A stretch of DNA of 64,000 nt from Malus domestica (lineage: Eukaryota; Streptophyta; Magnoliopsida; Rosales; Rosaceae): contig NC_091673.1 in NCBI RefSeq assembly GCF_042453785.1, positions 7,151,001-7,215,000 on the forward strand, written 5' to 3'. Numbering within the stretch: position 1 is the stretch's first letter; each line of letters begins with the position of its first letter. A model generated the notes under the pieces. The model did no database searches. It was not told the DNA's origin and saw nothing but the letters and a program-made list of their open reading frames with translations. The translations under genes and the position numbers were made by a program. Shown here piece by piece: positions 1 through 64,000 of the stretch.

Positions 1-3000
1 CAGATTTGAATCTCGTCGTTCCTTTAGTGCCTTCAGGAAGTTGTCTGAGATGATATTCAGCATCTTCCTGAATTGGGATTTGTACTTTTTGAAGAGAGAG
101 TACCCTGCCGTCTGTTAAAGCATTGAGCCATTTAGCATAAGGATATTTGTCCTATTTTTTCTCTAGGAAGAATATTTAACTTCTGTAACAACTTACATAT
201 AGGAATGCTTTAAGCGCAACAGCAGTGTATCTGTTGGCAGGGAGAGCATTTAAAAACCTCGCCATCCATGCCCAACCTTCTCTCAGGCCATGTGCATTTT
301 CGACCCTAGAAATTTCCGTCTGCAAAAAAATACCGAGTAACTTAAAGATGCCAAGAAAACATTAAAAATCCAAGCAGCAAGATAGTAGAGTCAAACCTGA
401 ACCAGTGCCCCATACAGTTTCATATAGGACTCCAATCGTGCCAAATAATTGTCAACATTTTCAATCTTTCCTTCGTCTTCTTTGAATCCAATTGCTTTAT
501 AATAGGCCTCTTGTGATTGGAATGCTGACTGTAGTAAAAGAAATGTCAAGAGATGCATTTCCAGAAAAATTAATTTCCCACCTAGATAAAGAAAAACAGA
601 CATGACATCCTAAGGGTTGTAGGGTTGTAGGGTTGTAGGGTGTAGGGTGGGGGTGGGGTTTAGGGGTTAGGGATTTAGGCCTCGTTTGACAGCTCGGACT
701 GTACTGACTATTTCTATCGGATATGATAAATAACCACCGGATAGTACTGACTAAATTAATCGGGTGTTTGGTGCAGTATCGGACTAATAATCGTATTATT
801 TGTACTGTGTTTGGTACTGAACCGGATAAGAAAAGGGAAGAAAAAAAAATCAAATCTTTTTTTTTGTTTGATGAACTTTTCTCTCTCCCCTCCCCAGATT
901 GCCGATCTTCTCCCCAGATTTCCGATCGTTTCCCCAGATTTCAGATCTCCTCCCCTCACTCCCTCCTCCTTTTTTGTTTGATGAACTTTTCTCTCTCCCC
1001 TCCCCAGATTGCCGATCTTGTCCCCAGATTTCAGATCTCCTCCCCTCACTCCCTCCTCCTCCATCACTCCCTCACTCACTCCCAAATGAAAAACAATTTT
1101 CATATTAGTTTAAAAAAAATCTATAAATAGAATGAAGAATAAAAAGGAAAAAAAATTGAAGAACGTGACCAGAAATCTTGAATTCGAGCACCATAATTGA
1201 AAATCCAGAAGCAAAAAGATGGAGAAGATGAAAACCCAGAAGCAAAAAATTAAAAACCCATAATTGAAAACCTGGGTTTCGTCTGCCTAGCAACCTTTTC
1301 TTCCTTCTTGGGTTCCTCCGTCGCCGGAGCCTCTGCTGGCATTTGGGAAGGAGGGAGAGACAGAGCAGCAATACCTTGGTGGAGTTCGCGTTGGGCAGGA
1401 GCAGAGAGGGTCGGAGAGAAGAGCATACGGGAGCGCGAACCCAACTAATTATACCAACCTATTGGAGAGGATAGCTAAGCGGGTGCGGATTGTATTAAAA
1501 TGGTGGGCCCGGATTATTTAATCCGGTGCCTATTTAATCCAAACAGCTACCAAACACCGTACACCGTATTATTAGTACTATCCGGTGCCTTATACGATGT
1601 GCCAAACAGGGCCTTAGTGGTTTAGGGGTTTTGGAGTTTTGGGGGTTGGGGTTTGTGGTTTTGGGATTTTGGAGTTGGGGTTTTGGGGGTTGGGGGTTGG
1701 GTTTGGGTCAAATCCGGTTCGGCTTGACCCGGTTCTGCCCGACCCTGCTCAGTCAGCCCAGTTCAACCCAATCCAATTTGGTCGGACCGGTTTGGTCCGG
1801 CCGGTTTGGTTTGACCCAATTCGTTCGATCCAGTTTTATTTGACCCGGTTCAGTTGGACCCAGTTCACTTAACCGGAATCAGATAGTCCAGTTTCCAGGG
1901 CCCAATAGACTCCAAACCCCATCTCCCGCACGATTTGATCTCTCTCCCATTTCCTGAGAGGAGGCTGTGAGCCCGATTATTTTAAAAAGATTGAAAACTG
2001 CCGGATCTCCTCTTTAAATGGACAAAGAAAAGGGTGAAAATTTAATTTTGATTATACAGAAAATCATAGAAACTGGAGAGAAGGCAAACTTCTGCTATTC
2101 TGATCCAGATGGGGTAAGGATCATTCAGGAACCACCCCACACCCTTTTTCTCCCCTTCTTAAAAGAAAGGAATGAGACTTAAGATTTGAATCACCTGCGA
2201 GTAGTGTTTTGGAACTGTATAGATGCAAGCTCTGTGTAACTCGGCAAGGATAAGATCCATCACCTGCGGAACCTGATTCAAATGTACAAAAATATCATAC
2301 TAAAGAAAAGAAAAGGACGATTCATTCTGGGACATGAAACTGATGCATACTACGAAAGGAAATGGAAGTATCTTTCATTAACCCCCCCCCCCGCCCTATT
2401 ATCGTGCTGTACCTTTGAAGTAACAAGAACAATGACATAACCACATGCAAAAGCAGCATTACGCGGGGTTTCACAATTGGAGACAACCTGTAATTAATTT
2501 CCAAATAAGCAAACCATTGAACATAAACATTAGTGTCAGTTCCATAAGAGGAAATATATTGTTAAAAAAACATAAAGGATGCAGTCCACATGTAAAATGA
2601 CTAAGAATAAAATATTTGTAGAATGATAGAGCTTCTCAAAATTGGCTCCACCTGGTCTCCAAGAAATACCCTAGAAAAAAGAAATTCTGAAGCTTTCCAT
2701 CATATAGAGAATTCTGATATTCTAGATAGTAAACTCTACATTTTGTCACTGAACTCAAAAAGGTGACATTACCTTCTTTGCAAACGCTGCGATGCTGATA
2801 GATTGGGGGCAACGAGCATCATTAAAGATATTGAATAGTTCATCTGCTTTTTGTCTGAAAAAGGTACATCTTAGAATGTAAAAAATCTCATTGCATTATG
2901 AGCAGAATTTCAACAATAATCAATTAAAGTATCTCGACATATAAAAAATCTCAGTTTTACAACAACACTACTTCAGTTATAGTTATTTTTTGAAAGAAAA

Positions 3001-6000
3001 GAAGATAATTGGGAAAGTTACAATAGCATGTGAACTGGATGAAGCTATTGCTCCAGATAGTACATATGCAAGACTAGGGTTTAGCAGCTGATCCCGCATA
3101 GGCTCAGTTGTCACCATGGGAGAAGAGAAAACATATGAAGGAAGAATGGTTCATTTGCCTATAAATATCCCAACTTGTAGCAAACATCAAGCCAGAACAG
3201 ATTTTAATGAGCCTTATGGAGAAATTTCACAAGCATAATGTACATTCCAAGTCCTCTACCAGTGAAAGTAGCTACCTCATGTGCAGCAATGCTCAATACA
3301 GTACAGCAGAATAAATATAAGATCAAAAAAATGTAAACAAGCCATGTTATATAATTGAAGGCATCCCTCATCCACCTTACCTGACACTATCTTTTGTTCC
3401 CGTAATTTGGCGTATCAACTTAGAAATTTGCCTCTCAATCTTCGCAAAATCCTAACAAAAAGAAAAGACATGACATGACAAACTAGTATAATGGACCCAT
3501 AGGAACGTATAAAAAATAAAGTTCAAATAACATGGCTTTATCCAAACATTGGATGCAATACAATCATAAAGACAAAAAAGTAACACAGCAATAATCATTG
3601 TTGATAATAGGTAATATTACAAGAGTAACAATATAAACAAGAGAATGATATATTAAGGAACAAGGGAATAGAATAAATGGAAATATACATTAACATTGAT
3701 CTCCACAAGTCAAGGTTCAAACAAAACATATTATAATTATATAAATTCTATTCGATGTCAGTAAGCGGTAGACAAATAGCAAATACAGAAGCAAAAATAA
3801 TTGGTTCACGAAAAAAAAAATAGAATAAAGACTTCAAAGCTCAATGTGTGCCAGCAGACCTGGTTGGAACGTAATGTCAATGCCTGGTTTTCTTCTTCTA
3901 ACTGTTTAAGCATTTGTAGTCTTTGCTGCTCTAACTTTAGAGCACTTTCTGCTGCCTTTATCTTACCTGCCATGACGTAGCCCAGTTAATGCATCATATG
4001 AAGGAAGATTCTTGAAAGAACCAATTGAAAGGGCAATAGACAAAACATGGGTGTCACAAAGTTTTTTCTTTCCAATCAATGTACATCATAATACCTGCTG
4101 CTGATAGTTTTCCACTGGACTGAGCAGTTAAAGGTCCCAAATTGGCATTTATTTGAGGCCTGTTAGTTTCTTCTTGTGCCGCTCCAGAATCAGCCTTCTT
4201 CGAGATTTCAGAAGCTTCTCTTTCTGCAGCTTCTTTAGCTGCTCTGCTCTGAGCTTCCAAAGCAGCTCTTTTAGCATCCTCGTCTCTTTTTGCTTGCTCC
4301 ACTCTTTTTGCCTGTAGTGAGAACATTATCTTATTATGAACTTAGTATAAATATACCTACAGAGTGCTGCCTAGAGAAATTAGAGAATGAATAGAGGCAA
4401 AGAAAAAAAAATAACTTTGCAGATGAGTGGTATTAGCGAACCAAGATTGACTAAGATAGCTTAGCTCAGTTAATAGTTGTACATGCAAGATAATGTTCTT
4501 ATACAAAAAGCATGGTGAGCCAGTTAGTGTGGAACTCTAGCTTTGAACCAATTTCCCTAAAGTTCACTGAAACGGTTCTTACATGAAATGAAAACCTAAA
4601 ATAAGTGACATAATCTCAACGCATCAAAATAAAAATGGTTATGTAATGCAGTAACATAATGGGGCCATTGTTTACACAAATTAACCAGCAAAACCATAAG
4701 GATATAAAAAAGGCGAAATAAAAAAAACCTCAGCTTCAGCTTTAGCTCGTTCTTGTCTAAGTTTTTCTTCTTGGAGAGCCTTTTCCTTTCTTTTAGCTTC
4801 TTCATAAGCTGCATCATTTCTTATTTTTCTTTCTTCTATTTGAGATTTGATTTCAAGGTCCCGCTGGATAGCATTCAAGTGATTATCAAGTGCTTCTGCT
4901 CTACAGATGATCATAGTAAACTGTTAAAAATGATATATTGTGGCTAATACCAAAAAGAAATGAATAACACTTTTAATAACAATACAAACACACACACACA
5001 TATATATCTCGACCAAGACTAGCAGAATAGATGGTCCATGAACAGAAATTTTGGAGTACCATATTAAGACGCGCTTAAAAAAATGAAATGTGCAAGCTTA
5101 CATCTGGCGTTGATTTTGAGTATCAAGATTTCTTTCCATTTCCCATCGGTCTTCTCTGTACTTTTGAACCCGAACAAGTGCAGAAATAGACTTTTCCTTT
5201 TCTGTTTTCAGATCTGCCTCTAGTGCTGATATTTGGTTTCTAATAACTTCCTGTAAATTAATGAATTACAATTCTCAGCTGTAACACAAAACTTAAATCA
5301 CATTATACCTTCTTCCATAAGTTTTATTAATCAAAACTGTTTGGAGACAAGGGGAAGTGGCGTTAGAAATGAGGGGCAACCATTTTAAAATCACAATGGA
5401 CGCACAAATTTGTCAATTACACTCGAGAGCCACATATCTCAATCTATTGAGTAGACAATAATTTTCAAAAACTAGAATAAATCAAACATAAGTGAAACAA
5501 CACAGACATCACCAGCTACATAGCTACAGACCTTCACTCTGAACTGATGTTCACGGGATAGCTCGAACAAACTACTTTCCCCCGGTTCAACCTTCTCCAT
5601 CAGGTAAGGTTGGGCTTCAAGAGAAGACTCGTCCCTAGAGTCATCGCTATCACTGGAAGATAAAGCGAAACCACATATCAGCCTATCGTTTAATATGGGA
5701 GATGAGAATGTAATATCACTATACGACATTTGAGGCAAAAGCTTCAATAGAAATCCACAAAGACGGGAAAATAACAGGATATCTTCACAATAGAGAAGCG
5801 AAACAATGAAATATAGGCATTGTATGAAAGAATACAAATGGGTAATTTAATTGCGTACCTGAGATAGAGGTCATCGAAATTAAACCGTTTGGCACCAACA
5901 GAATTTCGATCGATAACCTCCTCATCTTCATCATCGTCAGTGCTGTCCATCTCATCCTCGAGGACGCGCATAACAAACGGGCTAGCAGAAGTTCTCCCAT

Positions 6001-6387
6001 TACTCTTCGAGTTCGAGAAATCTCTAAACAAGGGCGCAGACCCCAAGAAAAAAATCTCAGACCAAGCGAAGAACACCGCCATTCGCGGCGGACGAATCAC
6101 AGAAACACTCAAATTAAATGCGCACTCACCGCGGTTTTTCCTTCGTAAATGACCCCGAAACCTTGGAAGAGCTACTGATCTTTTGTTCCAATGCGTCTAG
6201 CTCCGACAGAAGAGATTCGAAGCTCCAATCAGGCTTAGGATCAACTGAAATTCCATCGACTGTCTGGGGACAACGAAGCTCCAGCTTCAAAGCTCCCCTA
6301 AATTCATATATACCCACAAAAATTCGTAAAAAAATAAAAATAAAAACATATATTCAAAAGATTAAAAGAAATGAACAGAACTTACAT
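1..6387 (-). CDS. GLE1: mRNA export factor GLE1 (15 exons, 3' end outside window)
   Basis: GLE1 acts at the cytoplasmic side of the nuclear pore, where with inositol hexakisphosphate it activates the DEAD-box ATPase that remodels exported mRNPs (family knowledge). Exons read on the minus strand: 6387-6386, 6297-6130, 6023-5859, 5652-5532, 5250-5102, 4900-4729, 4311-4095, 3966-3860, 3451-3381, 2854-2773, 2487-2413, 2263-2195, 528-397, 319-197, 111 to beyond 1. All junctions are GT-AG and keep one frame for about 588 codons. The N-terminus reads MGALKLELRCPQTVDG, followed by an acidic stretch, a long charged coiled coil (QEEKLRQERAKAEAE; RAAKEAAEREASE) and the C-terminal helical-repeat GLE1 domain (YYKAIGF, LYGALVQ, GWAWMARFLNALPAN). 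A few dozen C-terminal residues are probably missing at the edge. The intron between 2195 and 528 is enlarged to 1666 bp by inserted repeats. Confidence 0.93.
608..677. repeat. Degenerate telomere-like G/T repeat
   Basis: Imperfect GGGTTGTA and TTTAGGG-like words (GGGTTGTAGGGTTGTAGGG, GGTTTAGGGGTTAGGG) run up to the target site of the Harbinger-like element and resume just beyond it. The array is far too short and irregular to be a functional telomere tract. Confidence 0.6.
678..1613. mobile_element. Non-autonomous PIF/Harbinger-like element in a GLE1 intron
   Basis: The termini are inverted: GGCCTCGTTTGACA at the left, and GGCCCTGTTTGGCA as the reverse complement of the right end. The element is flanked by a TTA duplication (675-677 and 1614-1616), the Harbinger target. 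Further imperfect inverted similarity follows inside the ends (CCGGATAGTACT near both). It is 936 bp with no transposase. It lies between GLE1 exons 2263-2195 and 528-397, so it is spliced out. Promoter-like CT-rich DNA inside it is a tandem duplication. Confidence 0.85.
861..1058. repeat. 110-bp tandem duplication inside the Harbinger-like element
   Basis: The block TTTTTGTTTGATGAAC through a CT/CCCCAGATT-rich stretch starts at 861 and again at 971. The second unit has lost one CCCCAGATT submotif. Reading frames here are proline/serine-rich low complexity, not genes. Confidence 0.85.
1617..1885. repeat. G/T-rich tract followed by degenerate GACCCGGTT repeats
   Basis: From 1617 to about 1705 the DNA is TTTTGGG/GGTT-rich, continuing the tract left of the inserted element. 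From about 1708 to 1885 short imperfect copies of GACCCGGTTC / GACCCAGTTC recur. It is intronic in GLE1 and no coding content is seen. Confidence 0.6.
6298..6385 (-). other. Intron splitting the GLE1 start codon (AT|G)
   Basis: The reading frame starting at TTTAGGGGAGCT has no in-frame ATG before conserved GLE1 sequence. The 5' exon ends GACGAT at 6386, directly before GTAAGTTCTG. A T-rich tract ending TTTAG stops at 6298, and the next exon begins with G at 6297. Splicing joins AT to G, giving ATG GGA GCT TTG (MGAL), which lines up with the family start as I remember it (MGIVLE.. in Arabidopsis). This is an inference from sites and frame; a transcript is needed to confirm it. Confidence 0.7.
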
Positions 6388-6681
6388 CGTCTAATACTCC
6401 AATTCAGAGCTTCGACGGCGAAAAACCCTAATCGGCGATATATGTGGAAATTTGAACTGAACCGCCTATTGGAGAAATCGGAACCGGTGGGTCCGAGATT
6501 TCGGGGAAGGGGTTAGAAACCGCGAATTGAACTTTCGGATTTGGGATTTACAGAGTCGGCCCCTTCGCCTTTGGGTTAGGAATCGGACCGTTGGCGAGAG
6601 AATGGACGAACGACCGATTTTTCACACTGCAGTTAATATTGACCCCTTGACTTACACGAAAATATCAATTGAGAAATTTTA

Positions 6682-7152
6682 TTGAGTAAATTGTACAAAT
6701 GGTCCCTAAATTTTAATCAAATTGGAGCAATGGTCCCTCAACTAAAAATCCATTACCATTGGTCCCTTAACTTATCAAAATGTGTAGCTATAGTCCTTTT
6801 CATCAATTTTGTCAAAATTTTGTCCAAATAAGCTATATTGGAATGACCATTTATATAATTAGGGTCCCTTAACTCATCAAAGTATATTATTATGGTTCTT
6901 TTCGTCAACTATGTCAAAAAATTTGTCAAAACGAGTTATATTGGAAGGACCATTGTTACAATTGAGTTAAAGTTAAAGGACCATTTCTCCACTTGAATTA
7001 AAGTTCAGGGACCAATGGTAATGGATTTTTAGTTGAGGGACCATAACTGCACGTTTTGATAAGTTGAGGGACCAAAGGTAATGGATTTTTAGTTGAGGGA
7101 CCATTGCTCCAATTTGATTAAAGTTGAGGGACCATTTGTACAATTTACTCAA
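6682..7152. mobile_element. Nested MITE with ~85-bp inverted repeats
   Basis: The left arm starts TTGAGTAAATTGTACAAATG and contains GGTCCCTCAACTAAAAATCC. The right arm is its near-perfect reverse complement, ending CATTTGTACAATTTACTCAA. TTTTA flanks both sides. The centre is made of further degenerate GGTCCCT / AGGGACC units. It is non-coding and sits inside the left arm of the 6658-7987 element, so it inserted later. Confidence 0.8.
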
Positions 7153-7449
7153 TTTTATTTGAATCCATGTAATCTCTTTCTACACTTAATTTATTCTCTA
7201 CACCCATATTATTTGCAATTAAATAATTAATATATCTTTAAACCTAAATTTATTACTTAAACTATCATTCCAAACCCAATTCAAATGTAAAATTATCTTT
7301 ACATCCATTTATAAAATAAAATCTCAAATTAAATTGGATCTAACAGAAGAAGAAAAAACCCCTTATAGCTAACTAGCTTGAATTTGGGTACATACAAAAA
7401 TGTTCCATATACTATTGGCTTATTGAATGTTAATAATTTGAAAAACTAA

Positions 7450-7740
7450 TCAGTTTTTCACTTGAACTGTTCCAAAATTTTTATTGAAAGTTCCCTTCCC
7501 CACAATTAGAAGCTCCAGAGGCCGGATCAAATTGCTTCTCCTCGAGATCACAGAGCCATGATCCAAAAATGTTGCATCCATTTCTCTACAACATTCACTA
7601 AGAACTCTCTCTTCAACTTCTCCTTTGATCTCCCTGTACAATTTGTAGTGGCCTGGTTTTGGGACATCAAATCTGCATGGCTCTCGATCAGCTCGGCTTT
7701 CGACTTGCTCAATAGTTCAGATCCTTTATGGACCACCATT
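7450..7740 (-). pseudogene. Unidentified gene fragment inside the 6658-7987 element
   Basis: Two overlapping frames look protein-like: one reads VVHKGSELLSKSKAELIESH and continues DLMSQNQATTNC, the other ERVLSECCREMDATFLDHGS. They suggest one hydrophilic coding segment broken by a frameshift. I do not recognise the family. Its position between inverted repeats suggests a captured host fragment; chance open frames cannot be excluded. Confidence 0.3.
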
Positions 7741-7987
7741 TGAAGGTTCTTTTCAGTGTTTTTGTCTATGTTTACTGTCAATATTGATAGTGTTTTGTAA
7801 AAATGGTGATAGGGTTTGATCATTAGGGGTGGGTTTATTGATAAATTTTAGTTTTAATGTTAATTTCATCTTGTACTTGATGGTAATTATGCAATACGGT
7901 AAAAAAAGATATTTTTCATTTATAATTTAAATTAGGTGTAGAAAGAGGTTATGTGGGTTCGAATAAAATTTCTCATGTCAATTTCTC

Positions 7988-8800
7988 CCGTATATTTTAA
8001 TGCTTCTGCAATGCACCCCAGCTCTATGGGCCTATAACTGGGCCGTTGGTGTAATTACATTGGGTGTTATAGGGTCTGATCCGTACGATATTTGTGGGCT
8101 TGACTATTGTCTGTCTATGCAAACACCTAACATCCCACATCTTGTAGTAAATACAGATTGTTTATCTCATACATTAACAACTCAGTAACATTTTTGTATC
8201 CTTATCGCTCGTTACTTCTCGCATTCCAAGCAAGTGAGTATGGCTGAATAAACAATAATGCATTTGTACAACATTTCACTTATAGCATTGCATACCATTC
8301 AGTGGCGGATTCAGGATTCGAATCTTGGGTAGTCCTAGTTTTAAATGTTAAGTTTTTTAAATAGAAACAAAACGCAACCAAAAAAAAAAAATCATCAAAC
8401 CCTTGATGAGTGATTTTGAGAGAATTTGTCGAGTTTTGTCTACACAACCTGTTGAAATATGCCTAGTAGGTATTATATCAAACATGTTGTAGATACAAAG
8501 AGACTTATACAAAACACTCAGATGATCTTCATAAGTCAAGAAATTCCAAGATAATACATTCGAGAATTTGATATCTTGAAAGGAAAGGAATATTTAAGCA
8601 TTATGTGTGGAATGCCTTTCAAGTGTGTCAAAGACCAAAAAGGGTTTGTTGGTCTTGTTACATGTTCTTGGCGTTGCTTTTGCTTCGTTAATACTTGCTC
8701 GTACGTGAACACTTCCCATGACTTGCCGTGTTTCCAATTCCAACGTCAACGGAGCCCATAACGCATCAAACATTATCTCCTTATGGCAAATAACATATTT
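7988..8800. other. Intergenic, no gene recognised
   Basis: Short open frames only. A segment near 8290-8330 (GTGGCGGATTCAGGATTCGAA) resembles the start of a dispersed plant repeat, but no second end was found. Confidence 0.4.
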
Positions 8801-8912
8801 ATAACATGAATAAATTTTATATTATTAACATATTAATCACAATTTTTCTTCAAATATAACATGAATAAATTTTATATATTAACTTATTAACCACAATTTT
8901 TCTTCAATTATA
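8801..8912. repeat. AT-rich tandem duplication, ~58 bp x 2
   Basis: ATAACATGAATAAATTTTAT followed by CACAATTTTTCTTCAA occurs twice in direct orientation. Confidence 0.7.
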
Positions 8913-8939
8913 CTTGGCATAATAAAATATATGAGGCCT

Positions 8940-9690
8940 TTTAGACCTATCCCAACTCTTGTAGTAAAACTCAACTTTTAGATTTTAAACTCACTCAAAC
9001 TGACTCCAATCCTTGGGCCAAATATGAGTTTCAACTAAAAACTTATTTTTGGGACAAATTTCAGCCAAGATACCACACTGAATTAGTGAGCTGGCCCACC
9101 ACCTGCGAATGGACGTGCCTATCTGAAAGCCAGATGGGGAACTTCAAGCGCCCCAACACCATTACTAGCACAAGACCCACTCACGTGGGCTTGTCGACCA
9201 CAGTAATGAGCCCAACGACTCTTGGGTTCAATCGGATGACACATATTCAAATAGACATTTGGTCACATTCAAATTTATTTAATTTTTAGTTTTATATTTA
9301 TAAATTCATTAAATTCAACGGCTGAGATCTAATATGATCAAATTTAATGGTAAAAAAAGATCCAATGGCCCAAAATTAAATCCAATGGCTAAAACAATTT
9401 AAAATTTTGTTTCATATTCTTTCATAATGTTCCATAAGTTTTATGGTCTCAGTTTAGTGATTTTTCAATATTAATTAAAATCTAAATATTTTTAAGTTAA
9501 AATGTTCATAAGATAAATTAAGATAGTCTACATAACTTTCTTTTTTTTTTTTTAAATAAATGACTTTTAAAAAATAGCCTAAATTTATTCTTTAATAATC
9601 TTGAGCTAAAAATTTAACCTAGAAGGGTTGGAGCAGAAAAATGTTTATGGGTTAAATTTTTTTAATCCAATGGTTGAAGATGGTTTAAGG
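8940..9690. mobile_element. Old, diverged relative of the 377-bp Harbinger MITE
   Basis: The right part (about 9480-9690) matches the interior and end of the copies at 10288-11044: AAAATGTTCATAA, TTCTTTAATAAT, GAAGGGTTGGAGCAGAAAA, then GGTTGAAGATGGTTTAA. The left part carries only faint similarity (TAGACCTATCCCAACTC). About 350 bp of unrelated DNA lies between. Ends are approximate. Confidence 0.45.
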
Positions 9691-9699
9691 GACGAAATC

Positions 9700-10077
9700 T
9701 CAGTATTATTATTTTTAAATAGGGATTAGTTGTGGTTGTAGGCACATATCACATCGAAATTTAACAATCCGAACCGTTTATATTTCAAGTTGGACCTCAC
9801 ATATTGTTCTTGCAAAATATTAGCTAAATTGGAAATATTTGAAACATTAAATTGAGTTTAAAGAAACTGACGAACGTTTTGATCTATAAGAAACAATGAA
9901 ATTTTATCATGATAATTAAATAAGCAAATGGTTTAGATTGAATTTTTATAAAAAAATAATCTATGAATCGAAACTTATAAAATAGATAGTTCGGATCGTT
10001 GAAATTCGATGTGAAATGACCTCAACTAATCCATATTTTTGAATAAAATGAGATTCTTTCCCTTATAAGTCCTGATA
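9700..10077. other. Intergenic, AT-rich, nothing recognised
   Basis: There is no open frame of note and no inverted-repeat ends. Confidence 0.4.
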
Positions 10078-10100
10078 ATATATATATATACACACACACA
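10078..10100. repeat. (TA)n(CA)n microsatellite
   Basis: A TA run passes directly into a CA run. It abuts the left end of the hairpin element at 10101. Confidence 0.9.
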
Positions 10101-10287
10101 CAGATTGCTTAAAGGGAGGGATTCCTATTTTTTCAAAAAAATTGGAACACGCTCCCCACCGTTAGATTGGTTTTAATGAAATTGTGTGGTTGAGATTAAA
10201 ACACAGATCACATAATTTCATTAAAATTAAATCTAACGGTAGGTATCGTATCCCCATTTTTTTAGACAAATGGGAAACCTCCACTTA

Positions 10288-10664
10288 GACCATCTCCAAC
10301 CCTGGGCTAAAAGCCAAATTACCCCCCAAACACTCTCCAACTCATGCTAAAATTTTAGGCTAAATGCCAAATGCTATTTTTGGGCCAAATACCCCCCAGC
10401 TTTCCCCCCGGGCTAAATGCAAAATGTTTATCGGAATTTAATTTTTTTTAGATTAAAATGTTCATAAAATTAATTTACAATAATCTACATATTTATTTTT
10501 AAAAAATTGATTTAAGAAAAAAATTTAGGCTAATTTCATTCTTTAATAATTCCGGGCTAAAATTTTAGGGTAGAAGGGTTGGAGCAGAAAAGATTTTTCT
10601 GGGCTAAAAGCTAAATTTTCCGGGCTAAAAAATTTGGCTTTTAGCCCAAGGGTTGGAGATGGTC
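10288..10664. mobile_element. Harbinger/Tourist-like MITE, copy A (377 bp)
   Basis: Terminal inverted repeats GACCATCTCCAACC / GGTTGGAGATGGTC, flanked by TTA (10285-10287 and 10665-10667). The interior carries GGGCTAAAAGCCAAATT and its complement near the two ends. Non-coding. Confidence 0.9.
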
Positions 10665-10667
10665 TTA

Positions 10668-11044
10668 GACCATCTCCAATCCTGGGCTAAAAGCCAAATT
10701 ACCCCCCCAAACACTCTCAAACCCATGCTAAAATTTTAGGCTAAATGCCAAATGCTATTTCTGGGCCAAATACCCCCCAGCTTTCCCCCCGGGCTAAATG
10801 CGAAATGTTTATCGGAATTTAAATTTTTTTAGATCAAAATGTTCATAAAATTAATTTACAATAATCTACATATTTATTTAAAAAAAAAATTGATTTAAGA
10901 AAAAAATTTAGGCTAATTTCATTCTTTAATAATTCCGGGCTAAAATTTTAGGGTAGAAGGATTGGAGCAGAAAAGATGTTTCTGGGCTAAAAGCTAAACT
11001 TTCCGGGCTAAAAAATTTGGCTTTTAGCATAAGGGTTGGAGGTC
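10668..11044. mobile_element. Harbinger/Tourist-like MITE, copy B (377 bp)
   Basis: A direct repeat of copy A with the same length and few differences. The right end reads GGTTGGAGGTC, three bases shorter than copy A. It shares the TTA at 10665-10667 with copy A and has another TTA at 11045-11047. Confidence 0.9.
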
Positions 11045-11056
11045 TTAAGCAATCTG

Positions 11057-11126
11057 ATATAAATAAATAAATAAATAAATATAAATATATAAATATATAA
11101 ATAAATAAATATATATATATATATAA
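11057..11126. repeat. AT-rich simple repeat (ATAA/TA)
   Basis: ATAAATAAATAAAT grades into a run of TA dinucleotides, just upstream of the first GH5 promoter. Confidence 0.85.
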
Positions 11127-11200
11127 AGCCTTGTCATAATTGATTATCTTTCTTAAATTTGTGCTACATGAGTTTGGTGGGCCTTTGAATATCATCATAG

Positions 11201-11208
11201 TATATAAA
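11201..11208 (+). promoter_or_regulatory. Probable TATA box of GH5 copy 1
   Basis: TATATAAA lies about 60 bp before the ATG. The surrounding sequence (GGTGGGCCT upstream, TCTCAAC..CC downstream) is shared with the promoter of GH5 copy 2, where TATATAGA is at 20817. Confidence 0.6.
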
Positions 11209-11261
11209 TTGAAGATTGAGTTCCCATATATTCTCAACAATCCTCCTTCCAAGTTCCAACC

Positions 11262-14200
11262 ATGGCAAAGCCAGTCATCTCACTCTTCTCCTTCCTCTCT
11301 ATCATTTCCCTTCTCACACTCGCGCCTGCAGCCTCGGCTCTCCCACTCTCCACCTCCTCCCGATGGATCGTCGACGAGAGCGGGCAGCGCGTGAAGCTGG
11401 CGTGCGTGAACTGGGTGTCGCATCTCGACGCCGTCGTCGCCGAAGGCCTCAGCAAGCAGCCGGTGGATGCAATCGCCAAGCGAATCGCGTCGCTGGGATT
11501 CAACTGCGTCAGGCTGACGTGGCCGCTTCTCCTGGCCACGAATGAAACGCTGGCAGCTGTCACTGTTCGGCAGTCGTTTCAGAGCCTCGGCCTTCTCGAA
11601 TCCATTTCCGGTATCCAGTCCAACAATCCCGCCCTCGTCGATCTCCCCCTCTTGAAAGCTTACCAGGTACGCTGTGATTTTCCCGGGAAACAAACAGAAA
11701 AAAAAAAAAAGGGAAAAGAAAACATGCTGGTTATTTTACTTGCTTAATTATGATATTCTGCATGGACCCCACAACCATGCGTAGGATTAGGTTTTCTCTA
11801 AGTTAATTTCATGGATTGGTTTAAAGCTAAAGCCACGAGGATAACTTTCCAGTGAAGACACGTGAATCATGATCATCATACTTTAATGAATTTTTTTGTC
11901 AACATGATCGACGGCTTATATTGTTTACACGTAAGAGTATCGTGTGATAAATATTTGGTGTGTATGGAATACCTATCGATGTCAGTCCGTCCCTACCCAG
12001 GTACCAAATTTTCAACTCTGGTTTCAATTATTATTGTTTTAGTCCATGGCGGCAATATCAAGAGTGATTTTTGTTTTACTAAATCAAATTAAATTACACA
12101 GTAATTTGGTTGATAGTGACCCTAATTATACACCGCCATTGCACCTGCCATTTAGTGAATGCATAATTCAATTTTGTTTTTGCTGGAGCTCAACAGAGGA
12201 TTGCCCGGAGATTTTTTTTTGTTTAACTATCGACATATTACGTGAGGTTACTAATTAATGTGTAAAATATTATATTTTAGAATATACTTAATACAACTAA
12301 AGTATGATTTTATGTCCTTTTAGTTTGGGATAAGATGCACTTTAGTAAAGGAGAAAATTTCTCTCATTATATATCACATATGCTAATTTTGTCAAATAAG
12401 GGATGGATGTGTTTTTAAAATAACTGAAACTGTTTTTGATAAAAATGTTTTTAGAACCAATTTTTAATAAAGATGTAAATAAATTCTGGAGAAGCACTTA
12501 AAGTTCTAGCACATAACAGGTGCTTCTTGCAGAAAGCATTATAAGTGTTTTTGAAGTTCAAAAATATTTTCTCTAAAAACTCTTTCGGTTACTTGAAAAG
12601 CACATCTAAACGAGTCCTAAATTGGTAATTAAGTTGTTGTCCTTAAATTGCAAGAATTGATACACCACAAAGACTTCAGTCGTGAAAATTGAAATTACAA
12701 GGACTAAAGTGGAGTTCTTCCTAAATTACAAGCATGAAAACCATGCCGGCATGTTATGAACCGAAATTTTTCTCAGCCATGCGAAATACGATCAGGTCCC
12801 ATGGTGGGCTGGATAGAATTGGGCGTTAGAGACGACATTGGATTGGTAGATGTTGCGAGTTATATATTAGTTAAAGTGTAAATAGTAGTTTATTGTCCCA
12901 CATTGGTGAAGTACATATCTAATACCAATTGTAACTCCTACATATACTCTACTTTGGAGATTAATGAATATATAAGAAATTCCCAAATATTATCATATAT
13001 ATTTTTGGTATTTACCATGTTTAGTTTAATATGGCATCAGAGCAGTTCGCTCTTGGTGACTTGGAAGACATAACTTGTAACTCATGTATGAGGATAGGTT
13101 ACTGTATTATGGATTCATAACCCATCATGTGCACTCTTGTCCATCTTACATTTTGGCACAACAAACACAGACTGGACTCAAAATCTATTTTAATTGATCA
13201 CAACCTACCACATCCAGTTTAGGGGCCTTAGGTTTTAGATGACATGGTTTTATAAGTTTTTAGAGTGACAATAAGGACTCCCTCATAATTTACTATTTCT
13301 AATATTCACAAAAGATAATGACTGGTTTATTTTCATATGTTTAGGCAGTAGTTTCTAGTCTTGGGAGCAACAATGTGATGGTTATACTTGATAATCACTT
13401 AAGCACTCCTGGGTGGTGTTGCAATAACAACGACGACAATGGTTTCTTTGGTGACAAGTATTTCAACCCGGACCTTTGGATCACTGGCCTAACTCGAATG
13501 GCCACATTGTTCAAAGGCGTCAGTAATGTGGTGGGCATGAGCTTGAGGAATGAGCTGCGAGGCCCCAAACAGAATGTTGACGACTGGTACAAGTAAGTGC
13601 GTCATTTCATTTCCAGCTGAAAATGAATTCACGTATTATAACATAAGTGATTCAGTTATCCCACATGGTTCACAAGGCATTTTTGTAACATCAATACATA
13701 ACCTAGGGCTATATCTATCTTACCTGGATTATTTTGGCTAACCTATTTGGTTTATATTTAATAGTGTAGATAGTGGGTTTTTCGTTGTACAGCATAATTG
13801 ATGTCTTTCTTTATGCATACGACTGATCAAAACGAATTAATGGTAATTACTTGTAACTTGTATGAAATATCCGTTGTATAGGTACATGCAAAGAGGAGCT
13901 GAGGCGGTGCACTCGGCAAACGCAGACGTGCTTGTCATTCTCTCTGGCTTGAGTTTTGACACGGACTTATCTTTCCTCGCCAAACGACCCGTGAGCCTCA
14001 CATTTGCCGGGAAAACAGTATTTGAAGTGCACTGGTATGGATTTTCAGATGGGCAGGCGTGGAAGAACGGCAATCCCAACCAAGTGTGCGGCCAAGTATA
14101 CAATAACGTGAAGAGAAAGTCAGGATTTTTGCTTGACAATGGGTTGCCATTGTTTGTGAGTGAGTTTGGGGTGGACCACAGGGGCACCAATGTAAATGAC

Positions 14201-15150
14201 AACAGGTACTTAAACTGCTTCATGGCTGCTGCAGCTGAATTTGATGTGGATTTTGCTCTCTGGACCCTGGTTGGGAGTTATTATTTAAGGCAAGGGGTGG
14301 TGGGTATGGAAGAGTATTATGGAATCTTGAACTGGGATTGGAGCGATATCAGGAATTCAAGCCTAACTCAGAGGCTCTCTGTCCTCCAATCTCCTTTGCA
14401 AGGTAACACCGTGTTTCATTTTCATCGATTAATGTTGCTAGGGTCAGACGCTTCCGCTTGCAAGTGATTTCTGACGGTTAATTAGATGTGGACCTTGCTC
14501 GCCCACATAGGCCACTGGTGCAGCACATAATCTTTGTTTCATTGAAGAGATTTGAATCATATATTTCATTTTTTGGAGGGTTGACGCTAATTTGCTTGTG
14601 GCAAACATGGGTGTAGAATATCGCTTGTGTCAGAAAGGTTTATTATGTGTTTGTGTTGTTTGCAGGGCCAGGCTTAGCTCAATCCAGGATGCATAAAATC
14701 ATTTTCCATCCAGCCACAGGCCTCTGCCTCCTAAAAGTCGGATTCCTTGGCCCTTTGAAGTTAGGTCCATGCTCCCAGTCTGGAGCCTGGGCCTATTCAT
14801 CGAGGAAGGTCCTAACGCTGAAAGGAACGTATTTCTGCATACAAGCTGACAAACTGAATAAGCCGGCAGCAGTGGGGATACTTTGCACGACCAGGAATTC
14901 GCAATGGGATATCATTTCGGATTCTAAGTTGCACCTCCAATCTAAGACCATGGATGGTACCGAAGTTTGCCTTGACGTAGACTCCAGCAATACCGTTGTC
15001 ACAAATTCCTGCAACTGCTTGAGCAGAGATAGTTCGTGCGACCCCGGAAACCAGTGGTTCAAACTTGTTGACAGCACAATAAATTCGTCGCCTAAAAGCC
15101 CCATGCTCGAGCTCCAGTCAGTCGTGCATATGATTGAGGCAACTATCTAA
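11262..15150 (+). CDS. Secreted glycoside hydrolase family 5 protein with C-terminal ricin-B-like domain, copy 1
   Basis: Exons 11262-11666, 13345-13592, 13882-14402 and 14666-15150 join to a 552-residue protein. Residues 1 to ~26 are a hydrophobic signal peptide (ending PAASA), so the product is probably secreted to the wall or apoplast. The GH5 barrel follows: the family Asn-Glu motif SLRNELRGP supplies the acid/base Glu (about E205), HWYGF lies at ~268, and FVSEFGVD supplies the nucleophile (about E312). The last exon encodes a Cys-rich lectin-like segment (FHPATGLCLL, GPLKLGPCS, CLDVD, NQWFKL), as in plant relatives such as At1g13130. Plant members are annotated as cellulases, but substrate is not established. 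Intron 1 is 1678 bp and holds an LTR relic. Tandem partner at 20862. Confidence 0.93.
12851..13046 (+). mobile_element. LTR plus primer-binding site relic (Copia/TRIM-like) in GH5 intron 1
   Basis: A segment starting TGTTGCGAGTTATATATTAG, with TATTGTCCCACATTGG and a TATA-like region, is followed at 13032 by TGGCATCAGAGC, one base from the TGGTATCAGAGC site complementary to initiator tRNA-Met. No second LTR was found nearby, so this is a 5' remnant. Confidence 0.6.
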
Positions 15151-15189
15151 TGGCTGAAGGTACTGAACAAGGGACTGGAAATCATGGGA

Positions 15190-15910
15190 AAGAAAGTGTA
15201 GGCTCCTTAATATTTCTATACAATATCAAATGACGCAAATATATATATGTATGTGTGTGTAAAGAAATAACTATTTGGTCATGGCAGATTAAGAAATTAA
15301 GTACATAGTAGGGTTGATCAAGTAATCAAGGCTGCTTTGTAAAATTATGTGATCCATTATTAGTTGATGTAAAATCATGATTGGAAAGTGATGTAATTCT
15401 AAAGTCAGGGTTTGCTTTTGGATATCAAAGATCATGCTTGCTAGAGAAGTAAGAAGTAAAATATATAACGATGATTGTAATTTGTTTTGTCAATTTTACG
15501 ACGTGAGATTGTCAAAGCATAGATAATATTTGCATTCACTCCGTGTGTGGAGCAACATGTCCACCCTTTTTGAATAAGGTATTTTCAATGTAAACTTTCA
15601 TAATCAAAATCATTGAATTTCTTAAGCATCGTTTAAAAATCATTGCTATAAAAATCATTCAAATCAGAATTTTTTTGGTCATCTAACAGAAATTGTTCAT
15701 GGAATAATTACAAGCTAGGGTTTGATCATGTAAAATTGGTGATTTGAAAGTAATTAGAAAAAATCATTTTCCAACTGCAATTCATGCTTTATTAGGACGA
15801 GCAGCTGAGAATAAAATTCTAATAATCATGCTTTATTTTGTCTTCTCAATTGTGTAACAATCACGCTCTAATACTATATTTGCTACAGAAGTGGTCACCT
15901 AAAGTCCAAA
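15190..15910. repeat. GH5 3'-flank duplicated block (first copy)
   Basis: TTTGGTCATGGCAGATTAAG, AGGGTTGATCAAGTAA and ATCAAAGATCATG recur at 16760-16960. Parts (ACGAGCA.., AATCATGCT.., GTCTTC..) also recur downstream of GH5 copy 2 at 24360-24660. This marks the extent of the segment that was duplicated with the genes. No gene is seen in it. Confidence 0.75.
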
Positions 15911-16329
15911 TACAGACAAATGCGGATTTAACCTATTTAACCAATAATTCATGTCTCTTAGTGACGAATTGGGCCTGCTTTTTTGGCCTAGAATCTGCTT
16001 TTTAAAAAGTTTTAGGTTGCTAGATTGTTTGGTAAAATTCCCACTTTTTTACTTATTTTGAAAGTTAGCGGTGGTAAAAAGCAAACTTAACACTTACGCT
16101 TGAAGAGCAGCTGCTTTTCTTCCAACTTTTGCAACTTTTGCTCAAATCCAATTTGGAAGATGTAGAAATTGTGTTTGGCTCAACTTATTTTTCATTCATC
16201 CTTAAATGTACAGTATATAGTAAATACAAGTACATTAAAAATGAAAACCTAATAAGAGGCCTAATAATGATATTTTATTCTTTGTATAAAGAGAAATTCT
16301 TTAGTCCGACCGTTGTACCACATATCCGA

Positions 16330-16437
16330 ATTAATGCTAAGAGCCGTGGTGCAAACGTTCTCGAAAGTAAACTGAAGAAGCACTTCTAGGAGATCAACGC
16401 CGCCATGTTTAGAATTCACCAATTCTTAATCAACTTC
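16330..16437 (-). pseudogene. CYP86C fragment
   Basis: AGAGCCGTGGTGCAAACG, AAGAAGCACTTCT and GGAGATCAAC match 26101-26205 of the intact P450 gene at most positions over about 105 bp (codons ~164-199). No other P450 sequence was found around it. It is non-functional. Confidence 0.85.
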
Positions 16438-16520
16438 GACTCCTAGAAGCCCCATTCTCCAGATCATCATTATCCAGATATACGTAGTTACTCAAATCAC
16501 TGAGGCAACTAACTTAATGA
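16438..16520 (+). pseudogene. GH5 C-terminal end fragment
   Basis: CTAGAAGCCCCATTCTCCAG and later GAGGCAACTAACTTAATGACC match the last codons and stop region of GH5 copy 1 (15085-15155) and copy 2 (near 24340). It directly abuts the CYP86C fragment and is followed by a second copy of the GH5 downstream flank. Confidence 0.7.
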
Positions 16521-16756
16521 CCCTTGTATAAAAACTTCTGCTACAAAGCTAAATTATATGACTATAGTTGTATTAATAAGGACTATTTAGAATAAAGTAG
16601 GCATAACCTAACCAAACCAAAATCATAAAAGTCCGCTTTTGCATATGGATGTCATGTTTCTCTTATTCAGAACCTAGAAATTTTCCGAGTACGAAGTTTT
16701 TTACCACAAACCAAGTTAATAGATACGTTTATGATATCATATTTTCAGGGGACCAG

Positions 16757-16960
16757 CTCCTTAATATGTCTTGCACAATATCAAATGACACAAACATGTA
16801 GTTGCAAAGAAATTACCGGCTATTTGGTCATGGCAGATTAAGAAATTAGTTACATACTAGGGTTGATCAAGTAAGGTTGCTCTGTAAAATTATGTAACTC
16901 ATTAGTTGATGTAAAATTGGTGATTTGGAAATTAATTCAAGGTTCGTTTTACATACTAAA
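16757..16960. repeat. GH5 3'-flank duplicated block (second copy)
   Basis: It corresponds to 15190-15440 in order and direction: CTCCTTAATAT, CAATATCAAATGAC, GGTCATGGCAGATTAAG, AGGGTTGATCAAGTAA. With the preceding gene fragments it marks a third, decayed GH5 unit. Confidence 0.8.
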
Positions 16961-17839
16961 GATCATGTTTGTTAATCATCATTTAAAGATACTTTTTGAA
17001 TTCAAATGATAGATTTTTAGTCATTTAATTGTATCAAATACTTGGACAGTTTATCATAAATATGTTATTTGGTACATACATTGTCAACTTGCTTCATACA
17101 TTTGGATGACTAAACGATCTTTTGATTCTAATGATATTTTAGAGGGATCATCCTCAGATAAAAAATAAGAAATTAAACAATTCCGTTTATGATATTTGTA
17201 CAATAATAATATTTTTTTTTGTTGCAAGAGTTGAATATATACATCAAAGTTAGGTGCAAAGTATTATTCATAAATGTATATTGATGGGATTTTTACCACC
17301 TAAAAAAGTAGGGATAAAAATACCTAAAATACTTACAAGAGTAACAAGGTTATCGCAGATAGTAACAAGGTTATCGCAGTATAGTCGGCTCAAGTAAGGT
17401 CGTTCTCCACAGAATTCTTAAAACAATTTCTATTTAAAACCAATTGTTAATTAATTATTTAAAACAAAGTTTCGAAAAAATTGATGTTATGTCTTAAAAT
17501 TATAAAAATGAGTTTAATAAAAACAATTTAAAAGGTTTGGCAAGAGGAAAATAACTAAAAGAAAACAGTTTTGAAAATCAATTTAAAAATACACTAGGGT
17601 TCCGCCATCACATTAATAATTCTATGCAGTTCCTCCCAATTACTTATGCATTACCCATCTATATTTTGAAGGTTAGGTTTTCCTACAGTAAGCTCTACTT
17701 AGACCTCCAATCTGTAATGTATATCAAACATGCAATCCGTCCGGAGGTTCGAATGAAATGTGAACATGAAAGACTTATTAAGCTTTATGAAAACTCTTTG
17801 AAAAACCATGCAACCTTGAAGACATGGTGTTCACCCGAA
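16961..17839. other. Intergenic, repeat-like, no gene
   Basis: It includes a perfect 19-bp direct repeat (AGTAACAAGGTTATCGCAG at 17340 and 17361). The following CTCAAGTAAGGTCGTTCTCC and CACTAGGGTTCCGCC look like dispersed plant repeat sequence that I cannot assign. Confidence 0.4.
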
Positions 17840-20338
17840 CACCATGTTTGGATGAAGAATTTCTAAATTATCACTGAATTTTAAATGATGGGAATTACAA
17901 ATGATAGTAATTAAATTCTCGTTAATTGAAATTTCATCGTTTGGATGTTGGATACATAGAAATTACAAAATGACAGGAATTCCAAATTTCATTGTTTGGA
18001 TATTCTCTAGAATTTGTATTATATAGAGGAATACAAATTTGAATAAAAACGTTAAACTGGTTATAAATCATCAGGGTTAAAGTCATCAAACAAAAATGAG
18101 ACATTAGTTATAAAATCATCAGTTTGATTCAAAATGATACATCAGCAACACATTGGTTAGTTAAAACCAAATTTTCAACAATTAACAGCTGCAATAATAT
18201 GATAAAGTTGATTGAAGTAGGAAAAATCCCAGTAAAGCACACTTGCAAATGTCAATGAACTTTCATGACATGCAAAGCTTTTATTTTAACTAATATCTTA
18301 CTGAAAAAAACTAAAATGGGAAATATAATGAAAACAATCCTATGCGCCTCGTGAAGTAAACAATAATACCATTTTTTTTTTCTTCTCAACTGGAAGTGTC
18401 TTCAACATGAGAAATTGCTTGTCATTTTTTATCAACCAAGCACATGTTTTGATTTGTTCTTCACTGAGATTTGGTATTGCATTTACTTCATGATATACCT
18501 CTGTTGGATCAAGCTTCTTTGTGTTTGCACAAATATAGTCTTGAAAGGATGATGTCATCCATCTTGGCAGGTGAATCTGCAATCATATCTTTAGGGGTGG
18601 TTGGTTTTCTCTTTGTATGAGGCACATCAACGAAATTTGTTGGCTTTCTCTTGCTTTGAGTCTTCTGACCATTGGCTGAAATAGTATCATTAATGATTTC
18701 AATATATTCTAAACCTTGCGTATCACCATCCAAATCAATACGATTAGGTTAATTATGCTTAGGAGTCATAATCTCAACAGCTTCCACACTTGTTTCAGCA
18801 CCCTCACCCGTGACTCTATCTTTGCCACACAAATCCACTATATCATCCCAATTTGGAATGACCTTCCAACAAAAACTTTCAACACCACTATGTGACTACC
18901 CATCAAAATATAAAAATAAAAAAGCAAACCATAAGTATAAGAAGAGTTAAAAGAATATCACACACACAAAAGAAAAACAATGAATTTGTCATACCTTCAC
19001 GTACTTTTGCTAGACAGAGTCTTAATCTACACTTATCATCTTTTTGGTTGCATCCCAATTAAATCCACTTTGACTTAGTATATCACTCACTATTGAGAAG
19101 AACACTCCAACTATACCAATGCATGACAATGACAATAACATATATAATTGTACCGACAATAATTTTTTTTTCTTCCTATTTTCCTCTTCATTTATAGCAC
19201 GCTTTCGCTTTAACCTCGTTAGCATGTCTACAGCATTAGTATTTTCCATACTTGTTTGAATATATGAACAAAGATATATTGTGATATGCAACAATAGTTA
19301 TGGGATATGCAACTTTCTGTTTTAACCAAAAGTTGTAGATATACATGTAGTAGACGCACAAGGTTTTTGAGGCAAGAAATTAAGAGTGAGGCTATGCAAT
19401 CAAAAAACAAATGAGGCAAAAGTGAACAAAAAAGAATGAGTAGCCATGCAAGTTACATTCAAATCAACAATTGGTTCGTAAAGATAGAACAATCTAGCAT
19501 TAGTATCATGAGAGTAATTCATTCTTTCAATTACTGCTTCGGTGGCTTAACAAAATCATCATATTCAATCTTGGCTATTGTTAACCTTTAAAAGAACATC
19601 TGTAACAAGGAACTTCTGAACATACCAAAGGCCATCAAAAACTAAAAATGGAGGACTGCTAGACTATGTTTTTTTTTTCTTCTAGTGAAGGAAACAATTC
19701 AAGGGAAGAGCCAATAATGTGTATCCCCCTACCCACCACCACCAAAAACCTTCCCTTTTTCCCCGACAACGTTACATACCCAAAAACATTCCCCCTTTCC
19801 CAGATAAGGTTACATACCCAATACACAATTTAATCGGGGAAAAAAACCTAATAAGCACACCAAGAGTATGACTATCAGCAAAATTTACAATTGCTATAAA
19901 GAGAATACCCAAAAAGCTTAAAATAATTCAAGAAAGAAAAGAGAAGAGGTTGACCTAGAACGAAGGAAAAAGATGAAGCACGAGCGAGAATCCCTTCGAA
20001 GATTGGAGAGTTAACAGAGTGAAGATGCAACCCTTTTATTGTGAACTTTGGCGCTAATCATCCCAGTTTGGCGTCCTAATCATGATATTTCAAATTTGGT
20101 GGTGCAAGATTTCTAGCCGATGAATTTGGGATTCTCGTTGTTGTTGGAATTGTGAAATTCCACCTATTTAGACGGAAATTAAACTCGAAAATCTTCATCC
20201 CCAATTTCCCTTTTTTTTCCCGTAGAAATTGGCTATTCTCGCGCTACAAGTTCCCAAATGAGGGAAAATTGCTTTCCCATCCCAAATTTTGTATTTTAAA
20301 TGAAATTATGTTTTATTTTACTGTATCCAAACAGAGTG
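17840..20338 (-). mobile_element. PIF/Harbinger-like element with decayed MYB/SANT-like ORF
   Basis: The left end CACCATGTTTGGAT mirrors the right end ATCCAAACAGAGTG. Flanking bases are GAA at the left and TAA at the right, a near-match to the TAA target. The only coding remnants are from the second Harbinger protein, on the minus strand. No DDE transposase was seen, so it depends on others. Confidence 0.6.
18340..19260 (-). pseudogene. MYB/SANT-like Harbinger accessory protein, broken
   Basis: Pieces in order: a Lys/Arg-rich N-terminal segment and SGFNWDATKKMISVD (SANT-like motif) at 19260-19022; NGQKTQSKRKPTNF linker near 18700-18560; and a C-terminal piece, ANTKKLDPTEVYHEVNAIP and LSEEQIKTCAWLIKNDK, at 18540-18340. 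Frames change and stops intervene. Plant proteins of this type (L10-interacting MYB-like) derive from, and accompany, PIF/Harbinger transposases. Confidence 0.65.
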
Positions 20339-20861
20339 TAAGTGAACTTACAATTATTAACCACAAGAAACCATAGCCAATTTTAAAGAACCTTCCGACC
20401 AAAATTGCATCAAAGTATTTTTTTAAACATCCTAATGGTGGCCAATCATCACGACTATTAGATAGTTTCAAACACGGAGATTAATAATTCAAAACATACA
20501 TGCATAATATCATAAGTAACCCGATCCAGTTGGAATTATTAAAAAATTCCACTGATTGATCATTTTATACCATAAATAAGTTTGCATGTCCTACATTAAG
20601 TATACCAAAAATACATAATAAAACATCAAAAATATATAAATAAAGTCGCCTCATCGTGTATTTAGTAAAAAACCTTGTAATAATTTACACAATCCGAAGC
20701 ATAATAAATGTGTACCGGGTAAAAAGCCTTGTAAATTGCAAATTATTTTATCTTATTGTTTTCTCAAGTGCATGGAGTGAACTGCATGGAGTGTGGTGGG
20801 CCTATCAATCAGCAGTATATAGATTAAGAGCTCCCATAAATCCTCAACTAACTTCCTAGCC
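20339..20861 (+). promoter_or_regulatory. Upstream region of GH5 copy 2
   Basis: It is AT-rich and non-coding. The last ~100 bp align with the GH5 copy 1 promoter: GGTGGGCCTAT, then TATATAGAT at 20817-20825 as probable TATA, then CTCAACTAACTTCC before the ATG. Confidence 0.5.
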
Positions 20862-23800
20862 ATGTCAAGGTCGATCATCTCACTCTTCTCCTTTCTCTCC
20901 ATCCTTTCTCTCATCGCAGTCTCAGCCCTCCCACTCTCCACCCACAAGCGGTGGATCGTCGACGAGAATGGGAGGCGCGTGAAGCTGGCCTGCGTGAATT
21001 GGGTGTCGCATCTCGACACCGTCCTCGCCGAAGGCCTCAGCAAGCAGCCGGTGAACGCAATCATCAAGCGCATCACGTCGCTGGGGTTCAACTGCGTCAG
21101 GCTGACGTGGCCGCTTTTCTTGGCCACCAATTCGACGCTGGCAGAAGTCACTGTTCGGCAGTCGTTTCAGAGCCTTGGGCTGCTCGGTTCCATTTCTGGT
21201 CTCCAGTCCAACAATCCCGGCTTCCTCGATCTCTCCCTTATAAAAGCTTTCCAGGTACAAGTTCTCTGATTTTCACAGAAAAAATAATGTAGGTACTTTT
21301 TTTGGGGTTGCTAAGGTGATTAAATTTGAAGACTAAATTTGCAAACTAAATGATGCGTCATCAATAAGAATAAATACGTTTATCAATGTTTAAGTAATAA
21401 ACCAATCATCAACTTCTATGCCATTTAATTTTCAAAACTTTGTCTACAAACTTAATCTTCCTAGCATTACTGGTTGCTATATTATCGCTTCAAAAATGTT
21501 ATTCTACGTGTCAAATATTGAGTGATATAAGATTTTATTTTCGTTTGCTTAACTATGAGACTCTATATGAACCCCACAAACATTTGTATGAGATATTTTT
21601 CAATGTACCAAGAATACAGCTCGTTGCACTAAGTGTTATGGTATGCGTGGGGAGTAATTTTTTTTTTTTTCAAATGTCCATCTACAATACTATTGTGATA
21701 TTAATGTTCCAGGTCACATTTCTACACTGAAAAATCTCTGTCGGTAAGATTAGTCTTTCTCCAAGAGACCGTATGCTAACTGAAAACTTATTTGGTAAAG
21801 TTCTTTAATTTCGAAAATTGAAAGCCAAAGTTTGAAAATTCATAAAAGTGACTTTCCGATTAGTTTTCATTACCAAACAAGTCAAGGACAACTTCAAATG
21901 AAGAGCTACAGTCTTACAAAATCCAGAATAGACTGGCTCATAGCATGAAACGAATGAATCCAATGACTAAAGATAATCGTTATGTATGTCGGTCCATGCT
22001 ATCATGATATTTACAAATCTCTTTTCTATAAATCCGTAGCTGACAATGTTAGCACTTGCATCATGCAGAATAAATAACCGAATAAATTGTTGTGCACCAT
22101 CGGACATTAACACTGCAACCTGGTATTACTAATCCATTATTGTACCATTGATAAATGGCAGGTTCTATTATACATGTGTTTTAACACTGAGTGTAAATTA
22201 AAAAATTTCTTGATCATAAGAAATAAAAGTTCGGAGTTGTTTGATAACCATTTCGTTTTCAGTTTTCATTTTTTTGAAAACTGAAATTATTTTTGGTAAC
22301 TTCTTTTAGTTTTGAAAACTAAAAACTAAAATGTGAACATCCGAGGCCAATTTTTGAAAACTCAAGAAAGTAATTTTCAGTTTTTTGGCAAAAAAAAAAA
22401 AAAAAGAAAACTGAAAGTAATTATCAAATAAGATTTCAATTTTCAGATTTAAAAAATAAAAAATAAAAAATAAAAAATAAAAGTAAAAAGTAAAAACGAA
22501 TTGGTTATTAAACGGACAATTTCATATGACATGGTTTTAAATTTAGGGGTAGCTGGTTACCTGCAGAACAGACTAGAGAGGTGAAGATCGAGAGTCTACA
22601 TGTTCCAATTTTACTTTACAGGTTTATTAGTTTAAGCAAGGTTAATAACTGATTATTATGTTCACATGTAGGCGGTGGTTTCTAGCCTTGGGAAAAACAA
22701 TGTGATGGTTGTACTGGACAATCACTTAAGCAAGCCTGGGTGGTGTTGCAGCAACACTGACGGCAATGGTTTCTTCGGCGACGAGTATTTCAACCCTGAC
22801 AATTGGATCGTTGGCCTAACTCGAATGGCAGCGTTGTTCCATGGCGTGCGCAATGTGGTGGGCATGAGCTTGAGGAATGAGCTGCGAGGCCCCAAACAGA
22901 ATGTTAACGATTGGTACACGTAAGTGCGTCATTTCATTTCAAGTGAACTCACGTATTATAACATAAGTGAATTGGTTATCCCAAGTGGCGATATCTAAGT
23001 ACATCACAATGATTTCTTTGTGATATGCATATACCACTGATAAAAACGAATTAATGGTAATTAACTATACTATTATGAACTATGCATGGTATAGGTACAT
23101 GCAAAGAGGAGCTGAGGCAGTCCACAAGGCAAACCCAGTTGTGCTTGTCATTCTCTCTGGCCTGAAGTTTGACACAGACTTGTCTTTCCTCGCCAATCGA
23201 CCAGTGAAGCTCACATTTTCTGGGAAAACGGTATATGAGGTTCACTGGTATGGATTTACAGACGGGCAGGAGTGGAAGAGTGGCAACTCCAATCAAGTGT
23301 GCGGTCATGTGTACAATAACGTGAAGGGAAGGTCAGGTTTTTTGCTTGACAGAGGATTTCCGTTGTTTGTGAGCGAGTTTGGTGTGGACCAGAGGGGCAC
23401 CAATGTAATTGACAACAGGTACTTAAACTGCTTCATGGCTGCTGCTGTTGAACTTGATGTGGATTTTGCGCAGTGGAGCCTGGTTGGGAGTTATTATCTC
23501 AGGCAAGGGGTGAAGGGTATGAAAGAGTATTATGGAATCTTGAACTCGGATTGGAGTGGTATTAGGAATTCAAGCCTAACTCAAAAAATATCTGTCCTCC
23601 AAACTTCTATCAAAGGTATAGTGTGTTCGATTTCTTGGTTCGATTTTTCTAAGGTCAGTCTCCCAGACATGCATGCTAGTGATTTTTTACTCAAAAATTC
23701 CTGCACGTTCATGGGAGACTGATACAGCCAATATGTTATTTTAAACTAATATAAATTATTGGGATGGAAATTTAAACTCGGGTTGATAGGGGAGACCACA

Positions 23801-24356
23801 TCCGCTCTAGCTAATGTGTGCCACGCCCACGTCCGCTCAAATTTACATACTTAAGATTAATGTACTTGTGGTGTTTGCAGGGGCAGGTTTACATACACCC
23901 AGGTTGCATAAAATCATATTCCATCCAGCCACAGGCCTCTGCCTCCTAAAGGTTGGAACCCGTGGCCCTTTGAAGTTAGGTCCATGCTCTCAGACTCAAG
24001 GCTGGACCTATTCATCCACAAAGGTCCTATTGCTGAATAAAAATGAATTCTGCATACAAGCTGATCAACTGAATAAGCCGGCAGTATTGGGAATACCGTG
24101 CACCACCCCAAATTCGCGATGGGAGACCATTTCGGATTCCCAAATGCACCTTCAATCTAAGACCACGGATGGTACTGAAGTTTGCCTGGATGTAGACTCA
24201 GACAAAACCATTGTCACAAATGCCTGCAAATGCTTAAGCGGAGACAGTTCGTGCGACCCCGCAAGCCAGTGGTTCAAAGTCGTGGACAGCTTGATAAATT
24301 CGACGCCATCGAAGGAAGGTCTGGTGAGCGTAAGAAATAAAAAATTAGGCAACTAA
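20862..24356 (+). CDS. Secreted glycoside hydrolase family 5 protein with C-terminal ricin-B-like domain, copy 2
   Basis: Exons 20862-21254, 22672-22919, 23095-23615 and 23881-24356 give 545 residues. Exons 2 and 3 have exactly the lengths of copy 1 (248 and 521 bp). A signal peptide (ending near AVSA) precedes the GH5 barrel. The acid/base Glu sits in SLRNELRGP (about E201) and the nucleophile in FVSEFGVD (about E308); both catalytic motifs are intact. The lectin-like last exon (FHPATGLCLL, CLDVDSD, SQWFKV) differs most at its C-terminus. It is a tandem duplicate of the gene at 11262; shared 3' flanks show that flanking DNA was copied as well. Substrate is unknown. Intron 1 (1417 bp) carries inverted-repeat elements absent from copy 1. 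Confidence 0.93.
21307..21477. mobile_element. Diverged short MITE in GH5 copy 2 intron
   Basis: AAACTAAATGATGCGTC, TAATAAACCAATCATC and CTAGCATTACT resemble the element at 27831-27988. Its left end is eroded. Confidence 0.45.
22236..22519. mobile_element. Inverted-repeat MITE in GH5 copy 2 intron
   Basis: TTGTTTGATAACCATTTCGT at the left and ACGAATTGGTTATTAAACGG at the right are inverted relatives. The interior is A/T-rich with runs of AAAAAT. Non-coding. Confidence 0.6.
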
Positions 24357-25131
24357 TGACCGAAGCTACCAAAGGAGGGTCTTGTACTTTATGTCTAAAG
24401 ACGCAAATATGTGCTTGTAAAATAAAAATGTGGTCACGGCAGATTGAGATGGAAAGTAATTCAGGTTCGCTTTGCATATCAACGATCTTTTTTTTTTGTT
24501 TTTTTGTTAAAAGCCTATATACCGAAGTGGTTGCCTAAAGGAGTAGAAAAAAATTCGAACTGTAATTCATGTCTCTTAAGACGAGCAAACAAGAATGAAA
24601 TCCTAATTATTATGTTTTATTCTGTCTTCACATTTGCCAAATAATCATGCTCTGATACCATGTAAGAAGTAGTAGAATCAGAATTGCATATAACCAATAT
24701 AATTAATGGTCAAGACTTCATATAAACTAGAGACTTGCACACGAATCAGAAAATCATATTTGAGTATTTACTTTCCAATATTAGGCTTGGAGGCGATAGA
24801 TGACCGATTGGTGCACTACTGATTGTATAGTGTTATCGTTATCACCACGTCTTTTGTTTGGCCACACTCAAATAGAGTGGGTCCAATGCAGATGAATCCC
24901 ACTCTTTGTGAGTGTGGCTGGAAAGACGTGGTCCACTGCCAGATCCATTAACTGCCAATATGTCACATTATTCTAATTTCTAGCTGCTAGGATAACAAAG
25001 AAAGCTTGTACTGCCTGTGGTTTTACCATATCAAGTTTATTCCATGGACCAGTTGCCCAAGAAGAACATAGAATAGCAGCCTAGGACTTCCATAAATAGT
25101 TAAAAAATAACTGCTCGACAATTCCTCACAC
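24357..25131. other. Region between convergent GH5 copy 2 and CYP86C genes
   Basis: The first ~300 bp are the GH5-associated 3' flank. A short inverted repeat around 24840-24930 (CACGTCTTT..GGCCACACTC against GAGTGTGGCTGGAAAGACGTG) could form a hairpin. No gene is seen. Confidence 0.5.
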
Positions 25132-26697
25132 TCACACAGTTGTAAGAAACCTAGGCTTGAGAGTCACAAGCAACCCATTCTGCATGTATAGTGTGGTCGT
25201 CAACTTTGGAACAACATTATGTTCTTCAACAACTTTAACCTCATACCTCAACAGAATGGCAGCAGCCACCATTTTCATCTGCATGTAGGCAAACTTCTTC
25301 CCCAAGCACAACCTCGGACCAGCGTTAAACACCGGATACTTGAACTGATTCTCGCTCACAAACGCCCCGTCTTTAATCCATCTTTCAGGCTTAAACTCCA
25401 AGCAATCTCGTCCCCATATGGACTCGATTCGCGCCATGGAGAAAATCGAGTACAGAACCCGGCCTCCCTTTTTCACCATGATGCCGTCAGGGAATACATC
25501 GTCTTCAACAACCTCTTTGATGTCAATTGGCACTGCTGGGTAAAGCCTCAGTGATTCTGACAATGCTGCTTGTAGATACACCATTTTCTTTAGTTCTTCC
25601 ACTGTAAAAATTGGATTTTTCTGACCGTATTCGCGTCCGCCTAAAATGTCGTTGACTTCTTTGAGGATTTTGTTTTCCACTTTTGGGTTTTTTTGCACCA
25701 ACCAAAAGAACCATGCTAAGGCCACAGAGCTTGTGTCCCTCCCAGCTAAAATAAAACTTATGCAGAAATCTATTAGGAACTTATCCGAAAAGCGCTTCTG
25801 TTTTCCTTGTCCTTGTGGGTTTTGATCAGTGTACTCCATAAGCCTAGACAGGAGATCAGACCGATCTTTTAACCCGCTGAGCTTAATTAATTCGTTCCAT
25901 CGTTCTGTCACTACCTTCCCGGCAAAGTCATGCACAATTCCAATTGATTCTTTGAGCCTTCTCTCGTACCCCATTTCGAAGAACTTCATAACCTTCCACA
26001 CAAAAGGTGGAACCATGAACCTGAAGAGAGTCAGTTCAGTGGCTTCTTCGAAAGCTTTCGCGAAAGGAATTTCAGGCAAGTCAAAAGCCAAGCAACCTGG
26101 ATCAATACCAAGAGCCGTGGTGCAAATGTTGTCGAAAGTAAACCGAAGAAGCACTTCTTGGAGATCAACAACACCATTTTTAGAACTCACCACATTCTCC
26201 ATCAACTTCAATAGCTTGTCGTGCACCAAAACTTGCATGGAAAGAAACGAGTGGTCCGAAAACCGGCTCGAATGCATCTCCGAAGTTGCAATTCTTCTCT
26301 GTTCCTTCCACATTTCGCTGTCCGCATTAAAAATCCCATCCCCGAGCAAATCACGAAACCTCTCCCTGTAGTACTGGCCTTTTGGGAAGTTGATAAATCT
26401 TGTTTTGAGCATGTACTCGATTTTCGAAGGATCGATGGTCACAATCCCGTGGGCCCCGCCGAACCACATTCCCCTGAAGCGAAAGGTTCCTCCGGCCCTG
26501 ATCAGAGCTGGGGTTGCCCAATCGTAGATGTTGGATATGTTGAGAAAAAGTGAGGGTGTGATCCCCACTACTGGCCATAGCATTGGACCCTTGTTGGTAA
26601 AATTTTCTAGCAAGCAAGTGAATATGAAAAGACCAAACAGGGCAAGAGCTGCATCCCAGAAACCTACCAAGTTTATAATTTCGGAGAGAAAAAACAT
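25132..26697 (-). CDS. CYP86C: Cytochrome P450, CYP86C-type fatty acid omega-hydroxylase
   Basis: An uninterrupted frame from ATG at 26697 to the stop at 25132 encodes 521 residues, normal for the family. All P450 landmarks are present: an N-terminal hydrophobic ER anchor (residues ~9-29), I-helix AGRDTS (318-323), ESLR (381-384), PERW (437-440) and the haem loop FNAGPRLCLG with Cys464. CYP86 enzymes hydroxylate the terminal carbon of fatty acids for cutin, suberin or related lipids, using NADPH and P450 reductase; the C-subfamily substrate is less defined. The subfamily call rests on sequence feel plus the GLE1-GH5 neighbourhood, which matches the Arabidopsis CYP86C3/C4 locus. The frame opens three codons upstream with TTG, not a start. 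Confidence 0.92.
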   Translation of the reverse strand: MFFLSEIINLVGFWDAALALFGLFIFTCLLENFTNKGPMLWPVVGITPSLFLNISNIYDWATPALIRAGGTFRFRGMWFGGAHGIVTIDPSKIEYMLKTRFINFPKGQYYRERFRDLLGDGIFNADSEMWKEQRRIATSEMHSSRFSDHSFLSMQVLVHDKLLKLMENVVSSKNGVVDLQEVLLRFTFDNICTTALGIDPGCLAFDLPEIPFAKAFEEATELTLFRFMVPPFVWKVMKFFEMGYERRLKESIGIVHDFAGKVVTERWNELIKLSGLKDRSDLLSRLMEYTDQNPQGQGKQKRFSDKFLIDFCISFILAGRDTSSVALAWFFWLVQKNPKVENKILKEVNDILGGREYGQKNPIFTVEELKKMVYLQAALSESLRLYPAVPIDIKEVVEDDVFPDGIMVKKGGRVLYSIFSMARIESIWGRDCLEFKPERWIKDGAFVSENQFKYPVFNAGPRLCLGKKFAYMQMKMVAAAILLRYEVKVVEEHNVVPKLTTTLYMQNGLLVTLKPRFLTTV

Positions 26698-26837
26698 GTT
26701 TGTCAATTATTCTTTTGTGAGCTTAGTACTTGAGAAATGAAGTTTTTAAGGTTGCTAGTTTCATATGAAATGTGCCGCCTGCTTTTTTGACCCAAGTAGA
26801 GGATAAATTTTTCATTGGGCTCAAAATAGGGATGGTA

Positions 26838-27000
26838 CATCACGTGCCATTGAATAAGCGGAGGGAAATTTTATTTTTCAAGTTGTTAATTTTTTAACAT
26901 AAGTATCTCATCACTTGCTTTACAAAAAAATATCATCACTTGTATAGTGACACGTGATGTTCTACTCTATGTTCGGGCACAGTGAAATATCCCTCCACAT
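26838..27000. mobile_element. Short inverted-repeat element upstream of CYP86C
   Basis: ACATCACGTGCCATTGAATAAG near 26838 and AGTGACACGTGATGTTC near 26945 are inverted relatives, with AGGGAAATTTTA / GAAATATCCCT at the flanks. Non-coding; ends approximate. Confidence 0.45.
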
Positions 27001-27033
27001 GGAGGGATTAAATTAGAGATTCTTTGGCCGCAT

Positions 27034-27207
27034 GAGGAATTTTTCTAAATGTCATGTAGTCAAGCGGGTATTCCACGTGTCATAAAATAAGTGAAGAGAT
27101 GAGAAAAAATATATCATTTTTCACTTGTATTATGACATATATGTAGAGAACCGCTTGAATACTCGGCACTTGGAAAAATCTCTCCGGGCATATACTATGT
27201 ATTGAGA
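27034..27207. mobile_element. Short inverted-repeat MITE
   Basis: GAGGAATTTTTCTAAATGTC with TCAAGCGGG is mirrored by CCGCTTGAATACTCGGCA and GGAAAAATCTCTC. About 170 bp, non-coding. Confidence 0.65.
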
Positions 27208-27830
27208 GATTTTTCAGTGTAATTCTTGTTGAGAATAGATCTCATTTGATGGGAGGAGTGTCCTTAATTACGCTTTCATTATGGTTGTACAAAACAACAA
27301 TGACTTAAAATACGTTCGTATCACCTCAAGGGTTTATAGGTCGGCTCCATAATGGCAATTAATTCTATAGTGTATCCCCAATTTTCTTTAACTCTCTCCA
27401 CATACATTATGACAGGTGATGTATTGGCTTGTGTTTTGCGTATATGAAAAAATCTCTCATACTTTACTGTGCTTATTTCGTTTTGAATAAAGCATGTTCT
27501 CCGAGGAAAGAGAATCAAATTAGCGAGAGAATAAAGTGGGAAGGAGTTGAAGTAATAAAGGAGATCAATAAGTTGGGTGGCAATTAAGTAGATGTGGTTA
27601 GCATGTTAATCCGTCGAACTAGATGTGTTTAAAATGTTAACGTAAATATCAAAAGCTATGCTTGACCAACTTTAATTATAAACTTCTCAACTATAATTTT
27701 TTGCTTAAGTAAACATTTTTGGAAATCCCTTAAATAAAAGCGATACAGGAGAAAAGGAAAGACAACTACTCGTTTATCAAGCAATGGTAGTGGTTGGGCA
27801 TTAACCTTAAACAACGCAACAGAAAACGAA
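27208..27830. other. Intergenic, nothing recognised
   Basis: Only short frames without recognisable motifs and no paired repeat ends. Confidence 0.4.
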
Positions 27831-27988
27831 GAGTAATGCTAGGGAGTCAAAATTTATAAACTAAATTTTGTAAACCAAATGATGTGGACGTTGATTATTG
27901 AACTATTACTTAAGTATTGATTAATGTGTTTATTTCTTATTGGTGAAACATCATTTGGTTTAAAAATTTGGTCTCCCTAACATTACTC
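27831..27988. mobile_element. 158-bp MITE, best copy of its family here
   Basis: Ends GAGTAATGCTAGGGAG and, inverted, GAGTAATGTTAGGGAG. Inside, AACCAAATGATGTGG and ACATCATTTGGTT form a second inverted pair. Related eroded copies lie at 21307 and 28229. Confidence 0.75.
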
Positions 27989-28228
27989 GGAAAAAAACAC
28001 AACTACTCATTTATCATTTCGAATAGCTAAATAAAAATCCTATAAAGTGAATTAGAATCAAATTCAATTGACGATGGATGAAGAACCTCATTATATGCTA
28101 CATTATCATTTTAAATAATCAAAGTTTAATTGTCTAATAAATTATGATAGTTGTTATTCGCTCTCTAAAAATGTTATATACACTCTAAATATATAACTCA
28201 CAAATAAAAGTTTGTATAGCTAAAAAGA

Positions 28229-28396
28229 GTGTACGATGACAATCTTTTTTTAAACCAAATTGTAAACCGAACGATGTGTTACCGATAAAAAACAAGCACG
28301 TTAATCGACATTTAATTAATAATTAATTATCTACAACCACATCATTTGATCTTTGCAAATTTAGTTTAAAATATTTCATCTCCCTATCATTCCACT
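28229..28396. mobile_element. Eroded relative of the 158-bp MITE
   Basis: TTTAAACCAAATTGTAAACC, ACGATGTG, CACATCATTTGATC and TCATCTCCCTATCATTCC follow the order of the 27831 copy, with many differences. Confidence 0.55.
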
Positions 28397-28896
28397 ATTT
28401 TTAATTATTAATAACATAACCCCAAATTTTTTATCTAATTCTACCGGGGATATCCTTCTACCAGACTGCCATTTAACAATTCGCATCTCCAAATTAATTT
28501 GTATTTTGCCGAAGAGATAGGATGCATCGTTTTGGGGGGTAATCTAAAGTTGTAATGACCTAGGGATAATCTCATACTCTCCTTATAAAAAAGGGTATCT
28601 CAGACTCTCACTTAAGTTTCTGAAGGCATATTAAAATAGAATTTCTCTGCAAGAAGGGTATTCTGTATGAAAATGTATGTTACTGATCCAAATGTGTTGA
28701 GGTTGCACTTAAGAACAAAATTTAACAAGAAATTATATTACTATAACGTTTAGTCGTAGACGTGGATACAGATCATTATATACTTTGTTGTACTCAACTT
28801 TAAATTGACGCTACATATGTTTGTTGATTAAAAGAAAAAAAAGGACGACATCTTTGTAAGATGACACAAATGAGCCCCATCAAAGAGTTTTATTTC
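28397..28896. other. Intergenic DNA left of the LTR element
   Basis: No gene is seen. Its last five bases ATTTC (28892-28896) are the target duplicated by the LTR retrotransposon. Confidence 0.5.
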
Positions 28897-29409
28897 TGTT
28901 GATGCACAAAATCAGCGAAGACTTTGGTACAACAGAAAGTGTCAGGTTTTGTGACCTTCGCTTGGTTGCTTCCGTCACTAGTGAGGATAAGTACGTAAAT
29001 GAATAGAGACAGAGAAGCAAACACAGGATGTACGTGGTTCACCCAGATTGGCTACGTCCACGGAGTAGAGGAGTTCTTATTAGTAGTGAAGGGCTTACAC
29101 AAGTACAAAGGATCAAGCTCTCAATTTAGTGAGTTCTTGTGAATGATTTAACACAAAATGGCATTAGGCAATATTGTGGGGGAATGACCCCTATTTATAG
29201 AAAAACTTGTAGCTTTGTCACATTGACATGTGTCATGTTATGATTGGTTCTTGATGTTGACACGTGCTGCGCTCTGATTGGCTTCTAATCTTGACACGTG
29301 TCGAGTAGTGATTGGCCTCCTGGTCGGAGGGGAACTCTTCTGGGTCCTTGACAGTATAGCGTTGGCCGGTGCTCGGTAGTTTCGGGATTGGTCAAGTATG
29401 GTACAAACA
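28897..29409 (-). repeat. 3' LTR of the 7.9-kb element
   Basis: Identical in length to the 5' LTR with one apparent substitution. Confidence 0.95.
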
Positions 29410-29424
29410 GTGCTCCCCTAAGTT
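29410..29424 (-). other. Polypurine tract of the 7.9-kb element
   Basis: On the minus strand AACTTAGGGGAGCAC lies immediately before the 3' LTR. Confidence 0.65.
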
Positions 29425-31520
29425 CCCGAGTGAGGGAAACTCCTCGGTTGGGGACTTGCAAGATCCAATCCCTTGAGTAATCACAAAACTTCTAAGTACC
29501 GAAGTGTGGTCTGATCTTCATCTGCCCTTCTCTGGAAGTACCTTTCCTCCATCCGGGAATGGTGTACTTAGCTGATGTTGACGCACAAGGTAATGTATCA
29601 ATTTCACTTAAAGCTTAGTTGTAGTTTCGGGCTTAGTCAAGTGTGATACAAACCCTATAGTAGGAGTCCCCCAAGTCGCCGAGCTAGGAGATCTGCCGAA
29701 AGAGGTGACAGACAAGGTAAGCAGTCAAACTTCCAAGTAAGCAACCCAGGATCAGAGGTTTGACTTCGGCTTCCGGTTGATTGTTCTCCTTCTCCTTGTC
29801 TCTCATTCAACTGCCAGGATAAGGAGAAGCAAATGGATAAGAGATGATATGAGATACTTTTGCTTTTGAAGAAGTAACTTTCCACAGGCTTATTCTTGAA
29901 CTGTGCTGGAGGGTTTTCTGGTGCCCTTCAGAGTATAAGGCCGACTCAAAAATTTGAGGGTCAAAACAAGTCCATCAAATCTAGAGTACGTTCAACCTTG
30001 ATGATATGGGATACTTTTGCTGTTGACGGAATAATGAATGTGGTATGGAAAGGTGTCGTGCTGTAGTGATCTGTTTCAGCTCACCGTTGAACCTTCTGCT
30101 TCAATCTTTTGCATGGCAGAAGTGGTGTGCAACCTTTGCATTTTAATGGTCCTTCAGAACATTCCTTCATAGTGACTCATCCACGCTTGGCAGCTTCAGT
30201 GTAAAGAGCCAATATCTGATCAACTGTCATGAGGTATTTGCCGGTGGAATTCGTGACCTTGACAGCAGTTGAGGATGAGTACTCGAGAGCAATGCTAAGT
30301 AAGCAACCAGGCAAAGGCTCCAGGCAGTCAGTTCCAAATTGGAGGTTTGATTTCAGGTTCCGACTGACTGCTCTCTTTCTCCTTGTCCTGCAGGTGTGGA
30401 CAAGGACAAAGACAAAGATAGGGAGAAAGCATGATATGGGATACTCTTGCTTTCGACCCTGATGATATGAGATACTCTTGTTCTTGGTGTGGCTTATTTG
30501 CTGAGGTATTATCGGGGGGAAATAAAGCTGAGTATTTCGAGAGGTTATGTTGAGGGTGCCTTTTCGAATGCGAGAAAAGGTTGAGCATTTTTGCAGGTTT
30601 GCCTGTCCGTTGAGGAGGGAGGTCAATGTATATAGGGATTTCCCAATAACAAGTAGTAATGCTATTCCTTTACCCTTCTTGGTCACAGCAATGTAGTGGG
30701 AGCTGCCAGCTTCACGTGTTTTAATTTTGTCAGAGCACTTTGAAAAAGTGGTATGTGGTATCTGGAAAGCTGATGTTACGTGTGAAGATTACAGACAAGC
30801 TTTATCTAAGGAAATCTGGCTCTCGAAGTTCTGAGAGTTGTGCCTCTTCGGTTTTCGAACAAGCAATCCCGTCGAGGATCTGACTCTCGAGATTCGGAAA
30901 GCGGTGCTACTCCGGTTTTTGAGAAAGTAATTATGTTGGGAGTCTTTTCTCGAATGTGAGTAAAGGTTGGACGTTCTTGCCAACCTGTCTTGCCGCAAAA
31001 CACGGAGGTCGACACACATAGGGACTTTCCAGTTGTCAAGCAGTGGTGCTGTTCCTTTACCCTTATGGGTAATAGTAGGGTAGCTGGAACTTCGAAATTC
31101 TCGTGCCTAAACTTTGTCAGAGATCTTTGATAAAGTTATATGTGGTACCCGAGGAGTTGATGGTGCATATGGAGAGCGGTGATTGAACAGTAAGATTCAC
31201 GTGCTTTCTACTTCACCAGAAATCTTCGACAGATTGCCCGTAATTTCCGCAAAGCTGAGTGTGCATGTGACAGGTGCTGAAGAGGCTGAAAAAGCAGGTG
31301 CTTCTTCGATTTCTGAGATCGGCCCTCGTGGTCTCTGAGCAGCCCAGCTTTTGAGAAAACAAACGCCTCTTCGATTTCTGAAGCTCCGTCGAGTGCAGAT
31401 TTTTATAGAGGCTGGCATTAAGTTCCACAGCACACTTGAATCTCTACCAGTAGAAGCTCATTTCTTGCACTTCTAAGATCTTGATTTGTCTGACCTCTTC
31501 CCTCTTCAACACATTTGAAA
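29425..31520. other. Long non-coding interior of the 7.9-kb element
   Basis: About 2 kb without a convincing gene. Short phrases recur (GATATGGGATACT at 30004 and 30434; TCCCGAGTGAGG at 29424 and again at 32415), suggesting internal duplication. Short open frames share no recognisable motif. Confidence 0.6.
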
Positions 31521-32195
31521 ATGTCTGGACCCTCCGACCGTCGTTTTGACTTGAACCTTGGAGAAGAGACAGCCACGCCTTCTCCAGACAACATATGGCG
31601 CCCATCCTTCATATCCCCTACTGGTCCTCTTACCGTTGGGGATTCTGTGATGAAGAATGATATGACCGCTGCAGTGGTGGCCAGGAACCTTCTCACTCCC
31701 AAAGATAACAGACTACTTTCCAAACGGTCTGATGAGTTGGCTGTTAAGGACTCTCTGGCTCTTAGTGTTCAGTGTGCAGGTTCTGTGTCTAATATGGCCC
31801 AACGCCTATTTGCTAGAACCCGCCAAGTTGAATCATTGGCTGCTGAAGTGATGAGTCTCAAACAGGAGATTAGAGGGCTCAAGCATGAGAATAAGCAGTT
31901 GCACCGGCTCGCCCATGACTATGCTACAAACATGAAGAGGAAGCTTGACCAGATGAAGGAATCTGATGGTAAGGTTTTACTTGATCATCAGCGGTTTGTG
32001 GGTTTGTTCCAAAGGCATTTATTGCCTTCGTCCTCTGGGGCTGTACCTGGTAATGAAGCTTCAAATGATGAACCTCCAATGCCTCCTCCTTCTGGGGTTT
32101 TGTCAAGTACTGAGGCTCCGGATAACCACCCTCCAGTGCTTTCTCTTTCTGGGGCTCTACCGACTGCTGAGACTTCCCCTAAGCAACCTTTGTGA
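31521..32195 (+). CDS. Antisense ORF of the LTR element (coiled-coil protein of unknown function)
   Basis: ATG at 31521 opens 224 codons ending at 32195 on the strand opposite gag, between the tandem repeats and the 3' LTR. The product starts FDLNLGEETATPSP, has a central coiled coil (VESLAAEVMSLKQEIRG, LKHENKQLHRLA) and ends in Pro/Ser-rich imperfect repeats (PPSGVL, LSLSGALPTAE). It is the longest uninterrupted frame from an ATG inside the element, which suggests recent constraint or very recent amplification. Extra ORFs, some antisense, are known in the Tat lineage between pol and the 3' LTR; assignment here is inference. The frame can be extended two codons upstream only by a TTG. Confidence 0.6.
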   Translation: MSGPSDRRFDLNLGEETATPSPDNIWRPSFISPTGPLTVGDSVMKNDMTAAVVARNLLTPKDNRLLSKRSDELAVKDSLALSVQCAGSVSNMAQRLFARTRQVESLAAEVMSLKQEIRGLKHENKQLHRLAHDYATNMKRKLDQMKESDGKVLLDHQRFVGLFQRHLLPSSSGAVPGNEASNDEPPMPPPSGVLSSTEAPDNHPPVLSLSGALPTAETSPKQPL

Positions 32196-32937
32196 AGGCT
32201 CCCTTTTGTTTGTTTATTTTGACTCATGTATATGTACATATTTGTGGCTTATCGAAAATATTAATAAATAAGCTTTGCTTCATTTCAACATATTGTGTTA
32301 AATACACCAAAGCCTTCTTCATAAAGTTCTTTGAATTTTTGCTTTTGTTGAAACCTGTATTGTTGAAGCTTTGTGAGTGAAGCATGTAGTTTGAGGTAGT
32401 GTTCCCTTAATTTCCCGAGTGAGGAAAACTTCTCGGTTGGAGACTTAAAAAATCCAAGTCACTGAGTGGTTGTGAGACTGCCGAGTATCAAGGTGCAGTA
32501 GCATATGGTGGGAGTCCCCCAAGTCTTCAGGCGAAGAGAGTTGCCGAATGAGGTGTCTAGCTAGTAGTCAATGTCATGAGTAGGAAAACTTCACTTGTTT
32601 CTTTTCGAAGTGGTAACCCAGGGCTCTTTCTTCATATATTGTTTTTTGTTATGAAGATGTGTTAGGCCCAAAGAAGTGGAGGCCTAGGCCCTTTTTTTTT
32701 TTTTTTTACTCCCTCCCTTTTTCTTTGGAATGTTTATACAGATATCTATAATGTGGCCTTTGTCATGATTTTGGAGGATGGGTGTATTCGAATCCAATGA
32801 GGGGTAGGGTATGACTCATTATCATGTGCCATGATTTTGTCTTCCTTTAGCTTTTTTTTTTACTTTGCTTTACCATTTTTGCTTTCCTTTAGTCTTCCTT
32901 TAGCTTTTCTTCAATATAACACCATTTTCTGTGGCTC

Positions 32938-33540
32938 AGATCGCAAAACCATCTTCATGAAAGTTGTTCCTTAGCTCGTGAACTACAACATATCCGAATT
33001 GGAGATCCATCGGAGCAGTACAACTCCAGAAATTCAGGTATGATGAGTGATTGTTCGTCATTTGTATATCAACGCGTCAGACTTGTTGTGAGCTTCAAAA
33101 ACTCCATTTTCTCTTGCTCAGATCAACATACTTTCTTCATTGAAGTTGTTCCTCAGCTTGTGAACTACAACATATCCAAATTTGAGATCCCTCGGAGCAG
33201 TATAACTCCAGAAATCCAGGTATGATGAATGACTGGTTATTATTTTTCTGTCAACCCGTCAGATTTGTTGTGAGCTTTGAAACTCTATTTTCTCTTGCTC
33301 AGATCAGCATGCTTTCTTCATTGAAGTTGTTCCTCAGCTTGTGAACTACAACATATCCAAATTTGAGATCCCTCGGAGCAGTATAACTCCAGAAATCCAG
33401 GTATGATGAATGACTGGTTATTATTTTTCTGTCAACCCGTCAGATTTGTTGTGAGCTTTGAAACTCTATTTTCTCTTGTTCAGATCGGTATGCTTTCTTC
33501 ATTGAAGTTGTTCCTCATCGTCTCTTTCATAACATATCAA
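32938..33540. repeat. 181-bp tandem repeats, about 3.3 copies
   Basis: Units start at CAGATC near 32938, 33119, 33300 and 33481. Each contains AAGTTGTTCCT.AGCT, GTGAACTACAACATATCC and CTCCAGAAAT.CAGGTATGAT. Copies 2 and 3 are nearly identical and the first is more diverged. They are non-coding and end in a truncated copy. Confidence 0.9.
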
Positions 33541-34077
33541 AAATTCAGAATGAACTAATGGTTAAATATTTCCAGATCTTCGAAACATCACAGCAGCTTC
33601 GAAATCTGCAAGAATCCGACTGTCATGTTTGGAGCTTCAACACTTTAATTTCCGTCGCTCAAACAGAAATGGTTCCTTCTTGAAAGTTGTTCATATGCTC
33701 AAGAACTATAGGGCGTCCAAAATTCAGCTCCATTGGAGAAGAGCAGAGGTTGCAGAAATTTGATAGATGAAAGGAGGCGGAAGAGGGAGAGAGAGAAAAA
33801 GTCTCTTGGGTTGGATTTCTATTTTGGGGCAGATTCCAATTTTTGTAGCACCTTCATTATTGATGAATTGCTTGTACTTTTGTCCATTATGAAACTTGGG
33901 ACTTTGGCTTGTTGTTGGATCTATTATAATATGTTTGGGAACATATATAAGTGAATAAATAAGAAGGAAAATTTTGGGCCCTTATGGGTGTAAAACAAAA
34001 AATGTTTATGTTTACCCAAGTGTTTTTGTACAAGTTCAAGGGCATCTTGGGTTTTGTGAACAAAATTTGTTTATTTG

Positions 34078-34860
34078 GAGCAAGGTTTTGTGTTGAAGCT
34101 TTGTAGGTGAAGCTTTGGTGTTGAAGCTTTCTAGGTGAAGCTTTGATGGTGAAGCTTTGTAGATGAAGCTTTGTAGATGAAGCTTTCTAGGTGAAGCTTT
34201 GATGGTGAAGCTTTGATGGTGAAAGTATGTAGAGGGAGCTTTCTAGGTGAAGCTTTTTTAGGTGAAGCTGTGTAGGTGAAGCTTTTTTAAGTGAAGCTTT
34301 TTGGGTGAAGCTTTGTGGGTGAAGCTTTTTAGGTGAAGCTTTGTGGGTGAAGCTTTTTTAGGTGAAGCTGTTTGGGTGAAGCTTTTTGGAGGTGAAGTTT
34401 TTTTTTTTTTGGGTGAAGCTTTTTTAGGTGAAGCTTTTTGGGTGAAACTTTTTGGATGAAGCTTTGATGGTGAAGCTTTGTAGATGAAGCTTTGTAGATG
34501 AAGCTTTCTAGGTGAAGCTTTGATGGTGAAGCTTTGATGGTGAAAGTATGTAGAGGGAGCTTTCTAGGTGAAGCTTTTTTAGGTGAAGCTGTGTAGGTGA
34601 AGCTTTTTTAAGTGAAGCTTTTCGGGTGAAGTTTTTTGGGTGAAGCTTTGTGGGTGAAGCTTTTTAGGTGAAGCTTTGTGGGTGAAGCTTTTTTAGGTGA
34701 AGCTGTTTGGGTGAAGCTTTTTGGAGGTGAAGTTTTTTTTTTTTTTTGGGTGAAGCTTTTTTAGGTGAAGCTTTTTGGGTGAAACTTTTTGGATGAAGCT
34801 TTTTGGGTGAAGTTTTGGAGGTGAAGCTTTTCGGGTGAAGCTTTTTGGATGAAGCTGTTT
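34078..34860. repeat. AAGCTT-rich tandem array with a 320-bp higher-order duplication
   Basis: Units of about 12-16 bp, GGTGAAGCTTT with small variations, run for nearly 800 bp. A larger block beginning GATGGTGAAGCTTTGTAG at 34145 repeats at 34465, including its poly-T interruption. A related array with the opposite strand reading occurs in the second LTR element at 56490-56670. Confidence 0.9.
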
Positions 34861-36221
34861 GGAAAGTCGAGGTCTTCTCATTTAGGTGAGTCTGGCTTCC
34901 ACCTCCCACTTGTTGATAAAGGATGGTTGTAGGGGGTTTCTCCTGATATGTCTTTGCTTCGGCGGAGGCATGGTTATAAGCCTGCGCCATCACCTCAGAG
35001 TAAGTCTTCCAAGTATTGGCATTGATCATGTATTTAAAGAAACAATCACGTAGGCCTGCCGTGAAGGCTTTGAGGGCAGTCTTGTCGTCTGCCTCGGCAC
35101 ACCGGGAGTATTCATGGCTGAAGCGGCCAGCATACATACGTAATGACTCGTCTGGCTTCTGGCGGATAGTGTACAGGTCATCAATTTAGAGCTCCACCAG
35201 AGAGGGTGGAGGGGAAGAGAAGACATCGCTCTTCGTCGGTGTGCATCCGGTATGCCATGGTGGACTCAAAGAGGTTAAGGTGCTCAATCGAGTCCTCTTT
35301 CCCAGTATAAAGTTGCAAGCCAAGCTTCTGCTTTGTCTTTGCTTGAAGGGGGGTGTTGAGGATCCTCCTTGTAAGAGGGCCAGGCCTGGGTTGGTTCCAG
35401 TCAGGTATTTCAGCCTGACGTTCAGCCTTCAACTTGTTTACTTCCTCAAGAAGTTGTAGGACAAGGGGGTCCTGAGCGGAGTTATGTGCCACTGGAGCTT
35501 TCTTTCGTAAATCTCCATCTCCTCTTGGAATTAGGAAGGTTTGATCAAGGGCATGTGATTTTTCCCTGGACTCGCTGTACTGGCTTCCAGGGTATGTCTG
35601 TCGGAACACCTCTGAGTCCCATGTACCCTCATGTCTCTCTAGGACTTGTTGCCCCTTCCCCAAGTTGGTGGCCGGCTCGGGCCGTGGCAGGGGACCGAGT
35701 CTCTCAGAAATCCTTGGGTCATTGATCTTTGAGCTTATATGGATGGAATTCTCTCGACGTTGCTTCAGGAAATCCCGACAATCGCGAAAGACGGCTTTCG
35801 ATCCTTCTGCCCCTTCAGCAAAGAGGTGTCTCCCTCCGCTTCTCATGGTTCGGGTCGAAGCAACTGGGTTAAGAGAAGCCTCATGTTGATTATCAAGTCG
35901 AGGGGTAATCTGTTCCCTATCAGGGATATCTATGTCGAATGCATGTGACCCTCCATGTTGGAGGGCACCCAGTTGATGGTTGACTTCCACGGGGGCAACA
36001 AGCTCGCGTGTCTGAGCTTGCCTAGCTTCGTGGAGTGTCTCGAAGAGCTTCTCATATTGCTCCTGGAGGACCTCATTCCTCATTGCTATCTTGTTGTTCT
36101 GAGCTTCCAACTCATCGACTTTAGCTTGAAGAAGAACTCGTTTTCCTTCCTTCTTTCGTTGTTTCGCACTATGTGCAAGGGGGGTGTCATTCTGTGTGCT
36201 GTGGCTTCCTTCGCTTCCCAT
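34664..36221 (-). pseudogene. gag: gag remnant of the 7.9-kb element
   Basis: ATG at 36221 opens a frame of 346 residues. An N-terminal coiled coil (ELEAQNNKIAMRNEVLQEQY) leads to the start of a retrotransposon gag domain (KTKQKLGLQLYTGKEDSIEH) and stops at GGALN (35181). Gag homology resumes in another frame with DDLYTIRQKPDESL, then MYAGRFSHEYSRCAEADD and AYNHASAEAKTYQ. The join between GGALN and DDLYTIRQ lacks a middle section, so an internal deletion with frameshift is likely. The frame then runs into repeats reading (K)LHPKSFT/QKASPK. No zinc knuckle or protease follows. Confidence 0.8.
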
Positions 36222-36306
36222 GTTGGAGAGGGATGCCTGGTCAAAAGAAAGTGTACGAATGATAGAAACCAGCTTGACACAGCTGAAGAGAGTAGGAATA
36301 AGTGTC

Positions 36307-36328
36307 GTTTCCCACAGACGGCGCCAAA
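36307..36328 (-). other. Primer-binding site of the 7.9-kb element
   Basis: In element orientation TTTGGCGCCGTCTGTGGG follows the LTR directly. Its TGGCGCCGT start is complementary to the 3' end of plant tRNA-Asp; later bases do not match that tRNA well. Confidence 0.7.
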
Positions 36329-36841
36329 TGTTGATGCACAAAATCAGCGAAGACTTTGGTACAACAGAAAGTGTCAGGTTTTGTGACCTTCGCTTGGTTG
36401 CTTCCGTCACTAGTGAGGATAAGTACGTAAATGAATAGAGACAGAGAAGCAAACACAGGATGTACGTGGTTCACCCAGATTGGCTACGTCCACGGAGTAG
36501 AGGAGTTCTTATTAGTAGTGAAGGGCTTACACAAGTACAAAGGATCAAACTCTCAATTTAGTGAGTTCTTGTGAATGATTTAACACAAAATGGCATTAGG
36601 CAATATTGTGGGGGAATGACCCCTATTTATAGAAAAACTTGTAGCTTTGTCACATTGACATGTGTCATGTTATGATTGGTTCTTGATGTTGACACGTGCT
36701 GCGCTCTGATTGGCTTCTAATCTTGACACGTGTCGAGTAGTGATTGGCCTCCTGGTCGGAGGGGAACTCTTCTGGGTCCTTGACAGTATAGCGTTGGCCG
36801 GTGCTCGGTAGTTTCGGGATTGGTCAAGTATGGTACAAACA
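36329..36841 (-). repeat. 5' LTR of the 7.9-kb element
   Basis: On the minus strand it runs TGTTTGTACCATAC to GTGCATCAACA, with TG..CA ends. A TATA-like CTATAAATAGG lies near 36630 in element orientation. Confidence 0.95.
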
Positions 36842-36846
36842 ATTTC

Positions 36847-37730
36847 AAAGACTGGGAACAAAATCTCTTCATTAGATTTGTGTGATGGGTAAAACGGCCT
36901 CCAGCATTGGATATCAGGATTGCACGAATTTCGGTCCCCAGTTCAACCTGAAAATCAATACTAATCTGCCATAATACATGATCTAAGCTCCAAGGTAATG
37001 AAAATCAAATTAAGTGCATTCAATCGCATATTGGTCAAAGTCAAGAAATATTCTCCAACTTTGCCTCTATAAAATGGCAACTTCTATTCCGTTTAAAAGG
37101 TTAACTATCATTACTACTTAAATACTATATTAACGCTAAATTCGTCCTCGTGGCGCCTTCAACATACTTTGTTAACTTAAGCATCGGAGGCTCTTAGGCT
37201 GCTACCACACCGTTTTCTTTTGATGCTTATTCTATCTTCCTTGCATGTTGCTTCGTCTGCCCACCCTTGATCGGAGCGCACTCGCGAAGGTCTCCACACA
37301 CTTTACGTTGACTCAAGGTCCACTAAATTTCGTACATCAGCAGAGTGTGTGAGATGCTAAAAAAGTGTATGTATATCATTTCTCATTATCAAACTTCACT
37401 TTTATATGCATCTTTCAAGATACGCATAAACAAAAAAAAACCCAGCAACCAACCAAATTTTATAAAGTTGTGGTAAAAACTGCTTCGAAAAAAATATTGT
37501 CCCAAAAAATTGAGACAAAAGGAACGAGAAGAATAGTGTCAAACTGAGCAGCTAGCGAAAGCCACCCATGCTATGCAAACTCATAGCCAAAGCTAAAGTC
37601 AAGGCCACTCCACTGGTGATTGGGCTATATTTAAAGTTTGAGTCGAGCCGGATAAGCAAAGAAAGATAACACGAGCGGGCATGTACTTGGTTCTTTTTCT
37701 TCAAATATAGAGTTTGTTAGTTTAGTGGTT
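36847..37730. other. Intergenic, nothing recognised
   Basis: No open frame with recognisable motifs. This is the DNA to the right of the LTR element insertion. Confidence 0.4.
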
Positions 37731-37734
37731 GCAG

Positions 37735-38060
37735 AAATATTAGTTTTCATTGAGGCGGTTCGTATTGCTTGGATTCGAGATTGAAAGCTTATTTGGATTG
37801 AAACTGATTCTACATTGGTTATTCATTATCTTTATAGTTCTCCTAAATCAGTTCCTTGGTTTCTCTTGGTTGATTAGAACAATTGTTTATGGTGAGTATT
37901 TTTTGTACCAACATTTATCGGGAGGGTAATCAAGTTGCTGATGCACTGGCTTCTCTTAATTAGCATGGTTGGTAGTGCTTATTATTGGTGGTCCACTGTT
38001 CCAAATTCTGCCGTTGCCTCCCATGCTCGTAACCTTGAGTTTTGTCATGTTTTTCGTTTT
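37735..38060 (+). pseudogene. RNase H-like remnant of a LINE
   Basis: Across frames the translation reads FIEAVRIAWIRD, LIWIETDSTLVIHYL, then REGNQVADALASLN. These are the beta-strand/ETDS and EGNQVADALA landmarks of plant RVT_3 RNase H domains. Stops and frameshifts interrupt it. The remainder of the LINE is not in view. Confidence 0.7.
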
Positions 38061-38311
38061 TGTTGGTGTTTTCTTTGTTTTTCTCTTCTCAAGTTTTGGT
38101 TCCATCCCCCGCTTCTGTTCTTTTATTTTCACTTTTCTTTATTTAATAAATTTCGAAGATAGGGGGCGGATGGGCCATTCTATCAGGGAGATCCCTTTCT
38201 AATCGCTCTGAGAGGGAAGAAATTTGCCTACTTGTAGTTGATGGCTAATCCTAGGGTCTTGGTTCTTTCTTTCTGCCTTGTGCGGGTTTAGAGAGTAAGA
38301 TTTCTATTATT

Positions 38312-38376
38312 ATAATCCGACGACCAAGCCTTCTGTGTAGCTCACCTAATCCGACGACCAAGCCTTCTGTGTAGCA
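38312..38376. repeat. 34-bp direct duplication at the CACTA insertion site
   Basis: TAATCCGACGACCAAGCC, then TTCTGTGTAGC, occurs twice in tandem. The second copy ends at the CACTA element's GCA target. Confidence 0.85.
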
Positions 38377-38759
38377 CACTACTAGAAAATATTATTTTGC
38401 CGACAAATTCTAAGCCGACAAAGTAAAATTTTGCCTCCACAAGACTCATTCGCCGACGAAAATTTTAATTTGTAGGCTCATAATTGTTGAACTTGTGCCG
38501 ACAATATTTTTGTCGGCGAAAAATATTTATGCCGACAAATAAAATAACACTCGGGAAAGCATGCAGGTTTGTCGACAATCAGAAGATGGGAACGGACTAA
38601 TTTATTCTCGCGCCTTTTGTTTTTTGGTCTTTTTGATTCACCCGCTTCTTCTTTTTATCGAAAAATTCCCCCTATAAAAATCATTGTATTTTCATTGAAC
38701 CCTAATCTTAATTGTCGATAGCCCACCCCTCCCCTTCTATTTGAAATCGTAACTTTCTG

Positions 38760-38870
38760 TCTTCCAATCGAGCTCCATCGACATCGCCGTCGCTCCGTAT
38801 GCCCGACATCGCCGTCGCTTCGTGTGCTCGACATCGCTGTCGATTCGTCTGCTCGCGTCACCGTCGAAGT
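38760..38870. repeat. Short GACATCGCCGTCGCT repeats in the CACTA interior
   Basis: CGACATCGCCGTCGCTCCGT and two variants follow each other with period near 27 bp. The sequence looks like a GC-rich 5' exon or leader, possibly captured host DNA. Confidence 0.5.
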
Positions 38871-40201
38871 GCCCGACCATTCTAGCTTTGAAATTTCTAA
38901 TGCCGGGTGCTTCTCTGCATTTCGTTCTCTAAAACTTTGGGTAAGTTCTCAATCTCTATCTACCCTATTCTTTCTCCGTAGCTTTTTGGTTAGTTTCAAT
39001 TTTATGGTGCTTTTCTTAGATTTGTTCTACCACTGTAATTTTGAGGGATTTTAGGTAATGAATTTGGTTGAGAATCTAAGTTAGGTTTGTAATTTCTTTC
39101 TGGGCTGCCTGGGTTTGAGGATGATTAGTCTACTTTTTGAATTTTAATTACTTTTAACTTTTATTTCTGAGAAACTGCAATCAAAATGCAGTTATGGTTT
39201 TATAGTCATAATCAATTGTGAGTCTTTGCACCACATCAATCAATTCCTATGTTTAATCAATTGAAATTAGGGTCATGTTACTAATGAAGTTGTCGGGTTA
39301 AGGTTATATGATATTTTGCTTCTAGGATTTGTGTTTTTGTTTTTTAATCTTTTTCATTTTCTGTCTATTATTAATTCCTAAACGAGAACATCAATTTGGG
39401 AATGCTTCTGTGGTATTAATTTATCTTCTATCTTCATTTTATATAATTTGCTTCTGATTTATGCGTGTTATTTAGATTATTGATCAAATCAACTGTGTTG
39501 GAGGCTAGGATCTCAAATAAGTGAGTAAAAAAAATCTGAATTGTCCCTCTATTGTGCAGAACACTATGAGCAATGAGCTTTCTGCAGGTAAGTTTGATTG
39601 TGATGAGAATATATTTTTATATTTTGTTTTCCTCTGCCTTATGTTTTTCCTAAATACATTGATGACATCCCTTGCATTTTCTTGCATGTCGGAGTAGTTT
39701 GATTATGTCTAATGCTAGACATGAGCAAGAAGCATACTGGAACAATGAGCACAGATTGGCCTATACCTCTGAGATCTGCACCGCCTCTGAGGGTGACCGC
39801 TATGAGAAATCGGTCATTTTCCCATTACTCTCCCTGGTTTTTATTGCTTTTAAAGTTCCAATATTTAATCAAATTAATATTCTAGTAGTAGATATCTCTA
39901 CAACTAGGCTGTATATTTCATGAAAAATTTGATATGTGGTCCAATTCTTCTGTTGCAATCCTTTATTGTTCTCGGGGTATATTTTTCTCGTTGTTTTGAC
40001 AACCACCAGTCATTTGGTACATGATTCATTTTCAAGTCAATAATGTTTAGTAACTATTTAACTTTCTTTCATCATTAACTGGTTAGATTTTAATCCCAGC
40101 CTGTGTAGAAATGTTTAGTAACGGCACACATTCAGTTTGGTGATTTGGATTCATTTTTCACTGGTGTTTCTTTGGCATTATTTAATCTTCCATAAAAATA
40201 G

Positions 40202-40578
40202 TACTTGTACAGAAAGAGCTTGGGAGGCAAACAATGCCTGCTCTATGCGAAGAAGCACAAGATCAAAGAAGCTCTAGAAGGTTCGTTATCTCTCTAGTCT
40301 ATAACGTATATATGATCAGTTATATATGAAAGTTACTTTTTTTCTTTTGTTTATAATGTATCACTGTCGTAAAGTCTTGTGTAATCTGGTGATAATTTGA
40401 ACATGTAATTGTTTAGTTTTTCATTAAGTTATGCTGTTGATTCTTCATGGCTTTCATTTCTGAATCTCAGTCCCAAGGTCACATTAACAATACGTATACA
40501 AACGCATCTCAAAGAGACCCGAAAATTTTGATGACTACAACCTGGGACCCGAGTGCTCCACTAATACAATTTGCAAAG
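40202..40578 (+). pseudogene. IMP4: Captured IMP4 (U3 snoRNP protein) exon fragments
   Basis: The first piece, 40202-40280, translates YLYRKSLGGKQCLLYAKKHK followed by IKEALE, matching the N-terminus of plant IMP4 (YLYRKSLEGKERLLYEKKRK, from memory). It ends before GTTCGT, an intron-like boundary. The second piece, 40471-40578, gives VPRSH and then, one frame over, NASQRDPKILMTTTWDPSAP and LIQFAK, the start of the Brix domain. The frame change implies a one-base loss. About 190 bp between the pieces behave as a retained intron, so capture was from genomic DNA. The rest of the Brix domain is absent, so no working IMP4 can be made. Confidence 0.85.
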
Positions 40579-41552
40579 GTTGGCCTAGCCTTTTTCCTTA
40601 CTTATCACATTATTCAAATCAGTTTTGCTGCACTCTTGTGTTCATTTTGGTGGTATCATGCTGTGTTGGTTATTGATTGTCGTTTTTGTTGCACGCGTGT
40701 CCATTTTGGTGATATTATACAAGGCGGGTGTTGATTATTGATTGTCGTTGAATCACACTGGCACAAGAACTGAAACTCTTTTTTCCCATTGCGCTACAAA
40801 TGAATCGTGGTGGCCAGGTTGGTGCACATTTTCAATGAGCCTTCTAACTATTTGGTTATTGTTTGTGTTTTGTAACATTTATTTTGCACCTATTTGGTTA
40901 TGTTTGTGTTTTGTAACGTTTATTTTGCAGGTGCAGGATGTTTTGTGATGCTACATGGCAGCCAATTTTGAGGAATGACAGTAGGATAATATTATTGTGT
41001 AACATATGCTTTCGTATAAGCACTCTAGATGTACATTAAAAATTTATCAATCAATAAAGTATTATTTCTTAACAACTGTGTATTGTATTTTGATATGTTT
41101 ATGTAGTTGTTGAGCATTAAAGTAATTATTAATTTTTTTTTATAAATTAAATGTCCTTCCCGACGAAACCAGTTTTGTCAAGACAGAGAAGACTATGCCG
41201 ACGAAATATCCATGGTGACAAACATATTTTGTTGGCTTAAAAGTACTATTGGTCGGCTAAAATGCCTTTTACCGACGAAAATATTTGTCGGGACATATGG
41301 AAATGCCGACAAAAAACTGTTTGTCGGTAAAATTTGAACCTTAGCCGACAAAATACCAAAATTTGTAGGGAAAACTCTTAGGCGACATGCTTTGCGAGAC
41401 AAAATGGCCGACAAATTTTTTCGTTGGAAAAGACTCTTTGCCGACAAATTTTGGCCTTTGCCGACAAAGTAGTTTTGTAGGTAAAGTCAAAATTTGTAGT
41501 AGTGGCATTATCATCCTTTAAGAAAAATATATATAAATTAAGCATATTGCTG

Positions 41553-41783
41553 ATTTTATGTACTGGTTTGGTATTGAGGTGTTTTTTTATAGAAAAGTGG
41601 GTATAAAAAAAAGCTAAGCTCAAAAAGGTGATTGGTAAACACTTAAAAACAGCTTATTTTCACAGTTTTGGGTTAAAAAGCTGAAAACGCGAAGTAGCAA
41701 AAATGAGCTTATTCTCACAACACAACAGAAGCAGTTTTTCTTTTCTTTTTCAAAGCACAGTAATACCAAACCAGCCCTACATG
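41553..41783. mobile_element. MITE with CTGGTTTGGTATT ends
   Basis: CTGGTTTGGTATTGAGG at the left and, inverted, GGCTGGTTTGGTATTACTG at the right. The interior includes AAAAAGC..GCTTTTT-type inverted bits. Target duplication not resolved. Confidence 0.6.
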
Positions 41784-41911
41784 TCCACATTTTAAAACTA
41801 AAACTTTCACTCAAGGAATACCATAAGAAATTTAATCAAAGGAGAAATTAGGTTCTCATCATTCTTTTTTCTTTTCTATTGATCAAAACCTTATTTCTTT
41901 GTAATTTATTA

Positions 41912-42744
41912 GGCCTAATTTGATAAATGGTCCATGTGGTAATACGATAGTTAGAAGGTAGCCCTCGTGATAAAAAAATTCGGATTTAAGCCCTCGTGTT
42001 GAAGTCTGTTAGAAATTAAACCCAAAAACAATATTTCCGTTAATTCTCTGTTATTGTAAGAACCAGCCCATCCTGCAACTGGTATAACTTTCCTTCCGTT
42101 CTTCCATGCCTTCTTTTACATGAGGTAGAGGTAGTCAATTTATTGTAGACTGATTGAACAGTTTCTGCTATTTCACTTTTCATGCCATCACTTAACCCAT
42201 CAGATATGGGGCTCATTACTTGGTCCCCAACCTCCTGATAAATGTCATCGGAAAGATGTCTGGGTTTCATATTCTCAGCCCCTTCACGATTAAGCGTGGC
42301 CGATTGCTTCACAAAAGAAGTAACAACCAAGCTATCTGGGTTGCCTCCATGTCTTGCACTTGGGATGCTAACGGCTGGAGGGAAACACATGATGAAAAGA
42401 ATTCATCGGAAAGATGTCTGGGTTTCATACTCTCATATAGGATTGTTGGATTCGAGCTTGTTCTTAGTTAGATTGAGCTAGTAAGTTTTTGGAACAACAT
42501 TGATGAAAAATTTGTCGAAGAGGTTGCATTATCTAACCCAACTATTTAAAAAAAAAAAAACAAAGAAAAAAAAAAAGAAAAGAAGCAGCAAAAGAGAAGC
42601 TTACCGGAGAAACTAACCAAAATTTCGATTGTGGGTTTAAATCCTAATGGACTTCATCACAAAGGTTTAAATCCGAATTTTTTTACCACAAGGGCTATTT
42701 TCCGAATACCCTATCACCATGAGGACCATTTATCCAATTATGCC
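41912..42744. mobile_element. Inverted-repeat element (MULE-like) with an inner coding-like segment
   Basis: Roughly 110 bp at the left (GATAAATGGTCC, TAGCCCTCGTG, TTCGGATTTAAGCC) return inverted at the right. Putative 9-bp flanks (AATTTATTA / TTTTTATCA) agree at only six positions, so the insertion is old or the ends are misplaced. The middle contains a 34-bp direct repeat (TCATCGGAAAGATGTCTGGG at 42246 and 42403). Confidence 0.6.
42040..42290 (-). pseudogene. Unidentified coding fragment inside the 41912-42744 element
   Basis: A minus-strand frame reads HLSDDIYQEVGDQVMSPISD, then GLSDGMKSEIAETVQSVYN, with amphipathic character. I do not recognise it. It could be a captured exon or chance. 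Confidence 0.25.
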
Positions 42745-44898
42745 TTTTTTATCAAGGTCTTTAGGTTTTAATGAATGTCATTATTTCAATATACAACATA
42801 ATTACATTACATTTGTAAAATATTCATTTAGTGTGAGAAAAATTATTTATAATGTATTAATTTGCAACATAATTACATAATTACATTAATTTGCAACCCT
42901 TTTTTTTCAAATTTGTACTATTTTCTTTCTAGTTTTAATTTGCACCCATGTATTAATTTATTTTTGTGCCCATATTTTTTAAAATTTCATTTGTACTCAT
43001 AACTTTTTAATCTTTTATTTATACCCTAATTTATTTATAATGTACTCATTCTTCTTTATTAATGTACCACTTTGTTATGTGTAAAATGTACTAATTTTTT
43101 AACACTATGGATACATTCTTTTGCCATTTATTATTTCATATTGTTACATAGCTTTAATCCATTTAATCAATCAAAATGTTTGATTTTTTTTTATTGTAGC
43201 CGTTTCTAGTAGTATTATTTGAGGGATTTTAAATTTGTAAGATTATAAATCTCATAAGATATTAAACAATTAATGTCAAGACTATAGAAATATAAACATT
43301 AATAGTAATATAATGAGGTGTACAAAGTCAAGAAACTTTGATCAAACTTCGAATACCATTAAGGTTTTAATAAAAAAAAAAATATTAGAGACTAAAGACC
43401 GTATTTAAAGTATCCCTTTATCAAAACTTGTATCTGAAGATCAATTTTATGGGTGGGTGATGTGTATAATGTTTTCTAATTTGTGTGGGTTATGCGCCCA
43501 ACTTGCTTGACCTTTGGCTCTTCTGAGTATCGAAATACTGTGGCCCCTATTAGAGATCTTGAACAATAGTAATATTCCCCTTTTACCTTGGATTTCTTGA
43601 GGCTTTTCCCTGTTTCTTTCATATTTTTGTCTTTTCCAGCTGATAAAAACAAAAGATTTATATTTATCCTTTCCGAGCATATTAGGCGAGATTTTTTTTT
43701 CAAGTAAAGCGGTACGCTATGTGTCTTAATACAAAGGAACAGTTCGATAGTAAGCATGTGTTGGTGAGTCAATTGATTTGGAGTCTTATGAATGAAATCC
43801 AAGCTACTCAACAAAATGATATATTTTCTCTTATTCTTCCATTTATTATATGACATGTGAAGTACCTGATTAAGTACCGGACACTTTAAAAAAAAAATAT
43901 CGCATATTAGGCTATTTTATGTTCGTATCTTGTCATATATATCAACACTTACTCCCTTTTGTTTCCGACTTCCTACCATATGTCAAGCAATCCCCTGGTC
44001 CCTCATGACCATGGCCAAAGTTTTGGAATCTTATCTATATAAAAGAAAAGAAAAGCAATGTTAGGACGCATCCCAAACGCATATAGGTATATTCGTTTTC
44101 TTTTCCTTCCAATGTTCTATTATTCAGTTGGCCGCTAGCTTAAATTTATATGCTTTTCTCGATTGGTGAAAGATTTCAATAGCTTATTATACTTTGAGTA
44201 CAAAAGGCACCAAACAATTTGAGTGAAGCATCAAATTATTGGTGGGATGAAGAAGGCAATGAACTTTCTAATTGATTTTTCTTGGTTCCGTACGTTATAC
44301 TGTCTCCTTGGTTCCTCACTTTCGCTTCTGGGAAAAGTAAAAAAAAGCCAGTGATACTAGCTGGAGTATTAAGACTGAATTAACAAAATTATTATATGAT
44401 AGTACCTCGTATTATATTTATACAGACTGGAAAATTCTAGACCTATAATATTATGAAATTGTTACACCAGTTTGATAGAATTGCAAGACCCTCTTGGTTT
44501 TGCATGCTAGTCTAGATGATTTAAAGCAGAAGGAAAACTTACTTGCAACTTAAATGTTAAATTGACAGAGCTCAAACTTATTACGGACTCTCAAGTGTTT
44601 TAATTTTCTTACATAACTTTGCATAATTCATTTTGATAATATTACCATATTGGCGTCCTAGTTGCAAAGTAAGTTATTCTCGTAAAAGTACCAATCATGT
44701 ACGAGTACGTATGATTCTATATGAATACTGAACGTCTAAACACAAAGAAAGTCATGAATATAATAATTCTAATACTCATTTAAGTAAACTTATTTGATGT
44801 ATGCATGAAATTAATTAGTAACAAAGATAATCAAGTTATAATAAACAAACACTATGTAACATGCACGAATCATGTCTCAGGGCAAACTATGCATGAAT
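42745..44898. other. AT-rich intergenic DNA upstream of SEO gene 1
   Basis: More than 2 kb without a convincing gene or paired element ends. Confidence 0.5.
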
Positions 44899-44930
44899 AA
44901 CAAATATTCCTAGAGTAAGAATATCAAGAT
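44899..44930 (+). promoter_or_regulatory. Conserved upstream block of SEO gene 1
   Basis: ATATTCCTAGAGTAAGAATAT here matches ATATTCCTGGAGTAAGAATAT near 63136, at a similar distance (about 300-350 bp) from the second SEO start codon. Surrounding DNA is less similar. Confidence 0.45.
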
Positions 44931-45138
44931 AGCTAGGTAACCCTTCGTGAAGAAGGATTTCGAATGCAACCAGATACATGAATAGACCCTTGTCTCTAAA
45001 GAGTAAAAATATCAAATATTATAATCTCTACTCTCTCTCCTGGCACTTTTTGGAGCAAACCCTAATGGAAGCAAGGTAGCTGCTACCACATATTGTTTTT
45101 GCACTTCTTTTTCTCTCCATTTTAATTGCATGCATCAA

Positions 45139-45150
45139 CTATATAAACCC
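45139..45150 (+). promoter_or_regulatory. TATA box of SEO gene 1
   Basis: CTATATAAACCC lies 100 bp before the ATG and is identical at the second SEO gene (63326-63337). AAACCCTAATG.AAGCAAGG upstream is shared too. Confidence 0.75.
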
Positions 45151-45249
45151 TAGCTAGCTAGCTGGAACTGAAACCAACAAACATCGAAGCCATTTCTCTC
45201 TTCTCTCCCATCCCCTCACAGCCAAGCTAACAGCCTCAACCTTTCGAAA

Positions 45250-48200
45250 ATGGCCCTTGTTCCTCAGAATTTCCCTAAGGCCCCTGCACCTGCTCAGAAT
45301 TATAATAACCCCCCTCTACCGGCTGCTCAGAATTATAACAACCCCCCTGCTGCACCTGCTGCTCGGAATTATGATCAGGCCCCTGTACCAGCTGCTCAGA
45401 ATTATACCCAGACCCCCATCCCAGCTGCTCAGAATTACAATCCGGCTCTTGTACCGGCTGCTCAGAATTATACTGCACCCGATGCCCCAGGTGCTCAGAA
45501 TTACAATGCGCCCCGTGCACCAGCTGGTCAGTATTACAATAATCCCACCGCCGGAGGACGCAGAGGCGGAGACCACTACAACCGCCCTCTGCTCAAAACT
45601 GGGCGTCGCCAATCTTCAATAACTTCTGATGACAGTATGCTGACCAACCAAATTCTGGCTAGTGACAAGTCTCATGCCCGTCCCTATGATGTCACTCTTC
45701 TTTCTTTGAAACACATTCTTCAAACCGTCGACGTCATCCTGTCCCACGTTACCCAACCTGACATCCACGGCATTTTCACTGTAAGTTTGGTTCTAACGAG
45801 ATAAAGACGATAAAATCACAATCGCATAAAAATCCACTACGTTGAAATTTTATAAATGATTTAGTTTATTTATGATACTTTGTTGCTCATAATGTGACAT
45901 TGTTTGTGTATAATTAGGGAGCACCAGTGCCAGGTGCACATGCCGATGCTTTGGAGCATGATAAGGCTCTTTATGCTACCATGAGTGGCGTCCATGACAA
46001 CTACGATGTTCCAACCAGCCTGTTTAATGAAATTTCCTGCGAGGTTTATGATATACATACTATAGTTTATAACTAGTTGTGGCGTTCATGTGATAGATAC
46101 ATAAATGTGAACGTGTATCACACGTTCAAACAATAATTAATTTGATTAATGGTCTAGATTCACAGTCGGTAACATAAAAAAAATCCTTTCTTACTATAGA
46201 TAATTAGCACTATTGCAAAACAATCAGCATTATGATTAATTTGTCCCTTTAATTAAATTTACAAAATAAGTGCCCTATTAATTGTCTTGGCACTCTATAT
46301 ATGTGTGTGACAGATGTTCTGCAAGTGGCAGTCCGGGGAAGATGCCAACAAGATAACCATGGACATATTAGACATTGTGCAACACTACGACTGGGATGAG
46401 AAGGTTGTTCTTGCTTTGGGAGCTTTTGCTGTGAAAGATGGTGAATATTGGCTTGTGGCTCAACTTTACACCGCCAACCCTCTTGCAAAAGCGGTTGGGC
46501 AGCTTAAGCAAGTGCAAGAGATACTGGAACGTGCCGGAACTAGCTTGAAGACCAAGTTTGACGCCTACAACAATCTGGTTAGGGCCGTGCTCAACGTGAC
46601 CAAGTGCATTGTTCAGCTACATGACCTCCACCGCGATCCCCACTTGACAACTGAAGCAAAGTCAGCGGCTAACACTGCTCTTATCCCCACAGCTGTTTAC
46701 TGGACGGTTCGGAGTATTGTAGTTGCTGGATCACAACTTTTGGGGATCACTGGCATGGGTCCTGAGTAAGTACTCGTTCTTCTGGATGCATGTGTGTGGT
46801 TTATATTCAGTCTGACAACATTAATTAACATTTTTTGACAAGCAAGAAAACGCTATGTTAAAGTTATTATGTTTTCCGTTTATTTGGCTTTTATTAGGTA
46901 TGTGACAGAGACATGGGAACTATCATCCTTGGCCCATAAGCTCGAAAACATACACAGCCACCTCAAGGACAATCTCGACAGATTACAAGATATCATCCGT
47001 GAGTAACGAGTAGAGCTAGCTTATAATTAATTACCCTATATGTCTATGCAAATGCCTATCTAGAGACTAATGGTCTGATGGGATGCAGAGAGGAAGAAGG
47101 ATGATGAAGCCTTAGCTGCAATTGCTTACATCTTGGAAACACCACACATTGATAACACCAAGCCTTTGAGGGTCTTGTTTTACAAGGACGATCTGCCTGC
47201 ACTCTATGATTGCTACACCAAGAAGAGGGTTCGCTCTGAAATCTCACTTCTCTTCTATCCCCACAATATATATAATCAAATAGAATTGATCAACCAAGAT
47301 CATTTTCAATATCATCAGGTCAACTAACCTTGATTGAAAAAATTAATAAGGAAATAGAAGTGCTGAATGATTTCATCAAGTACTTAATTATTTTTAATCA
47401 AGTGAATTCTAACAAGCTCTAATAGATGATCTTTAATTAAGCCATGCATTTAACTTGCATTAAACACATACTTGGAAGGAAAATTAATGTTAGAGTTATG
47501 ATTTCAATGTTTAATTAACCAATTTAACGCCCTCATACCCAATGGATATATCAAACAGGTTGACATTGATGTGCTGAAGAGGAAGGTTGTGATACTGTTC
47601 CTTTCGGACCTAGACGTTGTCCACGAAAACGAGTACATTATTGTGCAACAAATGTACATGGAAAAACGGCATAACCCAACTAGGCCAGAGAGCCAGTACG
47701 AGGTTGTGTGGGTTCCTATTGTGGACATGTGGACCGACGCCAAGTACCAGCAGTTTGAGGAAGTTAGAAGGAACATGGAATGGTTCACAGTGTTCCACCC
47801 TTCGGTTGTCTCTCCGACTGTCATCAGGTACATCAGGAAGCAGGATAAATGGAACTACGTCAAGAAGCCTCTGCTTGTGGTGATGGACCCTCAAGGAAAA
47901 ATAGTGCACACCAATGCGGTTCACATGATGTGTGTTTTTGGAAGCGCTGCCTTCCCTTTCACTAGCAACAGAGAGAAGTTGCTCTGGGACGAGGAGACAT
48001 GGAGGATGGAGCTTTTGGCAGACTCCCTCGATCAAAACCTAATTACCTGGGTACATCCCTATATATTCACTTTATGATATTTAGCATGCTATGTTGTCAG
48101 ACTGTTAATTAGTGTCCGGAATATTACAGTTTGATAGCATAACATGTCACTTAATGTAACAAATACTAATTCTTGAAATGACCGATTTCAGATCACAGAA

Positions 48201-48848
48201 GGGAAATACATTTGCTTGTATGGTGGGGAAGACATAGATTGGATCAGAAACTTCACAAAGTCAGCAAAAAAAATGGCTCAAGAAGCTGGGATCCAGTTGG
48301 AATTGCTTTATGTGGGGAGGAGCAAGCCTAAGGAGAAAGTGGTCCGGAACATCATGAACATCATCCAAGCTGAGAAGCTAAGCCACACTCTTGAGTGGAA
48401 CCTCATCTGGTTCTTCTGGTTGCGTCTCGAGAGCATGTGGCAGTCCAAGGGACAACAGATTCAGTCCGAGGCTTTTCGGTCAGGTCAATTTAGGACCGAC
48501 AACATAAAGAATGATGCAGTGATGCAGGGGATCATATCGATGCTGAGCTTTGGTTCAAGTGACCGCGGGTGGGCTGTGATTGGCGCCGGTTCATCAGATA
48601 TGTCTAAGGCTAATGGGGAGCACATGCATAGAAGTTTGAGGGAGTTTAACTTGTGGAATAGAAGGGTGAGTGAGATAGGGTTTGTGCCCGCACTGAATGA
48701 GTACCTGGCTGGGGTTTATAAAGAAGCTCCACATCACTGCACCAGTCTCATATTGCCTGCCACTGGACTCATGCCAGAGACTGTGGCCTGCGCTGAATGC
48801 GGCCGCCTCATGGAGCGGTTCACCATGTTCCGCTGCTGCACTGATTGA
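45250..48848 (+). CDS. Sieve element occlusion (SEO) P-protein, gene 1
   Basis: SEO proteins form the P-protein filaments that accumulate in phloem sieve elements and plug them after injury. Exons 45250-45780, 45918-46043, 46314-46765, 46898-46998, 47089-47228, 47559-48050 and 48192-48848 join in frame to 832 residues. After a repeat-rich N-terminal extension come the SEO N-terminal domain (LTNQILASDKSHARPYDVT, FCKWQSGEDA), a thioredoxin-fold-like middle (KKRVDIDVLKRKVVILFLSD) and the C-terminal domain ending in the family Cys motif CAECGRLMERFTMFRCC. Exon 2 corresponds in size to that of the second SEO gene (126 and 129 bp). All catalytic-free structural landmarks are intact, so the gene looks functional. 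The unusual part is the first ~105 residues. Confidence 0.93.
45277..45558 (+). repeat. Tandem 36-bp-type repeats encoding (A/V)PAAQNYN units
   Basis: About eight imperfect units, each containing GCTCAGAATTA, encode PAAQNYN with variable linkers (NNPP, DQAPV, TQTPI, NPALV). The resulting Pro/Ala/Gln/Asn/Tyr-rich segment is low complexity. The second SEO gene lacks it: its N-terminus goes from MALIPLNKG to RAPLLQDGR in about 15 residues. Confidence 0.9.
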
Positions 48849-49409
48849 TGAGCTTATGTTGCACCAGACCACAAGTGTGATTTTTATGATACGTTGAGTT
48901 TCCCTTGCTGATTACAGGCTTCTGCTGCTTTTCACTACTCGAAGTTTGCTATATTATGTATGACAATAAATGTGACATCTAAATTATGCTGGTGCATTAG
49001 GTGCCGCCTACAGTGTGTTTTCATATTATGATCCAATATTATCGCTATCAATAAATTTCAATTATTTTTAATATGGGTTCATTTTAGTACGTTATTAGAG
49101 TACTAGCTATTCGCATATCAAACACTTTCACCAAATGATGCGGTAGTATTTGATTGGTTAAACTTGGATCCACTTTGAATATTATTAGTTATTAACAGAT
49201 AAGATAATTACACACACTCTAACACATTATTTGGCAAACAAAATAGTAAATAAATTTTGTGAATTTAACATTATTCATGTTACCGTTGTCATTTTCGTCT
49301 CCTAATTTGTTAACATTGCCTCTGATGGCATGCGTGGCTGCCTGTTAAGATTAATATATATAGAGATGATGAAATATAGTTAATGAACTAAAGTAGTTCG
49401 TTTATTAAA
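48849..49409. other. 3' flank of SEO gene 1
   Basis: The 3' UTR probably lies in the first ~150 bp (AATAAA-type word at 48966). The rest is AT-rich. The last nine bases TTTATTAAA are the target of the Mutator-like element. Confidence 0.5.
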
Positions 49410-52400
49410 GGGTAAATCATATAATACCTTCTCAGGTTTGAAGTCTATTACAATCCTATACAACATCTTTAAAACATTTCACTTTCATACATCTCATTAC
49501 CATTTTATTTCAAAATAATACATCTGTTAGATTTTCTATCCATTGGTTGTTAAATGCTGACGTGGCATTAGTGGATCCCGTTACACATCAGTCCACTCCC
49601 TCCAAAACTTGCACACGTGGAATTTTATAGTCCACGTCGAACCACGTGGACTGACAACATGGCAAATTTAAAATTAAAATGTTTCTTGAATCTCTAACCC
49701 ACTATTCCCATCCCAGTAACCAACACAACCCCACTATCATCGAGCACACCACCATTCCCAAACCCAAAATCGAGAAGGATGAAGTTCTGGTAACCCTAGC
49801 CCCGGCAGTGAAACCTTACTTCCGTTGCAAAACCTTATTTTCATCACTCTCTACCCGTCGATTTCCTATCGGCGTCGTACCCACTACCCATAACAGCCCT
49901 TAACTTGTGACCTGCAACCCACAATCCACAACCCAGAACCAGCTCCCAATTGCAACGATAAGCAAGTGCTTCAAAGTGAAGGATTCGAAGTCGAAGGCTG
50001 AAAATGACTTGGGAAAGGAGGGATGATCCGTTAGATCCATTCCCAACATACGATTAGTGCTTTTTGGTTTCTTTATTTTGTGTTGTTCGATAATGCTTGG
50101 ACTGTTCGAAAATGGTTGAAGTATTCAAAAATGTTGAGGATCTGAAATTGTGTGTACTTTGTAATTTTGGATCTATATTTCCTAATTTTAAATTGCTTTG
50201 TTCGAAAATGGTGGGGAACGAAAAGTTGTTTGGTGTTGTCGGTTAATGGAGGACTTTTGTCCTTGTTTAATCATGTTGGAAAAAAGCTTGTGGGTTATGT
50301 ATGTTTGGCAGTGCTTTGTTTATACCTTTATTTGTACCTTGTGTGTATGATGCTTTATTTATGCTTTTATCTATGCCTTTAGTTGTGCCTTTATTTGGGA
50401 CGCCACATTGTCATTTATGGTGTGTCTTTATCTGTGAATTGTTTTGTGGTCCTGGGTCTTGAATTTTAGGTTTCATCACTTTAAAATAGGAATTTTCATG
50501 CAGAAATTGGGGTTTCATCAGTTTATAATAGGGTTTTTTATGTTGCAATTTCAGGGAACAATGAACTATTCACAATCAAAATGTATCACGGTTGACAACT
50601 TAGTGAAGACTTCTATGTTGGAGGGAAGGTGGATTTCTTTGACTAATGTGACAAAGATTTCATGTCATTGCTCGAGGTTGACAATATGGTTGAGGAATTG
50701 GGATATGCGAATGTCTTCATGAGTTACCAGTATAGGATCCCAGTGATGGAAATTCGAAATAGGTTGAAGCCTTTAATGATAGATTCAGATGTTATCAACA
50801 TGTGCAAATTTGTGCCAAACCACACTCTAATTGATGTGTATATTGAAAAGATAACACCCGAAGAATGTCTCTCAAGAGATGAAGTTTATGAAGTCATTTG
50901 AACCGGTTGCTCAGAGTAGGGTGATTACTGAAGAACTTGATGGTGGTAAGGATGACCAGTGCAATTTGATAGAGGAAATGCCAATGCAAGTGAATAGAGG
51001 AAAGGCCAAGCTAGCCATAGAATATCCAATTAGTGGCCTTAGTGGTGGATGTAGTGTGCCTTCCCAATGTGTAACTCAAGCTGTTGAAGAAGTGCCTGAT
51101 GAAATGGGTGATAGAGTAGTTGGTGATGGAGTAATGGGTGAATGAGTGCCTGATGAAAGGGTAGCTGATGAAGAAGTGGCTGATGAAGGGGTGAAGGATG
51201 AAGGAGTGGCCGATGAAGGGGTTAAGGATGAAGGAGTGGCTGAAGTGGGTGATGAAGAATTGGAAGAAGAAGATGATGAGAATGACAGTGACTCCATAGA
51301 AGAAGAATTTCCTACTGATGAAAATCATTTACAGTTTATGAAGTTTGTAGATGATCATGTGGATGCACAGGAGGATGCAGTGTTGGCTAGCATTAAGGAA
51401 CAAAATAAACCACAATATGGGAGGGATCTCGACAACAAAGGGAAAAATTTGAAGAAGAAATTGATGTAGATCTTGTTGGTGAGCCGGATTACAATTCGGA
51501 TGGCCTTCACAGTGTACATGAAGATAAAGACGGTGGTCTAAGCAACATTGAGCATTATCCTGAGTTTAATTAGAAGACTGACATAAAGAACCCTCACTTG
51601 TCCTTAGGGTTGATATTTAGGGATGTCGCACAGTTCAAAAAGGCAGTAGTTAGGCACTTTATCATAAATGGGTATGGGGATGTCAATTTTCCACGAAATG
51701 AGAAGTTCAAGGTTGATGCAGCATGCAAAGAAGGTTGTCTGTGGCTTATCAAGTGCGGGAAGATGTGCAATTCAAATAAAATGCAGATAAAGAAGATTTT
51801 GGATCACCACATATGTGGTAGATTATGGATGAATAGGAATATGAAATAGTCTTAGCTTACTGAGCAATACTTGGAAATGATATAACTTAATCCAACATGG
51901 TCTGTTGAGTCTTTTATGGATACCATTGAAGCTAAATGGAAATACGGTTGCTCTAAGATGAAAGCTTATAGGGCTATGGTTGCTGTTATGAAGATTATAG
52001 AGCGTAAACATCTACACAAGATTGTGAGATTTTGCCGAGGAAATTAAAAAGACAAACCCGGGGAGCACTATGAAGATAAAGTTGGATGAATGAAGGTTTC
52101 AAATGATGTATGTGTGTTTGGGTGCATGCAAGGAAGGTTTCAAGTATGGTTGCAGACCCTTGATTGGTTTAGATGGTTGTCATTTGAAGTCTCAGCATGG
52201 GGGTCAATTGTTAGTTGTTGTAGGGATAGATCCCAATGATGAAACTTGGGTGATAGCTTATGCAGTTGTTGAGATGGAGAACAAAGATTTCGGGATTTGG
52301 TTCTTGGAGATTCTGGCCGAGGATATTGGGATTATAAATCAGCATTATTGGACATTCATTAATGACAAGCAGAAGGGTTTAATTCTTACATTCTTAACGG

Positions 52401-53427
52401 TTCTTCCTGATTTTCACCACAGGTTTTGTGTGCGGCATTTGTACACAAACTATAGAGAACGGTTTAAGGTAAGACGTTGAAAGATGCTTTATGGGTTGTT
52501 GCCAAGACCACTACAATTCTACACTTTAGAAGATCTGTGAATGAGCTTAGATTATTGAGTTAAGATGCATATGATTGGCTCATGAAGAGACCTGCCATTC
52601 ACTGGAGTAGGTCCCATTTTCAAACGTATACCAAGTGTGAAATGTTGCTGAACAACTTGTGTGAAAGTTTCAATGTAGTGATAGTGAAGGCAAGGTCGAA
52701 ACCAATTGTTACCATGCTTCATATTATTCATACCATGTTGATGAGAAGGATTTAAATGAGAAGAGACATTATGCCGAGACAACCTAGAGATTTGTGCCTT
52801 AAGATTAAGAAGAAGTTGGAGGTTGCAAAAATAGAGAGTGGTCAATGCATTGCTCAATAGTCTGGTGGGACTAAATTCCAAGTAGATGCTGGAGGAGGTG
52901 ACCAATTTGTTGTTGACTTGACTGAACGTACATGTTCATGTCGGGGATTTAACCTCACTAGTCTTCCATGCAGCCATGCCATTGCTGCCATTAATTACAA
53001 GAGGGATAAGCCAGAATACTATGTGGATGTTTGTTATTCCAAGGTCATGTACTTGGAAATATATGGACACTTGATCCAGCCAATGAATGGGATGTCAATG
53101 TGGGAGGTCACTGAAAATCCACCTATCCAACCTCCTCTATATACTAAACAACCTGGAAGACCCAAGAAGAAGAGAAACAAAGAGGCTGCAGAAAATGAGA
53201 AATAAGCTAATCCTACACAAAATGAGGCCATTAACAGAAGTGGAGATATTCCACAGCCACAACATCTCTCAAAGAAAGGTCCATGGACCGTCAAATGTGG
53301 AATATGTAAAAAAAAAGGCCACAATACCAGGACTCATCACATGCATCTTCCTACAAGACAATAGGTGACATATAACCTTGTACAAAGTTATATGATTTCT
53401 AAGTTGATTTAAGACTTTATTAATCCT

Positions 53428-53796
53428 TGTTAGTACCATATTATATTGGACCTCGTTACTTGGGCTTCCAGACATTGAGCCCATGATTTATATAAAAGGG
53501 GAGAAGCCCTTAGTTTATAAAAAGGACTCCTCACCCTCACAATCCTCAAGCCTCACATCCCCGAGCAGAGACTTTCATATTTAGAGTAAAGCTCTCTCAA
53601 ACTCTCTCTTTCTGTGGGGGACTCCCCCTCACATTTGTAATCCATACATACAGTTACAGAGAAATACAATCAACATCAGTGTGGACGTAGCCCAAACATT
53701 GGGGCGAACCACGATACATCTTGTGTTCTTTACTTTCTTGTAGATTCACAATCGGATTTACGTTGTTCCAAGACCTCCCGGTTTTGTGCATCAACA
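53428..53796 (+). repeat. 5' LTR of the nested element
   Basis: TGTTAGTACC to GCATCAACA, with TTTATAAAAAGG near 53514 as probable TATA. Confidence 0.95.
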
Positions 53797-53814
53797 TTTG
53801 GCGCCGTCTGTGGG
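53797..53814 (+). other. Primer-binding site of the nested element
   Basis: TTTGGCGCCGTCTGTGGG immediately after the 5' LTR, identical to that of the 7.9-kb element. Confidence 0.75.
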
Positions 53815-54182
53815 AATCGACATGAACAGCTATGTCGGCTCTCTTTCATTTTTTCATCTCACCACCGTGAGATCTTACCACACTCCACCGTGAATATGCA
53901 GAAACCAAAGAACCAAACACCTGCACAGTCACTATAAGACCCACGTATCCCGCTCCAGCTCCCGGTCACGGCGGCAGCGATGGAAACACAATCACAGCAT
54001 CTCTCTCTCTCTCTCTCTCTTACTCCATGCTTATGTAATGCGGGTGGTCTCTCATTACAAAATGACTACCAGGAAGAACAGACAATGATGTCAAAATCTA
54101 CTGGAACACCAAGCTCAAAAAGAAGATTTCCAAGATGGGAACTGACCTTGTCACCCACAAACTCTACTCTCAGATCCTCTCC

Positions 54183-54495
54183 GACTACAGAAACATCAGA
54201 CCCTGTAGAGCTGAACCTCGTAGTAATCAACGCAGAACAGAGATAAAGAGAGTTGAATCTCGTCCAGAGTCCAAACTCTTTTGACCATATCTGAGTCACT
54301 GAGTCGACTCAGAATAGGGCGGACGCAGACCCTCTTCGACTACAGAAACATCAGACCCTGTAGAGTTGAACCTCGTAATAATCAACGCAGAACAGAGACA
54401 GAGAGAGCTGAACCTCGTCCCGAGTCCAGACTCTTCTGACCATGTCCGAGTCGCTGAGTCGACTCAGAATAGGGCGGACGCAAACCCTGTAGAGC
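54183..54495. repeat. 155-bp direct duplication in the nested element
   Basis: GACTACAGAAACATCAGACC starts both units (54183 and 54338). Each ends near GAATAGGGCGGACGCA. Confidence 0.85.
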
Positions 54496-55019
54496 CTCTT
54501 GTAGCCGCCGAGGGCAACGATGACGGGTTTCACGGATGGAAGAAAGGGGAGATGAGACGTGGCTGAAGTATAGATGCTCCTAGAGGGAGTTGTTGCGGGC
54601 TACGGTGGCCTGATCACTAAGCTTATTCGACTTTCATGTGTTCGTCGTCGAACCCATCCACGCCTTCTGATTATAACAGCATCAATGACGATGAGAAAGA
54701 AACGCAAGGGATTAATAAGCATCAACAGATCAATAAGCAGCTAAAGAATGAATCTGAAGAGGGGGAAAACCAATGCGAACTACGAACCACATTCAATGGT
54801 AGGAAAATTGATCCTAAAAGAGTCAAGAGATGATGCTTCACTTTCTCCAAAAAGCAACGGGAAAAGCCACGGAGAACTGGCTTGCAAAAAATCCACGAGC
54901 ATTCGGAGCTCGCTTTCGAGGAGTTCGAGAGCATAGGAAATGGCTTTTCTGAAAAAAGCCAGGAAGATAAGAGTCCCACAGCATCACTACTATTGCAAAA
55001 CGTTTGATTTTCTAACAGT

Positions 55020-55349
55020 AACGTGGAGCTTGCTGTCTTCAGTATTCACAAAATGAAAAGCATCAAAGTGTGCCAGAAGATGCCCATCAACAATGAAACT
55101 TTCATCATGAAAAGGCTTTTCTGAAAAAGCCACGGGAACAATAACAAGATAAGATTCTTTCTTTTATTATTTTATTACTTTATTATTATTTTGATAAGAT
55201 ATTTTTGCTTTACATCTGTGTGTATATTTTTTAACATAAGGCCACATCATTTCTATCACATTTATATTTTAGTGCACAGTTAGCTATATATTATTTGCTT
55301 TCATGATATGTGTGCATATAATGCGGCACCTCACGATAAATATATGTAT

Positions 55350-55383
<34 letters not shown>

Positions 55384-55993
55384 GATCTGATAGTGCGGTG
55401 ATGAAACCTTCATCATGAAGGGACAAAAGGAAAAAGAAAAAGAAAAAGAGTTTTACTTTTCACATCATTATGTTTTCTCAATATCATTATTTATTTAATA
55501 TCTTATTATTTTATTTGTGTGATGATGACTAATTATAAAATAATAATTTTATTATTTTTATGTCATGATGACTTATGATTAAATAATATAATTATTATTT
55601 CTGATATCACATGATTATTACCACGTTATTGATTTATACAACGTGTGATTTATCAAACAACTGAATAAATCATTTATTCATGATTACATATATATACACA
55701 CATATTTAGGCAATACCTAATATATTGTTGATTTATGCAACATGTCATTTATCACACAACAGAATAAATCATTTATTCACAAAAGGCACATAATACAATA
55801 TTTTGTCTTGACAAACTTTGTCAATTTGATTTATTCATTATACGGTCTACTCATACTGTCATTTATTGTCAGAAATTATTGAGCAACTAGATCCATTGAT
55901 CAACATTGTTGCTGATTAAAGAAGTCTACCAACTTATAGAATGATAAGCCACATGCTCATGGTGATCTCTTGTCTGACCAGACACTCACTTGC
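55020..55993. other. AT-rich interior of the nested element
   Basis: It includes an (AT)n run with TACATACATA (55340-55383) and no coding content. Confidence 0.6.
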
Positions 55994-56308
55994 TTATCAC
56001 CAACCAGGTGATCAAAAGTACGTCCAGTACTCCAAATTTATTCGGCACCCTGCCGCTATTATCACCAACCAGATGATCAAAAGTACATCCAGTACTCAAA
56101 AATTATTCGGCACGCTGCCGCTATTATCACCAACCAGGTGATCAAAAGTACGTCCAGTACTTTAAAATTATTCGGCATCCTGCCGCTATTATCACCAACC
56201 ATGTGATCAAAAGTACGTCCAGTACTCCAAAATTATTCGGCAGCCTGCCGCTATTATCACCAACTAGGTGATCAAAAGTACGTCCAGTACTCCAAAATTA
56301 TACATGAG
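55994..56308. repeat. ~65-bp tandem repeats, five copies
   Basis: Units begin TTATCACCAACCAGGTGATC and contain AAAGTACGTCCAGTACT and TTCGGCA.CCTGCCGC. Contiguous, variable copies. Confidence 0.9.
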
Positions 56309-56489
56309 CATCACTCATGTCAATCATACATAAACATTCATGAGCATCACTCATGTCAATCATACATAAACATTCATAAACATTCATGAGCATCACTCAT
56401 GTCAACATTCATGAGCATCACTCATGTCAACATCCATGAGCATCACTCATGTCAATCAACATAAACATTCATGAGCATCACTCATGTCA
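56309..56489. repeat. CATGAGCATCACTCATG repeats, six copies
   Basis: The unit is itself a near-palindrome (CATGAG..CTCATG), spaced by CAATCATACATAAACATT-type linkers. Confidence 0.9.
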
Positions 56490-56670
56490 ATCAGCTTCGA
56501 AAGCTTCATTTACAGAGTTCCAGCTTCGAAAGCTTCATTTACAGAGATCCAGCTTCGAAAGCTTCATTTACAAGAACTCAAACTTCGAAAGCTTCATTTA
56601 CAAAGCTCCGACTTCAAAAGCTTCATTTACAAAAGCTCTAGCTTCAAAGTTTCACCTACAAAGCTTCAGT
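56490..56670. repeat. AAGCTTCATTTACA repeats, six copies of ~29 bp
   Basis: Units run CAGCTTCGAAAGCTTCATTT and onward; the last reads AAAGTTTCACCTACAAAGCT. The reverse complement of this last form matches the GGTGAAGCTTTGTAG array of the 7.9-kb element. Confidence 0.85.
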
Positions 56671-56839
56671 GCATGGTATACAAATACCGTCTCTGAACAA
56701 CCGTCACTTCGGCCCATACATGGATTGAATTTGAAGTCTCCAGCCAACAGACTATATTGACTGAAGACTTGGGGGACTACACTATGTACCATATATTGGG
56801 CTTCCGCAACTGGGCCTCATGAAAGTTACTTGGGGGACT

Positions 56840-57480
56840 TAGCCCATTATTTATGTATTAAGGAACGAACCCTTATTCTATAAAAGGGACCCCCTCACTC
56901 ATTAAAGAGCGCCCATTATTCATGTATTGAGGAGCGAACCCTTATTTTATAAAATGGACTCTCTCACCTTCATTAGAGAGCATTGCTGCCAGCTGAGCAA
57001 CTGCCTCGCCGCGAGCATCACTCCTAACCCATCACTTATGTATTGAGGAGCGAGCCCTTATTATATAAAAGAGACTCTCTAGCCATCATTAGAGAGCATC
57101 CATTATTCATGTATTGAGGAGCGAACCCTTATTTTATAAAAGGGACTCCCTCACCTTCATTAGAGAACATCGCCGCCAGCTGAGCAACCACTTCGCCCGA
57201 GCATTACTTTTAGCCCATCACTTATGTATTGAGGAGCGAACCCTTATTTTATAAAAATGACTCCCTCACATTCATTAGAGAGCATCACCGCCTACTGAGC
57301 AACCGATTCGCCGCGAACATCACTCCTAACCCATCACTTATGTATTGAGGAGCGAGCCCTTATTCTATAAAAGGGACTCCCTCACCATCATTAGAGAGCA
57401 TCAACTCTAGCCCATCATTCATATATTGAGGAGCGAGCCCTTATTCTATAAAAGGGACTCTCTCACCTTCAAACGCCACA
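56840..57480 (+). repeat. Seven LTR-like TATA modules in tandem before the 3' LTR
   Basis: GAGCGAACCCTTATTCTATA followed by AAAGGGACTCCCTCACC recurs near 56866, 56935, 57052, 57124, 57239, 57354 and 57426. It resembles the LTR promoter segment (AGCCCTTAGTTTATAAAAAG near 53503, then GACTCCTCACCCTC). Copies vary and some carry an extra segment with GCCAGCTGAGCAAC. It looks like amplification of the element's own core promoter region. Confidence 0.75.
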
Positions 57481-57684
57481 AGCTAAGCCAACCAAGGCAA
57501 CATAAGCCACAAGCCGAGCAGCCTCGCAACATATGCTACTTCTAGTTGAGCATCATTTCACATTGAACACGCCTCATATCGAGTATCAGTTCTAGACGAC
57601 ATCTAGTTACTTCAGCTCATACATGGACTGAATTTCAAAGTCTCCAGCCAAAAGACTCTCTTGACTGAAGACTTGGGGGACTAC

Positions 57685-58054
57685 TATTAGTACCATATTA
57701 TATTGGGTCTCGTTACTTGGGCTTCCAAACATTGAGCTCATGATCTATGTAAAAGGGGAGGAGCCCTTAGTCTATAAATGGGACTCCTCACCCTCACAAT
57801 TCTCAAGTCTCACATCCCCAAACAGAGGCTCTCATATTCAGAGCAAAGCTCTCTCAAACTCTATCTTTCTGTGGGGGGACTCCCCCTCACACTTGTAATC
57901 CATACATACAGTTACAGAGAAATACAATCAACATCAGTGTGGACGTAGCCCAAATATTGGGGTGAATCACGATACATCTTGTGTTCTTTACTTTCTTGCA
58001 GATTCACGGTCAGATTTACGTTGTTCCAAGACCTCCCGGTTTTGTGCATCAACA
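57685..58054 (+). repeat. 3' LTR of the nested element (TG end mutated to TA)
   Basis: It starts TATTAGTACC instead of TGTTAGTACC, so the first dinucleotide has changed. GACTTGGGGGACTAC just upstream is the probable polypurine tract. Confidence 0.93.
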
Positions 58055-59335
58055 ATCCTGAAATCCTTTAATTTGTTTTAGGCATCAAGTTCTGCACATG
58101 GAGCATCTAGTAATCTAGGTGGTGTACCAAGGAAGAGGGGAAGGAAACTCAAGGTAAGCACTGGTTCACTTGTTTTATTTAGTTAGCGTTTGTAAATGAA
58201 TTTGTGGCCTATATTGTGATAACTTAGGGATTCTTTTGTATGCAGTGGATGTGGATATTCTTTTGTGATAACTTGTGGCTTATATTGTTGTTGATTTGGA
58301 TATTGTTGTACTGAACATTGGATGTAGGCATCAAGCACATCTGGAAGAGGTAATTCAGAGGTTCAAACAGATGAAGGAGTGAAGAAGAGAAAGACAAGGC
58401 AACCAAGAAAGTGAAAAGTGTTGCCATACAAGAACAAACTAGGTTTTTTTATGTTGGAATTTTTGCTAGTGGCTGGAATTTTTTGTGAATGTTGGCAACA
58501 GCTAGGAACTATTTTTTTGCTTAGCTAGGAACTGTTATTTTGCTCCCAATTGGATTTGTAAGTTATTAGGAACTGTTATTTTGCTATTGGCTGGATATCC
58601 TTTTGGGAACATGCTAGCTTGTTAGGGTTTTTTTATTGTTATTTCCAGTTGAACTCCTAGATGTTAGCTTTGGTTGCCAATATATGGAACATGCTTGTTA
58701 TTTGGTTACCAAGAAAGTGAAATATATTGCTACTTTAGTTGCCTATTTGGATATTGGAATACATTTTTGCCTATTCATTGATTACTAGGTTCAATTATGT
58801 GGGGATATGCATTTTTACATTTTGGATTGCATCTGATGCAATTGTTCATAATTTAGCCGCCAAAACCCATAAAGAAATAAGAATTCAAAAAAAAAAAAAA
58901 ATTGGCAGGAAAGTTTTGAAATTTGAAATTTTTGCCACGTGACACTTTTTGCTAGTTGGCATGACGTGGCAGATGGATATCCATGTGTGCAAGTTTTGGA
59001 GGGAGTGGGCTGACGTGTAACAGGGTCCACTAATGCCACGTCAACATTTAACAGATCAATGGATGGAAAATCTAACGGAACTATTATTTTGAAATAAAAT
59101 AGTACGTGAGGTATGAAAGTGAAATGTTTTAAAGATGTTGTATGAGGTTGTAATAGACCTTAAACTTGAATGAGTACCATGTAATTTACCCTTTATTAAA
59201 GAATTATAAGAGAGATTATCTTAATTATTTAATTTACTGGGTACCATTTGACTTGAAAATAAGTTTAGTGCCTAGCTTTTTAAAGTCTGCCATTAAAGTT
59301 ATAGATTTTTTGGCCCTAATTATCGAATAACGTCA

Positions 59336-59503
59336 CTTAGTACTACAGTTTAGTTTAATGATATTCTTCTTCATTTGTAAGTGAGAGGTTTTAGGTTCGA
59401 TTCTCGCTAAAGTCGAATTTAAACCATATTATTGTTAGACCATTGTGAGGCTAAACCTCTTTCATTTAATGTAAATACTACTATTTGTTCAAAAAAAATA
59501 AAC
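59336..59503 (+). mobile_element. SINE-like sequence
   Basis: GGTTCGATTCT at 59394, in the context GTGAGAGGTTTTAGG..CGCTAAAG, is a pol III B-box-like motif typical of tRNA-derived plant SINEs. An A-rich tail (CAAAAAAAATAAAC) ends it. A weak A-box candidate lies near 59350. No clear target duplication. Confidence 0.5.
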
Positions 59504-59735
59504 AAAAATTATCGCACAACGCATAAACTACAATATATTTGTTTTCTAAATTATAATGGTTGGCTGAAGAAGTTTTGTTTAATATATATTCAACGATAAA
59601 TTATCCTTTGATGCATTTTACCTTTCCACTTCAAGTTCTTTGATTTGGTTCCGGTTGATTCGTAAGAAAACTTATGTCTTGATCAGTACTTCTGATTGAG
59701 AACTTAATCTGCTCACAGGCTTCATGAGTCGAGAG

Positions 59736-60891
59736 CAAGGAAGAAAATATCGGTAATATCGGTAGTCCGAAAACACGGAAATATCGGAATAATATCGATA
59801 TCGATAAAAATTATATGGAAACCACGGAAATTGTAAGAAAAACTTGGAAATTTTTATTGAAACTTTGCAGGATATTTATTTAGTTAATTATCTATTCATT
59901 TATCACAAAAAATTGGAAGGAAATGCATTGCATGATGGATTTAACATTATCAAGTTGATTATATAGCGAGCTGACAAACATTGTGAGTGTAGAAAATATG
60001 TAGTAATTAATGAAAGAAGTCTAAACACACCATAATCATTTATATATAAAGAAGAAAAAGGACAAAGATCACCTGGATTCGAACTAAAAACCTGGTGCTA
60101 TTGAAGAGAAACACGGCCCAACACGTCCAAGTTCACACTTGTGTCAAAGTGCAGCGACAACTACAATATATGCTGATGCAGCAGCTTCCTGTTTGAATTG
60201 AAAAACCCTAGCAGCTGCTACATCTTTTGCCCTTGCCTCGAGCCCAGAGCCTCAAAAGGCTCTCTATCTCTCCGTAGCAGATCATCCCTTTCAACAGACA
60301 AGGCTGGCCACATGCCATGCATCCATGTAGTGAATTTCTTAGGATTCTAAATCAAAGGCTAAAATAAATCCCAATTTGCCCATCTCTCTCTAGAAAATCT
60401 GAAAAGGCTTTTAATCTCTCCATTGTTTCTCAGTTTCGCACCCCTTTTCAACCAAGAGCCAAGCAACATAGATACCATGTGGCTCTACCTCAAATCGGTC
60501 ATCCCCATCAGCGCTCTCTACTTCCTTTCCCTCTGCTCCTCCCTCGCCTTCCTCCTCGTTGAGCCCGTCACCATGTCCCGCGACCTCTACCTCTCCTCCG
60601 TCGTCCCCATCGGCGCTCTCTACTCCCTCTCCCTCTGGCTCTCCAACTCCGCCTACATCTTCCTCTTCGTCTCCTTCATCCAGATGCTCAAGGCCCTCAT
60701 GCTCGTCGCCGTCTACTCCATCGGCGTCGCCTTCAAGCAATGTCGCGATAATATCGCTAATATCGCAATATTATCGATATTATCTCGATATTTTGACGAA
60801 AACCTATCGGATATGTGTAGAAATATCGGACTCCCCAAAAAACGATAATATCGGCGAAATATCGCCGATATTATCGATTTTTTATACCTTG
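59736..60891 (+). mobile_element. Non-autonomous hAT-type transposon carrying a translocator gene fragment
   Basis: The ends are CAAGGAAGAAAATATCGG and, inverted, CAAGGTATAAAAAATCGAT, flanked by a perfect 8-bp duplication GTCGAGAG (59728-59735, 60892-60899), the hAT hallmark. Both subterminal regions are dense in AATATCG / CGATATT words. No transposase is present. The interior contains leader-like DNA and part of a sugar-phosphate translocator gene. Confidence 0.9.
60478..60738 (+). pseudogene. Captured sugar-phosphate / nucleotide-sugar translocator fragment
   Basis: From ATG at 60478 the frame reads [20 protein letters not shown], then [38 protein letters not shown] and [20 protein letters not shown]. 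This is the TM2-TM4 part of plant TPT/NST-family transporters (At4g32390-type: FVEPVKMTRETYLRSVVPIG, from memory). Compared with that family, residues are missing between LAFL and VEP, and an extra [11 protein letters not shown] segment duplicates the later [11 protein letters not shown]. It runs open into element DNA (ending GLPKKR), so a chimeric frame of about 123 codons exists. It lacks most transmembrane helices and cannot transport; any expression is unknown. Confidence 0.85.
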
Positions 60892-60984
60892 GTCGAGAGA
60901 TCATTCTTTAATCATTGAAGAATGTATGAATTTATTTAACAAAAAATAAAATAAGGACTCTAATACTAATTATACCGAGGCTTT

Positions 60985-61250
60985 GTAATGCGAATGAGGA
61001 TCCTCTTCAGATCCTCATATCATGTCCGTTCATCGTATATCGTGTGGTCAGAAATTATTTTAAATTAAATATGAATAGTAGCTGACAAAAATTGGCCGCA
61101 CGATATACAATGAACGGATACGATTTGAGGATCCCAGATCTTCGGGATGATGATCCACAGATCTTTTGTAATAATCGTACGATGTATGATGAATGGAAAC
61201 GATTCACAGATCTTCGGGATCCTCAAAAAGAGGATCAGGTGATGATCGAG
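60985..61250. mobile_element. Hairpin MITE with GAGGATC ends
   Basis: GTCCGTTCATCGTATATCGT near 61023 and ACGATATACAATGAACGGA near 61099 are inverted. Further GAGGATCCT / AGGATC..GATCC words lie outward. Non-coding; ends approximate. Confidence 0.6.
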
Positions 61251-61898
61251 ATTCGTAATACAACTCAACACTGAAGTGCTAGTATGTGATTAAAAGCAAG
61301 TTACTGATAGCATCACTTAATTAGTGGTTTGTACTACGTAATTATTGTCCAAATTTCTTTTGGTGGGGACTATCTGGCTGAATAAACTTCCGTACTAAGA
61401 GCAAGCTATCCACCCATTTTAAGAGGGTAAAGTTAAGGCAGGGCTAGGGCAGTGAATTGTCCTTACTATTCACTATGAACAATCCATACCATTTATGAAG
61501 GGCAAGAGCTCCATTCACAAATATAATTTTTATGCTTTGTAAGCTTGCCCTATGAAAACAAAACAATTGTCTAATTTCAATAATTTATTTCAAATGCAAG
61601 GCAAAAGTATAGTATTACAACCCGCCAAAGATATTGAAATATTACTATTCTTAGTAGTTCGGAATGTGCTTCACAACGAATGGCACTATTTTGTATTTCG
61701 GAGTATGTTTTCACAACGTTTCAACATTCATGCTTTATGAAATTTGTTGTTGTCAAAATTGAACCGCGTTTGTTCTTGTAGTTGCTGAAAAAAGAATTGT
61801 GAAACATTTGAAATATACTAAAAATGAAATGTAATTACCTCATTTGATAGATTATTGCCACTTCGATAAATTGCTTCCTATTTTGTGACAGCTTCTTG
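61251..61898. other. Intergenic, no gene recognised
   Basis: Possible left part of a Harbinger-derived element (GAGCAAGCTATCCACCC at 61401), but its second end was not found. Confidence 0.35.
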
Positions 61899-62117
61899 CT
61901 AAGATTTCAACTTCTTATGTAGATCTTTGTACCTACGTAATAGAGATTGCTTGGTCCTGAATGTGCCTTGAATTTGCTTGACAAATTGTGCATGAATCTT
62001 CATCCATATTTGTTGCACCATCATCTCATTTCTTGTGACGGGGTCATGAGCAACACACACCCAACACTTAAGCAAAGTTGCATCTTTCCCGATTGACCAA
62101 TTTGCTGTCTTACTCAT
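61899..62117 (-). pseudogene. SANT/NAM-associated-like fragment of a Harbinger accessory protein
   Basis: From ATG at 62117: MSKTANWSIGKDATLLKCWV, then HDPVTRNEMMVQQIWMKIHAQFV and SLLRRYKDLHKKL. The NW..xDxxLLxxW pattern and spacing fit the trihelix/SANT-like N-terminus of plant NAM-associated, GST-T3-like proteins derived from Harbinger. About 72 residues, truncated. A TATTTATAGAA box lies upstream on the same strand near 62220. Confidence 0.55.
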
Positions 62118-62352
62118 TTTTTGTAGTAACAAAAGGATTTGGGAAGCAGAAACAAATATATGAGATTTTAGTATTGAGTTGTGGTGTGGGGAAAGAAGAA
62201 AATGTTTGGGTATTTATAGAAAAAAATTGAGTGTTTTTTTGGAGTTTTTTACCGTTAGAATAATTCTGACAATTGGTTTTCAAAATTAGTACCGTTGGAT
62301 GCCCTTGATTGCACCACATGGCATCTGCATTATTTATTTATTTTGCAAATTT

Positions 62353-62507
62353 TAAAAGGAAAACTAATGAAAATGGCTTGAAAACTTTAAGTTTTAACGA
62401 TAAGAACAAAATAAAGGGTAAGGTGAATAGTACCAAGATTGACTTTTTAGTGTAAAATGTGGTTTTTCGTTAAAGTGAACAGTACCAGGAGCTTTTCGTT
62501 AAAGTCC
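62353..62507. mobile_element. Short dispersed MITE-like repeat
   Basis: TGAAAATGGCTTGAAAACTT, TTTTAACGATAAGAACAAAA, and GGAGCTTTTCGTTAAAGT with TTCGTTAAAGTGAACAGTA form a block I recognise as common in Rosaceae non-coding DNA. Ends and class are uncertain. Confidence 0.4.
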
Positions 62508-63127
62508 CAAAAAAAAAACCATAGAAAATTCCCCAGATCCATTCTCTCCAAAAGATCTTTCACTCTTGCTCTCTTATTTTCTCTCCACCCGTGTTCAACC
62601 CTCTTAATGTTTTCTAACTCATCAAGCTTATGCATGCCTTTACTTCTATAAACAGAAGCCTTGAGTAAGTCACCTTTCATATCCACCAAGCAGACATGCA
62701 TTTACTGCATACTGAAGACTTGCTTCAACACACAGCCACTTCACTATTACGTACATAGCTGTGATAGTAAATCTATGTCATGTATTCACACAGGTAAGTC
62801 AAACATAGCTGCTGCCTTCTCCTTGTAGCAATCCAATCTTGTCGTTACTTTGAAGACTTGCACCGTTACGCGCCATAACACCAACACAAGTTGGTCTTCA
62901 ATTGTTGTAACACATGACACATGATATATGCGCCAATCCCAGCACAAATTGAAGCCCAACTGTCAAAGTAAAGAACAACAAAGCTCAAAATCACACGACA
63001 GCACCAGTAAAAAGGAAACTGAAAGAAAAAATAAATCAGAGAAAATATTTGAAACTTGATGCAGACTCTGAATGCAACAGTGAGCACAGTAAAATGTGCG
63101 TCATGATGCCAGTAACTAATGCCGGTA
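62508..63127. other. Intergenic DNA upstream of SEO gene 2
   Basis: No gene or paired repeat recognised. Confidence 0.4.
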
Positions 63128-63157
63128 ACTAAAAACATATTCCTGGAGTAAGAATAT
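63128..63157 (+). promoter_or_regulatory. Conserved upstream block of SEO gene 2
   Basis: ATATTCCTGGAGTAAGAATAT matches the block at 44899-44930 of the first SEO gene. Confidence 0.45.
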
Positions 63158-63325
63158 TTAGAATGTGTAGAAACTGACAGAGCCAAAGCACTTTATCCAA
63201 ACATCTATATCTATATATTCTCTCAAGTACAGATGACACTTTTTAGTTTAAACCCTAATGCAAGCAAGGTAGCAGCTGCACACTCCCTTTTTTTTCTTTC
63301 CCCATTTTATTACGTCAAGTAATTA

Positions 63326-63337
63326 CTATATAAACCC
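63326..63337 (+). promoter_or_regulatory. TATA box of SEO gene 2
   Basis: CTATATAAACCC, identical to 45139-45150 and again about 100 bp before the ATG. Confidence 0.75.
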
Positions 63338-63428
63338 TATCTAGCAAATACCAAATGCAACCAACACATTGAAGCCATTGCCGGTCTTCTTCCATCCCCT
63401 CATCGCTTAGAAATCCCGACCTTCGGTA

Positions 63429-64000
63429 ATGGCACTGATACCTCTCAATAAGGGTGTCAACCCAACAAGCAGAGACGGCGGCCGTAATCGCGCTCCTCTG
63501 CTTCAAGATGGGCGCGACGGACATCGTCAGTATTCGACAACAGCTGATGATAATGCATTGATCAACCAAATTATGCTGACTGATAAATCTCATGACCATC
63601 CCTACGAAGTGCCTTCTCTTGCAGTCACACAAATTCTTCAAACCATTGAGGCCATTCTTTCACGCTTCACGAAACCTGACATCCATGATGGCACTCTAGT
63701 CCCGGTCTGTCCATGCTTAATTTTGTCACTGAATTATTATGTACAGAGAATCTTTAGCTGCTGCTAATTTAGTTTCTTTACTGTGTTGCTCATCGATTAT
63801 TTTGTTTCGATGTTTGTGTGTGAATTAGGGAGCATTAGTACCAGCAGCTATACATGCGGATTCTTTGGAGCATGAGAAGGCCCTCCATGCTAACCTGAGT
63901 ACCCTCCACGACAGCTTCGATGTTCCAAACACCGTGTTCAATGCAATTCAATGCGAGGTTTGCCTCTACATGTATACTTATTTTCCAATTGTGACGCAAC
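63429..64000 (+). CDS. Sieve element occlusion (SEO) P-protein, gene 2 (5' part only)
   Basis: Exon 1 63429-63704 (92 codons) and exon 2 63829-63957 (43 codons) are in frame; the remainder lies beyond the window. The protein starts MALIPLNKG and shares with SEO gene 1 the core N-terminal domain (INQIMLTDKSHDHPYEVPSL, ILQTIEAILSRFTKPDIHD; then HADSLEHEKALHANLSTLH). It lacks the QNYN repeat extension of gene 1. Both splice sites are canonical (CCG|GTCTGT, TTAG|GGA; GAG|GTTTGC). With gene 1 it forms a same-strand SEO pair about 18 kb apart, now separated mostly by transposons. Intactness cannot be judged from this end. Confidence 0.9.

Follow-up and report, generated by a model that had tools for sequence, protein, structure and literature searches.

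A non-autonomous hAT element in apple with a translocator gene fragment that resembles a mosaic of two paralog types

We find that a 1,156-bp transposon in the genome of apple (Malus domestica) is very probably a non-autonomous Pack-hAT (transduplication) element, a shortened representative of a hAT family in apple in which the longer elements contain pieces of transposase together with a translocator gene fragment beside the right end. What appears to be new here is the composition of that fragment, which reads as a patchwork drawn from two types of paralogous gene: the duplicated capture of one bears a patch of the other. The element lies in a stretch of 64,000 nucleotides (the window; C13:7151001-7215000 of the 651-Mb, 19-contig assembly used for own-genome searches), and its features in window coordinates are as follows.

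59728..59735, no strand: left target-site duplication, GTCGAGAG, present as a single copy in the C16 empty site
59736..60891, + strand: non-autonomous hAT element, 1,156 bp, CAAGG...CCTTG, transposase absent from its open reading frames
59736..60053, + strand: hAT family left end (318 bp), with at least 31 other own-genome matches at 92-96%, a lower bound among the best 40 of 2880 candidates scored
60048..60450, + strand: stretch common to LTR retroelement interiors, 89-90% to L005-L008
60451..60482, + strand: 32-bp filler that contains an ATG, with no genomic match among the best 40 of 2880 candidates scored
60477..60848, + strand: open fusion frame, 123 aa plus stop, ATG at 60477, last 35 codons in transposon DNA
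60483..60535, + strand: unit A, truncated, donor residues 84-101, C2-gene-like in relatives
60536..60740, + strand: unit B, translocator fragment, apparent mosaic of two donor types
60563..60639, + strand: patch of C8/C15-gene type at 9/9 diagnostic sites, the next site (60661) being C2-type
60741..60891, + strand: hAT right end with subterminal repeats, its first 35 codons within the fusion frame
60892..60899, no strand: right target-site duplication, GTCGAGAG

A first-pass annotation, made from the letters of the window, had proposed a hAT-type insertion with CAAGG ends and a perfect 8-bp target duplication and had pointed to an empty site as the observation that would decide the matter; this proposal is borne out on each count. 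The element starts with CAAGG at 59736 and ends with CCTTG at 60891, with a perfect copy of GTCGAGAG on either side, and 23 of the 27 bases of its terminal inverted repeats pair (hand count). The terminal inverted repeat consensus of hAT elements is YARNG, and the short CAAGG/CCTTG repeats found here are of the hAT type. Of the window's 231 CAAGG/CCTTG pairs with a spacing of 100-4000 bp, this element alone has a perfect 8-bp flank match, and 200 first-order Markov sequences analyzed as a control gave one such match in total. The joined flanks of the element align across the junction to C16:7281306-7281404 (81% over 102 columns), where the target is present as a single copy, GTCCGGAG. Because this counterpart locus is an empty site with one target copy, the 8-bp duplication is genuine and a coincidental repeat is ruled out: the insertion of 59736-60891 duplicated 8 bp of target, and the corresponding C16 site is empty. 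Apple chromosomes 13 and 16 are homeologous, with which the location of the empty-site match agrees. No further copy of the element was found inside the window at E 1e-3, Rfam gave no match to the element at the gathering score, and no relative was confirmed among viral contigs (1/8 scans).

The left end identifies a family. For nine further members both ends were inspected, and the 8-bp duplication is perfect in six, matches at 7/8 in one and is unclear in two. The related copies with the same capture that the first-pass annotation had suggested looking for do exist: the translocator fragment and the right end are also found together in four close copies on C14 (1,839 bp), C4 (5,401 bp), C6 (3,909 bp) and C15 (7,840 bp; length and duplication read by hand from the start motif). 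Target duplications are perfect in the C4 and C6 copies and match at 7/8 in those on C14 and C15, so that, with the window, 3/5 capture copies have perfect duplications and 2/5 have 7/8, and the five loci carry five differing duplications. The captured DNA has therefore moved along with the element, as the same fragment and right end occur elsewhere with duplications of their own, and the capture is a trait of the family and not private to the window copy. Pieces of the C4 copy searched separately against Pfam gave DUF659 in one and Dimer_Tnp_hAT in another, both above cut-off, and DUF659 below cut-off in a third; the single piece of the C15 copy that was examined also gave DUF659 (Pfam). Since close copies bear hAT transposase domains and 8-bp duplications, and an empty site is present, we assign the element to the hAT superfamily. 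On the domain pieces read, the capture would belong to a family with transposase genes of its own, of which the window copy is a putative shortened derivative. Two side observations concern relatives. In L063 (C7:1448689 region) the translocator fragment and right end abut, head-on, a left end with about 1.4 kb of a long element in the opposite orientation, either as two adjacent elements or by an inversion, and the interiors of the longer copies L031-L034 hold an AT-rich tandem array with units of roughly 35-130 bp whose length varies among copies.

The interior 5' of the translocator part has a different relationship. Where two longer copies (5.4 and 7.8 kb) have hAT-transposase domain pieces, the window copy has about 400 bp of DNA shared with retroelements: 60048-60450 matches at least four loci at 89-90% identity among the best 40 of 2880 candidates scored. 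Such a match is flanked by 1,457-bp direct repeats that are 97.5% identical in L036 and by 775-bp direct repeats at 96% in L037. Of the retroelement-type relatives, L035 has a protease domain and L038 a gag domain, and the one piece of L037 examined gave no domain; we read L035-L038 as probable LTR retroelements. Between contigs, L036 and L037 share more than 5 kb at 94-95% identity. The retroelement-like match begins inside the left-end match, with 6 bp (AAAGAA) belonging to both. We considered whether 60048-60450 might be the 5' flank of a donor gene and found no match in the 1.5-kb flanks of the four donor-type genes described below. The filler that follows has the same junction in protein P0026 (from a 515-base ENA contig), and because of this the arrangement is not confined to the present assembly.

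The source of the cargo is a set of intronless sugar-phosphate/phosphate translocator genes of the TPT/NST family, as the first-pass annotation had supposed. The fragment matches the C8 gene in three blocks, at residues 84-101, 59-69 and 67-134 (effectively 76-134). Four close donor-type genes are uninterrupted over 343-349 residues, on C8, C15, C2 and again on C15. We call type 1 the genes C8:13985603 (99% to P0083, an apple protein) and C15:9031806 (96% to P0083), and type 2 the genes C2:2618914 (81%) and C15:13514871 (80%). Over 203 nt, unit B shares 94% identity with the C15 and C8 genes. Genome-wide there are about 43 fragment loci, confined to donor residues 45-152 at 52% identity or more; the number is a hand count from 101 matches that leaves out those extending outside residues 45-152 and distant paralogs. 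In the 18 of these loci whose structure was read, the hAT right end stands immediately 3' of the fragment in 14 and is partial in one (L070); none was seen in the remaining three (L069 with L073, L071, L072), in stretches of only 700-1,400 bp. Two units are present in 10/18 loci (unit A being partial in the window and in L063), three partial units in L069, and a single unit in L064, L066-L068 and L070-L072. The three partial units of L069 (C8:20390300-20391100) are in tandem, more than in the window, and include C8-type sequence (93% over 82 nt). We also note that P0006, a plant translocator fragment on a 280-base contig, is recorded as an Escherichia coli protein and looks like a contaminated record.

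To characterize the fragment further, we typed its units at 14 sites that separate type 1 (C8/C15) from type 2 (C2). Unit B of the older copies L052, L053, L059 and L063 is type 2 at 11-12 of 13 scored sites, and L070-L072 are 90-92% identical to the type-2 gene versus 82-84% to type 1. Unit B of the window and C4 copies is type 1 at 9/9 sites over residues 76-102 (60563-60639) and type 2 at residues 109 and 132, which gives a patch of at least 77 bp between the outer type-1 sites. The C15 copy is type 1 at 7/7 scored tract sites; in those on C14, C6 and C12 the tract contains a single type-2 site, residue 77, next to a short insertion, and the C12 copy is of neither type at residue 132. Over the part that they cover, L064 and L066-L068 show one type-2 site, and they are C2-type at 109 and, where scored, at 132. 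In unit A, the five young copies are type 2 at 5-6 sites of residues 76-87 and type 1 at residue 97 (5/5); unit A of the window is too short for the donor-type table. The left boundary of the patch comes from unit A of relatives and from residue 62 (hand read), and the right boundary from two type-2 sites. We conclude from these assignments that the family holds DNA of two donor gene types, the C2 type as single and as two units and the C8/C15 type as a patch within unit B of the younger copies. The strength of the mosaic is the concordance across diagnostic sites and not the runs test, which gave P = 0.037 for the window and 0.036-0.54 for other copies. A tree of whole units places the young unit B on a separate branch, nested in neither donor type, as expected of a mosaic, though the tree alone is no proof of two donors. 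The donor-type combination of the window was found in 0 of the 125 plant proteins scored (of 178 long ones, the other 53 did not fit the residue pattern).

The typing also bears on the structure of the fragment. The first-pass annotation had described an internal duplication and a deletion. The duplication is present (82% over 60 nt) and donor residues 70-75 are missing, but the two-unit structure is not private to the window copy, and the apparent deletion of 18 bp is better described as a donor-type junction. It is located at the change from type 2 to type 1, at a CTCGTC motif that occurs twice in the gene, and residues 70-75 are retained in four older copies; a plain 18-bp deletion is replaced by this reading. 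At the duplication junction, TCCCTCTG at residues 99-101 is joined to a similar motif at residues 59-61.

We then asked what can be made of the open frame, which does run, as claimed, across the duplication into transposon DNA. That it should be a new gene, transcribed, translated and under selection, is highly improbable. The donor part is CT-rich (119 C and 73 T in 258 bases), so open frames come cheaply: single changes create a stop in 22/774 cases, 60483-60740 is free of stops in frames +1 and +2 and in one reverse frame, and 403 of 1000 dinucleotide shuffles of this part hold an equally long frame in one of six frames. The openness that had seemed remarkable is therefore ordinary for the donor part; for longer stretches, the frame exceeds most shuffles (equalled in 26/1000 for 60474-60845 and in 8/1000 for 60363-60845), which favors the first-pass annotation, yet the comparison is to random DNA and not to decaying coding DNA. 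Retention of the same frame in the C4 copy also speaks for a gene, but from unit A into the tail it is broken in 3/5 close copies (C14, C15 and C6). Among 28 substitutions from the majority, counted with one 27-nt indel-affected block left out, 21 are C>T or G>A and 14 are synonymous versus 11.8 expected given this spectrum (P = 0.24), and the chance of no stop among them is 0.38; the substitutions look neutral, and selection on the frame is not supported. Pooled pairwise pN/pS over the five copies is 0.45 (one misaligned C15 block included), a figure that alone hints at constraint; although it points the other way, the C-to-T bias can account for it. The nearest proteins that share this chimera come from Malus domestica, where annotations name related copies hypothetical proteins, and P0001 among these has the same tail; however, annotation is not expression, and in P0042 and P0049 the tail is translated in a different frame. 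The fusion frame gave nothing useful when searched against Pfam and PDB sequences. The earlier suggestion that the frame points to a functional chimera is thus unsupported, and it resembles decaying baggage more than a new gene.

Two other explanations concern the cargo. The repeated fragments might give rise to small RNAs targeting the four translocator genes, as could be imagined from about 43 fragment loci that derive from the same gene region, from the methylation-like mutation spectrum and from the regulatory role proposed for transduplicated sequence in the part of PMC2528002 available to us. We consider such regulatory cargo unlikely, though less so than a new gene; the four donor-type genes are intact. 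The mosaic itself could have arisen by recombination between two elements with independent captures of different paralogs, rather than by patching from a host gene. This is a serious contender, if somewhat short of an even chance: many fragment copies are possible partners, and the 18 loci read are a part of the roughly 43. Against it, a pure C8/C15-type copy was not seen among those 18 loci, and L064 and L066-L068 are likewise C2-type at the sites beyond the tract (109 and, if scored, 132).

For the shortened Pack-hAT element that we favor, the history may be reconstructed as follows. A C2-type capture would have come first and the C8/C15-type patch later, with the cargo acquired and rewritten in repair. 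Template switching at short homologies during element repair could have made the junctions, both that of the duplication and that of the apparent deletion. The window copy would have been cut and pasted in trans by transposase from longer relatives, and its 123-aa frame, to judge from the mutation spectrum, would lack a selected function and be decaying under DNA methylation. We tentatively propose, as something quite possible that we would stop short of calling probable, that the captured host piece serves as a homology landing pad, at which the element is later repatched from the matching position of a living paralog; capture would then be repeated and homology-directed, and the cargo continually rewritten.

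Pack-hAT elements of the Pack-TYPE group are known in maize and rice (Gisby and Catoni 2022, PMC8903248). The window element is like them in being a non-autonomous hAT with an 8-bp duplication, terminal inverted repeats, captured coding DNA and multiple copies, and it has host gene DNA between its termini, an intact donor elsewhere and mobility with its cargo (five loci); the accessible part of that paper concerns maize and rice and mentions neither apple nor second-paralog patches. hAT transduplication is also described for the Hatvine-6 family in grapevine (PMC2528002), which likewise has shared ends and transposase with a variable interior that includes genic sequence. In what is available of that report, individual copies often have interiors found in no other copy, whereas in the apple family one gene region recurs, duplicated and patched. 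Animal Pack-TIRs, including Pack-hAT-N8_XT of the frog, resemble our case in hAT-amplified host sequence, distinct duplications and microhomology at junctions, but the frog case, as given in the text at hand, is a single 291-bp UTR piece in three copies (PMC8277862); microhomology template-switch models for Pack-TIRs are published in the same work. Oryza MULE-derived genes share cargo from more than one parental sequence, but belong to the MULE superfamily, and the portion of PMC4858842 that we could draw on does not describe a paralog patch at the same gene position. We found no report of translocator capture by a hAT element in apple, or of this hAT family, among titles and abstract starts in open-licence PMC. 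The element is therefore of the already known Pack-hAT type, and the second-paralog-type patch is the part worth following. How DNA transposons take up gene pieces is unsettled, and a 2026 review allows, in the part accessible, for an undiscovered mechanism for unlinked genes (PMC13317346).

The family shows apparent stages of capture within one genome, from single-unit C2-type to two-unit C2-type copies, then the second-paralog patch, and then a shortened form with retroelement-like DNA. This makes for an unusually readable capture history, in which four intact close genes render breakpoints legible within a few bases. It also holds a warning for annotators: the apple "hypothetical proteins" P0001, P0042 and P0049 bear the tail of this transposon. 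Lastly, we note two further repeats in the window. A 41-bp inverted repeat at 61010-61133 (85% complementary, with a 42-bp spacer) has a MITE-like look, and an array of about 55 copies of a 14-bp unit at 34086-34861 overlaps a long reverse frame in which KLHPKSFT-like residues recur.
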